NCBI RefSeq assembly: GCF_018863395.1
Contig: NZ_JAHKRR010000001.1
Coordinates: 806,001 to 870,000, forward strand
Source of the DNA: Sinomicrobium weinanense
GTDB taxonomy: Bacteria; Bacteroidota; Bacteroidia; Flavobacteriales; Flavobacteriaceae
Length of the DNA: 64,000 nucleotides
Reading direction: 5' to 3'
Within the stretch, counting starts at the first letter, position 1. Each line of letters starts with the position of its first letter. A program made the position numbers and the translations under genes. Shown one piece after another: positions 1 to 64,000 of the stretch. The notes under the pieces were generated by a model. That model worked only from the letters and a program-made list of their open reading frames with translations. It had not been told where the DNA came from and made no database searches.

Positions 1-168
1 TTTTGGTACCTTCATGCTATGTTATGTATGGTTCTTTTATTATCGGTTTTTTAATTAATGTGTGGCAATCACGAAAGAATAAAAAACACAGTTCCCGCCG
101 GTAAATTCAGTTTGAAAAAACAGACTCATTCGGTGAAAGATAAAGCAGTTCCAGCTATTTTTATTTTA

Positions 169-966
169 ATGGCAAATGAAAAAGAAATAATAAGCCTAAT
201 CATATACGTAAGTGTACTTATCGTTATTTTGGTGATCTTTGTTGTTGCTTTCTTTTTAGCCTATCATCGACAAAAAACCAAATTGCTGATAGAAAAAGCC
301 GAGGACAAAAAACGTTTCGAGGAAGAACTTGCAAAGACCCAGACCGAAATACAGGAACAGACCCTGAAGAACGTAAGCTGGGAACTGCACGACAATATCG
401 GGCAATTGCTTTCCGTGGCCAAGATGCAGCTTACCATGCTGGAAAACCAGGTTCCTGAAGCACAGAAAAAACAATTTGAGGAAGCCACAGACATCCTGGG
501 CAGGGGCGTGAACGAAATACGGCAATTGTCGCATTCACTCAATGCAGATTTTATCCTGAACGTAGGCCTGGAAGAGGCCCTGAGGGCAGAAGTGGGCCGG
601 TTTAAACGCCTCAACTTTCTTAAAGTGGATTTTAAAGTAGAAGGAAAGGCCGTTTCCATTGACAAAAAGGACGAAGTGATCATCTTCCGTATCTTCCAGG
701 AATGCTTTTCCAACTGTATCAAATATTCCAGGGCCACCCTGTTGTCTGTTTGCATCCGGTACCTGCCGGGAGAGGTCGTTATCTCTGCTGCAGATAATGG
801 TGTGGGTTTCGATTTAAAAGATACAGATCGGGGGGTCGGGATCTTCAATATGCGAAGAAGGGCGGCATTGATCGGAGCAAAATTATCGCTAAATGTTAAA
901 ATAAATGAAGGAGTTTCAGTAACTTTGGTATATCCCTATAAACCAACCAAAACCAAAAATGAATAA
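169..966 (+). CDS. Membrane-anchored HisKA_3 sensor histidine kinase
   Basis: A 265-residue NarL/DesK-type histidine kinase that should autophosphorylate and pass phosphate to the response regulator encoded next. One membrane segment lies at about residues 6-32, then a coiled coil. The phospho-acceptor is His74 in WELHDNIGQLL. The HATPase_c domain shows an N-box (SNCIKYS) and glycine-rich ATP-lid motifs (ADNGVGFD, GVGIFNMRRR). There is no recognisable extracellular or PAS sensor domain, so the stimulus is unknown. The frame is open back to an ATG at 58, but the Met at 169 directly precedes the membrane segment, as usual for the family, so I use it. The 3' end overlaps the regulator gene by 8 nt, which implies translational coupling. 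Confidence 0.88.
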   Translation: MANEKEIISLIIYVSVLIVILVIFVVAFFLAYHRQKTKLLIEKAEDKKRFEEELAKTQTEIQEQTLKNVSWELHDNIGQLLSVAKMQLTMLENQVPEAQKKQFEEATDILGRGVNEIRQLSHSLNADFILNVGLEEALRAEVGRFKRLNFLKVDFKVEGKAVSIDKKDEVIIFRIFQECFSNCIKYSRATLLSVCIRYLPGEVVISAADNGVGFDLKDTDRGVGIFNMRRRAALIGAKLSLNVKINEGVSVTLVYPYKPTKTKNE

Positions 967-1603
967 TAATGGTATTGCCATAGTCGATGATCATTTACTT
1001 TTTGCGCAATCCCTTATCTCCCTTGTTTCCACTTTCAATAAGTATAAAGTGCTGTTCCACGCCCTGAATGGAAAAGAGTTTATTACTGAAATGGAAAACA
1101 GAGAAAGGGTTCCCGACCTGGTGCTCCTGGATATCAATATGCCCGTTATGGACGGACTGGAGACCATGGCCTGGATAAAACAGCATAACCCGGAGCTGAA
1201 GGTGCTTGCCCTTTCTATAGACGACCGGGAAGAAACGATCATAAAAATGCTCCGCCTGGGAGCCCGGGGATATGTATTAAAGGATATCCATCCCGATATT
1301 TTTAAAAAAGCGGTGGAAGATGTGCTTACCAAAGGCTTTTATTTTTCCGACAGGATCACCAATACCATCCTGGATTCTATTGACAAGAAGGAAGATACTA
1401 CTAAATTACGGCTCAAGGAACGGGAAATGGAATTCCTGAAACTGGCCTGTACGGAACGGACCTATAAAGAGATTGCCGAAAACATGTTCCTCTCCCCGAA
1501 AACGATAGACGGTTACCGGGAAGTACTCTTTGAAAAACTGGAGGTAAAGAGCAGGGTAGGACTGGTGCTGTATGCCATAAAGCATAAACTTATTGAGGTA
1601 TGA
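959..1603 (+). CDS. NarL/FixJ-family response regulator
   Basis: A 214-residue two-component response regulator and the partner of the kinase encoded upstream. The receiver domain covers about residues 5-125, with the acidic pair Asp10/Asp11 and phospho-acceptor Asp58 in LVLLDINMPVMDG. A LuxR-type helix-turn-helix occupies about residues 150-214 (RLKEREMEFLKLA ... SPKTIDGYR). It should bind DNA as a dimer when phosphorylated. The ATG lies inside the last codons of the kinase gene. No target genes can be deduced; the next gene, smpB, is on the other strand. Confidence 0.92.
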   Translation: MNNNGIAIVDDHLLFAQSLISLVSTFNKYKVLFHALNGKEFITEMENRERVPDLVLLDINMPVMDGLETMAWIKQHNPELKVLALSIDDREETIIKMLRLGARGYVLKDIHPDIFKKAVEDVLTKGFYFSDRITNTILDSIDKKEDTTKLRLKEREMEFLKLACTERTYKEIAENMFLSPKTIDGYREVLFEKLEVKSRVGLVLYAIKHKLIEV

Positions 1604-1622
1604 ACACCGAATACCACCCGCC

Positions 1623-2081
1623 TTAGCGGTAGTCCTTTTTGATCCTGTCCAGGTTTCGCTTGTTATCCCGATCCTTGATAGTCTCGCGCTTGTCGTGTAG
1701 TTTCTTTCCCTTTACCAGGGCTATTTCCATCTTGGCCAGTCCGCGGTCGTTGACAAAGAGGCGCAGGGGGACTATGGTCAGTCCCACATTCTTGACTTCC
1801 TTATTCAGTTTGCGAAGTTCGTTCTTGTTGAGAAGGAGTTTGCGTTCACTCCGGGGCTGGTGGTTGTAATGCGTACCGTGCGAATATTCCTGGATATACA
1901 TATTGATCACAAAAAGTTCGCCCCGGTCGTTAAATTCACAAAAACTTTCGGCAATAGAGGCCTTCCCCAAACGTATGGATTTTATTTCCGTACCGGAAAG
2001 CACTATCCCGGCAACATACTTGTCCAGGGTCTCGTACTCAAAGCGTGCGCGTTTATTCTGTATGTTGATCTTTTTTTGCAT
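1623..2081 (-). CDS. smpB: SsrA (tmRNA)-binding protein SmpB
   Basis: A 152-residue SmpB, which brings tmRNA to stalled ribosomes for trans-translation. The family signature NKRARFEYE ... [14 protein letters not shown] opens the OB-fold, and the basic C-terminal tail ([14 protein letters not shown]) is the part that enters the vacant mRNA channel. Length matches the family. The ATG is preceded on the minus strand by a TANNTTTG match (positions 2097-2090), which would give a very short leader. The tmRNA gene is not in this window. Confidence 0.95.
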
Positions 2082-2111
2082 AAGGACAGCAAAAGTAATA
2101 ACTATTATCCG

Positions 2112-2153
2112 GATTTACGAATTACGGTTTTAGATTTGTGATTTGAGGTTGCT
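2112..2153 (+). repeat. Degenerate heptamer tandem repeat
   Basis: Six consecutive 7-bp units that almost all begin with G: GATTTAC, GAATTAC, GGTTTTA, GATTTGT, GATTTGA, GGTTGCT. Weaker units (GACAAGA, GTCGAGA, GATACGA) continue to about 2174. The block lies upstream of smpB and downstream of deoD. It resembles the heptamer blocks at 7085 and 58245. Confidence 0.6.
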
Positions 2154-2199
2154 GACAAGAGTCGAGAGATACGATTTAGTTTGATGGGATGGTCCGGGC

Positions 2200-2274
2200 A
2201 AGCCCCCCTTGTGTCCGGGGGGCTTAATTCCGTTAAAAAGCCTAACAGCTCCCCCCTTGAGGGGGGCAGGGGGG
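2200..2274. terminator. Two G/C-run hairpins after the deo genes
   Basis: Two hairpins in a row: a 9-bp perfect stem (AAGCCCCCC at 2200-2208 with GGGGGGCTT at 2217-2225) and a C6-TTGA-G6 hairpin at 2251-2266, followed by another G6 run. They lie just past the 3' end of the minus-strand deoD operon. A transcription end is the simplest role. No U-tract follows on the minus strand, so this is only moderately supported. Confidence 0.4.
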
Positions 2275-2313
2275 TGTTACCCTACAACAGAATAAATCTT
2301 TCCCAAAAAAACT

Positions 2314-3009
2314 TTAGATCCCCAACGCCAAAGTGACCATCTCTTCCAGCGAAACCTGCCGTTCTTCCGTAGTAATATGCTCCCCTGTAATAAGATGGTC
2401 CGTAACCGTAAGGATGGCCAGTGCCTTTACACCGTATTTGGCGGCAATGGAATAGAGCGCGGCGGTTTCCATTTCTACGCCGAGTATACCGTATTCCGCC
2501 CATTTTTTGTAGTAATTGGGGTCGTTGTCATAAAAAATGTCACTGGTAAGGATATTCCCGGATTTAACAGCAATCCCTTTGGATTCGGCAGTTTTTACGG
2601 CTTTTAGAAAAAGTTCGGGATCTGCGGTCGGGGCAAAGCTGTCCTGGTTAAAATGGATACGGTTGATGTTACTGTTCGTCGAGGCAGACATGGCCAGTAC
2701 AATATCACGGATCTTTATATGGAGTTGGTAAGAACCTGCACTGCCGATCCGGATAAGCTGCCGGGCACCGTAATCGTTGATAAGCTCGTGGGCGTATATG
2801 CTTATGGATGGAATACCCATGCCCGTGCCCTGTACGGATATTTGCCGCCCCTTGTACATGCCGGTAAAACCGTACATACCACGTACATCATTGTATAGCC
2901 TGGTTTCAGTAAGGAAATTTTCTGCGATCCATTTTGCTCTCAGGGGGTCGCCCGGGAGTAATACGGTTGCTGCTATTTCTCCTTTTTCGGCTCGTATATG
3001 TAAACTCAT
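2314..3009 (-). CDS. deoD: Purine nucleoside phosphorylase, DeoD type
   Basis: A 231-residue hexameric-type purine nucleoside phosphorylase, which splits purine (deoxy)nucleosides with phosphate to base and (deoxy)ribose-1-phosphate. It shows the phosphate-binding GDPLRA near residues 20-25, IRIGSAGSY at about 86-94, the ribose-binding VEMETAALY at about 178-186, and the general acid Asp204 in TVTDHL, the same number as in the E. coli enzyme. It follows deoC by one base in the same direction, so the two are co-transcribed for deoxyribonucleoside salvage. Confidence 0.95.
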   Translation of the reverse strand: MSLHIRAEKGEIAATVLLPGDPLRAKWIAENFLTETRLYNDVRGMYGFTGMYKGRQISVQGTGMGIPSISIYAHELINDYGARQLIRIGSAGSYQLHIKIRDIVLAMSASTNSNINRIHFNQDSFAPTADPELFLKAVKTAESKGIAVKSGNILTSDIFYDNDPNYYKKWAEYGILGVEMETAALYSIAAKYGVKALAILTVTDHLITGEHITTEERQVSLEEMVTLALGI

Positions 3010-3010
3010 G

Positions 3011-3676
3011 TCAGTAAGATTCGTTAGAAGTAAGTCCTTTTACTATGGCTACGCCGCTGGAAGTCCCGATTCGGGTAACTCCCAAATCTATGTATTTTTT
3101 GGCAACTTCGAAACTTTTTATGCCTCCCGAGGCTTTTAGCCGGGCTTTTCCCTCTACCGCCTCTTTCATGATTTCGATATCGCGAAGCGTAGCTCCGCCT
3201 GTACCAAAGCCCGTGGAGGTTTTGACAAAATCGGCCCCGGCATCTGCGGCCAGGGTACTGGCCAGCGCTTTCTCGGCATCTGTAAGATAACAGGTTTCTA
3301 TAATTACTTTGAGAATGTGTGGACCTATCGCTTTTTTTATGGCCCCGATCTCCTGTTGGGCCTTTTTTGTATCGCCCGATTTGAGCCATCCCAGGTTTAT
3401 GACCATATCAATTTCGTCTGCACCGTCTGCAATGGCCTGTTCCGATTCAAAGATCTTGGTTTTGGTGCTCATGGCCCCCAGGGGAAAACCGGCCACGGCA
3501 CATATATGAATGTCATCGGCATCGCCCAGGGTTTTGCGGGCTACGGATACATAACAACCGTGCACACATACCGAATAAAAACGATATTGCAGAGCCTCTT
3601 TGCACAGATGTTCGATATCCCTTTCGGTAGCCACAGGCTTTAATAGCGTATGGTCTATATAGCGATTTATTTTCAT
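3011..3676 (-). CDS. deoC: Deoxyribose-phosphate aldolase
   Basis: A 221-residue class I aldolase that cleaves 2-deoxyribose-5-phosphate to glyceraldehyde-3-phosphate and acetaldehyde. Lys152 in DFVKTSTGFGTGGAT is the Schiff-base lysine and Lys181 in LKASGGIK the proton-relay lysine; IDHTLLKP near the N-terminus is the family signature. The start codon touches the stop of the upstream acetyltransferase gene and the stop lies one base before deoD, forming a tight three-gene unit. Phosphopentomutase, the step between DeoD and DeoC, is not encoded nearby. Confidence 0.96.
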   Translation of the reverse strand: MKINRYIDHTLLKPVATERDIEHLCKEALQYRFYSVCVHGCYVSVARKTLGDADDIHICAVAGFPLGAMSTKTKIFESEQAIADGADEIDMVINLGWLKSGDTKKAQQEIGAIKKAIGPHILKVIIETCYLTDAEKALASTLAADAGADFVKTSTGFGTGGATLRDIEIMKEAVEGKARLKASGGIKSFEVAKKYIDLGVTRIGTSSGVAIVKGLTSNESY

Positions 3677-4086
3677 TAAAAATCCCGTTGTATTGCGTAA
3701 GCACTATTGATTTTCTTCATGCCGATTTTCTGGTAAAAGCCTTCGGCATCTGCGTTGGAATGAAGAATAAGTTTACAGCGTTCGCCGGCCTTTTCTTTTG
3801 TCAGCTCTACCAATTTTTTGCCTATGCCGCTTCCTTTATAATCATCCCTGACGGCGAGGTCAGATAAATAACAACAATAGCAGAAATCGGTAAGTGCTCT
3901 CGAAATACCTATAATTTTACCACGGTGCCAGGCAGAAACGACAAGATTGGCATTGTCGAACATTTCCCTGAGGCGTTCCGTATCATTTTTATCTTTAAAA
4001 GGGAAATAGCCCGAATGCTCAAACAGGTCCAGAAGCTCGTTGATCTTTAAATCTCCGGAGGTACTGTATGTAATTTCGTTTGTCAT
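3676..4086 (-). CDS. GNAT-family N-acetyltransferase
   Basis: A 136-residue single-domain GNAT acetyltransferase. The acetyl-CoA-binding motif A is clear at about residues 75-95 (SDLAVRDDYKGSGIGKKLVEL), followed by the usual C-terminal AEGFYQKIGMKK strand-helix. The substrate is unknown. It is the first gene of the unit leading into deoC (1-nt overlap), so it may be co-expressed with nucleoside salvage, but nothing in the sequence ties it to that pathway. Confidence 0.85.
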   Translation of the reverse strand: MTNEITYSTSGDLKINELLDLFEHSGYFPFKDKNDTERLREMFDNANLVVSAWHRGKIIGISRALTDFCYCCYLSDLAVRDDYKGSGIGKKLVELTKEKAGERCKLILHSNADAEGFYQKIGMKKINSAYAIQRDF

Positions 4087-4196
4087 TTTTTCTTTTGGGT
4101 GCGTACTGAATATTCATTTTAATATTCTGTCGGGCTTCATTATCAATCTCATTCAACCTCTTTCTGATCTTTTATCAATACCTCAGACGTAAGCAT

Positions 4197-4685
4197 TCAT
4201 GAGGTCTTTTGAAACCTGAAACTTTTATGCCGTTCTTCAAAGGTAGTATTTTTTACGGGGAGTAATATTTCCCGGAAAAGCTCGAGGAATTCTTCCGGGT
4301 GTTTTTGTACTTTATTGGTCCTGAGGTTAAAGTGAACGAAGTTCAGCCAGGCCAGTGATTTCAGGATGTTTTTGTCCCGGTCCCACATACGGGCTTCCAC
4401 GAGCAGGTGTTTGTCGGCATATTGAACAAGCTGGGTCTCTATAACCACTTCCTCCATGGTGAACACGGGTTTCAGGTAAGCCACCTGGCTGCTGCTTACT
4501 ACCCATCCAAGCCCTTGTTCACGGGCAATCCGGAAAATGTCGATGTCGTAATATTCCAGCAACTGGTCTTCCCGGGCATTGATAAAATAATCCAGATACC
4601 GGCCGTTGTTCAGGTGGTTAAATGGGTCGCAGTCCTGGAATCGTATTTTTGTTCTGCTTTCCAAAATGGTGTTTTGTTTTTTCAT
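4197..4685 (-). CDS. Acyl-CoA thioesterase (4HBT hot-dog fold)
   Basis: A 162-residue hot-dog thioesterase-family protein. The N-terminal signature RFQDCDPFNHLNNGRYLDYF contains the catalytic-type Asp20 and the HLNN motif of 4-hydroxybenzoyl-CoA/YbgC-like thioesterases. It probably hydrolyses an acyl-CoA; chain preference is unknown. The palindrome TATACCGATCGGTATA is centred about 20 bp upstream of the ATG and matches the site upstream of the neighbouring TetR gene, so this gene is a likely target of that regulator. Confidence 0.82.
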   Translation of the reverse strand: MKKQNTILESRTKIRFQDCDPFNHLNNGRYLDYFINAREDQLLEYYDIDIFRIAREQGLGWVVSSSQVAYLKPVFTMEEVVIETQLVQYADKHLLVEARMWDRDKNILKSLAWLNFVHFNLRTNKVQKHPEEFLELFREILLPVKNTTFEERHKSFRFQKTS

Positions 4686-4698
4686 AAGTATTCTTTTT

Positions 4699-4714
4699 TA
4701 TACCGATCGGTATA
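4699..4714. promoter_or_regulatory. Probable TetR operator (thioesterase promoter)
   Basis: A 16-bp perfect palindrome TATACCGATCGGTATA, 13 bp upstream of the thioesterase ATG. It shares the core ATACCG-NN-CGGTAT with the site at 5419-5444 upstream of the TetR gene. No other copy of the core was noticed. Confidence 0.75.
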
Positions 4715-4787
4715 TTAGTGATTAAAAAAATAGTGTGCTGTCAGGCCTGTCTTTTTCTTTTGCTGTATTTTGTAAACTAATATTGCA

Positions 4788-5387
4788 TTACTTGTTTTTC
4801 CATTCTTCCAGGATCATACGCTCCAGAATATCCATAGTACTCTCTAAATAGGAGAGGTCGTCCATCGTAAAACTCATAAAGACGGCACCTTCTATGATAC
4901 TGAACATTTGCCGGGCATTTTTTACAGGGTCTGTATCGGGTTTCAGTTCACCGAGAGCCCGTCCTTCCGCTATGATATCTGCAAGGCTGCGTTCTATTTT
5001 CCGGATAATGTCCCTGACGCCTTCCAGGAGCTTTTTGTTCTGATGGTTGGCATCAACACCGATATTAATAATAGGGCATCCTCCGATATCCCTGGAAAAA
5101 TCATAGTAATTCCGATAAAAATCGGTGATGAGGAGGAGTTTTTGCAAGGGAGAGGAACTGCTTTCCTGGTGTTCGCGTACCTTCCGCAAAATTCTTTTTA
5201 CATTATAGCGGAACGCTTTTACGGCAAGTTCTTCCTTGTTCCGGAAGTTACCGTATATGGCGCCCTTGGTGAGTCCGGTTGCACTGGTAATGGTGCTCAT
5301 ACTGGTGGCGGCATAACCGTTCCGGTTAAAGATGGGAGCTGTAGAAGCAATGATGTGCCTGGATGTCCTTTCCGCTTTACTGTACAT
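4788..5387 (-). CDS. TetR/AcrR-family transcriptional regulator
   Basis: A 199-residue TetR-family repressor. The N-terminal helix-turn-helix spans about residues 8-55 (RHIIASTAPIFNRNGYAATSMSTITSA in part, then TKGAIYGNFRNKEEL). The C-terminal ligand domain resembles the TetR_C group typically linked to xenobiotic or acyl compounds. It probably represses itself and the co-oriented thioesterase gene: a long inverted repeat lies directly upstream of its -7 element, and the same core recurs before the thioesterase. The ligand is unknown. Confidence 0.9.
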   Translation of the reverse strand: MYSKAERTSRHIIASTAPIFNRNGYAATSMSTITSATGLTKGAIYGNFRNKEELAVKAFRYNVKRILRKVREHQESSSSPLQKLLLITDFYRNYYDFSRDIGGCPIINIGVDANHQNKKLLEGVRDIIRKIERSLADIIAEGRALGELKPDTDPVKNARQMFSIIEGAVFMSFTMDDLSYLESTMDILERMILEEWKNK

Positions 5388-5409
5388 ATGATGTCTGTGA
5401 AATTATATA

Positions 5410-5444
5410 CAAATATATAAAAATATACCGAACGGTATATTTTT
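5410..5444 (-). promoter_or_regulatory. TetR promoter with operator
   Basis: On the minus strand, TATATTTG (5417-5410) fits the Bacteroidota -7 consensus TANNTTTG. Directly upstream of it, at 5419-5444, is an inverted repeat with 12-bp perfect arms around a central AA (core ATACCG-AA-CGGTAT). It fills the -7/-33 spacer, so bound repressor would block the promoter. No clear -33 TTTG is visible. Confidence 0.72.
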
Positions 5445-5522
5445 GTCGTTTAAAATTTCACTTATCACCAGGGGAGGGGTAATATATGTGAAATAAGCCA
5501 GCGGTGTGTACCTGTTTTTCTA

Positions 5523-5530
5523 TACTTTTG
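5523..5530 (+). promoter_or_regulatory. -7 element (TACTTTTG) for the YciO-family gene
   Basis: An exact TANNTTTG match 33 bp before the ATG at 5563. The corresponding -33 TTTG is not obvious. Confidence 0.4.
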
Positions 5531-5562
5531 TATTTCGCTTGTTCACAGTAAAAAAGGTAGAT

Positions 5563-6186
5563 ATGGCCGAACTCATCAGAATATACGAAGAGAACCCCAA
5601 CCCGAGGGAAATACAGAAAGTGATAAAGGTGCTTAAGCGGGGCGGGTTGGTTATTTATCCTACGGACACTGTTTACGGACTGGGGTGTGACATCACCAAT
5701 TCCAAGGCTCTGGAGCGTATTGCCAGGATCAAAGGTGTAAAGCTGGAAAAGGCCAATTTCTCCTTTATATGTGCCGACCTGAGCAATTTGTCCGATTACG
5801 TGAAACAGATCGAAAATTCTACTTTTAAGTTATTAAAGCGGGCACTCCCCGGGCCGTTTACCTTTATCCTTTCCGGGAACAATAACCTGCCGAAAGATTT
5901 TAAGAAGAAAAAAACCGTGGGTATCCGCGTGCCGGGCAACAATATTGCACAGGCTTTGGTGCAGGAACTGGGAAACCCGATCGTATCGACTTCTATACAC
6001 GACGAAGACGAACTCCTGGAATACACTACGGACCCGGAACTGATCTACGAAAAATGGGACAATCTCGTGGATGTGGTCATCGACGGGGGGTATGGAGATA
6101 ACATGGCTTCTACCGTAGTGGACCTTACAGGGCCTGAACCCGCAGTGATCCGGCAGGGCAAAGGTGATCTTGAGGAGATTTTATAA
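5563..6186 (+). CDS. yciO: YciO-family Sua5/YrdC-domain protein
   Basis: A 207-residue single-domain member of the Sua5/YrdC/YciO superfamily. Length and layout follow E. coli YciO: YPTDTVYGLGC at about residues 32-42, FSFICADLSNLSDYV, LPGPFTFIL, VGIRVPGN, NPIVSTS and a closing IRQGKGDLEEIL. TsaC/Sua5 relatives make threonylcarbamoyl-AMP for the t6A tRNA modification; whether the YciO branch does this efficiently in vivo is not settled. The frame opens at 5506, but the Met at 5563 aligns with the family start and follows a -7 element. Confidence 0.85.
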   Translation: MAELIRIYEENPNPREIQKVIKVLKRGGLVIYPTDTVYGLGCDITNSKALERIARIKGVKLEKANFSFICADLSNLSDYVKQIENSTFKLLKRALPGPFTFILSGNNNLPKDFKKKKTVGIRVPGNNIAQALVQELGNPIVSTSIHDEDELLEYTTDPELIYEKWDNLVDVVIDGGYGDNMASTVVDLTGPEPAVIRQGKGDLEEIL

Positions 6187-6196
6187 AATCCCGCTC

Positions 6197-7069
6197 CTAC
6201 ATCTTGTGTATCTTTTCCAGCGTATATGAAATAAGGCTTTCAACGATCTTTTTCGGTTGAGATGCAAAGGTGCCATTGGCCCGGTTGGCTATGATGGCAT
6301 TAAGGGATATAGACCGGTGGCCGAGGAGCCTGGAGAGCCCGTAAATGGCCGAAGTTTCCATTTCGAGATTGGTTATTTTCAATTCTTTATGGATAAAGCT
6401 GTCTATTTTACGGTTGAGTTCAGCATCCTGTAATGGCAGGCGAAGTACGCGTCCCTGCGGGCCGTAAAATCCCCCTGCGGTAGCGGTAAATCCGGGATAG
6501 ATCTCCTCATCGTTAAAATATTCCCGGAGCTTTTCATCGGCAGGGATCACCAGTGGCCTGGCCTTGCGGTCGCTCCATCCGGTGTGTTTTATAAAAGCGT
6601 CTTCTATTTCGGGATCAGTAATGTTTTCTGTACGGTAGGCGTGCAACATGCCGTTAAGGTCCAGCGCAAAAGAACTGGCAAGGAAAGCCCCGACGGGGAT
6701 ATCTTTTTGCAATGCACCCGAGGTGCCTACGCGGATAATGTTGAGGGAGGTGTGTTCTTTTTTAACCTTGCGTTCTTCCAGGTCAATGTTTACCAGTGCA
6801 TCCAGTTCGTTGAGTACAATGTCAATATTGTCCGGTCCTATTCCTGTGGAGATCACGCTAAGCCTTTTGCCCCGGTAAATACCGGTCTCTGTCCGGAATT
6901 CCCGTTTTTGCGTCGTAAATTCCACAGTGTCGAAATGACGGGTGATCTTACCCACACGATCCTGGTCGCCTACAAAAATAATGGTGCTTGCTATGTTTTC
7001 CGGCCGCAGGTTCAGGTGGTACACACTTCCGTCGGCATTGAGCATAAGTTCGGATTCGGCTATTTTCAT
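6197..7069 (-). CDS. Nucleoside phosphorylase (PNP_UDP_1 family)
   Basis: A 290-residue phosphorylase of the PNP/UDP superfamily, distinct from the DeoD encoded 3 kb upstream. It shows a GDQDRVGKI phosphate loop near residue 35, STGIGPDNIDI at about residue 74, IRVGTSGAL at about residue 111 and a nucleoside-binding LEMETSAIYGLSRLLG near residue 235. The form is common in Bacteroidota and closest in layout to uridine phosphorylases, but base preference cannot be read safely. It lies convergent to the yciO-like gene, 10 bp apart. Confidence 0.85.
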   Translation of the reverse strand: MKIAESELMLNADGSVYHLNLRPENIASTIIFVGDQDRVGKITRHFDTVEFTTQKREFRTETGIYRGKRLSVISTGIGPDNIDIVLNELDALVNIDLEERKVKKEHTSLNIIRVGTSGALQKDIPVGAFLASSFALDLNGMLHAYRTENITDPEIEDAFIKHTGWSDRKARPLVIPADEKLREYFNDEEIYPGFTATAGGFYGPQGRVLRLPLQDAELNRKIDSFIHKELKITNLEMETSAIYGLSRLLGHRSISLNAIIANRANGTFASQPKKIVESLISYTLEKIHKM

Positions 7070-7084
7070 GTAAAAAGTGTTCTG

Positions 7085-7162
7085 GGACGTAAGACTATAA
7101 GGCTTATGACTTAAGATAAGAACATACGAAAATACTAAGTCATACGTCCTGTGGTCCTATGT
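7085..7162. repeat. Opposed heptamer repeat blocks
   Basis: Upstream block in 7-bp steps: GACGTAA, GACTATA, AGGCTTA(T), GACTTAA, GATAAGA. The facing block at 7135-7162 read on the minus strand gives GACATAG, GACCACA, GGACGTA, TGACTTA. Two exact shared words form inverted pairs: GGACGTA (7085-7091 with 7143-7149) and ATGACTTA (7106-7113 with 7136-7143). It lies between the nucleoside phosphorylase and the DUF1835 gene. Confidence 0.6.
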
Positions 7163-7180
7163 CAATTCAAAATATCGTTA

Positions 7181-7213
7181 AAAACAGAAAGAAGGACAAA
7201 ATGCCCTTCTTTC
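7181..7213 (-). terminator. Rho-independent terminator of the DUF1835 gene
   Basis: On the minus strand a 9-bp stem (GAAAGAAGG / CCTTCTTTC, 7213-7205 with 7195-7187) is followed within a few bases by a TTTT run. It sits 28 bp past the stop of the minus-strand DUF1835 gene. Confidence 0.65.
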
Positions 7214-7240
7214 CGGTGCTGTTGTTTTTTTCGGGGGGTA

Positions 7241-8167
7241 TTATAATTTCAATAACCTGGCTGTATCTTCGTGATACAGGAAGCTGTATTTTTGGGTCCC
7301 CCCGAGATAAATATCGTCTCGCTTTATAAAGGGATAATAATTTTGTACTTTGTTCAACACATCTTTGCCCATAGGGCTGAGTTTTACCGGGTTGAACGAT
7401 TTAAATAAGGGCTTTATGGAATTGATGATCCTCAAATACTGCAAATCCCCGAAGCCGTAATTACTCTCATTTTTGATCAGGGTCTCCACAAATTTTTCCC
7501 TGGATACTATTTTTCTGCCGGCCGCAATTTCCAGGGTGCTGTTTTCGAGGTGATTTAATCCGTTCTTAACTGTGGGGAATCTGTGCAGGTGAAGGGCAAT
7601 AGCGTCGGTGAGGTAAGGGAATTGGGAGGCGTTGAATTTAGAGAAGGTTTCGAGTCGGAGGGGAGTGTCGCTGCAGTAAAGTTGCCAGATGTAATCGGCA
7701 TATTCTATATCGTCCTGTGTGAGTTGTGTTCGTGAATCGTATAATTTGAGTAGTTGCTGTTTGGTGTGGTTGGTAAGGATAAAAGATTTGTTCCCCTTTT
7801 TCTTTCCGCAGACCAGGGAGATCTGTGCTCCCTTGCGGTGTTTCTTCAGCCAGCTGACGACCGCTATCATATTGATCTGGCAGAAGAGGTCCTCGTCAAA
7901 CCACAGAACGATCTCTTCCTGACTCTTCTGGTTACACAATCGCCTGTATTCCTTTAGTGTGGCCTCTATGAAATTGGTTTTGGAGATTTTGTAATTCTTG
8001 TTCAAAAACTCAAAACGGGCCTTCCAGAACGATTCGCTGCCCACTTCCGTCATAGTCCTCCCTTCACAGAGCATTTCTCTCCAGGTAATGATCTCTCCTT
8101 CCAGCTTTAATTCTTTAAGATGCGAAGTAAAGCCATCTCCATTGGTAATGTGCAAGGTTGTAGTCAT
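7241..8167 (-). CDS. DUF1835 domain-containing protein
   Basis: A 308-residue cytoplasmic protein. The opening TLHITNGDGFTSHLKELKLEGEIITWREML matches in layout the DUF1835 domain (about residues 1-125), including the EEIVLWFDEDLFCQINMI stretch. The rest fits the partner domain DUF3658 only loosely. No catalytic motif is apparent and the function is unknown in the family. It is transcribed alone, with its own terminator. Confidence 0.75.
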   Translation of the reverse strand: MTTTLHITNGDGFTSHLKELKLEGEIITWREMLCEGRTMTEVGSESFWKARFEFLNKNYKISKTNFIEATLKEYRRLCNQKSQEEIVLWFDEDLFCQINMIAVVSWLKKHRKGAQISLVCGKKKGNKSFILTNHTKQQLLKLYDSRTQLTQDDIEYADYIWQLYCSDTPLRLETFSKFNASQFPYLTDAIALHLHRFPTVKNGLNHLENSTLEIAAGRKIVSREKFVETLIKNESNYGFGDLQYLRIINSIKPLFKSFNPVKLSPMGKDVLNKVQNYYPFIKRDDIYLGGTQKYSFLYHEDTARLLKL

Positions 8168-8298
8168 TTTTATGGTTTGTTTAGATTAGCCAAAAATATG
8201 TTTTATATATGAGCCTAAAACCACTTTTATATTTTTATCAAATAACTTTGACTTTTTGTTATTTGCTTAACCTTATGTTCAATTATTAAAAAACGATC

Positions 8299-8649
8299 CT
8301 ATCCGCCTACGCGTTTTATATGGTAGCCTTCGTTTTTCAGTAATTCCATGACCTTGTCGCGGTAATCCCCCTGTATGATGATCTCTCCGTTCTTGGTGGA
8401 ACCCCCGACACCGCATTTGGTCTTCAGGAATTTTCCGAGTTCCCTGAGGTCTTCTTCCGGTCCCTGAAATCCCCGGATGACGGTAACTGTTTTTCCGCCT
8501 CTGCCTTTATTGCTGAAATGAGCTTCCAGATATTGTTCGGCAGGGGAGAGGCTTTCCGGTTCTTCTTCTTCGAAAACAGGTTGTTCTCCGGTAGAAAAAA
8601 CAAAGTTTCCCAGGTCTTCCAGATTGTTCAGTTTGTTTTTGTTGCCCAT
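8299..8649 (-). CDS. SUI1/eIF1-like translation factor (YciH family)
   Basis: A 116-residue protein with a C-terminal SUI1 fold (about residues 45-116): [43 protein letters not shown] in layout, and a closing [18 protein letters not shown]. This is the bacterial YciH/eIF1-like type, thought to act at translation initiation; its bacterial role is poorly defined. The N-terminal 45 residues are acidic and low in complexity. Confidence 0.9.
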
Positions 8650-8810
8650 GTTTCTCCCTTTTTTGACAAGGCTATCTTAAAGTAAACGTATAAAAAATGG
8701 TTAACGTATATTCTTTAACAACAATTAAGTAATAATGATTATAAATTCCAGGTAATCAACGGGTTGTGTTTGTGGGATTTCCATGATACGCGCCCTTCAT
8801 ATTGATGTTC

Positions 8811-9761
8811 TTACGTTTTAATAAGCCCGAGTTCTACGAGGCGTTCGTGCAGGAACTCGCCTGCAGTGATATCTTCATATAACCTGGGATGCTCGTCGTC
8901 TATACAGTTTTCCAGGCAATTAAGGGGCATTTCGCTGATCGGGTGCATAAAGAAAGGGATGGAATACCTGGAGGTGCCCCACAGTTCACGGGGTGGGTTT
9001 ACTACCTGGTGTATGGTAGATTTAAGGCGGTTATTGGTATGGCGCGAAAGCATGTCTCCGACATTGATCATCAGCTCGTCCGGTTCGGCAATGGCATCGA
9101 GCCATTCTCCGTTGTGGTTCTGTACCTGTAACCCTTTACCGTGTGCTCCCATGAGCAGGGTTATCAGGTTAATGTCTCCATGGGCTGCGGCACGGATGGC
9201 ATTTTCGGGTTCCCGGGTTATCGGTGGGTAGTGAATGGGGCGCAATATCGAATTGCCGTTCCTGATCCATTTGTCGAAATAGGTTTCTTCCAGATCCAGG
9301 TGCAATGCCAGTGCCCTAAGCACATATTTGGCTGTTTTTTCCAGCATTTTATAGGTTTCCTTTCCCACTTCGTTAAACCGGGGAAGTTCTTCCACAATAA
9401 CATTCGGCGGGTATTGGGCCTCCAGTTCGGGATCGTCTTCTACATACTGTCCGAAGTGCCAGAATTCCTTGAGGTCGCCTTCTTTTCGTCCCTTGGCGTG
9501 CTCTTTTCCGAAGGAAGTATAACCGCGTTGCCCGCCGATGCCCTCAATTTCATATTTCTTTTTAATGTCTTCGGGCTGGGCAAAAAATTTCTTTATTTCG
9601 GTGTATAGATCCTTCTCCAGCTGATCGGAAAGGAAATGCCCCTTAAGCGCCACAAAACCTATTTGCTCATAAGCATCGCCGATCTCTCTTATAAACTTTT
9701 TTTTCTTATCGGGATCGTCCGAGAGAAACTCCCTTAGGTCCACACTTGGTATCTTGTTCAT
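8811..9761 (-). CDS. 2-oxoglutarate/Fe(II) oxygenase, isopenicillin N synthase family
   Basis: A 316-residue non-haem iron oxygenase of the IPNS/DIOX fold. The N-terminal domain (DIOX_N, residues 4-110) is followed by the jelly-roll core with the iron triad His194, Asp196 (AAHGDINLITLL) and His251 (STIHQVVNP). Arg265 and Ser267 (RYSIPFF) are the co-substrate-binding RxS pair. The substrate is unknown; homologues are often annotated as flavanone- or gibberellin-oxidase-like, which is unlikely to be meaningful here. A minus-strand TAACTTTG (-7) lies at 9833-9826. It is divergent from the E1 gene. Confidence 0.88.
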   Translation of the reverse strand: MNKIPSVDLREFLSDDPDKKKKFIREIGDAYEQIGFVALKGHFLSDQLEKDLYTEIKKFFAQPEDIKKKYEIEGIGGQRGYTSFGKEHAKGRKEGDLKEFWHFGQYVEDDPELEAQYPPNVIVEELPRFNEVGKETYKMLEKTAKYVLRALALHLDLEETYFDKWIRNGNSILRPIHYPPITREPENAIRAAAHGDINLITLLMGAHGKGLQVQNHNGEWLDAIAEPDELMINVGDMLSRHTNNRLKSTIHQVVNPPRELWGTSRYSIPFFMHPISEMPLNCLENCIDDEHPRLYEDITAGEFLHERLVELGLIKT

Positions 9762-9917
9762 GTATTCCGTATTTGAAGCCGGAATCCCTGTTGGTATTTT
9801 CCGGAGTATATTGTGCTTTCTTATACAAAGTTAGGCAATTAGCAGGCTAATTTAAAAAGATAGTTATTAACAACATAAAAAAATATCACATTAGCATACC
9901 TTAATGTTATTTTTTCC

Positions 9918-9925
9918 TACTTTTG
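9918..9925 (+). promoter_or_regulatory. -7 element (TACTTTTG) for the E1 gene
   Basis: An exact TANNTTTG match, 25 bp before the E1 start codon. The region around -33 is TTAG rather than TTTG. Confidence 0.45.
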
Positions 9926-9950
9926 ATACGGTTAATAAAGTATATTATAC

Positions 9951-11957
9951 ATGAATCCCGTGACCTCCAAAGATATGGCCTTCACTTACGACAGAAAAGG
10001 TCTGAGCAATAAAGAACTCCTCGGTTTATACAAAAAAATGCTGCTCCCCAGGATGATAGAGGAGAAAATGTTGGTATTGCTCCGGCAGGGTAAGATATCC
10101 AAATGGTTCAGCGGTATCGGCCAGGAAGCAATTGCAGTAGGGGTGGCCTCTGCCCTGGAAAAAGACGAGTATATCCTGCCCATGCACCGCAACCTGGGGG
10201 TGTTTACCACCCGGGAAGTGCCGTTACACCGTCTTTTTTCGCAATGGCAGGGAAAAGCCGGCGGGTTTACCGGGGGCAGGGACCGTAGTTTTCACTTCGG
10301 TACTCAGGAATACCGTATTGTGGGGATGATATCGCACCTGGGACCTCAAATGGGGGTTGCCGACGGTATTGCCCTGGCTCATAAAATAAGGAAAGAGCAA
10401 AAGATAACTGCCGTATTTACCGGGGAAGGGGGAACGAGCGAAGGAGATTTTCACGAAGCGCTCAATGTAGCTGCCGTATGGGACCTGCCCGTTTTATTTT
10501 GCGTGGAGAATAACGGTTACGGGCTTTCCACTCCCGTAGAGGAGCAGTTTAAATGTAAAAACCTGGCCGACAAGGGAGCCGGATATGGCATGGAAGCACA
10601 TATCATAGACGGGAACAATATCCTGGATATATATAATAAGGTGTCAGAACTGACCGAAAGCATGCGAAAAGATCCCCGGCCGGTATTACTTGAGTTTAAG
10701 ACCTTTCGAAGGAGGGGGCACGAAGAAGCGAGCGGTACCAAATATGTTCCGGCCGAACTTATGGAGTACTGGGAAGCCAGGGACCCCATAGCCCATTACA
10801 GCGAATTTCTGACCCGTGAAGGGATACTCTCCGGGGAAAAGGATAAGCTCCTCCGGCAACAAATGACTGCTGCGATACAGGAAAACCTGAAAAAAGCCTT
10901 TGACGAAGCCCCGGTGACTTTTGATGAAGAAAGGGAACTGGGCAACGTGTACGGCAAATTCGAATACCGGGAAACTGTTCCCGGCCCTTCCATGAAGAAC
11001 ATCCGCCTTGTCGATGCTGTTTCCCAGGGGCTGGAACAGGCCATGGAACGTTTTGATGATCTCGTGGTCATGGGGCAGGACATTGCCGAATACGGTGGGG
11101 TTTTTAAGGTAACCGAAGGCTTTGCGGAAAAATTCGGCAGGGAACGGGTTCGGAACACCCCTATTTGTGAATCTGCCATTGTATCTGCCGCCATGGGACT
11201 TTCCATCAACAGGATGAAAGCCGTTGTGGAAATGCAGTTTGCCGATTTTGTATCGACCGGGTTCAACCCCTTGGTGAATTATCTGGCCAAAGTACACTAC
11301 CGCTGGGGGCAGCATGCCGACGTTGTGGTACGTATGCCCTGTGGCGCAGGAGTAGGAGCAGGGCCATTCCATTCACAGACCAATGAAGCCTGGTTTACAA
11401 AGACCCCGGGACTAAAGGTGGTATACCCGGCTTTTCCTTATGATGCCAAGGGCCTGCTCGCTACTGCCATAGAAGACCCTAACCCCGTATTGTTCTTTGA
11501 GCACAAGGCCTTATACCGCAGTATTTACCAGGAAGTCCCGGAAGATTATTACACCTTGCCATTGGGCAAGGCTTCCGTACTCCGGGAAGGCAACGATATT
11601 ACCGTAATATCCTACGGGGCGGGGATACACTGGGCCCTCGAAGCCCTGGAAGAACATCAGGAGATAGGTGTGGACCTCATAGACCTTCGCACCTTACAAC
11701 CGTTAGACACGGAAACCATCTTCACCTCCGTACGGAAAACCGGGAAAGTTATTATTCTCCAGGAAGATACCCTGTTTGGCGGGGTGGCCAGCGATATTTC
11801 TGCTATGATCGTAGAAAACTGTTTTGAACACCTCGATGCCCCTGTGCAGCGGGTCGGTAGCCTGGAAACCCCTGTGCCCTTTGCCGGTGCACTGGAAGAA
11901 GGCTTTTTGCCCAGACAACGGTTTAAAGCTGCATTACACCGATTATTGGTATACTGA
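9951..11957 (+). CDS. Fused alpha/beta 2-oxo acid dehydrogenase E1 component
   Basis: A 668-residue thiamine-diphosphate enzyme with E1 alpha (about 15-330) and E1 beta (about 345-668) in one chain. The ThDP/Mg motif runs from GEG at 158-160 to NN at 187-188. The beta half shows VVMGQDIAEYGGVFKVTEGFAEKFG in layout and TPICESAIVSAAMG. Such fusions are common in Bacteroidota and usually annotated as branched-chain (2-oxoisovalerate) E1, decarboxylating the oxo acid and acylating the lipoyl group of E2. E2 and E3 are not adjacent, so they must be encoded elsewhere. Pyruvate as substrate is not excluded. Confidence 0.88.
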   Translation: MNPVTSKDMAFTYDRKGLSNKELLGLYKKMLLPRMIEEKMLVLLRQGKISKWFSGIGQEAIAVGVASALEKDEYILPMHRNLGVFTTREVPLHRLFSQWQGKAGGFTGGRDRSFHFGTQEYRIVGMISHLGPQMGVADGIALAHKIRKEQKITAVFTGEGGTSEGDFHEALNVAAVWDLPVLFCVENNGYGLSTPVEEQFKCKNLADKGAGYGMEAHIIDGNNILDIYNKVSELTESMRKDPRPVLLEFKTFRRRGHEEASGTKYVPAELMEYWEARDPIAHYSEFLTREGILSGEKDKLLRQQMTAAIQENLKKAFDEAPVTFDEERELGNVYGKFEYRETVPGPSMKNIRLVDAVSQGLEQAMERFDDLVVMGQDIAEYGGVFKVTEGFAEKFGRERVRNTPICESAIVSAAMGLSINRMKAVVEMQFADFVSTGFNPLVNYLAKVHYRWGQHADVVVRMPCGAGVGAGPFHSQTNEAWFTKTPGLKVVYPAFPYDAKGLLATAIEDPNPVLFFEHKALYRSIYQEVPEDYYTLPLGKASVLREGNDITVISYGAGIHWALEALEEHQEIGVDLIDLRTLQPLDTETIFTSVRKTGKVIILQEDTLFGGVASDISAMIVENCFEHLDAPVQRVGSLETPVPFAGALEEGFLPRQRFKAALHRLLVY

Positions 11958-12051
11958 TATCGAATAAGGCGGCGGGATGACATTTAATTATTCCCTTTTA
12001 TAATAAATTGATTTTTTTTACGTATTTTTAAACATAAAAAATACATAAATT

Positions 12052-12537
12052 ATGACAAAAATTCGTGTAACCCTTATCTTATTGGTTGTCCTTGTGGCTT
12101 CTTCCTGTTCACTTTCCAAAGTCAACAGGGAATACAGAGGAGCTATTGTCGGCAACTGGATTTTGAATGAAGTTACTTACGCAGGTAACAGTGGAAATTT
12201 CAAATCCGTTCTCTTTAACGATGTTTCGGACGACTGCTTCAAGGGAAGCCAGTGGTTCTTCCGGAACAGTAACAGCACCGGCACCTACACCATCAATCCC
12301 GGGGCGGAATGTATGGACGGGGTGCGGAATATCCGCTGGTCCGTAAACGAAACGGGAGGTGGAACCAACCAGCTTCAGTTTAAGTTTATAGATGAGAAGA
12401 GAAAAGATGTCAGCGGAGGCTATGGTTACAGGCTCGATATCGTGAGCCTCAACCAGCAGGAAATGACCCTGCAAACCAATACCACGGTAGAAGGAGAGCC
12501 CATTACCGTAGTATATCATTTTTCAAGATCTTATTAA
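12052..12537 (+). CDS. Lipocalin-like lipoprotein
   Basis: A 161-residue lipoprotein. The signal peptide ends in the lipobox VASSC with Cys19 as the lipidated residue. The remainder has the layout of a Bacteroidota lipocalin-like domain: a conserved GNWILNEVTY motif (about residues 35-45), WFFRNSNSTGTY and a C-terminal beta-rich part, suggesting a small beta-barrel facing the periplasm or surface. The ligand is unknown. The OmpA-type gene follows 22 bp downstream in the same direction. Confidence 0.75.
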   Translation: MTKIRVTLILLVVLVASSCSLSKVNREYRGAIVGNWILNEVTYAGNSGNFKSVLFNDVSDDCFKGSQWFFRNSNSTGTYTINPGAECMDGVRNIRWSVNETGGGTNQLQFKFIDEKRKDVSGGYGYRLDIVSLNQQEMTLQTNTTVEGEPITVVYHFSRSY

Positions 12538-12559
12538 GTTAAAAATATAAAAGTCAGTT

Positions 12560-13258
12560 ATGATAATCAATTCATTACAAAAATTGGGAGCCGGCCTTCT
12601 TGCCATAGCCCTTATGACAACAGGATGCGACGCTGTACAAAACGCCGGAAAAAAGGAAAAAGGAGCCGTGATCGGTGCAGCTGGAGGAGCTGTGATCGGT
12701 GGTATTATAGGGAATAATGTAGGCAATAAAAAGAATTCCGCACTCGGAGCCATTATCGGAGGTGTTGTGGGCGGTGCAGCCGGAACATATATCGGTGACC
12801 GTATGGACCGCCAGGCCGAACGTATCGAAGAAGAGATCCCCGGAGCGGAAGTGACCCGTGTAGGAGAAGGGATCAATGTAACCTTCGATGAGAAAAGCGG
12901 GGTGTATTTTGCTACGGACAAATACAATATCAACTCGGCGTCTGCAACAACGCTGAACAAACTCGCCGGTATTTTCAAGGAATACCCTAATTCCCTTATC
13001 CTTGTAGAAGGACATACCGATAATACCGGAAGGGCAGAATACAATACCGGGCTTTCCCAGCGAAGGGCAGAATCCGTGACCAATTACCTCGTAAGCCAGG
13101 GATTGTCCTCAGGCAGGTTTACAACCAAATGGTATGGCGAAGACCAGCCCAAGTACGACAATAGCACAGCAGAGGGCAGGGCCAAAAACCGAAGGGTAGA
13201 GGTTGCTATTGTGGCCAATGAAAAACTAAAAGAAGAAGCGAAGAAAAACACACAATAA
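12560..13258 (+). CDS. OmpA-family lipoprotein with glycine zipper
   Basis: A 232-residue envelope protein. A short signal peptide ends at the lipobox MTTGC. A glycine-zipper segment rich in GAVIGG and GGVVGGAAG repeats spans about residues 35-75. The C-terminal OmpA domain (about 110-225) carries the peptidoglycan-binding signature LVEGHTDNTG ... NTGLSQRRAESVTNYL ... KNRRVEVAI. It should tether the outer membrane to peptidoglycan. It shares a probable transcript with the lipocalin-like gene and is followed by a strong terminator. Confidence 0.9.
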   Translation: MIINSLQKLGAGLLAIALMTTGCDAVQNAGKKEKGAVIGAAGGAVIGGIIGNNVGNKKNSALGAIIGGVVGGAAGTYIGDRMDRQAERIEEEIPGAEVTRVGEGINVTFDEKSGVYFATDKYNINSASATTLNKLAGIFKEYPNSLILVEGHTDNTGRAEYNTGLSQRRAESVTNYLVSQGLSSGRFTTKWYGEDQPKYDNSTAEGRAKNRRVEVAIVANEKLKEEAKKNTQ

Positions 13259-13285
13259 TTTGTTGTGATTACCGTACCATATTTT

Positions 13286-13324
13286 ATGTGGGGGCGCGAT
13301 ACATTGCGCCCCCACATTTTTTTT
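13286..13324 (+). terminator. Rho-independent terminator after the OmpA gene
   Basis: A 12-bp perfect stem (ATGTGGGGGCGC at 13286-13297 with its complement at 13306-13317), 8-nt loop, then a T-rich tail to 13324. It starts 28 bp after the stop codon. Confidence 0.9.
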
Positions 13325-13375
13325 ACAGGGGTTTCGTGTTTTTTTCGTACCTTTTTATAAACAAAAGGATACATC

Positions 13376-14227
13376 ATGCATCGCGTACTGATACCCACTG
13401 ATTTCTCTGATAACGCATGGAATGCCATAAACTATGCCATTTCCATGTACCGCGGAGAGGAAACCGTGTTTTTCCTTTTCAATTCCTATTCTCCGAATGC
13501 TATTAATCCCGGGGAGGTGATGACGTCATCGGCGGCAACGAAAACACTTCTCGATGCGGTGAAGTCTTCTTCTGTGAAAGGGCTTAAAAAGTCCCTCGAA
13601 AAGATCATGTCTGGCAATCCGGATGAAAAACACCGTTTTGAAGCCATTTCCAAGTTCGACTATTTTACCAATGCCGTGACGGAAGTGTGCCGGGAAGAGG
13701 AGATCGACATGGTGGTTATGGGCACCACCGGAGCAAGTGGCCTCAAAGAAGCCCTGGTGGGCAGTAATACCGCAAGCCTTATAGGAAAAATAAAGATCCC
13801 GCTCCTGGCCATTCCGGAATCCTCCTCGTTTACATCACCCGGAGAGATCGCCTTTGCTACCGATTACGATACCGAATACCGGGAGAGGAACCTGGAGGTG
13901 TTGTTTCATATCGCCGATAAATTCTCTTCCGTCATCCGGATATATCACGTTATCCAGAAGAAGGCCGAACTTACGGAAAAAAATAAACAGGTACGGGAGG
14001 AAATGGAAAAACGGTTTTCCGGACATCGGCACGAGTTCTTTCTGCTTACAGATACTTCCCTGGCTACGGCCACACGCATTTTTGTACAGAGCCGGGGTAT
14101 ACAAATGTTGTGTATGGTGGCCAAGAAACACAGCTTTCTCCAACATTTGTTCGGGCTAAGCCATACCCGGGACATGTGTTACCATATCGATATTCCCCTG
14201 TTAATATTACAGAACGAGGTGGGGTAA
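13376..14227 (+). CDS. Universal stress protein, copy 1
   Basis: A 283-residue UspA-superfamily protein. The N-terminal domain (1-145) begins HRVLIPTDFSDNAWNAINYA and ends with an ATP-binding-type loop GTTGASGLKEALVGSNT (G-2x-G-9x-GS/T). The C-terminal half is a second, degenerate Usp-like fold without the loop, a common layout in flavobacteria. The next gene is a clear paralogue (shared PTDFSDNAWNAI, GSNT, LATATR/LDVATR, CMVAKK/CMAAEK positions). Both probably act in general stress or energy-status responses; no partner is evident. Confidence 0.88.
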   Translation: MHRVLIPTDFSDNAWNAINYAISMYRGEETVFFLFNSYSPNAINPGEVMTSSAATKTLLDAVKSSSVKGLKKSLEKIMSGNPDEKHRFEAISKFDYFTNAVTEVCREEEIDMVVMGTTGASGLKEALVGSNTASLIGKIKIPLLAIPESSSFTSPGEIAFATDYDTEYRERNLEVLFHIADKFSSVIRIYHVIQKKAELTEKNKQVREEMEKRFSGHRHEFFLLTDTSLATATRIFVQSRGIQMLCMVAKKHSFLQHLFGLSHTRDMCYHIDIPLLILQNEVG

Positions 14228-14320
14228 ATTCACCGATAATTTATAAATTTGAGCTTTTCGTACAAATAAAACCCAGGTCCCGGGCTTTCCGGTACAGGGA
14301 ATTAAATAAAACAATCTGCA

Positions 14321-15169
14321 ATGGAAAAAGTGCTTTTGCCCACCGATTTCTCGGATAACGCGTGGAATGCTATAACATATGCCTCACAACTCTTTAAAGA
14401 TATCGAATGTACCTTTTATCTCCTTCATGTACTCCCGCCTACATTGGGAAGCCGGAAGACGCTGGCCTCGAGGACTACGGAAGAAATGTTGTCCAGTGCC
14501 GAGACCGATGCCGCGAAAAAACTGGAAGAACTGGCAGGTGAAATAGCGTCTTTAACAAATAACAACAAACACAAGATAGAGACTGTGACCAGGTTCGATC
14601 TTTTTTCAGATGCGGTGGAGGACGTTGTAAAAGATAAAAAGATCGATATAGTGGTCCTGGGGTCGCACGGAGCAGGGGGGATAAGGGACCTTTTCCTGGG
14701 AAGCAATACCTCCAACCTTATCGGCAATGTCAAATGCCCTATACTGGCTGTTCCGAAGGACCTGGAATTCCAGGAGATCGATGAAATAGGTTTTGCCCTC
14801 GATTACGAATTTGCGTACCGTAAAGAAGGGCTTGCCCCGCTATTCCGGATCGCAGAGAAATTCAAAGCCGGTATCCGTTTCTATCACGTCATGGAAAAAC
14901 GGGACGAATGGACCGGGGAAAAGGAAAAGATAAAAAAAGAAATAGAGAAAGCCTTTGAAGGTTTTGATATCTCTTTTTTCCTGCTTACCGACGCTCCTCT
15001 CGATGTGGCCACCCGGCTTTTTGTGGAAAGCAGGGAAATAGACCTTCTTTGTATGGCTGCTGAAAAACGGAATTTTATGGATAGCCTGCTCGGGAAATCC
15101 CCCGTGAAGAACATGAGTTATCACAGTACCACACCTTTACTGGTGTTGCATAAGGACACCCTGAAATAG
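14321..15169 (+). CDS. Universal stress protein, copy 2
   Basis: A 282-residue paralogue of the preceding gene, arisen by tandem duplication and since diverged. It starts EKVLLPTDFSDNAWNAITYA, has the nucleotide loop GSHGAGGIRDLFLGSNTSNLIG at about residues 122-143, and a degenerate second half ending SPVKNMSYHSTTPLLVLHK. The 93-bp gap to copy 1 contains no terminator, so both may share a transcript. A copy of the 77-bp dispersed repeat follows the gene. Confidence 0.88.
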   Translation: MEKVLLPTDFSDNAWNAITYASQLFKDIECTFYLLHVLPPTLGSRKTLASRTTEEMLSSAETDAAKKLEELAGEIASLTNNNKHKIETVTRFDLFSDAVEDVVKDKKIDIVVLGSHGAGGIRDLFLGSNTSNLIGNVKCPILAVPKDLEFQEIDEIGFALDYEFAYRKEGLAPLFRIAEKFKAGIRFYHVMEKRDEWTGEKEKIKKEIEKAFEGFDISFFLLTDAPLDVATRLFVESREIDLLCMAAEKRNFMDSLLGKSPVKNMSYHSTTPLLVLHKDTLK

Positions 15170-15200
15170 ATTGAAGAAGATTGAATCCCGATGGTTATCG

Positions 15201-15277
15201 GGAGATTGATCCTGAACATTTCAATCTCATTCAATCTTCCCGCGTAGCGGGTTCAATCCCCTATCAATCTTTTAACC
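15201..15277. repeat. 77-bp dispersed repeat, copy A
   Basis: A segment from GGAGATTGATCCTGAACATT to CTATCAATCTTTTAACC. It matches copies at 16859-16936 and 50401-50477 with only scattered differences. In this copy further AGATTGAA words extend left to about 15168, including a small CCCGAT/ATCGGG hairpin. It sits between the second Usp gene and the GNAT gene. Confidence 0.85.
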
Positions 15278-15293
15278 AGATACCCCGGATCAT

Positions 15294-15776
15294 ATGAAAG
15301 AAATACAGCTAAGGCGAGCGGTTTTGGACGACCTGGACACCCTGCTCGAATTTGAACAGGGCATTATCGAGGCCGAACGCCCTTTTGACGAAACCCTGAA
15401 AGAAGAAAAGATCAGCTATTACGATCTGAAAGCGTTTATCCTCGATCCGGATACGGAAGTCGTGGTTGCCGAAAGCGATGGAAAACCCGTTGGCTCGGGC
15501 TATGCCCGTATTATGGATGCCAAATCTTTCCTTAAACACGGGAAGTACGCCTATCTCGGTTTCATGTATGTACACCCGGAATACCGTGGCCGGGGGATCA
15601 ACAAACGTATTGTGGATGCTTTGAAACAATGGAGCCTTTCCCGTAATATCAGCGAAATACGGCTGGATGTTTACAGCGATAACCTGGCCGCGATAAGAGC
15701 TTATGAAAAAGCCGGGTTTCAACGCCATCTTTTGAATATGCGGATAGCTTCGGGGTCTTCCGGCGAAAAAGAATAA
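15294..15776 (+). CDS. GNAT-family N-acetyltransferase
   Basis: A 160-residue GNAT protein. The acetyl-CoA motif is visible at about residues 85-110 (YLGFMYVHPEYRGRGINKRIVDAL), followed by LDVYSDNLAAIRAYEKAGFQRHLLNMRI, the usual motif B with the conserved Tyr. The substrate is unknown. The gene starts just after a copy of the 77-bp repeat and shows no clear promoter. Confidence 0.88.
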   Translation: MKEIQLRRAVLDDLDTLLEFEQGIIEAERPFDETLKEEKISYYDLKAFILDPDTEVVVAESDGKPVGSGYARIMDAKSFLKHGKYAYLGFMYVHPEYRGRGINKRIVDALKQWSLSRNISEIRLDVYSDNLAAIRAYEKAGFQRHLLNMRIASGSSGEKE

Positions 15777-16071
15777 TGACCCGGATGAAAACAGGATAGG
15801 AAGCCCCGCTTTGCAGCTCGAATTTTAGCTTCCTGTAAAGTATACGTCTTCGCCCGGCGTAAATTCGGGAGAATTCATGAGATTCCGGACAATTATCGTA
15901 CCTTTACGCGGCGGGAATCGTATAAATACTCCTTAAAGTAATGCTCAGGCCTTCTATCCGGCAGTTGCCGGTACTGCCCCTCGTTTTGCTCTCCGGCTAT
16001 TATTTCTACGACCTGCCGGCCGCTTACCATAACGCGGCAATTATTTCATTCACTAAAAACCTGACGACTAT

Positions 16072-16521
16072 ATGGCGAGATCACAAGAGAGTTTTGGCAA
16101 AAAAGAAAGAGAGAAAAAGCGGCTGAAAAAGAAAAAAGAAAAGCAGCAAAAGAAAGAAGAACGTAAAGCAAGTGGCAAAAGCAGCAACCTGGAAGATATG
16201 CTGGTATATGTCGATGAATACGGCCGTCTGACCGACACCCCGCCCGACCCGGCAAACAAGACAGAAATAGATGCGGAAAGTATTGTAATAGGTATCCCTA
16301 AAAAAGAAGAAGAAGACGAACTTCCGTCTGAGTTTCACGGCAAAGTGGCCTTCTTTAACAACTCCAAAGGCTATGGCTTTATCCGGGAGCAGGAAACAGG
16401 GGAAAAATATTTTGTTCACATCAACGGCCTGCTGGATGACGTAGAAGAGAACGACAAAGTCGTCTTTGAACTGGAAAAAGGGCCCAGGGGAATGAATGCG
16501 GTTCGCGTAAAAAGAGTCTAA
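16072..16521 (+). CDS. Cold-shock domain protein with lysine-rich N-terminus
   Basis: A 149-residue protein. Residues 1-45 are a highly charged Lys/Glu helix (KKEREKKRLKKKKEKQQKK). The C-terminal cold-shock domain (about 86-149) has the RNP motifs KGYGFIRE and KYFVHI. It probably binds single-stranded nucleic acid, as an RNA chaperone. The extended form is common in Bacteroidota. Its basic N-terminus would add non-specific RNA or DNA contacts (inference). Confidence 0.9.
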   Translation: MARSQESFGKKEREKKRLKKKKEKQQKKEERKASGKSSNLEDMLVYVDEYGRLTDTPPDPANKTEIDAESIVIGIPKKEEEDELPSEFHGKVAFFNNSKGYGFIREQETGEKYFVHINGLLDDVEENDKVVFELEKGPRGMNAVRVKRV

Positions 16522-17001
16522 TCCATAAAGCTTATTCCTCCCGGATCGCCCGGCATTTATAATATCTCTATCTATGTTGTAAATACGTGCATAAATTACG
16601 GAGGCGTTTTCCGGGATATTCTGAAAAACTTTTCGAAGTCCGTTTCTCTGTGTGGCTTGGCTGCATATCACCATTCCGTGGAGGTCATAAACACACAGAG
16701 AAAGAAAACGGCATTGCGGCATGGCAGTTACTTTATTGCTCCTTAACGGATCGGCCTGTGCACAATATTTCTAAAGATACCTTTTTGTAATCATTCTTCA
16801 TCGTCCGTAGAACAGAAAAAGATTCGCCTCGCCTTGCGAAATGAGTTTTATAGGTATCGGAAGATTGATCTTAAACATTTTAATCTCCTTCAATCTTACG
16901 GCGTAGCCGGGTCAATTTCCTATCAATCTTTTAACCCTGCCTTTATACCACCGCCTTTTACCTCGCAGAAAAATGTTTGCTGTTAAATAAAATACAATTG
17001 T
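16522..17001. other. 480-bp intergenic stretch with two repeat structures
   Basis: No convincing gene. It holds a 12-bp perfect inverted repeat (TTTCTCTGTGTG at 16643-16654 with its complement at 16692-16703, 37-nt loop) and copy B of the 77-bp repeat. The rest is featureless. A 67-codon open frame at 16587 overlaps the inverted repeat and has no coding character. Confidence 0.6.
16859..16936. repeat. 77-bp dispersed repeat, copy B
   Basis: Runs from GGAAGATTGATCTTAAACAT to CTATCAATCTTTTAACC, with the shared core GGCGTAGCCG. Same orientation as copies A and C. It lies between the cold-shock gene and the HxlR gene. Confidence 0.85.
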
Positions 17002-17047
17002 TTTGTTGACCGCTACATATTATGTAGCTTTGCTACACTAAATGTAG
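17002..17047 (+). promoter_or_regulatory. HxlR promoter with two operator palindromes
   Basis: A -33 TTTG (17002-17005) and a -7 TAGCTTTG (17025-17032) are spaced 19 bp apart, a textbook Bacteroidota promoter. Two palindromes cover it: CTACATA-T-TATGTAG (17013-17027) and CTACA-CTAAA-TGTAG (17033-17047). Their centres are 20 bp apart, two helical turns, so two dimers could sit on one DNA face. Autoregulation by the HxlR protein is the natural reading. Confidence 0.75.
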
Positions 17048-17061
17048 TGAAAGATAAAACT

Positions 17062-17397
17062 ATGGCATTTCCAACACCCGGAAAACCTGTAAGGGGTTCC
17101 AGATCAGGTCAACCGATCATGGCACTTTTCGATCTTTTGGGGCGAAGCTGGGCCATGGGGATCATATGGCATCTCTCGGCAGGCCCCGGTACATTCCGCG
17201 CACTTCAGGAATATTGCGAAACCATTTCTCCGACCACCCTCAACAAGAGAATAAAAGAACTGATACAGGCCCGTATGGTCACAAAGACCCTGGAAGGTTA
17301 TGCCCTTACGGAAACGGGCGAAGAACTTTTTAAAATGCTGTTTCCGCTGGGTAAATGGGCAAAAGATTGGGCACAAAACCTGAAAGAAAACAAATAA
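17062..17397 (+). CDS. HxlR-family transcriptional regulator
   Basis: A 111-residue winged-helix regulator of the HxlR/MarR-like family. The core reads IMALFDLLGRSWAMGIIWHLSAGPGTFRALQEY in layout, then SPTTLNKRIKELIQARMV (recognition helix and wing) and a C-terminal dimer helix. A GTG at 17047 is in frame, but it lies inside the second operator palindrome and close to the start point, so the ATG at 17062 is preferred. The family often senses aldehydes, quinones or redox stress. nudC follows 140 bp downstream and could be co-regulated. Confidence 0.85.
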   Translation: MAFPTPGKPVRGSRSGQPIMALFDLLGRSWAMGIIWHLSAGPGTFRALQEYCETISPTTLNKRIKELIQARMVTKTLEGYALTETGEELFKMLFPLGKWAKDWAQNLKENK

Positions 17398-17536
17398 TAT
17401 GAAATGCCCATAAGCAAAATTGTTATGCCAACCGACATGCTTGTTCCGGGCATTCCATGCTGTGCCGGGTTTGTCGAAACATAACCTGTGAAAATTTATA
17501 GTGAGTTTACCGGGCCGATAAATAAAAAATAAACAG

Positions 17537-18454
17537 ATGAAAGCAGTACAATATTATAGCAATACGGGGTTTGACAGGGCTCCGCACCTCAGGAAAAAGG
17601 AAGGTGAAGTTTTCACCGGCAAAACGATCTACTTGTGGAAAGGTAAAATTTTTACGGATCACAAGGGCAGTCCCTTTGTCCCTTTTACCGGGAAAGAGAG
17701 TGCTCTTTCCGACCGGCTCTTTTTTCTGGGGTGTGAAGGGCATAGTGAAATACTGTGTACCGACCTGTCGCACCTGGAAGACGGGATATTAGGCCATTTT
17801 ACAGGGAAGGGCAGTTTTTACGACCTGCGTGAAATAGCCCATCGGCTGAGCAGAAAAGACGCGGCCGTGCTGGCCTATGCCAAGGGACTTGCGGAATGGA
17901 ATGCCGGGAATGCCTTTTGCGGAACATGCGGGCATAGCACCCGGAGCCTGGAACGGGGACACAGCAGAATATGTGCCAATGCCTCTTGTGCAAGGATCAT
18001 ATATCCACGGATAGACCCGGCTGTTATTGTTTTGATAGAATACCGCCCGGAAAACGGAGAACCCCTGTGCCTTCTCAACCGCGTAAAAACTTCCGACGGG
18101 TATCGCTGTTCTACCTTTGCAGGTTTTGTAGAAGTAGGGGAGAGCCTGGAAAATGCCGTGGTGCGTGAAATGAAGGAAGAAGTGGACGTAGATGTAAAGC
18201 ATATAACCTATGTTGCCTCCCAGCCCTGGCCGTTCCCGTCCTCTGTAATGATCGGTTTTACGGCAGAAGTTAAAACAACAGCATTTTGCGTGGACAACGA
18301 GGAGATCAAGGATGCCGCGTGGTATTCGGCAAAAGAGATCAGGGAATTGGCCGCCAGCGGCCAGCTGGTCCTTTCTAAAAGCGATTCTATCGCCCGGTCC
18401 CTTATAGAGCATTGGGTAGAAAATAACGAATGCGTTGAAAGCAAGGTCCGATAG
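17537..18454 (+). CDS. nudC: NAD(+)/NADH diphosphatase (decapping-type Nudix)
   Basis: A 305-residue NudC. A zinc ribbon is formed by Cys128, Cys131, Cys146 and Cys151. The Nudix box runs GFVEVGESLENAVVREMKEE (about 196-215), followed by the family-specific SQPWPFPSS motif. The enzyme cleaves NADH to NMNH and AMP and in E. coli also removes NAD caps from RNA. It is separated by 34 bp from the DinB gene in the same direction. Confidence 0.93.
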   Translation: MKAVQYYSNTGFDRAPHLRKKEGEVFTGKTIYLWKGKIFTDHKGSPFVPFTGKESALSDRLFFLGCEGHSEILCTDLSHLEDGILGHFTGKGSFYDLREIAHRLSRKDAAVLAYAKGLAEWNAGNAFCGTCGHSTRSLERGHSRICANASCARIIYPRIDPAVIVLIEYRPENGEPLCLLNRVKTSDGYRCSTFAGFVEVGESLENAVVREMKEEVDVDVKHITYVASQPWPFPSSVMIGFTAEVKTTAFCVDNEEIKDAAWYSAKEIRELAASGQLVLSKSDSIARSLIEHWVENNECVESKVR

Positions 18455-18488
18455 ATAGGAGTAAAAATCAAAATATTATATCGTTGCC

Positions 18489-19013
18489 ATGCGGATCATA
18501 AATAAACCACTGCCCGAAGAATACCCCGACTACATCTGTATTTACATGGACCTGCTCGGAGAGGACGGAAAAATACTGGAACACCTGGAACAGAATTTTT
18601 CAGAGATCCGGGATTTTATTTACCGGCTGCCCGAAGAAAAGCTGTATTACAGGTACGATACCGGTAAATGGACCATAAAGGAAATCCTGGTACACCTCAT
18701 AGATGACGAACGTATTTTTGCCTACCGGGCACTCCGTTATGCCAGGAATGACGATACCCCTCTTCACGGTTTTGAACAGAATTCCTATGCTCGATATTCC
18801 GAAGCAGGATCCCGAAGCCTGGAAAGTATTTTTTCCGAATACGAAGCCGTAAGGAAAGCCACCATAACCCTTTTCGAAAACCTGCCCAAAACCGCATTGG
18901 ACAGGGGAGGGCGTTCCGCGAGCGGGCTGTACTGGAGTGTCCGCGCGCTGGTATATCATATTGCCGGTCACGAACTGCGCCATTTCAATATCATTAAGGA
19001 GAGATATCTGTAA
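18489..19013 (+). CDS. DinB-family protein
   Basis: A 174-residue four-helix DinB/YfiT-fold protein. The metal-binding histidines are visible as LVHLIDDE (about residue 62) and YHIAGHELRH (about 156-165). Proteins of this family include thiol-S-transferases and damage-inducible proteins; the role here is unknown. It is likely co-transcribed with nudC. Confidence 0.85.
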   Translation: MRIINKPLPEEYPDYICIYMDLLGEDGKILEHLEQNFSEIRDFIYRLPEEKLYYRYDTGKWTIKEILVHLIDDERIFAYRALRYARNDDTPLHGFEQNSYARYSEAGSRSLESIFSEYEAVRKATITLFENLPKTALDRGGRSASGLYWSVRALVYHIAGHELRHFNIIKERYL

Positions 19014-19145
19014 GGGATTCGTTTCCCGGTGAAAAAATTTAGACAGTTCCTTAAAATATTTTAAGAACAGATCCGACTATAATAATATACCCCGCTTGTT
19101 ATCCGGGGCAGATGAAAAAGAGATTTGTTCTAAAAATATTCTGCT

Positions 19146-19751
19146 ATGAAAAAGGTACCTGTTTTAAATCCGGCCCGGAGATTCCCCGACACTTCTGCCG
19201 AGAAAAAAGGGATCATCATTATTCCGGATATTAGTGGTTTTACCAGTTTTGTTCGCGATATCGATGCCGTGACCGGAAAATACATTATACAGGATTTGCT
19301 TTCTTCCATAATAAACAGCAATATCCTCAATCTTAAAGTTTCCGAAATAGAAGGAGATGCCGTATTGTTTTACGGTTACACCATGCCCCCGGATATGCAG
19401 TGGATCATGCGGCAATACGAGATCATGCTCAGGAGTTTTAACCAGAGACTGTCCCGGCTGGAAAAGTATGTAGGCAGAAAAATTGACCTTTCACTGAAAC
19501 TGATCGCACATTACGGCTCATTTGCCGAATACAGTATAGGTAAATTCCGGAAATTGTATGGAAACGTGGTCGTGGAAGCCCACCAGTTACTCAAAAACCC
19601 GATAAAGAGCAATACCTATATATTGATGTCCGACAGCCTGGTAAAAGCCCTGTCCCCGGCACTGGACTATCGGCCGTTGCACGAAATGAACGGTAGCCTG
19701 AAGGATATTGGCTATACGTATTACAACTATGCCCCCGTACGGATTCAGTAA
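19146..19751 (+). CDS. DUF2652 protein (cyclase-like fold)
   Basis: A 201-residue protein of the DUF2652 family, related to class III nucleotidyl cyclases. The segment IIIIPDISGFTSFVRDID resembles the first metal-binding aspartate motif, and VSEIEGDAVLFYG the second (E-GDA in place of GD). A complete set of cyclase base-recognition residues is not apparent, so catalysis is doubtful. A 13-bp inverted repeat follows the stop. Confidence 0.75.
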   Translation: MKKVPVLNPARRFPDTSAEKKGIIIIPDISGFTSFVRDIDAVTGKYIIQDLLSSIINSNILNLKVSEIEGDAVLFYGYTMPPDMQWIMRQYEIMLRSFNQRLSRLEKYVGRKIDLSLKLIAHYGSFAEYSIGKFRKLYGNVVVEAHQLLKNPIKSNTYILMSDSLVKALSPALDYRPLHEMNGSLKDIGYTYYNYAPVRIQ

Positions 19752-19813
19752 TCGGTAATTCGGTAATCGGTAATCAGTATCTGGTTTATCAAAAAAATAC
19801 ACCGATTACCGAA
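19746..19813. repeat. CGGTAAT repeat with 13-bp inverted repeat
   Basis: Short tandem words CAGTAAT, CGGTAATT, CGGTAAT, CGGTAAT, CAGTAT run from 19746 to 19780. TTCGGTAATCGGT (19759-19771) pairs perfectly with 19801-19813 across a 29-nt loop. It sits directly after the DUF2652 gene and probably serves as its transcription end, although no clear U-tract follows. Confidence 0.6.
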
Positions 19814-19872
19814 CACAGGTGTCTTCCGTGAAACTTTAACCTCCAAACATTTTAATTCCGTGGCGTTTTTGC

Positions 19873-19880
19873 TAACTTTG
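19873..19880 (+). promoter_or_regulatory. -7 element (TAACTTTG) for aconitase
   Basis: An exact TANNTTTG match about 84 bp before the preferred aconitase ATG at 19964. A TTTA 18 bp upstream is the best -33 candidate. Confidence 0.5.
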
Positions 19881-19963
19881 AGAAGAATGTTTCCCGTAAT
19901 ATGCGAAATACCGGGATGTTTCCATCAGTCTTTTCAAACCCTTTTATAACCAAATCATATATT

Positions 19964-21934
19964 ATGCCGGCATTGAACGTAGCGCAAAAACTTATTCGTT
20001 CTCATCTTATCGAGGGTGAAATGATCCCCGGAAAGGAAATCGGGTTAAAAATAGACCAGGCCCTGATGCAGGATGCCACGGGTACCCTGGTGCAACTGGA
20101 ACTGGAAGCGATGAACCTCAAACGTGCCAAAACGGAAGTTGCGGTTCAGTATGTAGACCACAACCTGCTGCAAACGGATTTCAGGAATGCAGACGACCAT
20201 TTGTTCCTCCATTCCGCAGCGCAGAAATTCGGATTGTGGTTCAGCCGTCCCGGGAACGGAGTAAGCCATCCTGTACATATGGAACGTTTCGGAAAGCCCG
20301 GGAAAACCCTGGTTGGGTCGGATAGCCATACCTGTGCTGCCGGATCGCTGGGTATGCTGGCTATCGGAACAGGAGGGCTGGATGTAGCGGCAGCCATAGC
20401 CGGACAACCCTATTATGTGAAAATGCCAAAAGTTATGGGGGTAAAGCTCACCGGGACATTACCGCCCTGGGTGAGCGCCAAGGATGTGGTCCTGGAAATG
20501 CTTCGCCGCCATGACGTCAAAGGCGGGGTAGGCAAGATCATAGAATATTACGGGGACGGCCTTAAACACCTTAGTGCGATGGACAGGCATGTCATTGCCA
20601 ATATGGGGGCTGAACTCGGAGCTACCGCAACCGTATTTCCCAGTGATGAAGAAACCCGGCATTTCCTGAGATCACAGGAAAGGGAAGATGACTGGACGGA
20701 ATTAAAGGCCGACGAAGGTGCGGAGTACGACCTGCACGATGAGATTGTTCTCGACGAACTCATTCCGCTTATTGCGTTGCCCACCAGTCCGGGAAATGTA
20801 GTTCCCGTTCGCGAGGTAGAAGGAAAACCCATCAGCCAGGTGGTCATCGGTTCCTCCGCCAATCCCGGCCTGCGCGATTTCTGGATCGCAGCCGAAATTG
20901 TAAAGGATAAATTTGCCAGCCCGGATGTTTCCTTTGACATCAATCCCACCTCCAGACAAATTATTCAAAACATGATCGATAACCGGGCCTTTGCCAATCT
21001 TATCAAGGCAGGAGCCCGTTTTCACCAGTCCGGTTGTATGGGATGTATCGGTATGGGGCAGGCACCTGCGTCGGGGACCATAAGCCTGCGGACCATGCCG
21101 AGAAATTTTCCCGACCGTTCAGGAACAAAGGACGACCAGGTTCACCTGTGCAGTCCTGAAACCGCAGCCGCATCTGCCCTTACCGGGAAAATAACCGATC
21201 CCCGTGATATGGAAAAATTATACGGGATGACCTACCCGGAATACCGCTCCCCGGAAAAAGAGATCATCAACACCGATATGCTGGTCGCTCCTCCCGAAAA
21301 TGGGGAAGGGATCGTGCTCAAAAAAGGCCCCAACATCAAATCCCTGCCGCAGATATCTCCTTTACGCGACAATTACGAGGTTCCGGTATTGCTGAAAATG
21401 GGAGATAACATATCTACGGACGAGATCCTGAAAGCAGGGGCAGAAGTATTGCCTTTCCGGAGCAACCTGCCGGAGATCAGTAAATTTGCCTACATAGTGA
21501 TCGATGAGACCTTTTATGACCGCGCGATGAAAAGCAAAGAGGAATTTGGCGGACATATCGTAGTTGCAGCCGACAACTACGCCCAGGGGTCCAGCAGGGA
21601 ACACGCTGCCATAGCGCCGAAATATCTCGGCCAAGTGGCTGTCATCGCTAAAAGCTATGCGCGCATCGCCTGGCAAAACCTCGTGAATTTCGGTATCCTT
21701 CCCCTCGAATTTGTGAATAACAACGATTACGACAAAATAGACCAGGGAGACATGGTGGGTTTCAAAAACCTGGTAGCGAATGTAAAGAACCGGGAAGATA
21801 TTGAAGTGAAAATTGTAAAAAAAGATGGAAAGACCTTAACGGTACCTACGAAACACTCCCTCAGCGACCGGCAGATACGGGTGTTGCTCGTAGGAGGGAT
21901 CATCAATGATTTTAAACAAAAACTGGCAGATTAA
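19964..21934 (+). CDS. Aconitate hydratase, Aquifex type
   Basis: A 656-residue aconitase, converting citrate to isocitrate via cis-aconitate. Cluster cysteines appear in GSDSHTCAAGSLGML and in SGCMGCIGMGQAP, where two cysteines are three apart. The C-terminal swivel domain has VVAADNYAQGSSREHAA, the substrate-binding Ser-Arg loop. At about 656 residues it fits the short 'Aquifex-type' group better than the roughly 755-residue form usual in Bacteroidota. The frame opens at 19901, but MPALNVAQKLI at 19964 is the typical family start. Confidence 0.85.
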   Translation: MPALNVAQKLIRSHLIEGEMIPGKEIGLKIDQALMQDATGTLVQLELEAMNLKRAKTEVAVQYVDHNLLQTDFRNADDHLFLHSAAQKFGLWFSRPGNGVSHPVHMERFGKPGKTLVGSDSHTCAAGSLGMLAIGTGGLDVAAAIAGQPYYVKMPKVMGVKLTGTLPPWVSAKDVVLEMLRRHDVKGGVGKIIEYYGDGLKHLSAMDRHVIANMGAELGATATVFPSDEETRHFLRSQEREDDWTELKADEGAEYDLHDEIVLDELIPLIALPTSPGNVVPVREVEGKPISQVVIGSSANPGLRDFWIAAEIVKDKFASPDVSFDINPTSRQIIQNMIDNRAFANLIKAGARFHQSGCMGCIGMGQAPASGTISLRTMPRNFPDRSGTKDDQVHLCSPETAAASALTGKITDPRDMEKLYGMTYPEYRSPEKEIINTDMLVAPPENGEGIVLKKGPNIKSLPQISPLRDNYEVPVLLKMGDNISTDEILKAGAEVLPFRSNLPEISKFAYIVIDETFYDRAMKSKEEFGGHIVVAADNYAQGSSREHAAIAPKYLGQVAVIAKSYARIAWQNLVNFGILPLEFVNNNDYDKIDQGDMVGFKNLVANVKNREDIEVKIVKKDGKTLTVPTKHSLSDRQIRVLLVGGIINDFKQKLAD

Positions 21935-22023
21935 ATAAACGGACAAACTAAAATATTTGACAAAAAAATGCCATTTGATTTTCAATCTGCCTGGTAAATA
22001 CTTCCCTGAATTTTTCCCCGGAT

Positions 22024-22061
22024 GGCGCTGATTTTCGCAGAAAGCAATAAAAATCAGCGCC
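22024..22061. repeat. CGCAGA-type hairpin repeat, copy 1
   Basis: A perfect 12-bp stem GGCGCTGATTTT (22024-22035) with AAAATCAGCGCC (22050-22061) and the loop CGCAGAAAGCAATA. A near-copy with the same loop start is at 63701-63738. It lies 89 bp after the aconitase stop. Probably both a dispersed repeat and a transcription end. Confidence 0.7.
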
Positions 22062-22126
22062 TATTTACGAGATCTGCGGGCTGTATTTTTCATGCAATAA
22101 ATTAAAGTCATTGTTTTATGAAGCCT

Positions 22127-22687
22127 CTATATCCCTTTGTTTCTCATTCCATTAATGGTCCGGTTCAGGCTTCTCAACGTCACCCCGAGATAGTTGGCAA
22201 TATCCCGCTTGGCAATCACATCGATAAGCCGGGGAAATTGTTTTTTTAACCGGAGCAGGTTATCCTCTATGGCGTGCGATTGGTGGTAGGAATGCCGTAT
22301 GGCCGTGTAGTGCACTTTGGAGGCAAGAGCTTTAAGGATTAATTCGTTGAATTTTTTATCAGTTTGCAATAATTCCCCGAAACGGTCGCCCGGAATTTTA
22401 CAGACTTCCGTATCCGTAATGGTTTCCAGGGCACAGAAGCTCGGATTACCGTTCAGTACTTCGATTTCCCCGAAGATCTCGCCTTCACCAAAAAACTCCT
22501 GGATAAAATCGTTGCCGTTGTCTTCGGTCAGGTAGCATTTTACGATACCGCTTTTTACAATGCGGACAGAAAGCACCCTTTTCTTCTGGCCAATGATCTC
22601 TTCCCCGGGACCGTAGGTCTCACAGGTGATGCCCGAATCTTGCAGTTCGGTAATGTATTGTAATAATTCCCTGTTGATGCGTATCAT
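22127..22687 (-). CDS. Crp/Fnr-family transcriptional regulator
   Basis: A 186-residue regulator with an N-terminal cyclic-nucleotide-binding-like beta roll (FGEGEIFGEIEVLNGNPSFCALETITDTEV) and a C-terminal winged helix (RDIANYLGVTLRSLNRTI). No FNR-type cysteine cluster is visible at the N-terminus. The frame reaches a TTG at 22699, but the ATG at 22687 is preferred. A -7 TACTTTTG lies on the minus strand at 22724-22717, and two palindromes flank it, pointing to autoregulation and possibly control of the divergent HD gene. Confidence 0.85.
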   Translation of the reverse strand: MIRINRELLQYITELQDSGITCETYGPGEEIIGQKKRVLSVRIVKSGIVKCYLTEDNGNDFIQEFFGEGEIFGEIEVLNGNPSFCALETITDTEVCKIPGDRFGELLQTDKKFNELILKALASKVHYTAIRHSYHQSHAIEDNLLRLKKQFPRLIDVIAKRDIANYLGVTLRSLNRTINGMRNKGI

Positions 22688-22693
22688 AATATG

Positions 22694-22742
22694 GGACAAA
22701 TGTCCTTTTTCATTATCAAAAGTAATGTTTCCTTTGCAAAGG
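22694..22742. promoter_or_regulatory. Crp-type operators and promoter
   Basis: Two 12-bp palindromes: GGACA-AA-TGTCC (22694-22705) and CCTTTGCAAAGG (22731-22742). The minus-strand -7 TACTTTTG (22724-22717) lies between them, so the first falls just downstream of the expected start point and the second in the -7/-33 spacer. Confidence 0.55.
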
Positions 22743-22773
22743 ATAAAACTTAGACAGTTTCTAAGAATAGTAA

Positions 22774-23394
22774 ATGCAAATAACTCAAAACAATCGTCCT
22801 ATGCCATCCAACAGATTAGCAGCACAGATAGCGTTTATCCATGAGATCGACAAACTGAAATATATCCGGCGCAAGACCCGGCTGTTCAACAGTGACAGGA
22901 ATGAAAACGATGCCGAACATAGCTGGCACCTGGCCGTGATGGCCATAGTACTTGCCGAGCATGCCGACGAAGACATAGACCTGCTTAAAGTACTTAAAAT
23001 GGTACTGATACACGATATTGTGGAAATAGATGCCGGAGACACTTTTCTTTTCGATACCGTAAAAGGCCACGACAATACAGAAGAAGAACTGGAAGCCGCA
23101 AAAAGGATATTCGGCGTGCTCCCCGAAGATCAGGCCGAAGAACTCATTAAAATATGGCAGGAATTCGAAGCCAGAAATTCCCCGGAAGCAAAATTTGCCA
23201 GAACACTGGACAGGTTTGAACCGGTACTGCAAAACATTTCCAACAAGGGCGGTACCTGGGCCGAGTTTGACATCAGTTATCCGAAAGTCATGGAAAAAGT
23301 AAAAGTGATCAAAAATGGTTCTGCCAGGATCTGGGACTATTCAGAAGCCCGGATCCGGGAGAGTGTGGACCAAGGCATATTAAGAGAACAGTAA
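22774..23394 (+). CDS. HD-domain nucleotidase-like protein (YfbR/HDDC2 type)
   Basis: A 206-residue HD-superfamily hydrolase. The metal residues are in NDAEHSWHLAVMA (His), LIHDIVEIDAGD (HD pair) and a C-terminal Asp in ARTLDRFEP. The layout matches YfbR/HDDC2 5'-deoxynucleotidases, which release deoxynucleosides from dNMPs; this agrees with the nucleoside-salvage genes elsewhere in the window but is not proof. The ATG at 22801 (MPSNRLAAQ) is an alternative start. It is divergent from the Crp gene. Confidence 0.85.
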   Translation: MQITQNNRPMPSNRLAAQIAFIHEIDKLKYIRRKTRLFNSDRNENDAEHSWHLAVMAIVLAEHADEDIDLLKVLKMVLIHDIVEIDAGDTFLFDTVKGHDNTEEELEAAKRIFGVLPEDQAEELIKIWQEFEARNSPEAKFARTLDRFEPVLQNISNKGGTWAEFDISYPKVMEKVKVIKNGSARIWDYSEARIRESVDQGILREQ

Positions 23395-23450
23395 ATGTAA
23401 AGAGCTACGGATAAGCGTATATTTCATGTGTATATTTTTTAACAATCATT

Positions 23451-24638
23451 ATGTCCCAATTTGCATTTAGCAGCCCTGTATACAATTTTCGCTTCGGCCT
23501 GGTTTGTCTCAGTTCATTGTTGTTCTCCTCCAGTTACAATATGCTTATTCCCGAACTTCCGGCCTACCTGAGCAGGCTGGGAGGTGCGGAATACAAAGGA
23601 CTGATCATTTCCCTTTTTACGCTCACTGCCGGGTTGTCCCGCCCTTTTAGCGGCAGGTTAACAGATACTATTGGCCGTATTCCCGTGATGATCGCGGGAG
23701 GTATTGTCTGCCTTGTATGCGGACTGTTCTATCCGGTGCTGGGAAGTGTTTCGGGCTTTTTGTTCCTGCGCCTTGTACACGGATTTTCCACGGGATTCAA
23801 CCCTACGGCCACAGCAGCATATGTAGCAGATATCATCCCCAGAGAGCGATGGGGGGAGGCCCTGGGGTTGCAGGGCCTCTGTTTTAGCCTGGGTTTTGCC
23901 CTTGGGCCTGCCATAGGCAGTCTTGTTAAGCTGCATTATTCCTTTGATATCCTGTTTTACACTTCCTCAGTCTTTGCATTGCTCTCGGTTGTTATACTGG
24001 TAAACATGAAAGAAACCCTTGGCCATAAGCAAAACTTTAACCCGGGGCTGCTACGGATCACAAAAAGAGATATTATTGCGCCCGAAGTATTGCCCGCAGC
24101 TATGATCACCTTTTTTTCCTATGTGGCCTTCGGTATTATTCTCACCCTGATCCCTGACTGGAGCGAACACCTGGGGATATCCAATAAAGGAGCGTTTTTT
24201 ATCGCTTTTACCATATCTTCCCTGACTGTCCGTATCATCGCCGGCAAGGTTTCCGATAAAGTCGGGCGGCCACCGGTCATATATGTAGGGCTGGTCTTTC
24301 TGTTTGTTGCTCTTCTGCTTATAGGTTATTCCGGCTCATTTGCCGGGTTGATGACCGGTTCTGCCGTTTACGGTATGGCCATGGGTATATTGCCCCCGAC
24401 CTTAAATGCCTGGACCATAGACATGAGCCTTGAAGGACAACGGGGAAGGGCACTGGCTACAAGATATATTGCCCTGGAAGCGGGAATCGGACTGGGAGCG
24501 TTTTTTTCCGGTTGGTATTATTCAGATATCATTAACAGGATCCCCGCGATCATGTATACCGCCGCAGTTATCCCGCTGATAGCCCTGGGGTATATGTGGT
24601 ATCTGCGATATCGCCGCGCGGAGGTAAAGCATCGGTAA
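23451..24638 (+). CDS. MFS transporter
   Basis: A 395-residue major facilitator with about 12 membrane segments. The MFS signature GRLTDTIGRIPVMI lies in the loop between helices 2 and 3 (about residues 70-83), with the equivalent GKVSDKVGRPPVIY in the second half. The N-terminal half is typical of drug-efflux-type carriers. The substrate is unknown. It follows the HD gene by 56 bp. Confidence 0.9.
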   Translation: MSQFAFSSPVYNFRFGLVCLSSLLFSSSYNMLIPELPAYLSRLGGAEYKGLIISLFTLTAGLSRPFSGRLTDTIGRIPVMIAGGIVCLVCGLFYPVLGSVSGFLFLRLVHGFSTGFNPTATAAYVADIIPRERWGEALGLQGLCFSLGFALGPAIGSLVKLHYSFDILFYTSSVFALLSVVILVNMKETLGHKQNFNPGLLRITKRDIIAPEVLPAAMITFFSYVAFGIILTLIPDWSEHLGISNKGAFFIAFTISSLTVRIIAGKVSDKVGRPPVIYVGLVFLFVALLLIGYSGSFAGLMTGSAVYGMAMGILPPTLNAWTIDMSLEGQRGRALATRYIALEAGIGLGAFFSGWYYSDIINRIPAIMYTAAVIPLIALGYMWYLRYRRAEVKHR

Positions 24639-24703
24639 TAAACCACTTACAGTAAAAGTACAAATAAATCGCGGGAAAACTTCGTCAAATAAATCGTTTG
24701 CAA

Positions 24704-24711
24704 TACATTTG
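24704..24711 (+). promoter_or_regulatory. -7 element (TACATTTG) for tamB
   Basis: An exact TANNTTTG match 21 bp before the TTG start of tamB, which predicts a short leader and supports that start. Confidence 0.45.
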
Positions 24712-24731
24712 ATATTCAGTTTGCGAATGAT

Positions 24732-27700
24732 TTGAAAAAGGAGAAGAAAAAGAGATCGAAGTTTTTACGGATCGCAGCGAGGATATTGCTGGGGTTTTTC
24801 GTGTTTGTCATACTCCTTCTTCTCTTTATCCGTAGTCCCTGGGGGCAGGGGATCATCGTGGATAAGGTCATCTCGTATGTTTCCGGGAAAACCAACACCA
24901 GAGTAGAAATAAAACGCCTTTTTGTCACCTTTTCCGGTAATATTGCCCTCGATGGGTTATTTCTAGAAGATACCAAAGGAGACACGCTTGTCTATTCCCG
25001 GAATCTTGAGGTCGATGTTCCGTTGTGGCCCCTTATCCGGGGCAGGGATATTGCAGTAGACCGGGTGGACTGGTCGGGCTTAAAGGCAAATATTATCAGG
25101 AAAGACTCCCTGGAAGGTTTCAATTTCCAGTTCCTTATCGATGCTTTTGCAGGTGAAGATACTACTGCGGTTGAAACGCCGGATACTACCGGTACAACCC
25201 CCGGTATACACCTGGGGAAGATCAGTTTTGAAGATATGGACCTGGTATATAAAGACGATGTGAGCGGTATGGACGCCCGGCTTAAGCTGGGAGAACTTTT
25301 TCTCAGGATGAAAGAGACTGACCTGGACGGTATGAAGTTCCACATCTCAGAAGCCCGGATCAGCAAAACCGATGCCTGTTATCTGCAAAGCCTGCCGTTT
25401 TCCGAAACCGATGAACCGGAAGATACGGAGACCACCATGCCCCGGCTCATAGTCGATAATTTTGAAATAGAGTCCCTCACCGCGGATTACCGCTCGCTCC
25501 CGGACGGTATTTCCACACAGGTAGACATCGGGAGTTTTACACTGAAATTACCAGGGGCCGATCTTGTAGAAAACTCCGTAAATGCAAACCTTATTCGTCT
25601 CGAAAATTCTGATTTTTTAATTGAAACTACCTCTAACGATAAGGGAGTTAAAGATACATTGAATCAAGAGGTTGAAAAGGTTGGAAATGATGAGCCTTTC
25701 GAATGGCCTGACTGGACGGTACACATCGGGGAAGTGGCTTTGGAAAACAATAATATCAGGTATTTTGCAAACGGCTCCCGGCCCGAACCGGGATCATTTA
25801 ATGCTGATGCCATAAGCCTGGAAAACCTTCATTTTTCCGCAAAGGATATTTTCCTGGCCGATCGGGCAGCAGGGCTAGACCTGGATGGACTTCAATTCCG
25901 CGAGGCCTCGGGGGTCGATCTCAGGGAATTTGTTTTCAGGGCAAAGGCAGATCATAAAAACCTGACCGTTTCCGGTCTTAAGTTACTCTTAAACAACAAC
26001 CGTATCCTCGGTGATCTCACCCTGGACTATAACACCATAAACGAGCTGATACAACACCCGGAAAATGCGGAAATAAGCCTTCGCCTGTCCGATTTTGCCC
26101 TGGCTACCTCATATATTTTCTATGTTCAGCCCGATCTGAAAGAGAACGAATACCTCCTTGCCCTGGGCAAACACAGGCTCAAAGGAAATATAGACACCAA
26201 AGGCACCCTGAACGCTCTTAAGGTCCCCGTGTTCAATATCCGCTGGGGAGAAAACACCGCTATTGATGTTAACGGGAACCTTAGTAACGTAATGGAGCCC
26301 GACAGCCTCAGATATGATCTTTCGGGGATTGATTTCGCTACGGTCAGGGAAGACATCCTCGCTTTCGTTAACGAAGAAGAACTCGGGCTAAGTTTCCCCG
26401 ACACGCTCGCCCTGTCCGGGAATGCCAAAGGCAGCCTGCAGGACGTAGAGGCTGTACTTGATCTCCGGACAACAGATGGCGGAATAAGCCTTGCCGGGAA
26501 TTTTAAAAACGGGGAGGAGATGATTTTTGATGCCGATATGGTAGCAGAAGATCTCCATCTGGAAAAATTATTGCGCAATGAGCAACTTGGCCCGCTGGAC
26601 TTCAGCCTGAAAACTTCCGGAAAAACCCGCGACATTAATACGCTGGACGCTGTCCTCGAAGCAAATGTTTCCCGTTTTGAGATGAAGGACTACACCATAG
26701 AAGACCTTCCGCTTTCCGGGAAGATCACAAACGGGGAGGGAACCATTACTTCCGGATATAAAGACAAGAATGTGGATGTGGCCCTGGAAGCCTTCGTGCA
26801 GCTCGATTCCGTTTCCCCGCGGCTTGTGGCCGATATTGACCTGAAAGGAGCCGACCTGAAAGCGCTGGGCCTCATGCAACAGCCCGTAAAAAGTGCCCTG
26901 AAACTGCATGCGGACTTCAAAGGAAATGCCGAGAGTTTTACCCTGACTTCCAATATAACAGACGGTGTCGCTGTGTATGACAAAGATCCCTACACCATGG
27001 GGGGGCTGACGTTAAAAGCCCTGGCAGACACAGATACCACTTCGGTAGAAATAAGGAACAAAATACTGAACCTGGACCTGTATTCCAATACAGGCCCTAC
27101 GGGAATTACCGACGCACTGCAAAGGCATTTCCGGTCCGTTTTGGGCAATGAACAGGATACGGTATCAATTGCAGGGGATTCGCTTCAAAATAAAGTTCCT
27201 GAAAAACCTGCGGAACTAAAACTAAAGGCCAGGATGAACAATGCCCCCATCCTGAGCGATGTTTTCCTGGCTGGTCTCCAGGAACTGGATACCGTACGGA
27301 TGGAGGTAGACTTTAACGAGCAGGATCGTTATCTCGTAGCCGATATACGCATGCCTCATGCCAATTATTCCGGTAACGAGCTGGACAGCCTGTTGCTTCG
27401 TATCGACTCCCGGAACGGGCAACTTTCGGGGCATTTCGGGTTTAAGGGATTGAATGCAGGCCCGGTAGCTATTAAAAACACCTCGCTGGACGGACGTATT
27501 TCTGACAAAAAACTTTACCTCGATTTCAATGCTTTGCACGAAAAGGAAAAACTTGTCGGGATACAGACAGAAATATCCCGGATAGGGGATACCCTGAATA
27601 TTCATATCAATCCTTCGGAGTTCATCCTTAACAAAAAGCAGTGGAGCATACCGTCTTCCAATGCCATTCTAACCCATGGAAATATTGTGGAATTCCACGA

Positions 27701-29789
27701 TTTCCGGCTTGGGCATAACGGGCAGAAGCTGGACATCCGGAGTGAAATGGCGGCGACTGAAGGGCGGTCCCTGAGTGAAGCCAAAGGGGAGAAAGACCGT
27801 ATTGCCGTACAGTTCAGCAATTTCGGGCTGGATGCTTTGTTCAGTTATCTGAACCCTGAAGAACCTCTCGCCAGCGGCACCCTTAACGGCAATATTGTAG
27901 CAGAAGACCCTTTTGGTATCCCGGGGTTCCTGGCCGACCTCAAGATAGAGCAGCTGGAAGCCATGAAGGCCCCTCTCGGAACACTTTCCGTGAACGCCAG
28001 GTCACCCGGCGGAGAGCGCTATGACTTCGGGCTCGACATGAAGGGTGGGGATATGGACATGGACCTCGCCGGGAGTTATGAGGCCGATGAAACCGGGACA
28101 ATAGAACTGGACCTGAACCTGAATGAACTGAAAACAAGCCTTGCGGAGATCTTTGCCGACGGGCAGATCACCGAGCCGGGAGGATACGTCTCCGGAAAGG
28201 TGAAGGTCAGCGGAACTACGGCAGATCCGGTATACGACGGTGATTTCCGGTTTAACGATGTCCGCTTCAGGGTAACACAGCTCAATACATTGTTCCGGTT
28301 GCCCGATGAACGCCTGAAAATAGACAACGGAGGCCTGTACCTGGACAATTTTGCCTTGGCGGATGAAAATGACAATAGATTTACTGTGAACGGGAAGGTT
28401 GTCACGGAAAATGCACTCAATCCCGTTTTTGACCTGCAATTCAAGACCAAAGATTTTCAGGTGCTCAATTCTACCCGGGAAGATAACGATCTTTTTTACG
28501 GCAAGGCCTTTTTTGATATTGACGCCAAACTAACGGGCGACCTGAACATGCCCAGGATAAGTATGAAACTGAATATAGGTCCGAAAACCGATGTGACCTA
28601 TATCCTCCCCGAATCCGAGCTCGATATAGAGGAAAGGGACGGGGTGGTGATCTTTGTCAACCGGGAAGACCCCGATGATATTCTTGCCAAGACCAGGAAA
28701 GAATCTGCCACCCTGTCCGGTTTTGAGGTATATTCCCTGATCTCCCTGGACCGGAATGCGGTCTTTAATGTTATTATCGATGAACGGACTAACGATAACC
28801 TTCAGGTCTCGGGAGAGACAGATCTGAGCTTTAATATCTATCCCAACGGCAGGACCACCCTGTCCGGAAAATACATAGTCAACAAGGGGCATTACGAAAT
28901 GAACCTGTACAATATGGTACGGCGCAGGTTTGAGCTCGCAGAGGGCAGTAGTATCACCTGGGCCGGGGATCCGTTGGATGCCGAGCTGGACATGAAAGCC
29001 ACCTATGAGGTAAAAGTGGCCGCTTCCCCCTTAATGGCAGGCCAGATCTCGGGCATGAATGAATCGGAAAAGATGAAGTTCAGGCAACAATTACCATTTC
29101 TGGTGTATCTTAACGTAGCAGGAGAGCTCATGGAACCCGATCTCAGTTTTAATCTCGATATGCCGGAAGACAACCAGGGAGCCATAGGCGGACAGGTATA
29201 CAGCCGGGTACAACAGCTCAACAAGCAGGAAGAGGAACTCAATAAACAGGTGTTCTCCCTGCTCGTATTCAAAAGGTTTTTCCCTGAGTCCGGCAGTGAC
29301 GGGAGTGGTGGTGGAGCAGCTTCCATTGCCAGGGACAATCTCAATCAGGCACTTTCAGGGCAGTTGAACGCCCTGTCCGATAAATTGCTGGGAGAATCGG
29401 GAGTAGAGCTCGATTTTGGATTGGACAGCTATACCGATTACCAGGGAAGCAGCCCCCAGGAAAGGACACAACTCGATATTACCGCAAAGAAAAAACTGTT
29501 CAACGACAGGGTCATTGTCAGTGTAGGCAGCGAAGTGGACATACAGGGGAGCAACCAGGAGCCCGGACAGGGCAGCCCCCTCATCGGAAATGTGAGTATT
29601 GAATACCTCCTCACACAAGACGGCAGATACAGACTGAAAGGTTTTCGGAAGAACGAATATGAAAATGTCATTGACGGACAGCTTATCGTAAGTGGCATTG
29701 CCCTGATATTTACCCGGGAATTCAATAAATACAAGGAACTGTTCGAAAAGGCCATCAGGGAAGAAGAAGATGAGAATGATGAGGATTAA
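24732..29789 (+). CDS. tamB: TamB-type translocation and assembly module protein
   Basis: A 1685-residue AsmA/TamB-family protein. One N-terminal membrane helix (about residues 12-35, RILLGFFVFVILLLLFI) anchors it in the inner membrane; the rest is a long periplasmic series of beta-repeats, ending in the DUF490 (TamB) domain in roughly the last 450 residues. Relatives bridge the periplasm as a groove for lipid transport or barrel assembly. Translation starts at TTG; no ATG or GTG is available before an in-frame stop at 24690. The TamL partner follows 70 bp downstream. A short AT-rich patch (25599-25700) encodes an acidic linker. Confidence 0.92.
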   Translation: MKKEKKKRSKFLRIAARILLGFFVFVILLLLFIRSPWGQGIIVDKVISYVSGKTNTRVEIKRLFVTFSGNIALDGLFLEDTKGDTLVYSRNLEVDVPLWPLIRGRDIAVDRVDWSGLKANIIRKDSLEGFNFQFLIDAFAGEDTTAVETPDTTGTTPGIHLGKISFEDMDLVYKDDVSGMDARLKLGELFLRMKETDLDGMKFHISEARISKTDACYLQSLPFSETDEPEDTETTMPRLIVDNFEIESLTADYRSLPDGISTQVDIGSFTLKLPGADLVENSVNANLIRLENSDFLIETTSNDKGVKDTLNQEVEKVGNDEPFEWPDWTVHIGEVALENNNIRYFANGSRPEPGSFNADAISLENLHFSAKDIFLADRAAGLDLDGLQFREASGVDLREFVFRAKADHKNLTVSGLKLLLNNNRILGDLTLDYNTINELIQHPENAEISLRLSDFALATSYIFYVQPDLKENEYLLALGKHRLKGNIDTKGTLNALKVPVFNIRWGENTAIDVNGNLSNVMEPDSLRYDLSGIDFATVREDILAFVNEEELGLSFPDTLALSGNAKGSLQDVEAVLDLRTTDGGISLAGNFKNGEEMIFDADMVAEDLHLEKLLRNEQLGPLDFSLKTSGKTRDINTLDAVLEANVSRFEMKDYTIEDLPLSGKITNGEGTITSGYKDKNVDVALEAFVQLDSVSPRLVADIDLKGADLKALGLMQQPVKSALKLHADFKGNAESFTLTSNITDGVAVYDKDPYTMGGLTLKALADTDTTSVEIRNKILNLDLYSNTGPTGITDALQRHFRSVLGNEQDTVSIAGDSLQNKVPEKPAELKLKARMNNAPILSDVFLAGLQELDTVRMEVDFNEQDRYLVADIRMPHANYSGNELDSLLLRIDSRNGQLSGHFGFKGLNAGPVAIKNTSLDGRISDKKLYLDFNALHEKEKLVGIQTEISRIGDTLNIHINPSEFILNKKQWSIPSSNAILTHGNIVEFHDFRLGHNGQKLDIRSEMAATEGRSLSEAKGEKDRIAVQFSNFGLDALFSYLNPEEPLASGTLNGNIVAEDPFGIPGFLADLKIEQLEAMKAPLGTLSVNARSPGGERYDFGLDMKGGDMDMDLAGSYEADETGTIELDLNLNELKTSLAEIFADGQITEPGGYVSGKVKVSGTTADPVYDGDFRFNDVRFRVTQLNTLFRLPDERLKIDNGGLYLDNFALADENDNRFTVNGKVVTENALNPVFDLQFKTKDFQVLNSTREDNDLFYGKAFFDIDAKLTGDLNMPRISMKLNIGPKTDVTYILPESELDIEERDGVVIFVNREDPDDILAKTRKESATLSGFEVYSLISLDRNAVFNVIIDERTNDNLQVSGETDLSFNIYPNGRTTLSGKYIVNKGHYEMNLYNMVRRRFELAEGSSITWAGDPLDAELDMKATYEVKVAASPLMAGQISGMNESEKMKFRQQLPFLVYLNVAGELMEPDLSFNLDMPEDNQGAIGGQVYSRVQQLNKQEEELNKQVFSLLVFKRFFPESGSDGSGGGAASIARDNLNQALSGQLNALSDKLLGESGVELDFGLDSYTDYQGSSPQERTQLDITAKKKLFNDRVIVSVGSEVDIQGSNQEPGQGSPLIGNVSIEYLLTQDGRYRLKGFRKNEYENVIDGQLIVSGIALIFTREFNKYKELFEKAIREEEDENDED

Positions 29790-29858
29790 TGTGTCAATCA
29801 GGAGATCAGATAAAATTTTATTAAGGCAGGATATCACGCGAAGAACAAAAAAGTATAT

Positions 29859-32174
29859 ATGAGCATAAGGGCTTTGAACATACGGAAACAGACCGGGGGA
29901 TTTTTAAGAAAAAGTTTTTTCGCAGGAGTGTGTGCACTGCTGCTTTCGGCCTGTAGCGTAAAAAAATACATGCCGGAGGAGGAATTGCTGTATACAGGGG
30001 CAGATATTGAAGTCCAGGTTCCGGATTCCTTAAAAGAAGGGATCAAAGACCTGGGGAGTATTAAAACAGAACTGGAAGGCGTGTTGAAGCCCAAACCCAA
30101 CAGTAAAAGCCTGGGAGTCCACTGGGGGCTGCTCGCACATTACAAGGTTCAGCGAGAAAAACCGGGGTTTATCAATAAATTCCTGAACAAGAAAATCGGG
30201 GAAAAGCCGGTCTATGCTTCCGATGTAAAAACCTCAAGAACAGAAGATATTATCCGGAACCGGTTAGAGAACAGGGGATTTTTTTACAGCAATGTTACTT
30301 CTGAACTTCAAAAATATAAAGACAAGAGAGAGGCCCAAGCCTTCTATACTGTTCGGCTCGCACAACCTTATCTGATGGAAAATTACGTCGTAGACCCGGA
30401 TACGGTTCCCGTAGTAAAGGATATAGAACAAAACCTGGGTGGAACAAGGATCAGATCCGGTTCGAGGTTTGACCTGGGAATGTTGAAAGCAGAAAGGGAA
30501 CGCCTGGACAAAGTAGTTAAGGGCAAAGGTTACTATAACTTCAGTCCTGGCTTCCTGATCTTTGAGGCAGACACGAACCAATATAAAAATAAGAAATTCG
30601 ATCTCTTCCTTCGGCTCAAAAAGGATGTTCCCCCGAAAGCTACGGTACCTTACCGTATAGAACAGGTAACCATTTATCCGAATTATGTGGCGCAAGACAC
30701 GATAAACCGGGATACCGTAAAACTGGATAACAAAGATTTTATCCAGGGTGAAGATTTTTTCAAACCCAAACGTCTCGATCCTTTTGTGCTCATAAAAAAA
30801 GGGCAGCAATACAACCCGGACGTTTCCCGGAATACCAGCCGCAGGCTCACTTCAATAGGGACTTATAAATTTGTGAATATCCGTTATGACGAGATCGATT
30901 CTCTGGCTACCGATAGTACAGGGGCCCTGGCCGCCAGTATTTATTTGTCTCCCATGAACAAAAGATCGCTTCGTGCAGAATTACAGGGAGTAGCGAAATC
31001 CAACAACTTTGTGGGGCCTAACCTGGCATTAACCGTGACCAACAGAAACCTCTTTAACGGAGGGGAGATCCTCAATATTACCGCTACGGCCGGGTATGAA
31101 ATGCAGATTGCAGGAGGGGACCAGGCCGGGCTGAACAGCCTGCAGCTTGGTTTGAAGACCGACCTGATCTTTCCCCGGATGTTGTTCCCCATCCGCATTC
31201 AGGACGACTGGTTTAAATACGCCATTCCAAAGACAAAGATCAGCCTGGGGGTAGATTACCTGAAGAGGAGTAAACTATACAGCCTTACCTCCGTCTCTTC
31301 TACTTTCGGTTATATATGGGATGCGAACAGGTACGTCACCCATGAGTTTAATCCCGTTTCCCTGAATTATGTGAACCTGGGAAATACCACTCCGGAATTT
31401 GAAAAGATCCTGGCCGACAATCCTTTTTTGCAAAGCAGTTTTAACCAGCAGTTTATTGCCGGACTTACATATTCTTTTACCTATAACGGTATGGTGGATG
31501 TTTATAACAGGCACCAGTTCTTTTTTAATTCTACTTTTGATATTGCCGGAAATTTAATAGACCTTTTCAGTGGAGGAAATGAAAGGCCCCGCACTTTTCT
31601 GGGCCTGGAATACTCGCAATATGCAAAAGCCGATGTAGATATCCGGTATCACTTCCGGCTGAATGGGGAACAAAAGATCGCGACCCGATTTTTTGCGGGA
31701 TTGGGTGTGCCTTACGGAAACTCGGATATTATGCCGTACAGCAAATTGTTCTTTTCGGGAGGGCCGTATAGTGTAAGGGCCTTCCGTATCCGTTCTCTCG
31801 GTCCGGGAACATTTAACCCGGAAGATTCAGGCGCCGGCTCTTTTTTCGACCAGACAGGGAACCTGAGACTGGAATTCAACGTGGAATACCGATTTCCGAT
31901 CATATCTTACCTCAAGGGAGCCTTGTTTGCCGATGCCGGCAATGTATGGAACACCACAGAGAACGACGCCCTTCCCGGCGGAAAGTTCAGCGGAAGTTTT
32001 ATAAAGGAACTCGGCGTAGGGGCAGGCGCCGGGATGCGTCTCGATATTCAGGGTTTTGTAATACGCCTGGACCTGGCCGCACCACTTAGCAAACCCTGGC
32101 TGCCGGAAGGAAAGCGATGGAAGTTCGACTACGAGAACCCGGTGGTGAATTTTGCGATAGGATATCCTTTTTGA
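29859..32174 (+). CDS. tamL: TamL: outer-membrane BamA/TamA-family lipoprotein
   Basis: A 771-residue Omp85-superfamily protein. The signal peptide ends at the lipobox LLSAC (Cys32), the feature that separates Bacteroidota TamL from proteobacterial TamA. POTRA-like domains occupy about residues 40-400 and a C-terminal 16-strand barrel the rest. FSGGPYSVRAFRIRSLGPG is the conserved VRGF/Y-type lid-lock motif, here as VRAF. The chain ends in Phe (NFAIGYPF), as barrel proteins do. It pairs with TamB encoded directly upstream. Confidence 0.92.
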   Translation: MSIRALNIRKQTGGFLRKSFFAGVCALLLSACSVKKYMPEEELLYTGADIEVQVPDSLKEGIKDLGSIKTELEGVLKPKPNSKSLGVHWGLLAHYKVQREKPGFINKFLNKKIGEKPVYASDVKTSRTEDIIRNRLENRGFFYSNVTSELQKYKDKREAQAFYTVRLAQPYLMENYVVDPDTVPVVKDIEQNLGGTRIRSGSRFDLGMLKAERERLDKVVKGKGYYNFSPGFLIFEADTNQYKNKKFDLFLRLKKDVPPKATVPYRIEQVTIYPNYVAQDTINRDTVKLDNKDFIQGEDFFKPKRLDPFVLIKKGQQYNPDVSRNTSRRLTSIGTYKFVNIRYDEIDSLATDSTGALAASIYLSPMNKRSLRAELQGVAKSNNFVGPNLALTVTNRNLFNGGEILNITATAGYEMQIAGGDQAGLNSLQLGLKTDLIFPRMLFPIRIQDDWFKYAIPKTKISLGVDYLKRSKLYSLTSVSSTFGYIWDANRYVTHEFNPVSLNYVNLGNTTPEFEKILADNPFLQSSFNQQFIAGLTYSFTYNGMVDVYNRHQFFFNSTFDIAGNLIDLFSGGNERPRTFLGLEYSQYAKADVDIRYHFRLNGEQKIATRFFAGLGVPYGNSDIMPYSKLFFSGGPYSVRAFRIRSLGPGTFNPEDSGAGSFFDQTGNLRLEFNVEYRFPIISYLKGALFADAGNVWNTTENDALPGGKFSGSFIKELGVGAGAGMRLDIQGFVIRLDLAAPLSKPWLPEGKRWKFDYENPVVNFAIGYPF

Positions 32175-32175
32175 T

Positions 32176-32249
32176 AAAGTTCAAAGTTTAAGGTTCAAGG
32201 TTCAAGGTTTGGGTATGAACCGAAACTTTAAGCTTTGAACCTTAAACCT
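32176..32249. repeat. Opposed AAGGTTC heptamer blocks between tamL and purL
   Basis: Forward units AAAGTTC, AAAGTTT, AAGGTTC, AAGGTTC, AAGGTTT (32176-32210) face complementary units at 32222-32249, which read on the minus strand AGGTTTA, AGGTTCA, AAGCTTA, AAGTTTC. The arms are separated by about 11 bp, so a long imperfect hairpin can form. The flanking genes are convergent, so it may serve as a two-way transcription end. Confidence 0.7.
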
Positions 32250-32255
32250 CTTATC

Positions 32256-35200
32256 CTAAGCACAGTCGAAGGGCTGAACTTTCCCATTCCCTTCCAGCCA
32301 TTTCCTGGCATTCACAAAGGCCTCTATCCACGGAGAAACTTCATCGTTCCTGTCATTCGGATAGTATGCCCAGTTCCACGGAAATATGGAACGCTCAAAG
32401 TGTGGCATGGCCACCAGGTGCCTGCCATCGTCAGAAACCATCATGGCTGTGTTGTAATCCGAACCGTTCGGGTTGGCCGGATAGCCTTCGTAAGCAAATT
32501 TGGCCACGATGTTATAACGGGACGCTTCGTACGGAAAACTGAATTTGCCTTCCCCGTGTGCAGACCATATTCCCAGCCTGGTGCCGGCAAGGGAGCCGAG
32601 CATTACCGAATTGTTCGGTTGTATTTCCACAGCCGAGAAGGTACATTCGAATTTACGGGACTCGTTGTGCAGCATTTTCGGTTTTTGTTCATGCCCGGGG
32701 TTTATCAGCCCCAGTTCAACAAATAGCTGGCAGCCGTTACAGACCCCGAGAGAGAGCGTGTCTTCCCGTTTAAAGAAATTTTCGAGGGCTGTTCTTGCCT
32801 TTTCATTGTAGAGGAATGCTCCGGCCCACCCTTTGGCAGAACCGAGGACGTCAGAGTTGGAAAATCCTCCCACGGCACCGATAAAACGAATATCCTCGAG
32901 GGTTTCCCTTCCGGAGATCAGATCGGTCATATGTACGTCCTTAACATCAAACCCGGCCATATACATGGCATTGGCCATCTCGCGTTCGGAATTGCTCCCT
33001 TTTTCCCTGAGGATGGCGGCCTTTGGTCTTCCTTTTGTTTCGTTAAGAGGTTGAATAACAGGGCGTTTCCCGGTAAATGAAGCGGGAAAATCATATTTTA
33101 AAGGCTGCTTCTTATAATTGTCAAAACGCTGCTCCGCCTTTTCTTCCCCGCTCTGTTTTTTATCGAGCAGGAAAGAGGTTTTGTACCAGGTGTCTCTCAG
33201 GCTGCTTATGCTGAACGAGAAATTGTCGCTGTTGTTTTTCAGTTGCAGGCGGTCGCCCTCCACGACGTTTCCGATACGGAAAAACTCGATGCCGTTTTCG
33301 GTAAGAAAGTCTTCTGCTTCGGAAGAAACGGCCTGGAACACTATACCTGCATTTTCATTGAACAGTAGTTTTACAGAATCGGGTTCTCCCAGGGCGGTAA
33401 GGTCCAACTGTGCTCCCAGGTTATTGTCCGCAAAACACATTTCGAGAAGCGTGGTAATAAGCCCGCCGCTTCCCACATCGTGGCCGGCCGCTATTTTGCG
33501 GTCTTTAATAAGCTGCTGTACCGTATCAAACGCCTTTTTGAAATAACCTGCATCCTGAATGGTAGGGGCCTCGCTACCTATTTTATTGCGGACCTGTGCA
33601 AAAGACGATCCGCCGAGTTTAAATTTGTCAGCAGAAAGGTTTATGTAATAGATACTTCCACTGTTTCGTTGCAATACGGGCTCAACGATGCCTGTAATAT
33701 CATTACAGTTTCCGGCTGCGGAGATGATAACGGTCCCCGGGGCGATGACCTCTTCGTCGGGATATTTTTGTTTCATGGAAAGGGAATCCTTGCCCGTAGG
33801 GATGTTTATCCCGAGTGCAATGGCAAAATCCGAGCATCCTTTTACGGCTTCGTAAAGCCGGGCATCTTCACCTTCGTTTTTACAGGGCCACATCCAGTTG
33901 GCGGAGAGGGATACACTTTTTAAACCATCTTTAAGCGGCGCCCATACCAGGTTGGTCAGTGCTTCGGCAATACTGTTCCGGCTTCCGGCCACAGGGTCGA
34001 TCAGGGCAGAGACGGGGGAGTGGCCGATGGACGTGGCTACTCCTTCCCGGCCCTGGTAATCCAGGGCCATGACCCCACAATTGTTCAGGGGCAGTTGCAG
34101 GGGGCCGGTGCATTGTTGTTTGGCAACACGTCCGCTAACACAACGGTCTACTTTGTTGGTCAGCCAGTCTTTACAGGCCACGGCTTCCAGTTGCAATACC
34201 TGTCGGAGGTAGTCTTCCAGATGATTGGTATCGTATTCCGGATCGGCGTATTTAATCGGTACCGTTTTGTCTTTCATAATGGTTTTCGGGGAACTGCCGA
34301 ACATGTCCTCCAGTTCAAGGTCCATGGGTTTCAGTCCGTTGGAGGAGGATTCGAAAGTAAAGCGATCGTCGCCTGTAACGTCCCCTACCTGGTACATGGG
34401 TGAACGCTCCCTTTCGGCTATACGGCGCAGTGTATCAACATCTTTTTCCCCGATGACCAATCCCATACGTTCCTGCGATTCATTCCCTATGATCTCTTTG
34501 GCGGAGAGTGTGGGATCGCCGATGGGAAGTTTGTCCAGGTCTATTTTTCCACCGGTTTCTTCCACCAGTTCTGAAAGACAGTTCAGATGTCCCCCAGCAC
34601 CGTGATCGTGAATAGAGACGATGGTATTGACCTCGTTTTCCACCATACCTCGAACGGCATTGGCGGCCCGTTTTTGCATTTCAGGGTTGGAGCGTTGGAT
34701 GGCATTGAGTTCGATGCCGCTGCTGAATTCCCCGGTATCTGCCGAAGAAACGGCGGCGCCTCCCATACCTATGCGATAGTTGTCCCCGCCTAGTATCACT
34801 ATTTTATCCCCTTTTTTCGGAGTTTGTTTTTTGGATTGGTCCGCTTTGCCGTAACCGATACCTCCGGCCAGCATAATAACCTTGTCAAATCCCAGTTTAC
34901 GGGCATTTTCCTGGTGCTCGAAGGTGAGAAGGGACCCCGTAATGAGGGGCTGTCCGAACTTATTGCCAAAATCGGAGGCTCCGTTAGAGGCTTTGATAAG
35001 GATGTCCATCGGGGTTTGGTAGAGCCATTTCCTTTCGGGCATTCCGTTTTCCCATGGACGGTTTTCTTCAAGGCGGGAATAAGAGGTCATATAAACAGCT
35101 GTACCTGCAAGTGGCAGTGAACCCTGCCCGCCGGCCAGCCTGTCGCGGATCTCACCTCCCGATCCGGTTGCAGCACCGTTGAACGGTTCTACCGTGGTGG

Positions 35201-35957
35201 GGAAGTTATGTGTTTCCGCCTTGAGCGAGATCACCGATTCGAAATCCCTGATCTCGTAAAAATCGGGCTTATCAGCGGTTTTAGGTGCAAATTGCTGTAT
35301 TTTAGGGCCTTTTATAAAGGCTACATTGTCTTTATAAGCGGAAACAATATCGTTAGGGTTCTCTTCGGAAGTCTTTCTGATTAGCTTGAACAGCGATACG
35401 GGTTTTTCTTCCCCGTCTATAACAAAAGTGCCGTTGAATATCTTGTGGCGGCAGTGTTCTGAATTTACCTGTGAAAAACCAAATACTTCAGAATCTGTAA
35501 GTTTCCTGCCCAGTCTGGCAGCGAGTTTTTCGAGGTATTCTATTTCCTCTTCATTCAGTGCCAGGCCTTCCTTTTGGTTGTAAGCAGCGATATCGTTTAT
35601 TTCGATGACGGGCTCGGGCTGTATGTTTATAGTGAATATATCCTGGTCGAGCCCGTTGTATTTCTGGGAAAGCATGGGGTCGAAATCTGTAAAATCTTCC
35701 GGAACCCTTTGAAATTCCTCTATCCTGGTTATACCGGAGATCCCCATATTCTGGGTAATCTCCACCGCATTAGTGCTCCAGGGTGTGATCATTGTGGCCC
35801 TCGGGCCAACAAAAAAGGCGTCGAGAGACGCCACTTCGAGGCTCGGCTCACCGCCAAACAGCCACGTTAATTTCGAATTATCTTCTTTAGAAAGTTCTTT
35901 GTCGGTCTGAACTGCAAAAACCTTGTGGTCTGGGTTTCCGAAGAAAAGGATCATCAT
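32256..35957 (-). CDS. purL: Phosphoribosylformylglycinamidine synthase (single-chain)
   Basis: A 1233-residue large-type PurL, converting FGAR to FGAM in purine synthesis with glutamine as ammonia donor. An FGAR-AT N-terminal domain, the two AIRS-like synthetase halves (AETHNFPTTVEPFNGAATGSGG in part) and a C-terminal glutaminase with nucleophile Cys in LGVCNGCQLFVEL and HGEGKF are all visible. A minus-strand TAAATTTG (-7) lies at 36019-36012. The last residues (VQPFDCA) extend past the normal end and are encoded by a CTTCGACTGTGCTTAGG-type sequence, see findings. Confidence 0.96.
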   Translation of the reverse strand: MMILFFGNPDHKVFAVQTDKELSKEDNSKLTWLFGGEPSLEVASLDAFFVGPRATMITPWSTNAVEITQNMGISGITRIEEFQRVPEDFTDFDPMLSQKYNGLDQDIFTINIQPEPVIEINDIAAYNQKEGLALNEEEIEYLEKLAARLGRKLTDSEVFGFSQVNSEHCRHKIFNGTFVIDGEEKPVSLFKLIRKTSEENPNDIVSAYKDNVAFIKGPKIQQFAPKTADKPDFYEIRDFESVISLKAETHNFPTTVEPFNGAATGSGGEIRDRLAGGQGSLPLAGTAVYMTSYSRLEENRPWENGMPERKWLYQTPMDILIKASNGASDFGNKFGQPLITGSLLTFEHQENARKLGFDKVIMLAGGIGYGKADQSKKQTPKKGDKIVILGGDNYRIGMGGAAVSSADTGEFSSGIELNAIQRSNPEMQKRAANAVRGMVENEVNTIVSIHDHGAGGHLNCLSELVEETGGKIDLDKLPIGDPTLSAKEIIGNESQERMGLVIGEKDVDTLRRIAERERSPMYQVGDVTGDDRFTFESSSNGLKPMDLELEDMFGSSPKTIMKDKTVPIKYADPEYDTNHLEDYLRQVLQLEAVACKDWLTNKVDRCVSGRVAKQQCTGPLQLPLNNCGVMALDYQGREGVATSIGHSPVSALIDPVAGSRNSIAEALTNLVWAPLKDGLKSVSLSANWMWPCKNEGEDARLYEAVKGCSDFAIALGINIPTGKDSLSMKQKYPDEEVIAPGTVIISAAGNCNDITGIVEPVLQRNSGSIYYINLSADKFKLGGSSFAQVRNKIGSEAPTIQDAGYFKKAFDTVQQLIKDRKIAAGHDVGSGGLITTLLEMCFADNNLGAQLDLTALGEPDSVKLLFNENAGIVFQAVSSEAEDFLTENGIEFFRIGNVVEGDRLQLKNNSDNFSFSISSLRDTWYKTSFLLDKKQSGEEKAEQRFDNYKKQPLKYDFPASFTGKRPVIQPLNETKGRPKAAILREKGSNSEREMANAMYMAGFDVKDVHMTDLISGRETLEDIRFIGAVGGFSNSDVLGSAKGWAGAFLYNEKARTALENFFKREDTLSLGVCNGCQLFVELGLINPGHEQKPKMLHNESRKFECTFSAVEIQPNNSVMLGSLAGTRLGIWSAHGEGKFSFPYEASRYNIVAKFAYEGYPANPNGSDYNTAMMVSDDGRHLVAMPHFERSIFPWNWAYYPNDRNDEVSPWIEAFVNARKWLEGNGKVQPFDCA

Positions 35958-36145
35958 GTTGTTGAATTAATGCCTGTTTATACTGTTTGGTAGTATCGTT
36001 GTTTAAAGCTGCAAATTTAATTATTTATTTAGATCATTCCCTCTGGTTTCAGGGTTATTTTAGAACGGTTTTATAAAAAGGTAAATGAAAAAAACAGTGA
36101 AATGGCTAAGGGGAGAAGGAAGTTTTTATACTTAATGCAGAAGGT

Positions 36146-36446
36146 TTATTTTCTGCCTTTCCAAATTTGTGGGTTCCTTGAAGTGTTGAATATGGCTCTT
36201 ATCGTAACTTCTTTCCGTTTTTTGTCAATAGTGAAGTGTATCATGTAGGGGTATTTTTTTATAGGGAGGCAAGTGCGTAGTATCATAACGAACCTGGAAG
36301 AAAGGATTTTTCTTTAACGCGATTAAATGTTTATTCAGAACAGCTTCAAATTTCTCTCCAAGTCCGGGTTGTTGTTCGTCATAATAGTCAATGGCTTCCT
36401 GAATATCCTGAATGGCCACAGGTTCTACAATGACAGAATAAGCCAT
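36146..36446 (-). pseudogene. RelE/ParE-family toxin, frameshifted
   Basis: The intact 5' part encodes AYSVIVEPVAIQDIQEAIDYYDEQQPGLGEKFEAVL, a ParE-type toxin start, down to FQVRYDTTHLPPYKK. Seven T bases at 36254-36260 (A7 in the coding strand) then shift the frame, ending it at 36225 after 73 residues. Removing one base restores KYPYMIHFTIDKKRKEVTI and a normal C-terminus to a stop at 36146, giving about 99 residues, the usual family length. So the gene is either inactivated, read through by slippage, or affected by a sequencing error. It starts 2 bp after the antitoxin stop. Confidence 0.8.
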
Positions 36447-36448
36447 TA

Positions 36449-36658
36449 TTACGATTTATTTTTAAAAGTGAACTGTTTACGGGCTTCTTCCCAGGGAATT
36501 AAGTTCTCAGGTTTGGAATTTTTAATCCGTTCTCTGACAATGGCCTTGTGCTCTTCTGAGATTTCAATATCATCAGCCACCTGAATGCCCAGCTGCCTGA
36601 TCAATTCCATAAAAAAAGAGAACTTTTTATCCGGTATTTTAAGTGTTATTTCCCTCAT
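36449..36658 (-). CDS. Antitoxin of the ParE-type module
   Basis: A 69-residue protein (REITLKIPDKKFSFFMELIRQLG ... PWEEARKQFTF). This is the small antitoxin type often found before ParE/RelE toxins in Bacteroidota; it starts with a beta-strand that can form a ribbon-helix-helix-like DNA-binding unit, and its C-terminal PWEEARKQF part would wrap the toxin. The toxin gene begins 2 bp downstream, the usual order. Confidence 0.78.
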   Translation of the reverse strand: MREITLKIPDKKFSFFMELIRQLGIQVADDIEISEEHKAIVRERIKNSKPENLIPWEEARKQFTFKNKS

Positions 36659-36751
36659 GAGATATTGCTTTTCTACAAATATACGAATTGCTTTGTGATT
36701 TTGGTTCTAAAAGTCAGGTAGGGGTAGCTGATCGAATTTAAATAATGGTTA

Positions 36752-37366
36752 TCAGTGAGTAACACATTTTATTTCCACCCCGTAAAGCTGTTCGAATATT
36801 TCGGCGACCATCCCGGCCTCCCTTTTTCTGACGGTAATGGTGATCCTGCAATCCAGTTCCAGCTTTTGGTCTGCAATGTTCAGGTTCTTCTCCTTGATGA
36901 TCCGCATCACCTTGTTCATGTCCTTGTACTCAAAGGCAAGTTCATATTTTACGTCGATCGTTCTTTCTTCAATGTCTGCGGCTTCCAAAGCCATTTGTGC
37001 GGCATTGCGGTAGGCATTGATGAGTCCGCCCACACCGAGTTTCACCCCGCCGAAATAGCGGACCACGACAATAAGCACATTCGTTACGTCAAAAGATTGT
37101 ATTTGCCCATAGATAGGCATTCCGGCAGAGTTGTTGGGTTCCCCGTCGTCATTGGCGCGAAACCGGGGGTTTTCCATGCCCAGTTGCCAGGCATAGCACC
37201 AGTGCCGGGCTGAATGGTGTTTTTTTTTCAGGGATTCCAGGTGATCCCTGATCTCTTCTTCTGTGGTTACCGGGTAGGCATAGCCGTAAAATTTACTGTT
37301 CCTGTCCTTGAAGAGTACTTCAGGAGAAGCCCCGGTTATGGTTTTGTAGGTGTCTTTTTCTGTCAA
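36752..37366 (-). CDS. yigZ: IMPACT-family protein YigZ
   Basis: A 204-residue YigZ/IMPACT-family protein. The N-terminal UPF0029 domain (about 15-125) carries RANDDGEPNNSAGMPI and VRYFGGVKLGVGGL, followed by a DUF1949 C-terminal domain with a ferredoxin-like fold. The family is related to translation-control proteins; its bacterial function is undefined. The start is TTG, in a TTGA overlap of 4 nt with the stop of ribD, so translation is coupled. Confidence 0.9.
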   Translation of the reverse strand: MTEKDTYKTITGASPEVLFKDRNSKFYGYAYPVTTEEEIRDHLESLKKKHHSARHWCYAWQLGMENPRFRANDDGEPNNSAGMPIYGQIQSFDVTNVLIVVVRYFGGVKLGVGGLINAYRNAAQMALEAADIEERTIDVKYELAFEYKDMNKVMRIIKEKNLNIADQKLELDCRITITVRKREAGMVAEIFEQLYGVEIKCVTH

Positions 37367-38412
37367 TCGTCCTGGTTTTCTTGTTTTATGATATTTAACA
37401 GGTTGCCCTTAATGTTTTTCTTTAAGAATGGCCGCCCTGTGATCCCGGGAGCACGGGTACCGCCATTGAGCCGTACATTTCCCCGGAATACCCGGGCTTC
37501 GTCCCACAGGCCTTCTTCTATAAAGGTGCGGAGTGTTTGTGCCCCGCCTTCTACAATGACGCTCTGAAGTTGGTGCCGGTAGAGTACCTCACAAACCTGC
37601 CGGGCAATATCTCCGGAAAAATCAATGGGTTCGATATAAATGTTTTCTTCCTGTGGTGCCTCCTTTCCGGTTATAAACAAGGTTTTTACACTTTTGTCCC
37701 AAACGGCAAAATCTTTCGGGCTGCGCAGGTTTTTATCCAGCACTACCCGCACCGGGGACTTTCCGGTCCAGTCTCTTGTGTCCAGTTTCGGATTGTCTTC
37801 CACGACTGTATTGGTCCCCACCAAAATGGCCTGTTCCTCACTTCGCCATTTATGCACCAACTGGCGGGAATAAGGGTTGCTTACCCATACCGGTGCCGTC
37901 TTTTCCTTTTGAGAGGGACTGATATATCCATCGGCACTCTCAGCCCATTTTAATATGATATAGGGCCGTTTTTTGTTGTGGAAGGTGAAAAAACGCTTAT
38001 TCAATTCGAGACACTCTTTTTCGAGAACCCCCACAACTACATTACAACCGGCCTCCATGAGCTTTTTTACACCTCTTCCTGCAACGGCGTCGAAAGGGTC
38101 GATAGTGCCGATGATCACATTTTTAATGCCTGATGAGATGATGAGATCACTGCATGGCGGGGTCTTTCCGTGGTGACTGCACGGCTCCAGGCTTACATAG
38201 ATCGTGGACTCTGCCAGCAGGGATGTATGGGTAACGGACCTGATTGCGTGGACTTCTGCATGGGGCTCACCTGCTTTCCGGTGCCAGCCCTCCCCGATAA
38301 TGGTATCATTATGAACCACAATGCTTCCTACCAGCGGGTTCGGATAGGTGGTCCCCAGTCCATTTTTGGCTAACTGGATGCAGCGTTTTAGGTATTTTTC
38401 ATGTATATTCAC
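37363..38412 (-). CDS. ribD: Riboflavin biosynthesis deaminase/reductase
   Basis: A 349-residue bifunctional RibD, carrying out the deamination and the side-chain reduction of the pyrimidine intermediate in riboflavin synthesis. The N-terminal cytidine-deaminase-like zinc site is GEPHAEVHAI plus PCSHHGKTPPC; the reductase domain begins near KWAESADGYI and includes LVGTNTVVEDNPKLDTR. The frame extends to a TTG at 38445, but family proteins begin at MNIHEKYLKRC, so the GTG at 38412 is the probable start. yigZ overlaps its 3' end. Confidence 0.92.
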   Translation of the reverse strand: MNIHEKYLKRCIQLAKNGLGTTYPNPLVGSIVVHNDTIIGEGWHRKAGEPHAEVHAIRSVTHTSLLAESTIYVSLEPCSHHGKTPPCSDLIISSGIKNVIIGTIDPFDAVAGRGVKKLMEAGCNVVVGVLEKECLELNKRFFTFHNKKRPYIILKWAESADGYISPSQKEKTAPVWVSNPYSRQLVHKWRSEEQAILVGTNTVVEDNPKLDTRDWTGKSPVRVVLDKNLRSPKDFAVWDKSVKTLFITGKEAPQEENIYIEPIDFSGDIARQVCEVLYRHQLQSVIVEGGAQTLRTFIEEGLWDEARVFRGNVRLNGGTRAPGITGRPFLKKNIKGNLLNIIKQENQDD

Positions 38413-38507
38413 GTGCTCAAAATTCTTGTTTTTGCGAAGGAACAAAATTGGTTCCAGCTAACAAAAATAACATAATAAAGAGGACCCGCCGTAATATGAA
38501 ACAGTAA

Positions 38508-38654
38508 GTTGTAAAAAAACTAAACGGGAAACAATATAACCTGAAAGCTGCGCGGGAATTATACAAAAAGAAAGGATTTTATTATCTGGATGCATCCCAG
38601 GGAACTACCGGATATTGTTCCGGCCCCAAATGGATGCCCAAAGACCTGAAATAA
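38508..38654 (+). pseudogene. Remnant of a GNAT acetyltransferase (C-terminal piece)
   Basis: Forty-eight codons are open with no start codon and a stop just before them (TAA 38505-38507). The translation includes AARELYKKKGFYYLD and ends GPKWMPKDLK, the kind of C-terminal motif seen in GNAT acetyltransferases (ARxLYxKxGF ... WMxKDL). The N-terminal two thirds are missing. It lies between the divergent ribD and prmC genes and probably records a deleted gene. Confidence 0.6.
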
Positions 38655-38667
38655 ACAGATTGCGATT

Positions 38668-39525
38668 TTGAGATTAAAGGAAATTCAACATATTTTTCAG
38701 TCGGAACTGAAAGAAATATACGATGAAAAGGAGATCGATACGCTGTTTTTCCGGCTGACCGGGGATTTTTGCGGTATCTCAAGGCTCACTTTAGCTTTAC
38801 AACCAGAAATAACCTTGACCAGGGAAGAAGAACAACCGCTATTCGAGGCTCTCGCACGCCTGAAAGAACATAAGCCGGTTCAGCAGATCCTGGGGAAAGC
38901 TGATTTTTACGGTCTTGAATTCAAGGTTGATGAACACGTATTAATACCACGGCCCGAAACCGAGGAGCTGGTAGCCTGGATATGTAAAGACCATGAAAAG
39001 GAAAAAGGAAAGGGCCTTACCCTGCTCGATATAGGTACGGGCAGCGGTTGTATTGCAGTTTCCCTTGCCGTGCATTTACCGTTGGCCAGAGTGGCAGCGC
39101 TGGATGTTTCTAAAAAAGCGCTGGCCATTGCAAAAGAGAATGCAAGCAGACACAAAGCGCATGTGGGTTTTATACATCTCGATATTTTAGCCGTAGAAGA
39201 TATACCTATATCAAGACTTGATATAATAGTATCTAACCCTCCTTATATTAGGAATTTAGAGAAGTCAGAAATAAAAAATAATGTATTGCTGCACGAACCT
39301 CACCGGGCTTTGTTTGTAGAAGATACAGCACCACTTGTTTTTTACGAAAAAATAGCCCGGCTGGCCTGGGAAAAACTACAAAAAGGAGGGAAGCTGTATT
39401 TCGAGATCAATCAGTATTTAGGTAAAGAAACGGTTGATATGTTAAAAGGTAAAGGATTTAAAAATATCGAATTACGAAAAGATCTGTCAGGTAATGACCG
39501 GATGATAAAAGCAACAAAAAAGTAG
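38668..39525 (+). CDS. prmC: Release factor glutamine methyltransferase
   Basis: A 285-residue PrmC/HemK, which methylates the glutamine of the GGQ motif in release factors RF1 and RF2. The N-terminal helical domain (1-75) is followed by a class I SAM fold: LLDIGTGSGCIAVSLA (motif I, about 110-125) and the catalytic NPPYI at about 190-194. The start codon is TTG. The coding region becomes AT-richer in its last third. The TAG stop overlaps the first base of a REP-type hairpin. Confidence 0.92.
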   Translation: MRLKEIQHIFQSELKEIYDEKEIDTLFFRLTGDFCGISRLTLALQPEITLTREEEQPLFEALARLKEHKPVQQILGKADFYGLEFKVDEHVLIPRPETEELVAWICKDHEKEKGKGLTLLDIGTGSGCIAVSLAVHLPLARVAALDVSKKALAIAKENASRHKAHVGFIHLDILAVEDIPISRLDIIVSNPPYIRNLEKSEIKNNVLLHEPHRALFVEDTAPLVFYEKIARLAWEKLQKGGKLYFEINQYLGKETVDMLKGKGFKNIELRKDLSGNDRMIKATKK

Positions 39526-39605
39526 CCCCATAGGGGCGCCCTGTTTATAGAACGTTTATTATATAATCACATAAAAATCAAGCTCCATGGGAGCGCCCTG
39601 TAAAC
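39524..39605. repeat. Two REP-type hairpins upstream of the RAYT gene
   Basis: Unit 1 (39524-39549): GCCCC-ATA-GGGGC then GCCCTGTTTAT. Unit 2 (39580-39605): GCTCC-ATG-GGAGC then GCCCTGTAAAC. They are 57 bp apart. They are inverted relative to the three units downstream of the transposase gene. Confidence 0.8.
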
Positions 39606-40067
39606 ATGCCTAATACCTATTCACAAATCTACATTCAAATCGTTTTTGCCGTAAGAGGCCGGCAAAACCTTATTTCAAAACATCACAGAGAAGAATTACA
39701 TCAATATATAACGGGTATTGTACAGAAAAGAGGACAAAAAATGTTGTCTATATTTGCGATGCCTGATCATATTCATATATTGGTAGGCCTTAAGCCAGGA
39801 ATTGCCATTTCAGATCTGGTAAGGGATATAAAGGCGGGATCATCCAAATTTATAAACGACAATCGGTGGATCAGGGGAAAATTCCATTGGCAGGAAGGTT
39901 TTGGGGCTTTTTCGTATTCTCTTAGCCAGATAGATCGGGTTATAAAATATATTCAAAACCAGGAAGAACATCATGGAAAGAGATCGTTTAAAGAAGAATA
40001 CCTGGATTTTTTGGAAAAATTTAAAATTGAATACGATACCAAATACCTGTTTGATTGGATAGAATAA
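39606..40067 (+). CDS. REP-associated tyrosine transposase (IS200/Y1 HUH family)
   Basis: A 153-residue single-domain HUH nuclease of the IS200-like Y1 class. The HUH motif is MPDHIHILV (His55, His57) and the probable catalytic Tyr115 lies in VIKYIQNQEEHH. It would cut and join single-stranded DNA at hairpins. No IS200 ends or accessory TnpB are present; instead the gene is flanked by inverted sets of short hairpin repeats, which marks it as a RAYT, a domesticated transposase that spreads REP elements rather than itself. Its DNA is AT-richer than its neighbours. Confidence 0.85.
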   Translation: MPNTYSQIYIQIVFAVRGRQNLISKHHREELHQYITGIVQKRGQKMLSIFAMPDHIHILVGLKPGIAISDLVRDIKAGSSKFINDNRWIRGKFHWQEGFGAFSYSLSQIDRVIKYIQNQEEHHGKRSFKEEYLDFLEKFKIEYDTKYLFDWIE

Positions 40068-40197
40068 ACAGGGCACCCCTAACGGGGTTGAATATGATTT
40101 TTACATACATTTTCTATAAACAGGGCACCCCTAACGGGGTTGAATACGATTTTCACATACATTTTTTATAAACAGAGCACCCCTAACGGGGTTGTAT
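40064..40197. repeat. Three 52-bp REP-type repeats downstream of the RAYT gene
   Basis: Units start at 40064, 40116 and 40168. Each opens ATAAACAG(G/A)GCACCCC-TAA-CGGGGTTG, a hairpin with an ACCCC/GGGGT stem, followed by an AT-rich spacer. The third unit is cut short before ligA. Nearly identical between units. Confidence 0.85.
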
Positions 40198-40218
40198 TAT
40201 GCATAAAACAGATTATAA

Positions 40219-42219
<2,001 letters not shown>

Positions 42220-42232
42220 AAGATGATAAGGT

Positions 42233-42320
42233 GATTTGTAGAGATTTGTGGTGACTTATGGCGATTCGTAGAAATTTGTTGAATGATGTGTCACTAAAAA
42301 ACTTTACAAATCACCATAAG
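42233..42320. repeat. Decamer tandem repeat with inverted arm, after ligA
   Basis: Five 10-bp units: GATTTGTAGA, GATTTGTGGT, GACTTATGGC, GATTCGTAGA, AATTTGTTGA (42233-42282). The stretch 42255-42272 pairs with 42303-42320 at 15 of 18 positions. It lies in the convergent gap between ligA and the TerC gene and could act as a two-way terminator. Confidence 0.65.
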
Positions 42321-42336
42321 GACCTATAAAAACATT

Positions 42337-43149
42337 TTATTCGTTGACGGTTTTATTTTTCATTTCCCGCTTTTTCCGCATCTTCATATTCAAAAATTCC
42401 ACAAGCAGGGAGAAGGCTATCGCGAAGTACAGGTAGCCTTTTGGAATAGCTCCTATTTCCTGGTCAAACACTTTGGTATGCGACAGGTGTGCGGCTTCTG
42501 CAATAAGCATAAAACCGATCAGGATAAGAAAGGCCAGGGCCAGTAATTGCACGGACGGATGCTGGTTGATAAATTTGCGGATAGGGTTGGCAAATGTCAT
42601 CATAATCACAATGGAGACTACCACGGCAATGATCATCAGTATCAGGGCATCACCGGGTTTATTGCCAATACCATTGGTCATCCCCACAGCAGTGAGAATG
42701 GAGTCTATGGAAAAGATAAAATCAATGATCACGATCTGGGTGATGGCTTTGGACAACGAGCTTATCTTTTTGGATTTCAATTCTTCCTCACCGTGTTCCG
42801 GCATATCCACTTTTTCGTGTATTTCCGATGTACTTTTATACAGCAGAAAAAGGCCTCCTACAAACAAAATAATACCCTGTCCGCTGATCCCCATGGAGAG
42901 CCATGATGTGTCTATATGATAAAAAGGTGCTTTGAGGCCCACGAGAAACGATATGGCAAACAACAGGAGTATCCGTTGTAGCATAGCCAGGAAGAGTCCC
43001 CAATTGGTGGCTTTTCGCTGTTGGTTTTCCGGTAACTTGTTAGCGGTTATGGATATAAAAACAATATTGTCTATCCCGAGAACGATCTCGAGGAACGTAA
43101 GTGTAAGCAGGGCAATCCAAGCGTCGGGTGAAGAAAGGATCTCAAACAT
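42337..43149 (-). CDS. TerC-family integral membrane protein
   Basis: A 270-residue membrane protein with about seven to eight helices. The family motifs LTFLEIVLGIDNIVFISI (helix 1) and IDFIFSIDSILTAVGM (helix 5) contain the conserved membrane aspartates. TerC proteins are linked to metal (Mn2+) export and tellurite resistance; the substrate here is not shown. A charged loop HGEEELKSKK separates the two halves, and the C-terminus is strongly basic. The start is 3 bp from the end of the lipoprotein gene, so the two form one unit. Confidence 0.9.
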   Translation of the reverse strand: MFEILSSPDAWIALLTLTFLEIVLGIDNIVFISITANKLPENQQRKATNWGLFLAMLQRILLLFAISFLVGLKAPFYHIDTSWLSMGISGQGIILFVGGLFLLYKSTSEIHEKVDMPEHGEEELKSKKISSLSKAITQIVIIDFIFSIDSILTAVGMTNGIGNKPGDALILMIIAVVVSIVIMMTFANPIRKFINQHPSVQLLALAFLILIGFMLIAEAAHLSHTKVFDQEIGAIPKGYLYFAIAFSLLVEFLNMKMRKKREMKNKTVNE

Positions 43150-43152
43150 GGA

Positions 43153-43536
43153 CTAATTGACTTTTATTGCGGTTCCCCGCTGTTTATTTTTATTGTCTCC
43201 AACAATGGAATATTCGAAAGTATAGGAATCCTGGTCCGTGGTGAGTATTCTAACCTGTACGGCCTTCCGCTCCCTGATGGAGTTTGGGTGTAGCTTTCGC
43301 ATAACAAACTCGCAATCATTCACCCAGTTCACAGAAGAGGTGTCGATATGTTCACCGATATAATCGATGTTGATGGAATCATTTCGCACAAACCTGGATT
43401 TCACTTCTTTTCCATCCAGGGTATAAGTAAATTCAAAGGTGCCTGTTTTGAAATCTTTGCAATTGCGTTCGGCCTGATAACAGGAAACCAAAAGAATAAC
43501 CAAAGACAGACAGGCGATCTTGATAAATAATTTCAC
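43153..43536 (-). CDS. Small flavobacterial lipoprotein of unknown function
   Basis: About 127 residues from the GTG at 43536: a signal peptide KLFIKIACLSLVILLVSC with the lipidated Cys, then ERNCKDFKTGTFEFTY, SRFVRNDS, DTSSVNWVNDCEF and a conserved C-terminal YTFEYSIVG. I recognise it as a conserved flavobacterial family sometimes carrying the database label 'DNA topoisomerase IV', which the sequence does not support. The frame extends to 43593, but the GTG start fits the signal peptide. It probably acts on the periplasmic side; function unknown. Confidence 0.72.
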   Translation of the reverse strand: MKLFIKIACLSLVILLVSCYQAERNCKDFKTGTFEFTYTLDGKEVKSRFVRNDSINIDYIGEHIDTSSVNWVNDCEFVMRKLHPNSIRERKAVQVRILTTDQDSYTFEYSIVGDNKNKQRGTAIKVN

Positions 43537-43650
43537 GGATATACGGTAATTTTTGTGATACGATACAAACAAAGATACATATTTATAACACACAACAAAT
43601 TGATGTCAGGGAACATTTTCTGAGCCCTTTTTTAGAAATGATACGGAATT

Positions 43651-44055
43651 TTAGTTTTCGTTCCTGTATTCCTTGAAAGTACCGTCTTTATAAAAGAAAA
43701 CGATGCGTTCCAGTTCGGCATTACCCTGCTGGAAGCTGGTGTTTTCGGGTACAGAAAGTGTTTTGCCCGGACCGGAAAAGAGGTCGGGAGAAGGACCGGC
43801 CTTTGTTTCTTTTGGTGTTTTTTGTTTTTCTGACGGGAAAACCCCTTTGCCGTTCAATAACCAGTAGAGCTCCACCTCGGGAAAAGTCTGCAATATTTTC
43901 AGCACAAAATCCAGGCTCGGTTTGTTTCTTCCGGAAAGTATGTGAGATATGGACGAGCGTTGTACCCCGATCCTGTCGGCAAAGGAGGAAGCGCTCAGGC
44001 CGTAATAATCCAGCACCTCCTGAAGTCTTTTGCTAAAATCTTCAATGTTTACCAT
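43651..44055 (-). CDS. Xre-family helix-turn-helix regulator
   Basis: A 134-residue regulator. The HTH (about residues 5-60) reads FSKRLQEVLDYYGLSASSFADRIGVQRSSISHILSGRNKPSLDFVLKIL in layout. It is followed by ELYWLLNGKGVFP, the conserved end of this flavobacterial family, and a variable linker. The frame extends to 44100, but MVNIEDFSKR at 44055 is the better start. Repeated TTACAAATGT-type sites in the intergenic region to the M14 peptidase gene suggest it represses itself and that gene. Confidence 0.82.
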   Translation of the reverse strand: MVNIEDFSKRLQEVLDYYGLSASSFADRIGVQRSSISHILSGRNKPSLDFVLKILQTFPEVELYWLLNGKGVFPSEKQKTPKETKAGPSPDLFSGPGKTLSVPENTSFQQGNAELERIVFFYKDGTFKEYRNEN

Positions 44056-44083
44056 TGTAAACAGGGTTAATGAAAGAGTGTGA

Positions 44084-44346
44084 GTTACAAATGTAAACAA
44101 GATAGCTTAGAATAGCAAATTTCAAGCTAATATAAGTTGATTTATCTTTTAGTTATTGTTTATATTAAATATTATAAATAATTGAATAGATGGTAATTAA
44201 ATATAAGATATAAATTTCAGGCAATTTGATGCTTCTCTTAGGCGTCCATAGTGTGTTACAAAGGATGTACCTGTTTAAATATGTAAACATAAAGCAATCA
44301 ATTCGCTGTTTACAAATGTGAAATTACAAATGTTTACTTTTGTAAC
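44084..44346. promoter_or_regulatory. TTACAAATGT operator cluster between Xre and M14 genes
   Basis: GTTACAAATGTAAAC (44084-44098) lies upstream of the Xre gene. GTTTAAATATGTAAAC (44273-44288), GTTTACAAATGT (44308-44319) and ATTACAAATGTTTAC (44323-44337) lie before the M14 gene, with GTTTACTTTTGTAAC (44332-44346) overlapping the last. TACTTTTG at 44335-44342 fits a -7 element for the M14 gene, so the sites overlap its promoter. Confidence 0.65.
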
Positions 44347-44363
44347 CTTATAAAATCAACCTG

Positions 44364-45479
44364 ATGGAATTAGCGCAGTGGCACGACAATAACCGGGAAA
44401 GAAATGTAAACAACAGGTATATTATTCTCGACGATATAGAACCCCTTTTAAAAAAATATAGAACCCTGGGGGAACTTTCGATAGCAGGATATTCGGTAGA
44501 AGATCGTCCTATATATCTTTTTAAAACAGGAAGAGGCCCCAAAAAGGTGTTGATGTGGTCGCAAATGCACGGCAATGAATCCACAACGACCAAGGCTGTT
44601 ATGGATCTTCTGGCATTGCTGGATCAGGGAGGGGAAGTGGCTTCAGCTATACTCGACCACTGTACCATATATATAATACCCATGCTGAACCCGGACGGGG
44701 CAAGGGCTTATACCCGGGTAAATGCCAACGGGACGGACCTGAACAGGGATGCTGCAAAACTCAGCCAGCCGGAGAGTCTTACACTCAGGCATGTATTTGA
44801 TACCGTTTTGCCCGATTTTTGCTTTAACCTGCACGATCAGCGTACCATTTTCAACACGGGGAATGCGGCAAAACCGGCTACATTGTCTTTTTTATCGCCT
44901 GCAACCGACGAAGAACGGAATATAACCCTCCCCAGGAAAAAGAGCATGGAGATCATTGCGGTCATAAACAATGCCGTTCAAAAGTTTATCCCGGGACAGG
45001 TGGGGAGGTACGACGATACTTTTAATATAAATTGTGTGGGCGACAGTTTTCAGTCGCTCGGAGTGCCCACCCTGTTGTTCGAGTCCGGACATTTCCCGGA
45101 AGACTATGCCAGGGACATCACCCGGAAATATGTGTTTTACGCCCTGGTCACCGCCCTTCAGTATATTGCCGAAAATGAAGTGGACGGAACAGGTTTTAAC
45201 GCTTATTTTGATATTCCGGAGAACAATAAACTCTTTTTCGATATATTAATACGTCGTTTTCCGTTCAAAGAAGGAGGGAAGATACAATATAAGGATATAG
45301 GTATATTATATAAGGAAGAACCCGGGGATTCCAAAATCGAATTTGTGCCCTATGTCTCAGAAACCGGTGATTTACAAGGGTTTTACGGTCATAAGGAATT
45401 TGATGCAGACGATCTGGAAGCCGACCCCATAGAAGAAAAAAGATTAAAAACAAGTGAATTACTTAAATTATTCATTTAA
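44364..45479 (+). CDS. M14-family zinc carboxypeptidase
   Basis: A 371-residue metallopeptidase of the M14 fold. Zinc ligands His69 and Glu72 (QMHGNESTTT) and His157 (FNLHDQRT) are present, with NPDGARAYTRVNANGTDLNRD for substrate binding and a probable catalytic Glu in LLFESGHFPEDYARD. No signal peptide is visible, so it should act in the cytoplasm. The substrate, probably a peptide or peptidoglycan fragment, is unknown. The TTACAAATGT-type sites suggest control by the divergent Xre regulator. Confidence 0.88.
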   Translation: MELAQWHDNNRERNVNNRYIILDDIEPLLKKYRTLGELSIAGYSVEDRPIYLFKTGRGPKKVLMWSQMHGNESTTTKAVMDLLALLDQGGEVASAILDHCTIYIIPMLNPDGARAYTRVNANGTDLNRDAAKLSQPESLTLRHVFDTVLPDFCFNLHDQRTIFNTGNAAKPATLSFLSPATDEERNITLPRKKSMEIIAVINNAVQKFIPGQVGRYDDTFNINCVGDSFQSLGVPTLLFESGHFPEDYARDITRKYVFYALVTALQYIAENEVDGTGFNAYFDIPENNKLFFDILIRRFPFKEGGKIQYKDIGILYKEEPGDSKIEFVPYVSETGDLQGFYGHKEFDADDLEADPIEEKRLKTSELLKLFI

Positions 45480-45609
45480 ATTAACCCTTTCTTAACAAAA
45501 TATCCAAACATTTACGTGTATATATTGAATATTTTTCATTTTTTTGCATTTTAATATTCTGTGTTAAACAAAGCAAGTGTAAATTTATTTAGTTTAAAGT
45601 AAGATTAAT

Positions 45610-46089
45610 ATGGCAAAGTTTAGATTAGACGAAGTAGATCACCAGATTTTAGATATGCTTATTGACAATACGCGTACACCGTTTACCGATATAGCAAAAA
45701 AATTGCTGATCTCCGCGGGTACCGTTCACGTAAGGGTTAAGAAAATGGAAGAGGCCGGTATCATTAGGGGTTCTTCACTTACCCTTGACTATGTAAAGCT
45801 CGGGTATTCTTTTATAGCATACGTAGGTATATTCCTGGAAAAGACGCACCAGACGAAATTCGTTATCGAGCGTCTCAATGAGATCCCGAATATTACTGTG
45901 GCTCATGTCACCACGGGTAAATTTAATATTTTCTGTAAAGTAAGGGCCAAAGATACCAAGCACGCCAAAGACATTATCTTCCGTGTCGATGATATCGACG
46001 GAGTGGCAAGGACAGAGACCATGATCTCCCTGGAAGAAAGTATCAACGATAAAAAACGCCTGATGCACTCCATTTTTAACGAAATGTAA
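45610..46089 (+). CDS. Lrp/AsnC-family transcriptional regulator
   Basis: A 159-residue Lrp-type regulator: an AsnC-type HTH at about residues 6-60 (VDHQILDMLIDNTRTPFTDIAKKLLISAGTVHVRVKKMEEAG) and a C-terminal RAM/AsnC ligand-binding domain (about 70-145). Such regulators usually control amino-acid metabolism in response to an amino acid. No target is visible; a terminator separates it from ppc. Confidence 0.9.
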   Translation: MAKFRLDEVDHQILDMLIDNTRTPFTDIAKKLLISAGTVHVRVKKMEEAGIIRGSSLTLDYVKLGYSFIAYVGIFLEKTHQTKFVIERLNEIPNITVAHVTTGKFNIFCKVRAKDTKHAKDIIFRVDDIDGVARTETMISLEESINDKKRLMHSIFNEM

Positions 46090-46114
46090 AATTTTTGTTT
46101 ATAACAAGCTAAAG

Positions 46115-46149
46115 AACCCTTTCCAGTGCTGTATTGGAAAGGGTTTTTT
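46115..46149 (+). terminator. Rho-independent terminator after the Lrp gene
   Basis: An 11-bp stem (AACCCTTTCCA / TGGAAAGGGTT, 46115-46125 with 46135-46145), 9-nt loop, then a TTTT run. It separates the Lrp gene from ppc. Confidence 0.9.
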
Positions 46150-46182
46150 GTATCTTCGGGCAAAGAAAAAAGAAGAGTATTT

Positions 46183-48768
46183 ATGTTGAGAAAACCTAAA
46201 ATTGAACGTTTTAACGAAAGTGTATTGTCCAAATATCAGATATACAACAGTATACTGATGACCCTGCCTTTTGATGAAATAACCAATACAGGGGTTTTAT
46301 TGCCCTTATTCAGTGAAATTTGTGAGAAAGGGTATGACGAGAACAAGAATCCGTCCGAGATCGTGGAGGCTTTCTTTTCCAAGTTTTATGACAATCCCGA
46401 TGAAGAGGAAAAGAACGACCTGCTTTTTCGTTTTATCCAGTACATAGAGCGGCAGGTAGTATTGTTCGATGCCATTGAAGACGCCGCTTTTCCTGTTGTG
46501 AACAATATGGATGGGCGGGGGACCCTGAGAAGCATCAAAGAAGAAGCCGAAGGAAAGAACAAGACGGCAGCGCTACGCGAATTTCTTCAAAGGTTCAAGG
46601 TAAGGCCCGTGCTCACTGCGCATCCTACACAATTCTATCCCGGCCCGGTGCTGGGGATCATTACCGATCTTACCAGGGCCATACGCAATAACGACCTGGC
46701 CCTGATTGAAAAATTATTGGCCCAGCTGGGGAAAACCCCGTTCTTTAAAAAGGAAAAGCCCACACCGTATGACGAGGCCGTAAGCCTTATCTGGTTCCTG
46801 GAAAATGTGTTTTATCATGCCGTAAGTAAGATATACAACTATATACAGAACAATATCTTCGAAGAGGTTGAGCTCAACAACCAGATCGTCAACCTGGGCT
46901 TCTGGCCGGGAGGTGACCGTGACGGGAACCCTTTTGTCAACAGCGAAACCACCCTGAGAGTGGCTGAAAGGCTGCGTATTACCGTATTGAAAAATTATTA
47001 CAGGGACATCCGGAGACTCAAACGCAGGATCACATTTAAGGTCGTGGACAAACTGATGGCCGACCTGGAACAAAAAGTATACGAAAGTATTTATATCCAC
47101 ACGCAAAAACCGACCATAACGGCAGAGGAAATGCTTGCTACCCTTCAGGAAATAAAGAATATCCTTGTCAACGAACACCAGTCGCTTTTTGTGGAAGAGA
47201 TAAACGACCTTATAAACAAGGTGAAAATATTCGGATTTTATTTTGCCTCGCTCGATATCCGCCAGGACTCACGTGTGCATCATACTGTCATTTCCGACAT
47301 TATCCGTGAATCCAGGACACTCGGACTGGATATTTTCCCCGACAATTATGAAAGCCTGTCCGATAAGGAACAGGTCGAAGTGCTTGGAAAGGTCAACGGA
47401 AAACTGAACCCGGAACTCTTTAAAGAAGAGATCACCCGGTCTACCCTCGAATCCATTTACGCCATTAAGGAGATCCAGAAGAGCAATGGCGAACTGGGAG
47501 CCAACCGTTATATCATCAGTAACAACGGTAGCGAGCTCAACGTCATGGAAACTTTTGCCATGATACGCCTGTGCGACTGGAAAACCCCGACCCTGGATGT
47601 GGTTCCGCTGTTTGAAACCGTAGATGATCTGCAAATCGCCGATAAGGTTATGGAAAACCTTTACACAGACAAGGTCTATGCCGAACACCTGAAAAAACGG
47701 GGCAACAAACAGACCATCATGCTCGGTTTCTCGGATGGTACAAAAGATGGCGGGTACCTTATGGCCAACTGGAGTATCTATAAGGCCAAGGAAGTACTTA
47801 CCGAAGTGTCCAGGAAATACGGTATTAAAGTGGTATTCTTCGACGGCCGGGGAGGACCACCCGCCAGAGGAGGCGGAAAAACCCACCAGTTCTATGCTTC
47901 ACTCGGACCTACGATAGAAAACGAAGAAGTACAGCTCACCGTACAGGGGCAGACGATCAGCTCTAATTTCGGTACGCTGGATTCCTGCCAGTACAACCTG
48001 GAACAGCTACTCAGCTCCGGGGTGGTGAATGAAGTGTTTGCCGATGAAGACAGTATTCTCCGTGACGAAGATAAAAAGACCATGGAGGAACTGGCCGATA
48101 TCAGCTATGACACTTATGTGGAATTTAAAAAACACCCTAAATTCCTGCCATACCTGGAAGAGATGAGTACGCTGAAATATTATGCCAAGACCAATATTGG
48201 CAGCCGTCCGTCTAAACGGGGAAAATCAGATAAACTCGATTTTTCTGCCTTGAGGGCCATACCCTTTGTAGGTAGCTGGAGCCAGCTAAAGCAAAATGTA
48301 CCCGGATTTTATGGCGTGGGTACAGCCATAGCACAACTGGAGAAAAAAGGAGAGTTCGAAAAGGTACGATCATTATATAGAAATTCCGCATTTTTCCGTA
48401 CACTTCTGGAAAACAGTATGATGAGCCTTACCAAGTCATTCTTTAAGTTAACAGCTTATATGAAAGACGACCCGGTATATGGCGAATTCTGGAGCATCAT
48501 TTACGAGGAGTACCTGCTCAGCAAGGAAATGATACTCAAAGTGACCGGAGATAAAAGCCTGATGCAAAATACCAGGTCCGGAAAGGCATCCATAGAAATA
48601 CGGGAAAAGATCGTATTGCCATTGCTCACCATACAGCAATATGCACTGCGTAAAATACAGGAATTGCGAAAAGAAGGAAAAGTTGATACGAAGCAACTCG
48701 ACATTTACGAAAAAATGGTAATGCGTTCACTCTTCGGTAATATCAACGCCAGCAGAAATTCCGCCTAG
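46183..48768 (+). CDS. ppc: Phosphoenolpyruvate carboxylase
   Basis: An 861-residue PEP carboxylase, which adds bicarbonate to PEP to make oxaloacetate and refill the TCA cycle. The catalytic His147 sits in VLTAHPTQF, DIRQDSR and GFSDGTKDGGYL are present, and the glycine-rich lid is FDGRGGPPARGGG. The typical HPTE reads HPTQ and FHGRGG reads FDGRGG; this is the layout I associate with the Bacteroidota branch. The frame opens at 46126 inside the previous terminator; the ATG at 46183 is preferred. Confidence 0.94.
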   Translation: MLRKPKIERFNESVLSKYQIYNSILMTLPFDEITNTGVLLPLFSEICEKGYDENKNPSEIVEAFFSKFYDNPDEEEKNDLLFRFIQYIERQVVLFDAIEDAAFPVVNNMDGRGTLRSIKEEAEGKNKTAALREFLQRFKVRPVLTAHPTQFYPGPVLGIITDLTRAIRNNDLALIEKLLAQLGKTPFFKKEKPTPYDEAVSLIWFLENVFYHAVSKIYNYIQNNIFEEVELNNQIVNLGFWPGGDRDGNPFVNSETTLRVAERLRITVLKNYYRDIRRLKRRITFKVVDKLMADLEQKVYESIYIHTQKPTITAEEMLATLQEIKNILVNEHQSLFVEEINDLINKVKIFGFYFASLDIRQDSRVHHTVISDIIRESRTLGLDIFPDNYESLSDKEQVEVLGKVNGKLNPELFKEEITRSTLESIYAIKEIQKSNGELGANRYIISNNGSELNVMETFAMIRLCDWKTPTLDVVPLFETVDDLQIADKVMENLYTDKVYAEHLKKRGNKQTIMLGFSDGTKDGGYLMANWSIYKAKEVLTEVSRKYGIKVVFFDGRGGPPARGGGKTHQFYASLGPTIENEEVQLTVQGQTISSNFGTLDSCQYNLEQLLSSGVVNEVFADEDSILRDEDKKTMEELADISYDTYVEFKKHPKFLPYLEEMSTLKYYAKTNIGSRPSKRGKSDKLDFSALRAIPFVGSWSQLKQNVPGFYGVGTAIAQLEKKGEFEKVRSLYRNSAFFRTLLENSMMSLTKSFFKLTAYMKDDPVYGEFWSIIYEEYLLSKEMILKVTGDKSLMQNTRSGKASIEIREKIVLPLLTIQQYALRKIQELRKEGKVDTKQLDIYEKMVMRSLFGNINASRNSA

Positions 48769-48797
48769 GCCGGAATGAAGCGGGGAATATATAGGGG

Positions 48798-48841
48798 GGC
48801 CACGGATACACCAATTACATTTTATTGGTGTATCCGTGGCC
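48798..48841. terminator. 18-bp perfect hairpin between ppc and the TPR gene
   Basis: GGCCACGGATACACCAAT (48798-48815) pairs perfectly with 48824-48841 over an 8-nt loop. It lies between two convergent genes, 30 bp after the ppc stop, so it probably ends transcription in both directions. Confidence 0.85.
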
Positions 48842-48908
48842 TGTTTATTTTAAGGGCTTTGCATAAAAACACTCCGGTCACTTGCTAATTGAGCGAGTCA
48901 TTTACATC

Positions 48909-50279
48909 TTATAGGTTCGGCACTTTAACGCTACCGCCGATCCAGCAATTGAATTTAATGGTTTTTCCGGCCATATTAGAACTGAAAATGTCCTGTCTGC
49001 TCGGTGCCCGGCCTTCATAGCCGGCGACGGCCTGTGCAGCCCTGCTCTTCAGAGACGGGTCTACCTGGCCGGCCTTTCTGGCCATTTCGGCCGCTTTCCA
49101 GTAAATGGCCCTTTTCTCAAAGGTAGTACTTCCACACTCGTTGGCGCTGTTGGCATACAGGTTGGCGAGGATCAGGTAGGGGGTACCGTTGGCAGGATTT
49201 AACTTCAGGGCCTGTTGCGAATAGTTCCGTGCCGCAGATTTCTGCCCGCGTTTACTGACCTTGGATGCTATATAGGTTAGCCTTTGGGATTTTTTTAAAG
49301 GATCGGCTTCCAGGTCTATGGATTGTTTATAAAACTCCAGGGATTTGGAGGAATTTCCCTGTTCTTCATATAAAGAGCCCAGGTATAGTTTGGAACTTGC
49401 AGAAGGTTCTATTTTATCCAGGGCCTCAACGAGTTTAACAAAAACGGCATCTGAAGTACACCCTTTTTCATCCATTTTTCCTGCGGCGCTCTTCAGCCAG
49501 GCAGCATCGTTTTTGTGAGCTTCGAAATTTTTCTGGTAAAGAGGAATAAGGTTATCACAATCCGCCAGTTTTCCGAGTTTGGTATCGATACTGCCACTTA
49601 TTTTCTCATAGTTCTCCCCGTTCTGACGGGCGGCGGCCAGTATTTTTTTCTCTTTGCTCTTCAGGGTACCGGCATCTTCCCCGGGGACATATTTTACAAT
49701 GGTCTCCGCAAGCTCCTGGTTTTCAGTAGCGATCTTTTCCGTAACGTCGTCATAGACGTCAAAAACCTCCTGAAGGTCTTTTTTTCCCGCAGCCTGCAGA
49801 TCGACCAGGGTGGAGAAGTAAAGGTACAGGGCCTTGGGGTTTTTAAAGTCGTCCTTGTTTTTTTTGAAAGCCTTGTCCAAAAGATTGTAGATCTCCTCGT
49901 CCGAACCCAGCTTATAATCGTTTTTCATCAGGGCCATATCGATAAGGCTACCTACTTCAGTATAATGGTCAGGGAAATTTTTCGGGGCGGTTTCGTAAAG
50001 TTCTGTCAGCATTTTAATATACATCTCCTTGTTGGCCGGGTCCTTTTTTATTTTGTGCTGTAAGATCCGTTCCCCATAATGATAAGTGGCCCAATGCAGT
50101 TTAGGACAATTTTCATAGACCATCTTCCAGGGGTCATAAGCAGCGTCATAATCCTTTTTCTTGGCATGCTGATCAAAGATGGAGAGGTTTTGCGGACATT
50201 CCGGATTCTGCACCTGTTGCCCTGAAGCAACAAAGATAAAGCCCAGAACGGCGGCCCATACGGAGATTTGCTTTTTCAT
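48909..50279 (-). CDS. Exported TPR-repeat protein
   Basis: A 456-residue exported protein. The signal peptide is KKQISVWAAVLGFIFVASGQQ. The mature part is mostly helical, with at least three TPR-type repeats in the C-terminal half (for example SSKLYLGSLYEEQGNSSKSLEFYKQ and NPANGTPYLILANLYANS). The N-terminal half has a DAAYDPWKMVYENCP motif common to related Bacteroidota proteins. The start follows the signal peptide; the frame extends to 50321. It probably scaffolds a periplasmic complex; the partner is unknown. Confidence 0.8.
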   Translation of the reverse strand: MKKQISVWAAVLGFIFVASGQQVQNPECPQNLSIFDQHAKKKDYDAAYDPWKMVYENCPKLHWATYHYGERILQHKIKKDPANKEMYIKMLTELYETAPKNFPDHYTEVGSLIDMALMKNDYKLGSDEEIYNLLDKAFKKNKDDFKNPKALYLYFSTLVDLQAAGKKDLQEVFDVYDDVTEKIATENQELAETIVKYVPGEDAGTLKSKEKKILAAARQNGENYEKISGSIDTKLGKLADCDNLIPLYQKNFEAHKNDAAWLKSAAGKMDEKGCTSDAVFVKLVEALDKIEPSASSKLYLGSLYEEQGNSSKSLEFYKQSIDLEADPLKKSQRLTYIASKVSKRGQKSAARNYSQQALKLNPANGTPYLILANLYANSANECGSTTFEKRAIYWKAAEMARKAGQVDPSLKSRAAQAVAGYEGRAPSRQDIFSSNMAGKTIKFNCWIGGSVKVPNL

Positions 50280-50321
50280 GATCTGTGTTTGTTGGTTAAC
50301 CATTAACGTACTGCCTAACAA

Positions 50322-50870
50322 ACTTATAAAAACAAAAGTTGCTTAAAAGTACATCTACTAAATTACAAAAAATCTTAGTAGCAGTTTAAATTTTGTTTAC
50401 GGAAGATTAATCCTGAACATTTCAATCTCATTCAATCTCCCGGCGTAGCCGTATCAATTTCCTATCAATCTTTTAACGGCAACCAAAGGCGTTTCCGGGA
50501 TCTTTTTTGTTATTTCGTAGCCCATCGTAATCCGGAAACTCAGCCAGTCATGGAACAAAATAAAATAACAACGCCAGACAATACCGGAGAGATAGTTCCT
50601 TTTTTTAGTTCTGCACTATTCCCGGAAACAGCTTCCGGATACAATCTTACAGAATTAAAAATGAGGTGGATAACTTATTTTTTCTGCTCCTTTTTTTCGG
50701 GAATTTGGTATATTTACGTAGCCCTTTCTTTCTAACCGCATAAAAAGGACCAGGCTAAACTCACCTTTTGAGACCGATAGAAACATGGTAAAGGACGGTT
50801 ACGTTATACAAAACCCGGGAATAAATTATCGGGCATAGCTTTCTATAAATAACACAATAAGTAAAACACC
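50322..50870. other. 550-bp intergenic stretch with the third 77-bp repeat
   Basis: No convincing gene. It contains copy C of the 77-bp repeat (50401-50477). A 61-codon open frame at 50550-50735 ends in a hydrophobic stretch but has no homologue I recognise and no clear promoter, so I do not call it. Confidence 0.5.
50401..50477. repeat. 77-bp dispersed repeat, copy C
   Basis: Starts GGAAGATTAATCCTGAACAT and ends CTATCAATCTTTTAAC, with the core GGCGTAGCCG. Same orientation as copies A and B. Confidence 0.85.
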
Positions 50871-51617
50871 ATGAAAAAAATCATTGTGATCATGACGTTA
50901 ATTGGGGCCCTTCAAACGACTGTAGCACAAGGCTTAGCTCTTGTTGAATATGCCGATGACACTCAAAAGCTGAACGGGCTGGTTACTGGTAATTCCGGGA
51001 AAAAATCTCCGGGGGTTTTAGTGCTTCCCGCCTGGATGGGAATTGACAATGAGGCCAGAACGGCTGCGTTAAACCTTGAAAAAGAAGGCTACATCGCATT
51101 TGTTGCGGATATTTACGGAGAAGGGAATGTCCCTGCCAACAGGAGCGAGGCCGGAAAAATAGCAACAGCATTTAAAACCGATTATGCCTTATACCAAAAA
51201 CGTATTCAACTGGCGTTAGATCAACTTCAAAAAGCAGGTGCTGACCCGGACAAACTGGCTGTCATAGGGTATTGCTTCGGCGGCACAGGGGCCCTGGAAG
51301 CTGCTCGGGGCAACCTGCCGGTATCGGGTGCGGTTTCCATACACGGCGGACTGGGCAAGGATGCCACCCGGGCCAATGTGGCCTTAAAACCAAAAATACT
51401 GGTTCTTCACGGAGCTGATGATGCCTCGGCCAGCGAACAGATCTTAAAGGACTTCCGGACCGAACTCGATGAAGGAAAAGCCGACTGGCAGATGATCTAT
51501 TATGCCAACAGTAAACACACATTTACCAACCCCGAATCGCCGGACTATAATGAGATCATGTCCAAACGCTCATGGCGGCATACCTTGATGTTTTTACAGG
51601 AATTATTTGATGATTAA
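50871..51617 (+). CDS. Exported dienelactone hydrolase-family protein
   Basis: A 248-residue alpha/beta hydrolase. The signal peptide (residues 1-19) ends before QGLALVEYAD. The DLH-type nucleophile is Cys135 in GYCFGG; the Asp (HGADDASAS, about 189) and His (NSKHTFT, about 223) complete the triad. It should act in the periplasm on lactones or esters; the substrate is not indicated. The molybdenum hydroxylase genes follow in the same direction. Confidence 0.87.
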   Translation: MKKIIVIMTLIGALQTTVAQGLALVEYADDTQKLNGLVTGNSGKKSPGVLVLPAWMGIDNEARTAALNLEKEGYIAFVADIYGEGNVPANRSEAGKIATAFKTDYALYQKRIQLALDQLQKAGADPDKLAVIGYCFGGTGALEAARGNLPVSGAVSIHGGLGKDATRANVALKPKILVLHGADDASASEQILKDFRTELDEGKADWQMIYYANSKHTFTNPESPDYNEIMSKRSWRHTLMFLQELFDD

Positions 51618-51719
51618 CTTCTTTTTAAGACACGGAAATATTTGAATTTCATAACTTACTGCTTGAATTTTATAATAAAATATTTCGATAGCATCCTTAA
51701 ATTAACCAAAAAAACAAAC

Positions 51720-52175
51720 ATGACTAATTTTAACCTTACGATTAACGGAAAGACCCGGCAGGTCGATGTCGATCCTTCTACCCCCATGCTTTGGGTGCTC
51801 AGGGACCATCTCGGGCTGGTGGGAACCAAATTCGGTTGCGGCATTGCCCAATGCGGAGCATGTACCATTCATCTCGATGAAATGGCGGTCCGTTCGTGCC
51901 AGATCCCCGTCTCGGCCGTCGGAGAAAAGAAGATCACTACCATCGAAGGCTTGTCTGAAGAGGGCGACCATCCCGTACAGAAGGCATGGCTCGAACAGGA
52001 TGTGCCCCAGTGCGGATACTGCCAGGCCGGACAGATCATGACCGCCGCTGCACTTTTAAAAGAAAACCCTCATCCCACAGATGAGGAAATAGAAACAGCG
52101 ATGAACGGTAACATTTGTCGTTGTGGCACCTATACCAGGATTAAAGCAGCAGTTAAAGCGGCCTCGGATTCATAG
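51720..52175 (+). CDS. [2Fe-2S] subunit of a molybdenum hydroxylase (IorA type)
   Basis: A 151-residue small subunit. The plant-type [2Fe-2S] cluster is coordinated by Cys40, Cys45, Cys48 and Cys60; the second cluster by Cys98, Cys101, Cys133 and Cys135. It carries electrons from the Mo subunit encoded next. The frame opens at 51642, but [10 protein letters not shown] fits the family start. No FAD subunit gene is present, as in the isoquinoline 1-oxidoreductase type, so electrons probably leave to a cytochrome or membrane acceptor. Confidence 0.9.
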
Positions 52176-52230
52176 CCATCCGGAGATCCGGAAAAGGGAA
52201 TTCTACTCATCACCACAAAAACATTCAAAA

Positions 52231-54489
52231 ATGACAATCATTAAAACAACATACAACAGGCGTTCTTTCCTGAAAAGTACGGCATTGGCAGGAGGCGGTA
52301 TGATGCTCGGTTTTAGCTGGTTCGTGTCCTGCAAACCGAGTCCCGAACAGGTATCCAACATGCCCAGGGAATGGTTTGAGATCAACGGCTTCCTGAAAAT
52401 AGGGGAGAACGGAATGGTCACTATCATGTCGCCCAACCCTGAAATAGGGCAGAACGTAAAGACTTCCATGCCCATGATCGTCGCCGAAGAGCTCGATGCG
52501 GACTGGAAAAAAGTCATCGTGGAACAGGCGCCGCTCAACACCTCCATATTTACCCGTCAACTGGCAGGAGGGAGCCAATCGATCCGGCAGGGCTGGGACG
52601 GCCTCCGTATGGCCGGGGCTACGGCAAGGCAGATGCTGGTAGCAGCAGCAGCCAGGGCATGGGAAGTGCCCGCAGAAGAGATCACTACGGACAACGGTAC
52701 CTTGCATCACAAAAACAGTGGAAAATCGGCAGGTTATGGCGAAATGGCTTCGGCCGCTACTGAGATCCCCGTACCGGAAGAAGTAAAACTGAAGGACTCC
52801 AAAGATTTTAAGATCATAGGGACATCCCGAAAGAATGTCGACGGCAAGAAGATCGTCACGGGGAAACCGCTGTACGGACTGGATTACCACAAAGAAGGAA
52901 TGCTCATTGCCATGATCGCGCACCCGCCTGCTTTCGGCCTGAAGCTAAAATCGGTAGACGATGCCGAAGCAAAAGCCATGCCGGGGATCAAAGATGTTCT
53001 AACCATAAAAACCTATAAAGACGATTATGTAAGAAGTATGTTCGATGCCGATGCTTTCCAGGAATTGGTGGTGGTTGTCGGTAACACCACCTGGGAAGTT
53101 ATGAACGCCAAAAAAGCACTGAAACTGGAATGGGAACCCTTTAAAGGGTATGAAGAAGCCTTTAAGACGTACTCGGGTGACGACACATTTTCCAAAAAAA
53201 TGCCGGGCGGATTGGAAAACACCGGTGTCCATATGGAAAAAATGGACAAGTTTCCGGCCAAACAGTTAAAGGTGGCCCGTAAAGACGGTGACCCGGAAGC
53301 GGCTTTCAAAAAAGCCGCAAAAGTCATCGAACGCAGCTATACTGCTCCTTTCCTGGCACATAACACTATGGAACCGATGAACTTTTTTGCCCACGTAACG
53401 GAAGATAAGGCCGAGCTTGCGGGGCCGGTACAAACCCCGGAGTTCATGGAGCAGTCTGTGGCCGCCCGGATCGGTCTTCCGCTGGACAAGATCGATATAC
53501 AAATGACCCGTCAGGGTGGTGGTTTCGGACGACGCCTTTACGGACATTTTGTTGTAGAGGCCGCCGTGATCTCCCAGGAGATAAAAGCCCCGGTTAAACT
53601 GATCTATACGCGCGAAGACGATATGACTTTCGGAAATTACCGCCCGTCGTATCACGCCACCTACCGGGCTGCCCTGGATGCCGACAATAAGCTCATTGCA
53701 TTTCATGTAAGGGCAGGAGGGATACCCGAGAGCCCGCTCTTTGCCAACAGGTTCCCGGCAGGTGCCATAGACAACTATCTCGCCGAGTCCTGGGAGATGG
53801 AGTCAAATATTACCGTAGGTGCTTTTCGTGCCCCGCGTTCCAACTTTATAGCTGGTGTGGAGCAGGCCTTCCTGGACGAGGTGGCAGAGACCATGGAAAA
53901 GGACCCCATTGATTTCCGCCTGGAACTTTTAAAACGGGCCACTTCAGATCCGGTAGGGGAAAATAATGATTACGATGCCAGCCGTTATGCAGGTGTTTTA
54001 GAACTGGTCAGGGAAAAATCGAACTGGAAAACGGAGAACAATACCGGTGTGCACAGGGGTGTTTCGGCTTACTTCTGTCATAATTCATATGTGGCCAATG
54101 TTCTGGAAATGGTCATGAAAAACAACAAGCCCGAGGTCCGGAAAGTATATTGTGCCGTAGACTGTGGTATCGTGGTCAACCCGATAGCGGCCATCAACCT
54201 CGTCGAAGGAGGTACCGTAGACGGAATAGGACATGCCATGTACAGCCAGTTGACCTTTAAGGACGGCAAACCGGAACAACGCAATTTCGACCGCTACCGG
54301 CTTATCAGGCATGAAGAAGCTCCAAAAGCCATAGAAGTTCACTTCGTAGAAAGCGATGAACATCCTTCCGGCCTCGGAGAGCCACCTTTTCCGCCCATCA
54401 TGGGAGCCCTGGCCAATGCCCTGTACAAAGCTACCGGACAGCGCCATTATCACCAGCCGTTTATTGCAGAAAAACCGGTGATCGGGTAG
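52231..54489 (+). CDS. Molybdopterin-binding subunit, isoquinoline 1-oxidoreductase type (IorB)
   Basis: A 752-residue large subunit of the xanthine-oxidase superfamily. The N-terminus YNRRSFLKSTALAGGG is a Tat-type twin-arginine signal, followed by a Cys in FVSCKPS that may be lipidated. The Mo domains have GGGFGRR, a conserved RAP motif in GAFRAPRSNF and a C-terminal glutamate in LGEPPFP, the usual proton-abstracting base. It oxidises an aldehyde or N-heterocycle. Folding would occur before Tat export. The MoCo insertion factor (XdhC/CoxI) is not encoded here. Confidence 0.9.
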   Translation: MTIIKTTYNRRSFLKSTALAGGGMMLGFSWFVSCKPSPEQVSNMPREWFEINGFLKIGENGMVTIMSPNPEIGQNVKTSMPMIVAEELDADWKKVIVEQAPLNTSIFTRQLAGGSQSIRQGWDGLRMAGATARQMLVAAAARAWEVPAEEITTDNGTLHHKNSGKSAGYGEMASAATEIPVPEEVKLKDSKDFKIIGTSRKNVDGKKIVTGKPLYGLDYHKEGMLIAMIAHPPAFGLKLKSVDDAEAKAMPGIKDVLTIKTYKDDYVRSMFDADAFQELVVVVGNTTWEVMNAKKALKLEWEPFKGYEEAFKTYSGDDTFSKKMPGGLENTGVHMEKMDKFPAKQLKVARKDGDPEAAFKKAAKVIERSYTAPFLAHNTMEPMNFFAHVTEDKAELAGPVQTPEFMEQSVAARIGLPLDKIDIQMTRQGGGFGRRLYGHFVVEAAVISQEIKAPVKLIYTREDDMTFGNYRPSYHATYRAALDADNKLIAFHVRAGGIPESPLFANRFPAGAIDNYLAESWEMESNITVGAFRAPRSNFIAGVEQAFLDEVAETMEKDPIDFRLELLKRATSDPVGENNDYDASRYAGVLELVREKSNWKTENNTGVHRGVSAYFCHNSYVANVLEMVMKNNKPEVRKVYCAVDCGIVVNPIAAINLVEGGTVDGIGHAMYSQLTFKDGKPEQRNFDRYRLIRHEEAPKAIEVHFVESDEHPSGLGEPPFPPIMGALANALYKATGQRHYHQPFIAEKPVIG

Positions 54490-54498
54490 TGATGGGGT

Positions 54499-54606
54499 TT
54501 AAAGTTCAAGGTTTAAGGTTGCAGGTTGTAGATTGATCTAAACCTGCAACCTGCAACTTGTAACCTGCAACTTGTAACTTGTAACTTGTAACCTGTAATT
54601 GGCAAC
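54499..54606. repeat. Heptamer repeat blocks and hairpin after the Mo hydroxylase genes
   Basis: Forward units AAAGTTC, AAGGTTT, AAGGTTG, CAGGTTG, TAGATTG, then the exact hairpin GGTTGCAGGTT (54517-54527) with AACCTGCAACC (54541-54551). Nine tandem heptamers follow at 54544-54606: CTGCAAC, CTGCAAC, TTGTAAC, CTGCAAC, TTGTAAC x3, CTGTAAT, TGGCAAC. It lies between the Mo-hydroxylase operon and the AraC gene. Confidence 0.75.
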
Positions 54607-54647
54607 CGCCCTTTAATTCCAAAAATTATTTTAACCTAAAAACATAG

Positions 54648-55694
54648 ATGACCTTTCAGAACCCGGTTTTGTTTTTTTTCTGTGCCCTGGGGGTTTTTAA
54701 CGGATTTCTTGTAAGCCTGTATTTTCTGTTTTTCTCCCGTCAAAAACGGGTTCAGAACTTTTTTTTCGGCTTGTTGATGCTTATGCTCAGTTTGCGTATA
54801 GGAAAATCCTTATATGCCCTTTTTGTTGAACCCCCGAACCTGTTATATATCCAGATCGGGCTTTCTGCATGTTTCCTGATCGGGGTTTCCCTGTATTTTT
54901 ACCTGAAATCCTCGGTAGAGAACACTAAAAAGGTCCCGGTTTCCTGGAAGGTTCACTATGCGGTTTTAGTGATCCTTATCCTCGGTATCGGCATAGTTAA
55001 GCCTCTTGCGACCGATGAAAAAGAGTTCTGGGACAATTATCTGGCATTGTTCATTTATATCGTCTGGGGAATTTATTTGCTTCTTTCGGGCTTTGTTCTC
55101 AGGGATATCATCAAAAAACTCTTTGACAGGAAAGCACAGTGTACCACCCAGGAACTGTGGCTTATAGGGGTATATACGGGGAACGGGCTGATCTTTACGG
55201 CTTATGTTATCGGCTACTTCCTGCTCTACCTGGTCGGGACATTGACCTTTTCTTTTGTATTTTATGCATTGCTGTTTTTTCTGTTGTCCAAGAAAAACAG
55301 GGATACGGTCTTCCGGGATATCCCGCAGAAATACGCCTCAAAAAAAATCGAAGACGCCGAGGCCTCGGCCCTGGTGCAGGCCCTGCACAAAACAATGCTG
55401 AGCGAAGAATTGTACAAGGATCCCAATATTAAATTGGGGCAGGTGGCACGGAAAATAAATATCCCGCCCCATAAACTCTCTCAATTATTGAATGACAACC
55501 TGGGAAAAAGTTTTGCCCTGTTTATCAATGAATACCGGATTGAAGAAGCCAAAAAGCTGATCAGGGAAAGTGAGCAGTTCACGCTGGAAGCCATTGGTTT
55601 TGAAGCCGGGTTTTCTTCGAGATCTACATTTTACACGGCATTTAAAAAATGTATCGGACAAACCCCTGCCGAGTTTAAAAAGCGGTTTTCCTGA
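54648..55694 (+). CDS. Membrane-anchored AraC-family regulator, copy 1
   Basis: A 348-residue protein with about six to seven membrane helices in residues 5-225 and a C-terminal AraC DNA-binding domain (about 255-348), ending SRSTFYTAFKKCIGQTPAEFKKRF. The layout (membrane sensor fused to AraC HTH) is shared with the gene at 57137-58183, a paralogue in the opposite direction. It probably senses a signal in the membrane; the target is unknown. Confidence 0.85.
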   Translation: MTFQNPVLFFFCALGVFNGFLVSLYFLFFSRQKRVQNFFFGLLMLMLSLRIGKSLYALFVEPPNLLYIQIGLSACFLIGVSLYFYLKSSVENTKKVPVSWKVHYAVLVILILGIGIVKPLATDEKEFWDNYLALFIYIVWGIYLLLSGFVLRDIIKKLFDRKAQCTTQELWLIGVYTGNGLIFTAYVIGYFLLYLVGTLTFSFVFYALLFFLLSKKNRDTVFRDIPQKYASKKIEDAEASALVQALHKTMLSEELYKDPNIKLGQVARKINIPPHKLSQLLNDNLGKSFALFINEYRIEEAKKLIRESEQFTLEAIGFEAGFSSRSTFYTAFKKCIGQTPAEFKKRFS

Positions 55695-55790
55695 TTTTAT
55701 CCGAATTTATAATTCCGGACCTCTTGTGATGACCGATCATCTCATTTTGTAATAATTTAAATATTTTTGTTTAAATCCCATGATTCACAT

Positions 55791-57097
55791 ATGTACAAAA
55801 TCTGTATTTTATTCCTGCTCCTTTTTACAGGAGGAACTATACAGGAGGAACTATAAAGGCCCAGGACATTATCGTTAAGGATATTGATATCATTCCGATG
55901 ACTTCGGACACTTTGATAAAAAGACAGAGTGTTTTGATCCGGGAAGGAAAGATCAAACAGGTCGATAAGTTCTCGAAAATCAAAAAAAACAAGCGGACAA
56001 GGGTCATTAACGGAAAGGATAAATTTTTAATGCCAGGCCTGGCCGATATGCATGTCCATATGCCCGAACTTGAAAAGATTGATACCCTTTTACTCATGAA
56101 TATTGCAGCCGGGGTAACACATATCAGGGTCATGAACAGCAAAGTACCTCAAAAGGAGATAAAAGAAAGAATAGCTTCAGGACAATTGGAAAGCCCAAAA
56201 ATTTATTACAGTCATATTATAAAACGAGATGAGACCTATTCAGGGCCGGAAGCAGACAGCCTGATGGTTACGATCAAAAATCAAGATATCAGCTTTATCA
56301 AACTATTTAGCCTATCTGACGAATCCACTTTTGACAATCTTGTAAGGTCTGCCCAAAAATATAATATTACAATTTGCGGGCATTATCCGACTTACCAGAA
56401 TGAGGGTAAGACCGTTATGGTTGAAATGGAAAAAGTGCTCAAAAACAAGTATAAAAGTATTGAACACCTGGCGGGATATAACGGATTTGAAACTAATGAA
56501 CAATTACAGGAAGCGGTTCTGTTAACCAAAAAATATCAGGTGTATAATTGCCCAACACTCGACTGGGACATCATGGCTTATGATTTACAATACCCCGAGC
56601 TTTATAAAAAGCGGCTGACCTACCGGATGCTTCCTTCAAAATATATACAAAAATGGGAAAGCAGGTATGCTGAAGCAATTGATAAAGCGGGCGGGAGTGA
56701 CAAAGTAACTGTTGCCAGGGATAAATACAAAGAACAATTTAAAAGGAAACAGTATATTCTTAAAAAGCTCTATGAAAATGATTGCATACTTCTAATCGGA
56801 GGAGATGCCGGGAACCATTTTCAGGCGGACGGGTTTAATGTATACGAAGAAATGATAAACTGGAGCCGGATAGGGGTAGACAATTATACCATACTCAAAT
56901 CGGCCACCACAAATCCTGCAATGTTTTTTAATAAAAACGGCCAATGGGGAACTGTTGAAACCGGTAAAGACGCAGACCTTGTTATCCTTGCTAAAAATCC
57001 GCTTGAAAATATAGAAAATATAGCTACGATTACAGTAACCATTACTAACGGCAAAGTTTTTCATCAAAAAAAGCTGCTCGAAAAAATTATACGATAG
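55791..57097 (+). pseudogene. Secreted amidohydrolase broken by a 14-bp tandem duplication
   Basis: An amidohydrolase-superfamily gene. The HxH metal site is visible as MPGLADMHVHMPE, a later His in ICGHYPTY and a third in IEHLAGYNG, and the C-terminal MFFNKNGQWGTVETGKDADLVIL is typical. The ATG at 55791, after a -7 TATTTTTG (55762-55769), begins a signal peptide (YKICILFLLLFTGG), but an exact duplication of ACAGGAGGAACTAT (55827-55840, 55841-55854) shifts the frame and gives a stop at 55854-55856. Removing one copy restores one frame of about 430 residues. As it stands, translation could only begin inside, for example at 55898, without export. Confidence 0.8.
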
Positions 57098-57136
57098 GAA
57101 GTACAGGACATCCATACTTGCCGGATATCAAAACCT

Positions 57137-58183
57137 TTAAGTATATATCTTTTTATATTTTGCAGGCGTAGTACCTTTGAGGTTTTTAAAGGCCGAATAA
57201 AATGTAGATTTTGAAGAAAACCCGCATTCGTATCCTATCGCCTCTACGGTAAGGTGATGGTCGGTGGCCAGCATTTTTTCGGCTTCCTTCACCCTGTATT
57301 CATTGATAAATGCCGAAAAACCCCTGCCCAGGTTATCGTTCAGGCATTGCGATAAATGATGTGAAGGCATGTCCAGTTGGTCGGCGACATCAGCCAGTTT
57401 CAGGTTTGGATTTTTATAGGATTCCTTTTGTTCAAAAAGTATATTTAACCTGGAGAGGATTTCAGTAGCTTCACCCGTTTCGATTTTCTTATTGGCATAT
57501 TTCGTCTGTTCGGCAAAGAAAAAGGGAGTTGTTTTTCTTCTTTTAAAAAACCAGAGGAGCAGTATCAGGTAAAAGACAAAAGAAAAGGACAAAGCCCCTA
57601 CGATATACGAGGTGTATTCCGTTGTTCTGTAAGCGGCCCAGATAATGGCTACTCCGGCTACCAGGCTGATAAGCCAGATTTCTTCATCGGTCATTTTTTT
57701 TCCTTTTTTGACCAGGGTGGCAAAAGCACTTTTTATAACGATTCCCGAAAGGATCACATAAACAATCCACTGCGTATATAAAAAGTTGAAACCGAAAAAA
57801 TTCCAGAACCCCCTATGCTGTCGGTAAGGATAGAGGTATTCAATAATCACCATAACCAGCACTGTGGGTACAATATGATAGAGCCAATACCTGTTGCGGT
57901 AATTTTTACGGGTAGTGGTGTTTTTTACATACAGATACAAAAATGGCCCGATGAGTGCACAGGCAGATAATCCGATATGTATAAACAGCTCGGAAATGAA
58001 CGGATAAAAAAATAGAAAAACGGATTTTATGATCCTTATACTAAGTACCAGCATCAATGCCGAAAGAAAATAATTGGCCCTGTTTCTGTGCTTTACAAAA
58101 AAGGCAAAATAAATGCTAAGAAAGAGACCGTTAAAAGCACCTATGGCACTAAAGAAAAACAGGAGTTGATGTTCCGGATCCAT
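57137..58183 (-). CDS. Membrane-anchored AraC-family regulator, copy 2
   Basis: A 348-residue paralogue of the AraC gene at 54648: N-terminal membrane helices (FFFSAIGAFNGLFLSIYFAFF first), then the AraC domain ending SSKSTFYSAFKNLKGTTPAKYKKIY. The frame extends to 58228, but MDPEHQLLFFF at 58183 aligns with the start of copy 1 and is the same length. It faces the amidohydrolase gene convergently. Confidence 0.85.
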   Translation of the reverse strand: MDPEHQLLFFFSAIGAFNGLFLSIYFAFFVKHRNRANYFLSALMLVLSIRIIKSVFLFFYPFISELFIHIGLSACALIGPFLYLYVKNTTTRKNYRNRYWLYHIVPTVLVMVIIEYLYPYRQHRGFWNFFGFNFLYTQWIVYVILSGIVIKSAFATLVKKGKKMTDEEIWLISLVAGVAIIWAAYRTTEYTSYIVGALSFSFVFYLILLLWFFKRRKTTPFFFAEQTKYANKKIETGEATEILSRLNILFEQKESYKNPNLKLADVADQLDMPSHHLSQCLNDNLGRGFSAFINEYRVKEAEKMLATDHHLTVEAIGYECGFSSKSTFYSAFKNLKGTTPAKYKKIYT

Positions 58184-58228
58184 AAAATATTTTAAACACA
58201 AAGATTTTAGTACATGACAAAAATTCAA

Positions 58229-58790
58229 AAATCCATTGTTTTTTGACTTAAGACTTCAAGACATAAGATATAAGACATTAGATTTTAGATTTACAGTTAG
58301 TAGTGATGCGTTAATTTTTGGTCAATCCTTGTAAAGTACTAATACAACTGGCTTTAAGCATATTATTTGTTTTTTTTGATTTGATTTTGCCCCTGTGAGC
58401 TTTGTGTAAACCTTTGTGGTCTCCGTGGTTAAATATCAACCACAGAGGACGCCAAGTAGGCACAAAGAGCACAGAGTAGACTTAACGCATCAGTAATAAT
58501 TTACGATTATGGTTCATTTTATTTGAATGCCTTATGGAGCCTGTCCTAAGTCTTACGTCCTATAATCTTACGTCCAAGATCTCATATCTGAAATCTTCCT
58601 TCATGCCGATATTTTTTTTGTCAAGTACAGAACACAAAGATATTCATTGAGCAAAAACAGGAGGGATCCGGAAGGGCAATTTCCCGGTTTTTTTATTCGA
58701 ATTTATAAATCCGTACATCTCCATTATAACTTAATACCCTTTTTTTACCCGATTTAAGGATGTTTACCCAAAATTTAAACATCGGTCAAA
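58229..58790. other. 560-bp intergenic region with nested palindromes
   Basis: No gene seen. Three nested inverted structures lie inside it: opposed heptamer blocks (58245-58294 and 58543-58599), a 14-bp inverted pair with one mismatch (around TGATGCGTTAA 58304-58314 and TTAACGCATCA 58482-58492), and a central imperfect hairpin of CTTTGTGG/CCACAGAGG type (about 58399-58478). Confidence 0.7.
58245..58599. repeat. Nested inverted element with heptamer arms
   Basis: The left arm runs GACTTAA, GACTTCA, A, GACATAA, GATATAA, GACATTA, GATTTTA, GATTTAC. The right arm on the minus strand runs GATTTCA, GATATGA, GATCTTG, GACGTAA, GATTATAG, GACGTAA, GACTTAG, GACAGGC. Both follow a GAYNTNA pattern. A central stretch of CTCTGTG/CCTTTGTGG words is self-complementary. 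Confidence 0.7.
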
Positions 58791-60089
58791 ATGAAACACT
58801 TAGTTTTTTGGGTATTTACAATAGTCTTTTTCTCTTCTTTTACGGGTATTTCCCAAACCAATAAAAGGGATAGTATTGAAGCGGTAAAACAACAGCTGCT
58901 CATAAAGATCTACGGGAACAGGAACGAACAGCAGATCGTCGATCACGATAAAAGTTTTGTAAGTGACAGCAGGCTCTATTACGAAGGCCTGGGAGGTTCC
59001 CCGGCTCGTAATACTTATACGGACCGGGACCTTATAGAAAAAACACTTCAAAATTATATAACAGGTAGTTCATACAACAAGCTAGATAAGCTGGAAAGTG
59101 CATTTGCCGGGAATGCAACCTTATATTTAACTATCAATAATGAATTTAAAATAATCACCCCTAAAGAGTATCTAACATACTTTAAAGGGAAACCGGGCAC
59201 ATTCAATGGCAGAATAGGCGAGATTTTAACCATTGATATTTCGGATGATATTGCTACGGCTAAAGCCGAAATTATAATCCCCGCAAGAAAAACACGGTTT
59301 ACAGACCTCTTTTTGCTGAAGAAAACCGGAGAAGGATGGCAGATTGTCAGCAAATCTGCGAGCTATGAGAAAAGCAATCGATCCGGGAACCGTATTCTTT
59401 TTATTGTATCTAATGCATATTATCATGGCAGTTCTGACATACCGACAGGAAACAGTTTTTCAGAAATCGTAAACGCCTATGATACCTTTAAAGAGGCCGG
59501 GTTCACCGTAGATTTTGTAAGTCCGGATGGTGGGAGTATACCACTAGCCTATATTAATACATCCGATTCTCTGCACAGGAAATATTTGTATAATCCGGAT
59601 TTTATGTATGCCCTTAAACACACGCATAAACCTGGAGAAATAAAACCGGAACAGTATAAAGCTGTTCATTATATCGGGGGAGGAAGCGCTATGTATGGAG
59701 TACCTGAAAATAGCCATATCCAAAAAATATCCATGGAAATTTTTGAAGCCTATAACGGTATAATCTCTTCAGTATGTCACGGAACTGCGGGAATTGTTAA
59801 CCTGAAAACAAAAGAAGGAAAGTATCTCGTACATGGAAAAGTGATTAGCGGATATCCTGATGCGTACGAAAAACAGGATGCGGATTATTTCAAACAATTT
59901 CCTTTTCATATTCAAAAAACCATTGAGAATAGAGGCGGAACATTTAGGTTTTCCCCAAGAAATTCTCCACATGTTGAAGTACAGGAAAACCTGGTAACCG
60001 GTCAAAACTATTTATCATCTAAAGATGTAGCCATAGAGGTAATTGAGAAAATAAAAACGAAAACAGACAGGGAAACCAACCGAAGTTAG
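58791..60089 (+). CDS. Secreted NTF2-like / DJ-1 (PfpI) fusion protein
   Basis: A 432-residue protein. The signal peptide (about 1-21) ends before QTNKRDS. Residues 25-195 form an NTF2/SnoaL-like domain related to secreted DUF4440 or lumazine-binding-like proteins. The C-terminal part (about 200-420) is a DJ-1/PfpI-type domain with the nucleophile Cys in SSVCHGTAGIVNL, and the expected glutamate region before it. Family members act as glyoxalases, deglycases or chaperones. The combination in an exported protein is unusual. It precedes the DUF5916 gene by 25 bp. Confidence 0.8.
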   Translation: MKHLVFWVFTIVFFSSFTGISQTNKRDSIEAVKQQLLIKIYGNRNEQQIVDHDKSFVSDSRLYYEGLGGSPARNTYTDRDLIEKTLQNYITGSSYNKLDKLESAFAGNATLYLTINNEFKIITPKEYLTYFKGKPGTFNGRIGEILTIDISDDIATAKAEIIIPARKTRFTDLFLLKKTGEGWQIVSKSASYEKSNRSGNRILFIVSNAYYHGSSDIPTGNSFSEIVNAYDTFKEAGFTVDFVSPDGGSIPLAYINTSDSLHRKYLYNPDFMYALKHTHKPGEIKPEQYKAVHYIGGGSAMYGVPENSHIQKISMEIFEAYNGIISSVCHGTAGIVNLKTKEGKYLVHGKVISGYPDAYEKQDADYFKQFPFHIQKTIENRGGTFRFSPRNSPHVEVQENLVTGQNYLSSKDVAIEVIEKIKTKTDRETNRS

Positions 60090-60114
60090 AAAATATAAAA
60101 ATCAACAGGAACGG

Positions 60115-62283
60115 ATGAAAAAAGTGGTGCTATTATGCTGTTTTTTGGGCATGGCAGGTATCAAAGCACAAACAATAGTGTTTAGAGATGCTGAAATAAC
60201 TATTGACGGAAATCCTAAAGAACCTGTCTGGCAACAATTACCGGAATATACCGGGTTTTACAACCATCTCCCTACCGATGAAGGCCTGGCCGAAAACCAG
60301 ACTTCGGTAAAGCTGTTTCACAATGGGGAGTATTTGTATATCAGCGCAATTTATAAAGACAGCACTTCAAAAGTGCAGATAAGCTCTTTAAAAAGGGACG
60401 ATCTGACCAACACAGTATCTTCCAGTGATACATTTGTGCTTATTCTCGATACGCAATACCAACAACAAAGCGCCTGCTATTTTGCAGTTAATGCAGGCGG
60501 TGCACAGGTGGACGGACTGATAGAGCGTGTGGGCGACGGCGACAGCTATGGTATAAATACCAGTTGGAATGTAGTCTGGAAAACCAACACTTCCACAGCA
60601 GGAGATTTAAAAAGATATGAAATAGAAATTCCGCTGAAAGCACTGAATTACAATAAAAACAACCCTGTTTTCGGGGTACAGTTTTATGTACGAGATATAA
60701 AGAACAATTCGTGGACCATTTTTAAAAATGTAAAACGGAATTACAGGCTTTTCGACCTTCGGTTTACCGAAGCATTTGACGTGGAAAATTTGCCCGATAT
60801 CTCTGCCTCCCGCTTTGCAGTAACGCCGTCGGTTACCGTAAACCATCAAAATGATGTGATAAATGATACCGAAACAACCACGATAAAACCAAGTCTGGAT
60901 GTCCAGTACAATCTGAATTCCTCATTAAAACTGGATGCCACCATAAACCCGGACTTCTCCCAGATCGATGTGGATCAGCAGGTAACCAATTTAACACGCT
61001 TTGCCGTCTTTTTTCCGGAAAGGCGCAATTTCTTTTTAGAGAACTCGGACCTGTTTTCTAATTTGGGGGCCGATGGGGTCAACCCGTTTTATTCGAGGCG
61101 GATAGGTGCCGGTACCGACATCCAGTTCGGCCTGAAGTTATCCGGGAACATTTCACCGAAAACACGGTTGGGGGTTTTAAATGTACAAACGGAAAAGGAG
61201 GGAAGTGCAGCGTCTCAGAATTACGGGGTTTTGGTTACAGAACACCAACTGTCCAAAAACTTCACCACTACCGGTTTTTTAATCAACAGACAGCAAACCG
61301 ATAAATTCAATTTTATAAATGAGTACAATCGTGTAACAGGAGTTAACCTTAACTATAAGTCGGACAATAACAGGTGGACAGGGTTGGCCAATTACGGCAG
61401 GAGCTTTAATCACGGGGTCTCCGGGGATAACAGTTTTTACAATGCAGGTATATGGTATAATAAAAGAGGCTTTCTGTGGAATGCTTCCGTAAAAAATATA
61501 GGCCGGAATTATATGGCCGATGTTGGGTTTATCCCTCGCCTGAACCATTATGATGCCTTAAACGATACAGTGGTCCGGGAAGGGTATACACAATCTTCAA
61601 CGGGCCTGCAACTCACCAAATATCCTGAAAATTCAAAGGCTGTTAATTCCTATCGCTATGTCAATTTTTCCAACGATACCTATTGGGATGATCATGGGGA
61701 GGTCACAGAATCTGCCACATTTTACAATGCTGCGGTTTTCTTTAAGGACCTGTCTGCTGTTTATTTCAATGCCTACCACAATTATGTAAACCTGAAATAC
61801 GCATTTGATCCTTTGGGCAATGGCCATGTGCTTATGCCGGATACTTACCGGTTTGTCCGGGCGAGAATAGGATATAATTCCGTAAGTAATAAAAAACTCG
61901 TGTACCAGGGATATATACATCACGGAGAATATTACAGCGGAAAAAATTCGGCCGCATTTGCCGGCCTGACCTATCGGCTATTGCCCCTCGCCAATTTAGG
62001 GATTTCATATGAGGTCAATGCGCTGGATCTGAATGAACTGGGTAATAAAACTTTTCACCTGGCTCAATTTACGGGAGAAGTGTTTTTCAGTAACCGTCTG
62101 AACTGGACCACTTATGTACAATACAATACCCAGGAGAACAACTTTAATATAAACAGCAGGCTGCAATGGGAATATAAACCGCTTTCGTACATCTACCTGG
62201 TGGTAACCGATAATTATAGCGATACCATTTCCAGGACCGATTGGGGAGTGGCTTTTAAGATGAATTACAGGTTTGATTTATAG
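60115..62283 (+). CDS. DUF5916 protein with CBM9-like N-terminus
   Basis: A 722-residue exported protein. A signal peptide (KKVVLLCCFLGMAGIKA) precedes a CBM9-like domain (about 22-210) that begins AEITIDGNPKEPVWQQ. The remainder is beta-rich with the conserved NPDFSQIDVDQQVTNLTRF and FPERRNFFLEN motifs and ends in KMNYRFDL, consistent with an outer-membrane barrel. DUF5916 function is not established. It probably shares a transcript with the DJ-1 fusion gene. Confidence 0.85.
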   Translation: MKKVVLLCCFLGMAGIKAQTIVFRDAEITIDGNPKEPVWQQLPEYTGFYNHLPTDEGLAENQTSVKLFHNGEYLYISAIYKDSTSKVQISSLKRDDLTNTVSSSDTFVLILDTQYQQQSACYFAVNAGGAQVDGLIERVGDGDSYGINTSWNVVWKTNTSTAGDLKRYEIEIPLKALNYNKNNPVFGVQFYVRDIKNNSWTIFKNVKRNYRLFDLRFTEAFDVENLPDISASRFAVTPSVTVNHQNDVINDTETTTIKPSLDVQYNLNSSLKLDATINPDFSQIDVDQQVTNLTRFAVFFPERRNFFLENSDLFSNLGADGVNPFYSRRIGAGTDIQFGLKLSGNISPKTRLGVLNVQTEKEGSAASQNYGVLVTEHQLSKNFTTTGFLINRQQTDKFNFINEYNRVTGVNLNYKSDNNRWTGLANYGRSFNHGVSGDNSFYNAGIWYNKRGFLWNASVKNIGRNYMADVGFIPRLNHYDALNDTVVREGYTQSSTGLQLTKYPENSKAVNSYRYVNFSNDTYWDDHGEVTESATFYNAAVFFKDLSAVYFNAYHNYVNLKYAFDPLGNGHVLMPDTYRFVRARIGYNSVSNKKLVYQGYIHHGEYYSGKNSAAFAGLTYRLLPLANLGISYEVNALDLNELGNKTFHLAQFTGEVFFSNRLNWTTYVQYNTQENNFNINSRLQWEYKPLSYIYLVVTDNYSDTISRTDWGVAFKMNYRFDL

Positions 62284-62362
62284 AAGCTACCCGGGCTTTA
62301 TCATGCAATACCTTAGCTATTTTTCAATATATGGGTTATGACCCGCCCATGCCTCCTTGTTT

Positions 62363-62394
62363 TTTGATAAATCATATCGCAAATTATAATTTTG
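62363..62394 (+). promoter_or_regulatory. Promoter of the Crp-family gene
   Basis: A -33 TTTG (62363-62366) and -7 TAATTTTG (62387-62394), 20 bp apart, one of the best Bacteroidota promoter matches in the window. The expected start point is about 40 bp before the ATG at 62434. Confidence 0.65.
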
Positions 62395-62433
62395 TCAAAT
62401 CATTTTTTTAATTTCCATCTTTATATCGGCAAT

Positions 62434-63018
62434 ATGAAATCCGGTAATATTATGGAAGAACAATTAAGAAAATATTTTGGCCGTTATGTGGCTTTGGACG
62501 ATGCAGAGTTCAATATGCTTCTCACTAAGCTGGAATACAAAAAATACGGGCGAAAAGGCCATTTACTGGAACAGGGGGAGGTTTGCCGGTTTAATTATTT
62601 TATTCTTAAAGGCCTGGTCAGGACGTATTATTTTGACAAGGAAGGGAAAGACAGGATCACCCGCTTTGCCATAGAGAACTGGTGGGTGACTCAAATGGAG
62701 AGCTTCGTCAGCGAAAGCCCGAGCAAATTGTTTATGCAGGCCATAGAAGAGACTGAGGTTTTAAGGATAAGCAGGAAAAACTTAGAAGCCTTGTATGTTT
62801 CCGTCCCCAAACTGGAAAGGGCTTTCAGGATCATTACCCAAAATATGCTCATCGCTATCCAGCGAAGAAATGACTTTTACTCGCAATTGAACAGTAAAGA
62901 CCGGTATTTTAACTTCGTTCAAAGCCTTCCTGATTTTGCGCAACGGATCCCTCAATATATGATAGCGTCTTACCTGGATATCTCTCCGGAATACCTCAGC
63001 ACGATCCGGAAATTTTAA
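62434..63018 (+). CDS. Crp/Fnr-family transcriptional regulator
   Basis: A 194-residue regulator with an N-terminal cNMP-binding-like roll (RKGHLLEQGEVCRFNYFILKGLVRTYY) and a C-terminal winged helix that ends early in YLDISPEYLSTIRKF. No iron-sulphur cysteine motif is apparent. The frame opens at a TTG (62392) inside the -7 element; the ATG at 62434 follows the promoter and is preferred, with 62452 (MEEQLRKYF) also possible. DoxX follows 196 bp downstream and may be a target. Confidence 0.82.
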   Translation: MKSGNIMEEQLRKYFGRYVALDDAEFNMLLTKLEYKKYGRKGHLLEQGEVCRFNYFILKGLVRTYYFDKEGKDRITRFAIENWWVTQMESFVSESPSKLFMQAIEETEVLRISRKNLEALYVSVPKLERAFRIITQNMLIAIQRRNDFYSQLNSKDRYFNFVQSLPDFAQRIPQYMIASYLDISPEYLSTIRKF

Positions 63019-63214
63019 ACAGGGAAGGCTATTTATTAATATATCTTAAGCAATGGTCCGCAGGCTATTGCTAGCTTTGTTGTATAACATAAGAACATAT
63101 ACAAAAGATGCAAAGTACAAAGAACAGGATTGGCGCCTCCTTATCCCGAAATAACATTCGGCTTTACTTTAAAACACACCTTAATAGTAACACATCTCCT
63201 TTTAAAAAGTAAGC

Positions 63215-63619
63215 ATGAAATTTACTGAAGAAAAAATAATAGAATGGTTTTTACGTATTGCTATCAGTGCAGGGTTTTTATCGGCTGTTGCCGACCGGTT
63301 TGGCCTATGGGACGAAGCGCATACGGTCTGGGGAAACTGGGATAATTTCATAGCCTACACACAAACTTTAAACCCCTGGTTTCCCACTCCCATGATCTCT
63401 TTTACAGGAGGCCTGGCCACCGCATTGGAAATTGTTTTTGGTATAGCTTTGCTCACTCCTTTTAAAACCTCGCTTATTGCCAAAGGCGCCGGAGGCTTAC
63501 TGCTTTTATTTGCACTGTCCATGACATTTTCCGATAGTATAAAGGCTCCCCTGGATTATTCCGTGTTTTGCGCTTCGGCGGCTGCCTTTGCTTTAAGTCT
63601 GCTCACAAAAAAAAGGTGA
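63215..63619 (+). CDS. DoxX-like membrane protein
   Basis: A 134-residue membrane protein with four helices (FLRIAISAGFLSAVADRFGLW, MISFTGGLATALEIVFGIALL and others), a DoxX-family layout. These proteins often act with thiosulphate:quinone oxidoreductases or other redox enzymes; the partner here is unknown. A TAGCTTTG -7 match at 63072-63079 gives a long leader. A hairpin repeat follows the gene. Confidence 0.82.
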   Translation: MKFTEEKIIEWFLRIAISAGFLSAVADRFGLWDEAHTVWGNWDNFIAYTQTLNPWFPTPMISFTGGLATALEIVFGIALLTPFKTSLIAKGAGGLLLLFALSMTFSDSIKAPLDYSVFCASAAAFALSLLTKKR

Positions 63620-63700
63620 CCTAAGTACATAACAAAAAATAATATCCATATCATTTTCAGTCTTTTGAGTAAATGTTGCGCCTGGATTTTTCCCGCAGAT

Positions 63701-63746
63701 GGCACAGATTTTCGCAGAAGGCTATAAAAATCTGCGCCTGTTTTTT
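63701..63746. repeat. CGCAGA-type hairpin repeat, copy 2, with T tract
   Basis: GGCACAGATTTT (63701-63712) pairs with AAAATCTGCGCC (63727-63738) with one mismatch; the loop CGCAGAAGGCTATA is close to that of the copy at 22024-22061. A T6 tract follows at 63741-63746, so it may terminate the DoxX transcript. Confidence 0.7.
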
Positions 63747-63847
63747 AAGTCAGATCATAGATTTGTTTCATAATTCACATAAGAATGTCCAATTTCCCTG
63801 ATCCCGATCATTATTGATGTGTATAACCATTAAATATTTAAACCAAT

Positions 63848-64000
63848 ATGACAACCATGACTCTTTATCACATGGCCCTGGTAATACATATTACCGGTCT
63901 GACAACGATGGCAGGAATTACCCTGGGAAACTATGTAATGACCCGACAATTCTGGAAACAATATGCCATTGATAAACACAGGGGAATTGCCATTCACCAG
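63848..64000 (+). CDS. Membrane protein gene, cut by the window edge
   Basis: Fifty-one codons from the ATG at 63848 run past the window end. The translation (TTMTLYHMALVIHITGLTTMAGITLGNYVMTRQFW) has one hydrophobic helix followed by a basic, His-containing stretch, suggesting a small multi-helix membrane protein. No family is assigned. It follows DoxX in the same direction, with the hairpin repeat between them. Confidence 0.6.
   Translation, partial: MTTMTLYHMALVIHITGLTTMAGITLGNYVMTRQFWKQYAIDKHRGIAIHQ

Follow-up and report, generated by a model that had tools for sequence, protein, structure and literature searches.

A 14-bp tandem duplication separates a signal peptide from its amidohydrolase in Sinomicrobium weinanense, most likely through a very recent and revertible inactivation

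Does an exact tandem repeat lying between a signal peptide and its enzyme switch export on and off, or does it mark a gene that has only just been broken? The question is raised by an amidohydrolase gene in a 64,000-nucleotide stretch of the Sinomicrobium weinanense genome (contig NZ_JAHKRR010000001.1, positions 806,001 to 870,000 of the forward strand; hereafter the window, whose own numbering is used throughout). An earlier note on this DNA had proposed both answers. The 14-mer ACAGGAGGAACTAT is present as two head-to-tail exact copies (55827-55854) within the signal-peptide codons of the gene, in an exact period-14 tract of 30 bases (55826-55855; Table 1). Across the 5.36-Mb genome, this 14-mer is found at two places only, both of them here, and its backwards-pattern control at none, so the match is not a product of chance. 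Fourteen is not a multiple of three. From the ATG at 55791, frame 0 encodes MYKICILFLLLFTGGTIQEEL and ends after 21 residues at the TAA at 55854-55856, and the enzyme lies in a different frame, which is open over 437 codons (55784-57094). The uninterrupted N-terminal signal peptide (signal peptidase I type) in the frame of the enzyme that characterizes a secreted protein is thus absent here, as the two frames differ. When one unit is removed, a single ORF of 438 codons, counted from the TTG at 55767, is rejoined. Both the exact repeat and the frame shift between leader and enzyme described in the earlier note were therefore confirmed.

Table 1 Features of the amidohydrolase locus, in window coordinates
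Feature	Position	Strand	Basis or remark
Upstream AraC-type regulator (HTH_18)	54648..55694	+	Domain match
TATTTTTG, fits TAnnTTTG, the Bacteroidota -7 promoter element	55762..55769	+	Weak; motif from general knowledge
Short ORF: signal-peptide start and hydrophobic stretch, TAA at 55854-55856	55791..55856	+	Sequence/translation
Copy 1 of the 14-bp unit	55827..55840	+	Sequence
Copy 2 of the 14-bp unit	55841..55854	+	Sequence
Signal-peptide end (KAQ) plus mature amidohydrolase frame (413 codons in total), followed by the stop at 57095-57097	55856..57094	+	
Coding region of beta-strand 1 (residues 5-12), absent with a start at 55898	55868..55891	+	Structure model
First ATG in the enzyme frame	55898..55900	+	Aligns with internal Met/Ile of relatives
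Span of invariant H66, H68, K149, H176, H204, D317	56051..56806	+	Alignment A3
Downstream AraC-type regulator	57137..58228	-	42% identical to upstream regulator

The enzyme part belongs to the amidohydrolases, as it scored 67.5 bits against Pfam Amidohydro_1 (PF01979; curated cut-off 25). A narrower assignment to the Xaa-Pro dipeptidases (NCBIfam NF051886) was not reached, with 71.9 bits against an equivalog cut-off of 500. The top solved relatives by sequence profile were 9KOV and 2QS8, and the top fold matches were 2QS8, 2P9B, and 9KOV, with 17-20% identity. Prolidase/carboxypeptidase-like amidohydrolases (2QS8, 2P9B, 9KOV, 3BE7, and 3MTW) are thus the leading profile and fold matches, but the enzyme part is only 16-20% identical to them over the fold alignment. 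Its AlphaFold model has a mean pLDDT of 91.1. Residues H66, H68, K149, H176, H204, and D317 (numbered from 55856), which we take to be the metal ligands and catalytic residues by reference to the amidohydrolase superfamily, are invariant in the 17/17 sequences of alignment A3 and intact here, so that the whole active-site set (HxH, Lys, His, His, Asp) is present. Within its own genome, the enzyme otherwise had only partial matches, in short stretches with identities no higher than 43%.

Among five other genomes of the genus, three gave matches (best E 2.3e-11, 25-38% identity). In the family (397 genomes, including its own), a match of 1e-30 or better was obtained in 26 genomes, and identity in the 25 besides its own did not exceed 33%. 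A search of 395 genomes of the order, again including its own, at a cut-off of 1e-40 added one genome, at 55%, and 5/299 genomes in the genus of that one matched at 1e-60. Searching genome contigs with an alignment as the query yielded 14 loci at 45-58% among the best 80 of 576 matches; the same type of search with the single protein as the query gave no relative. The 22 loci examined (L189-L193 and L194-L210) include three distant members at 33-34% (L208-L210), and four of L189-L193 seem, from matching leader and identity, to represent genes already present among L194-L210.

In all 22 of these loci, one open frame runs across the point of the repeat, and a frame-breaking repeat at this point was found in none. 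An ATG and a hydrophobic leader, the latter judged by eye, stand at the start of 21; the remaining locus, L199, has the leader without an in-frame ATG ahead of it. Perfect tandem repeats with units of 6-8 between -100 and +200 were present in 4/22 loci, two of which are the same gene, and the reading frame is left intact by each of these repeats. The nearest relative, Belliella calami (58%), reads MKIQLTVFFAIIFVAKGLSQ followed by DVLIRDISIIPM, with 20 residues ahead of the Asp that comes after the last Gln; the leader pieces of S. weinanense, when joined in the one-copy form, are equally long. Since the 22 loci are open here and the Belliella leader length fits one copy, the one-copy form is taken as the ancestral state, which upholds the proposal that loss of one copy would give the intact gene. 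Relative to these intact orthologues the frame is broken, as expected of a recent pseudogene. The 3' junction of the repeat was detected, among 60 genomes, in its own genome only, and in none of the viral contigs searched. We also observed an 8-residue insertion after GHYP, from about 56390, common to this enzyme and to 5/22 relatives (L196, L199, L201, L203, and L207). The idea that it is private to this gene was rejected, as these five include two Belliella loci and one Taibaiella locus.

The state of the mature frame bears on how long ago the break occurred. In a comparison with 13 mixed relatives at 45-58% (L199 left out), 55 of the 57 columns invariant in those relatives were kept here (0.965; others 0.887-1.0), and the distance to three outgroups was the second shortest of 14. 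Tests with five orthologues, all from one other genus, were less favorable: 106/127 invariant columns were kept (0.835), the lowest of six (orthologues 0.876-0.955), and the distance to L021 in the five-orthologue tree was 2.44, against 2.38, 2.45, 2.53, 2.17, and 2.20. The lower retention seen with the five orthologues was gone with the 13 mixed relatives. A long-decayed pseudogene is therefore not supported by the 55/57 columns and the outgroup distance, although the five-orthologue tests are less favorable, and the mature frame gives no clear sign of decay or of long freedom from constraint. Because the separated enzyme frame still resembles a constrained gene, with its catalytic residues intact, the suggestion that the site marks a very recent inactivation gains support.

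The best reading of the locus, to which we give a probability of roughly 0.7, is that a very recent slippage duplication produced a null but revertible allele. A single replication slippage event would have doubled 14 bp in the signal-peptide codons of a gene for a secreted amidohydrolase with a prolidase-like fold; the resulting frame shift would leave the 21-residue stub and no enzyme, which is why the allele is predicted to be null. The same slippage would let it revert at a low rate, since the copies are exact and adjacent, and this capacity would be a by-product of its origin rather than an evolved switch. It is accepted that duplications of this kind can arise when slippage occurs between short direct repeats. 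Indeed, TACAGG (55826 and 55840) and TAAAGG (55854) share 5/6 letters at a spacing of 14 bp, which we take as a sign of slippage, although exact identity at the borders of a single unit extends over just 2 bases (TA). As an alternative cause, a stable hairpin was considered and discarded, the DNA fold z-score of the site being only -1.48.

A product might nevertheless still be made, either from the internal ATG at 55898 as a cytoplasmic form, from a non-standard start behind AGGAGG, or through a ribosomal -1 frameshift. The enzyme frame overlaps the entire leader, so that a single -1 shift before 55854 would connect the two parts; AGGAGG motifs are present at 55829 and 55843, and the enzyme frame has a constrained look. 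However, the ATG at 55898 is aligned to an internal Met in 14/22 loci and an internal Ile in 8/22, and it is therefore not the native start. It corresponds to residue 15 of the model, behind strand 1 (residues 5-12), a part modeled confidently (block-mean pLDDT 89-97), and a start there would remove this strand from the modeled fold. A protein begun at this ATG would thus probably not work, and the cytoplasmic form that the earlier note had suggested is poorly supported. The enzyme frame, although open from 55784, contains no ATG, GTG, or TTG upstream of 55898, and the slippery heptamer XXXYYYZ expected in the overlap for programmed -1 frameshifting was found at none of the 20 in-register heptamers from 55790 to 55847. 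In addition, Bacteroidia ribosomes are reported to fail at Shine-Dalgarno recognition (PMC9976891), which argues against a restart behind AGGAGG. Neither a Shine-Dalgarno-led restart nor -1 frameshifting thus has motif support, and a residual product of any of these kinds seems unlikely.

It was also considered whether the second copy is an artefact of assembly or sequencing, the true gene having one copy and being intact. The genome is a draft of 30 contigs with two N runs in the part surveyed below, and an enzyme frame without clear decay is what a working gene would show. On the other hand, the site is deep inside a 1.3-Mb contig, and small exact tandem copies are atypical as a short-read error. 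The survey covered all of contigs C1 and C12 together with 120 kb of C25, or 2,387,610 of 5,357,131 bases (45%); perfect tandem arrays with units of 10 to 300 were counted, the two N runs being dropped, and 48 distinct places were found. An array was considered to split a gene when the local ORF, with one unit omitted, grew by a factor of more than 1.5 and exceeded 120 codons. This was the case for 3/48 arrays, two of which are intergenic (C1:979857 and C12:409970), leaving the amidohydrolase site as the sole gene-splitting array within a gene. For the 13 arrays in ORFs of at least 280 codons, we saw no instance in which omission of one unit lengthened the ORF. As no second gene-splitting tandem duplication was found within a gene in these 2.39 Mb, an artefact of this type is not frequent in that part of the assembly, and we regard it as an improbable explanation.

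The duplication is an isolated event in the surveyed 2.39 Mb, and the idea that gene-splitting duplications are a general habit of this genome found no support in this 45%. Other repeats were observed along the way. Arrays with 7-bp units (AACCTGC, GGTTGAC, AAACCTG, TCGGTGG, and others) occur at 54541-54598 and at many places in C1 and C12, many of them outside long ORFs and some with ten or more copies. A 52-bp unit is present in 2.5 tandem copies at 40064-40194 (94% matches), and the intergenic region at 58200-58630, which looks like a dispersed repeat element, has many further occurrences in this genome and also in those of congeners, with identity of up to 94% across roughly 350 bases.

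These results also bear on a selected, phase-variable export switch in which one copy would give a secreted enzyme and two copies none. The rejoining of the 438-codon ORF upon removal of a single unit speaks for it, as does the report that tandem duplications in coding regions can reversibly toggle an enzyme (PMC4169377). In simple-repeat phase variation, tracts mutate 100-10,000 times above the base rate, at a rate set by repeat number (PMC11868660), and the two copies here (exact tract of 30 bases) therefore do not constitute the hypermutable multi-copy tract of a contingency locus. The lack of any frame-breaking repeat at this point in the 22 loci and of a second such gene in the 45% surveyed likewise counts against a switch, and a hydrolase of this kind would be an unusual phase-variable product. 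The on/off export switch raised by the earlier note is thus left without positive support and is very unlikely. More doubtful still is the scenario in which cells of the strain, through gain and loss of one unit, alternate between secreting a prolidase-like enzyme and making none, with the TACAGG/TAAAGG near-repeat letting the one-copy form re-duplicate at the same place.

The amidohydrolase gene is flanked by two AraC-type regulators in opposite directions that are 42% identical to each other. In one congener (G001), a single AraC gene was seen in 5.2 kb around a DJ-1/PfpI-type gene, and a close amidohydrolase was not found in that genome. Judging from this one congener, the lineage may have acquired the enzyme, whose gene is patchy in its distribution, jointly with the second regulator, and both may be dispensable. 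The Bacteroidota -7 promoter element, TAnnTTTG, has a characteristic spacing; the sole TTG in the 31 bases upstream of the weak match TATTTTTG is at a spacing of 12, which is too close by the generally expected distance. A sigma-70 promoter scan found 5 candidates against 5.2 in shuffles, and a terminator scan found 0 against 1.1.

Taken together, the findings most likely reflect an ordinary accident that broke the gene very recently and could undo itself, and not an evolved switch. An annotation of this gene should indicate the frameshift and place the start at 55791 instead of 55898. Because the allele is apparently recent, its copies exact, and the remainder of the gene intact, it could serve, as an allele caught soon after its origin, to measure the rates at which tandem duplications of 14 bp arise and are lost again in this bacterial group.

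Our search of the literature found no case of Flavobacterium phase variation by tandem-repeat frameshift, and the other papers found offered analogies only. The duplication resembles simple-sequence-repeat phase variation (PMC11868660) in that a change of copy number could bring the gene into frame or take it out; it differs in having neither a hypermutable multi-copy tract nor conservation in relatives, and in that the gene product is, as far as is known, not a surface antigen. Silenced resistance genes (SARM; PMC6819657) are also frameshift null alleles of otherwise intact genes for which reversion is possible, but these are mostly point deletions in poly(A) tracts of S. aureus, and the terms "duplication" and "tandem" do not appear in the main text of that paper. 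A further likeness is with the beta-lactamase gene penA, in which de novo tandem duplications were described that, like this one, are short, exact, and within the coding region, some being bordered by direct repeats of 3-8 bases, longer than the 2 bases (TA) found here (PMC4169377). Two of the penA duplications were lost again, at frequencies of 9.3e-7 and 3.6e-5 (PMC4169377), and it is by analogy with this measurable loss that the 14-bp allele would be able to revert. The penA duplications add amino acids and change the substrate range under selection (PMC4169377), whereas the one in S. weinanense shifts the frame and is predicted to remove the product.
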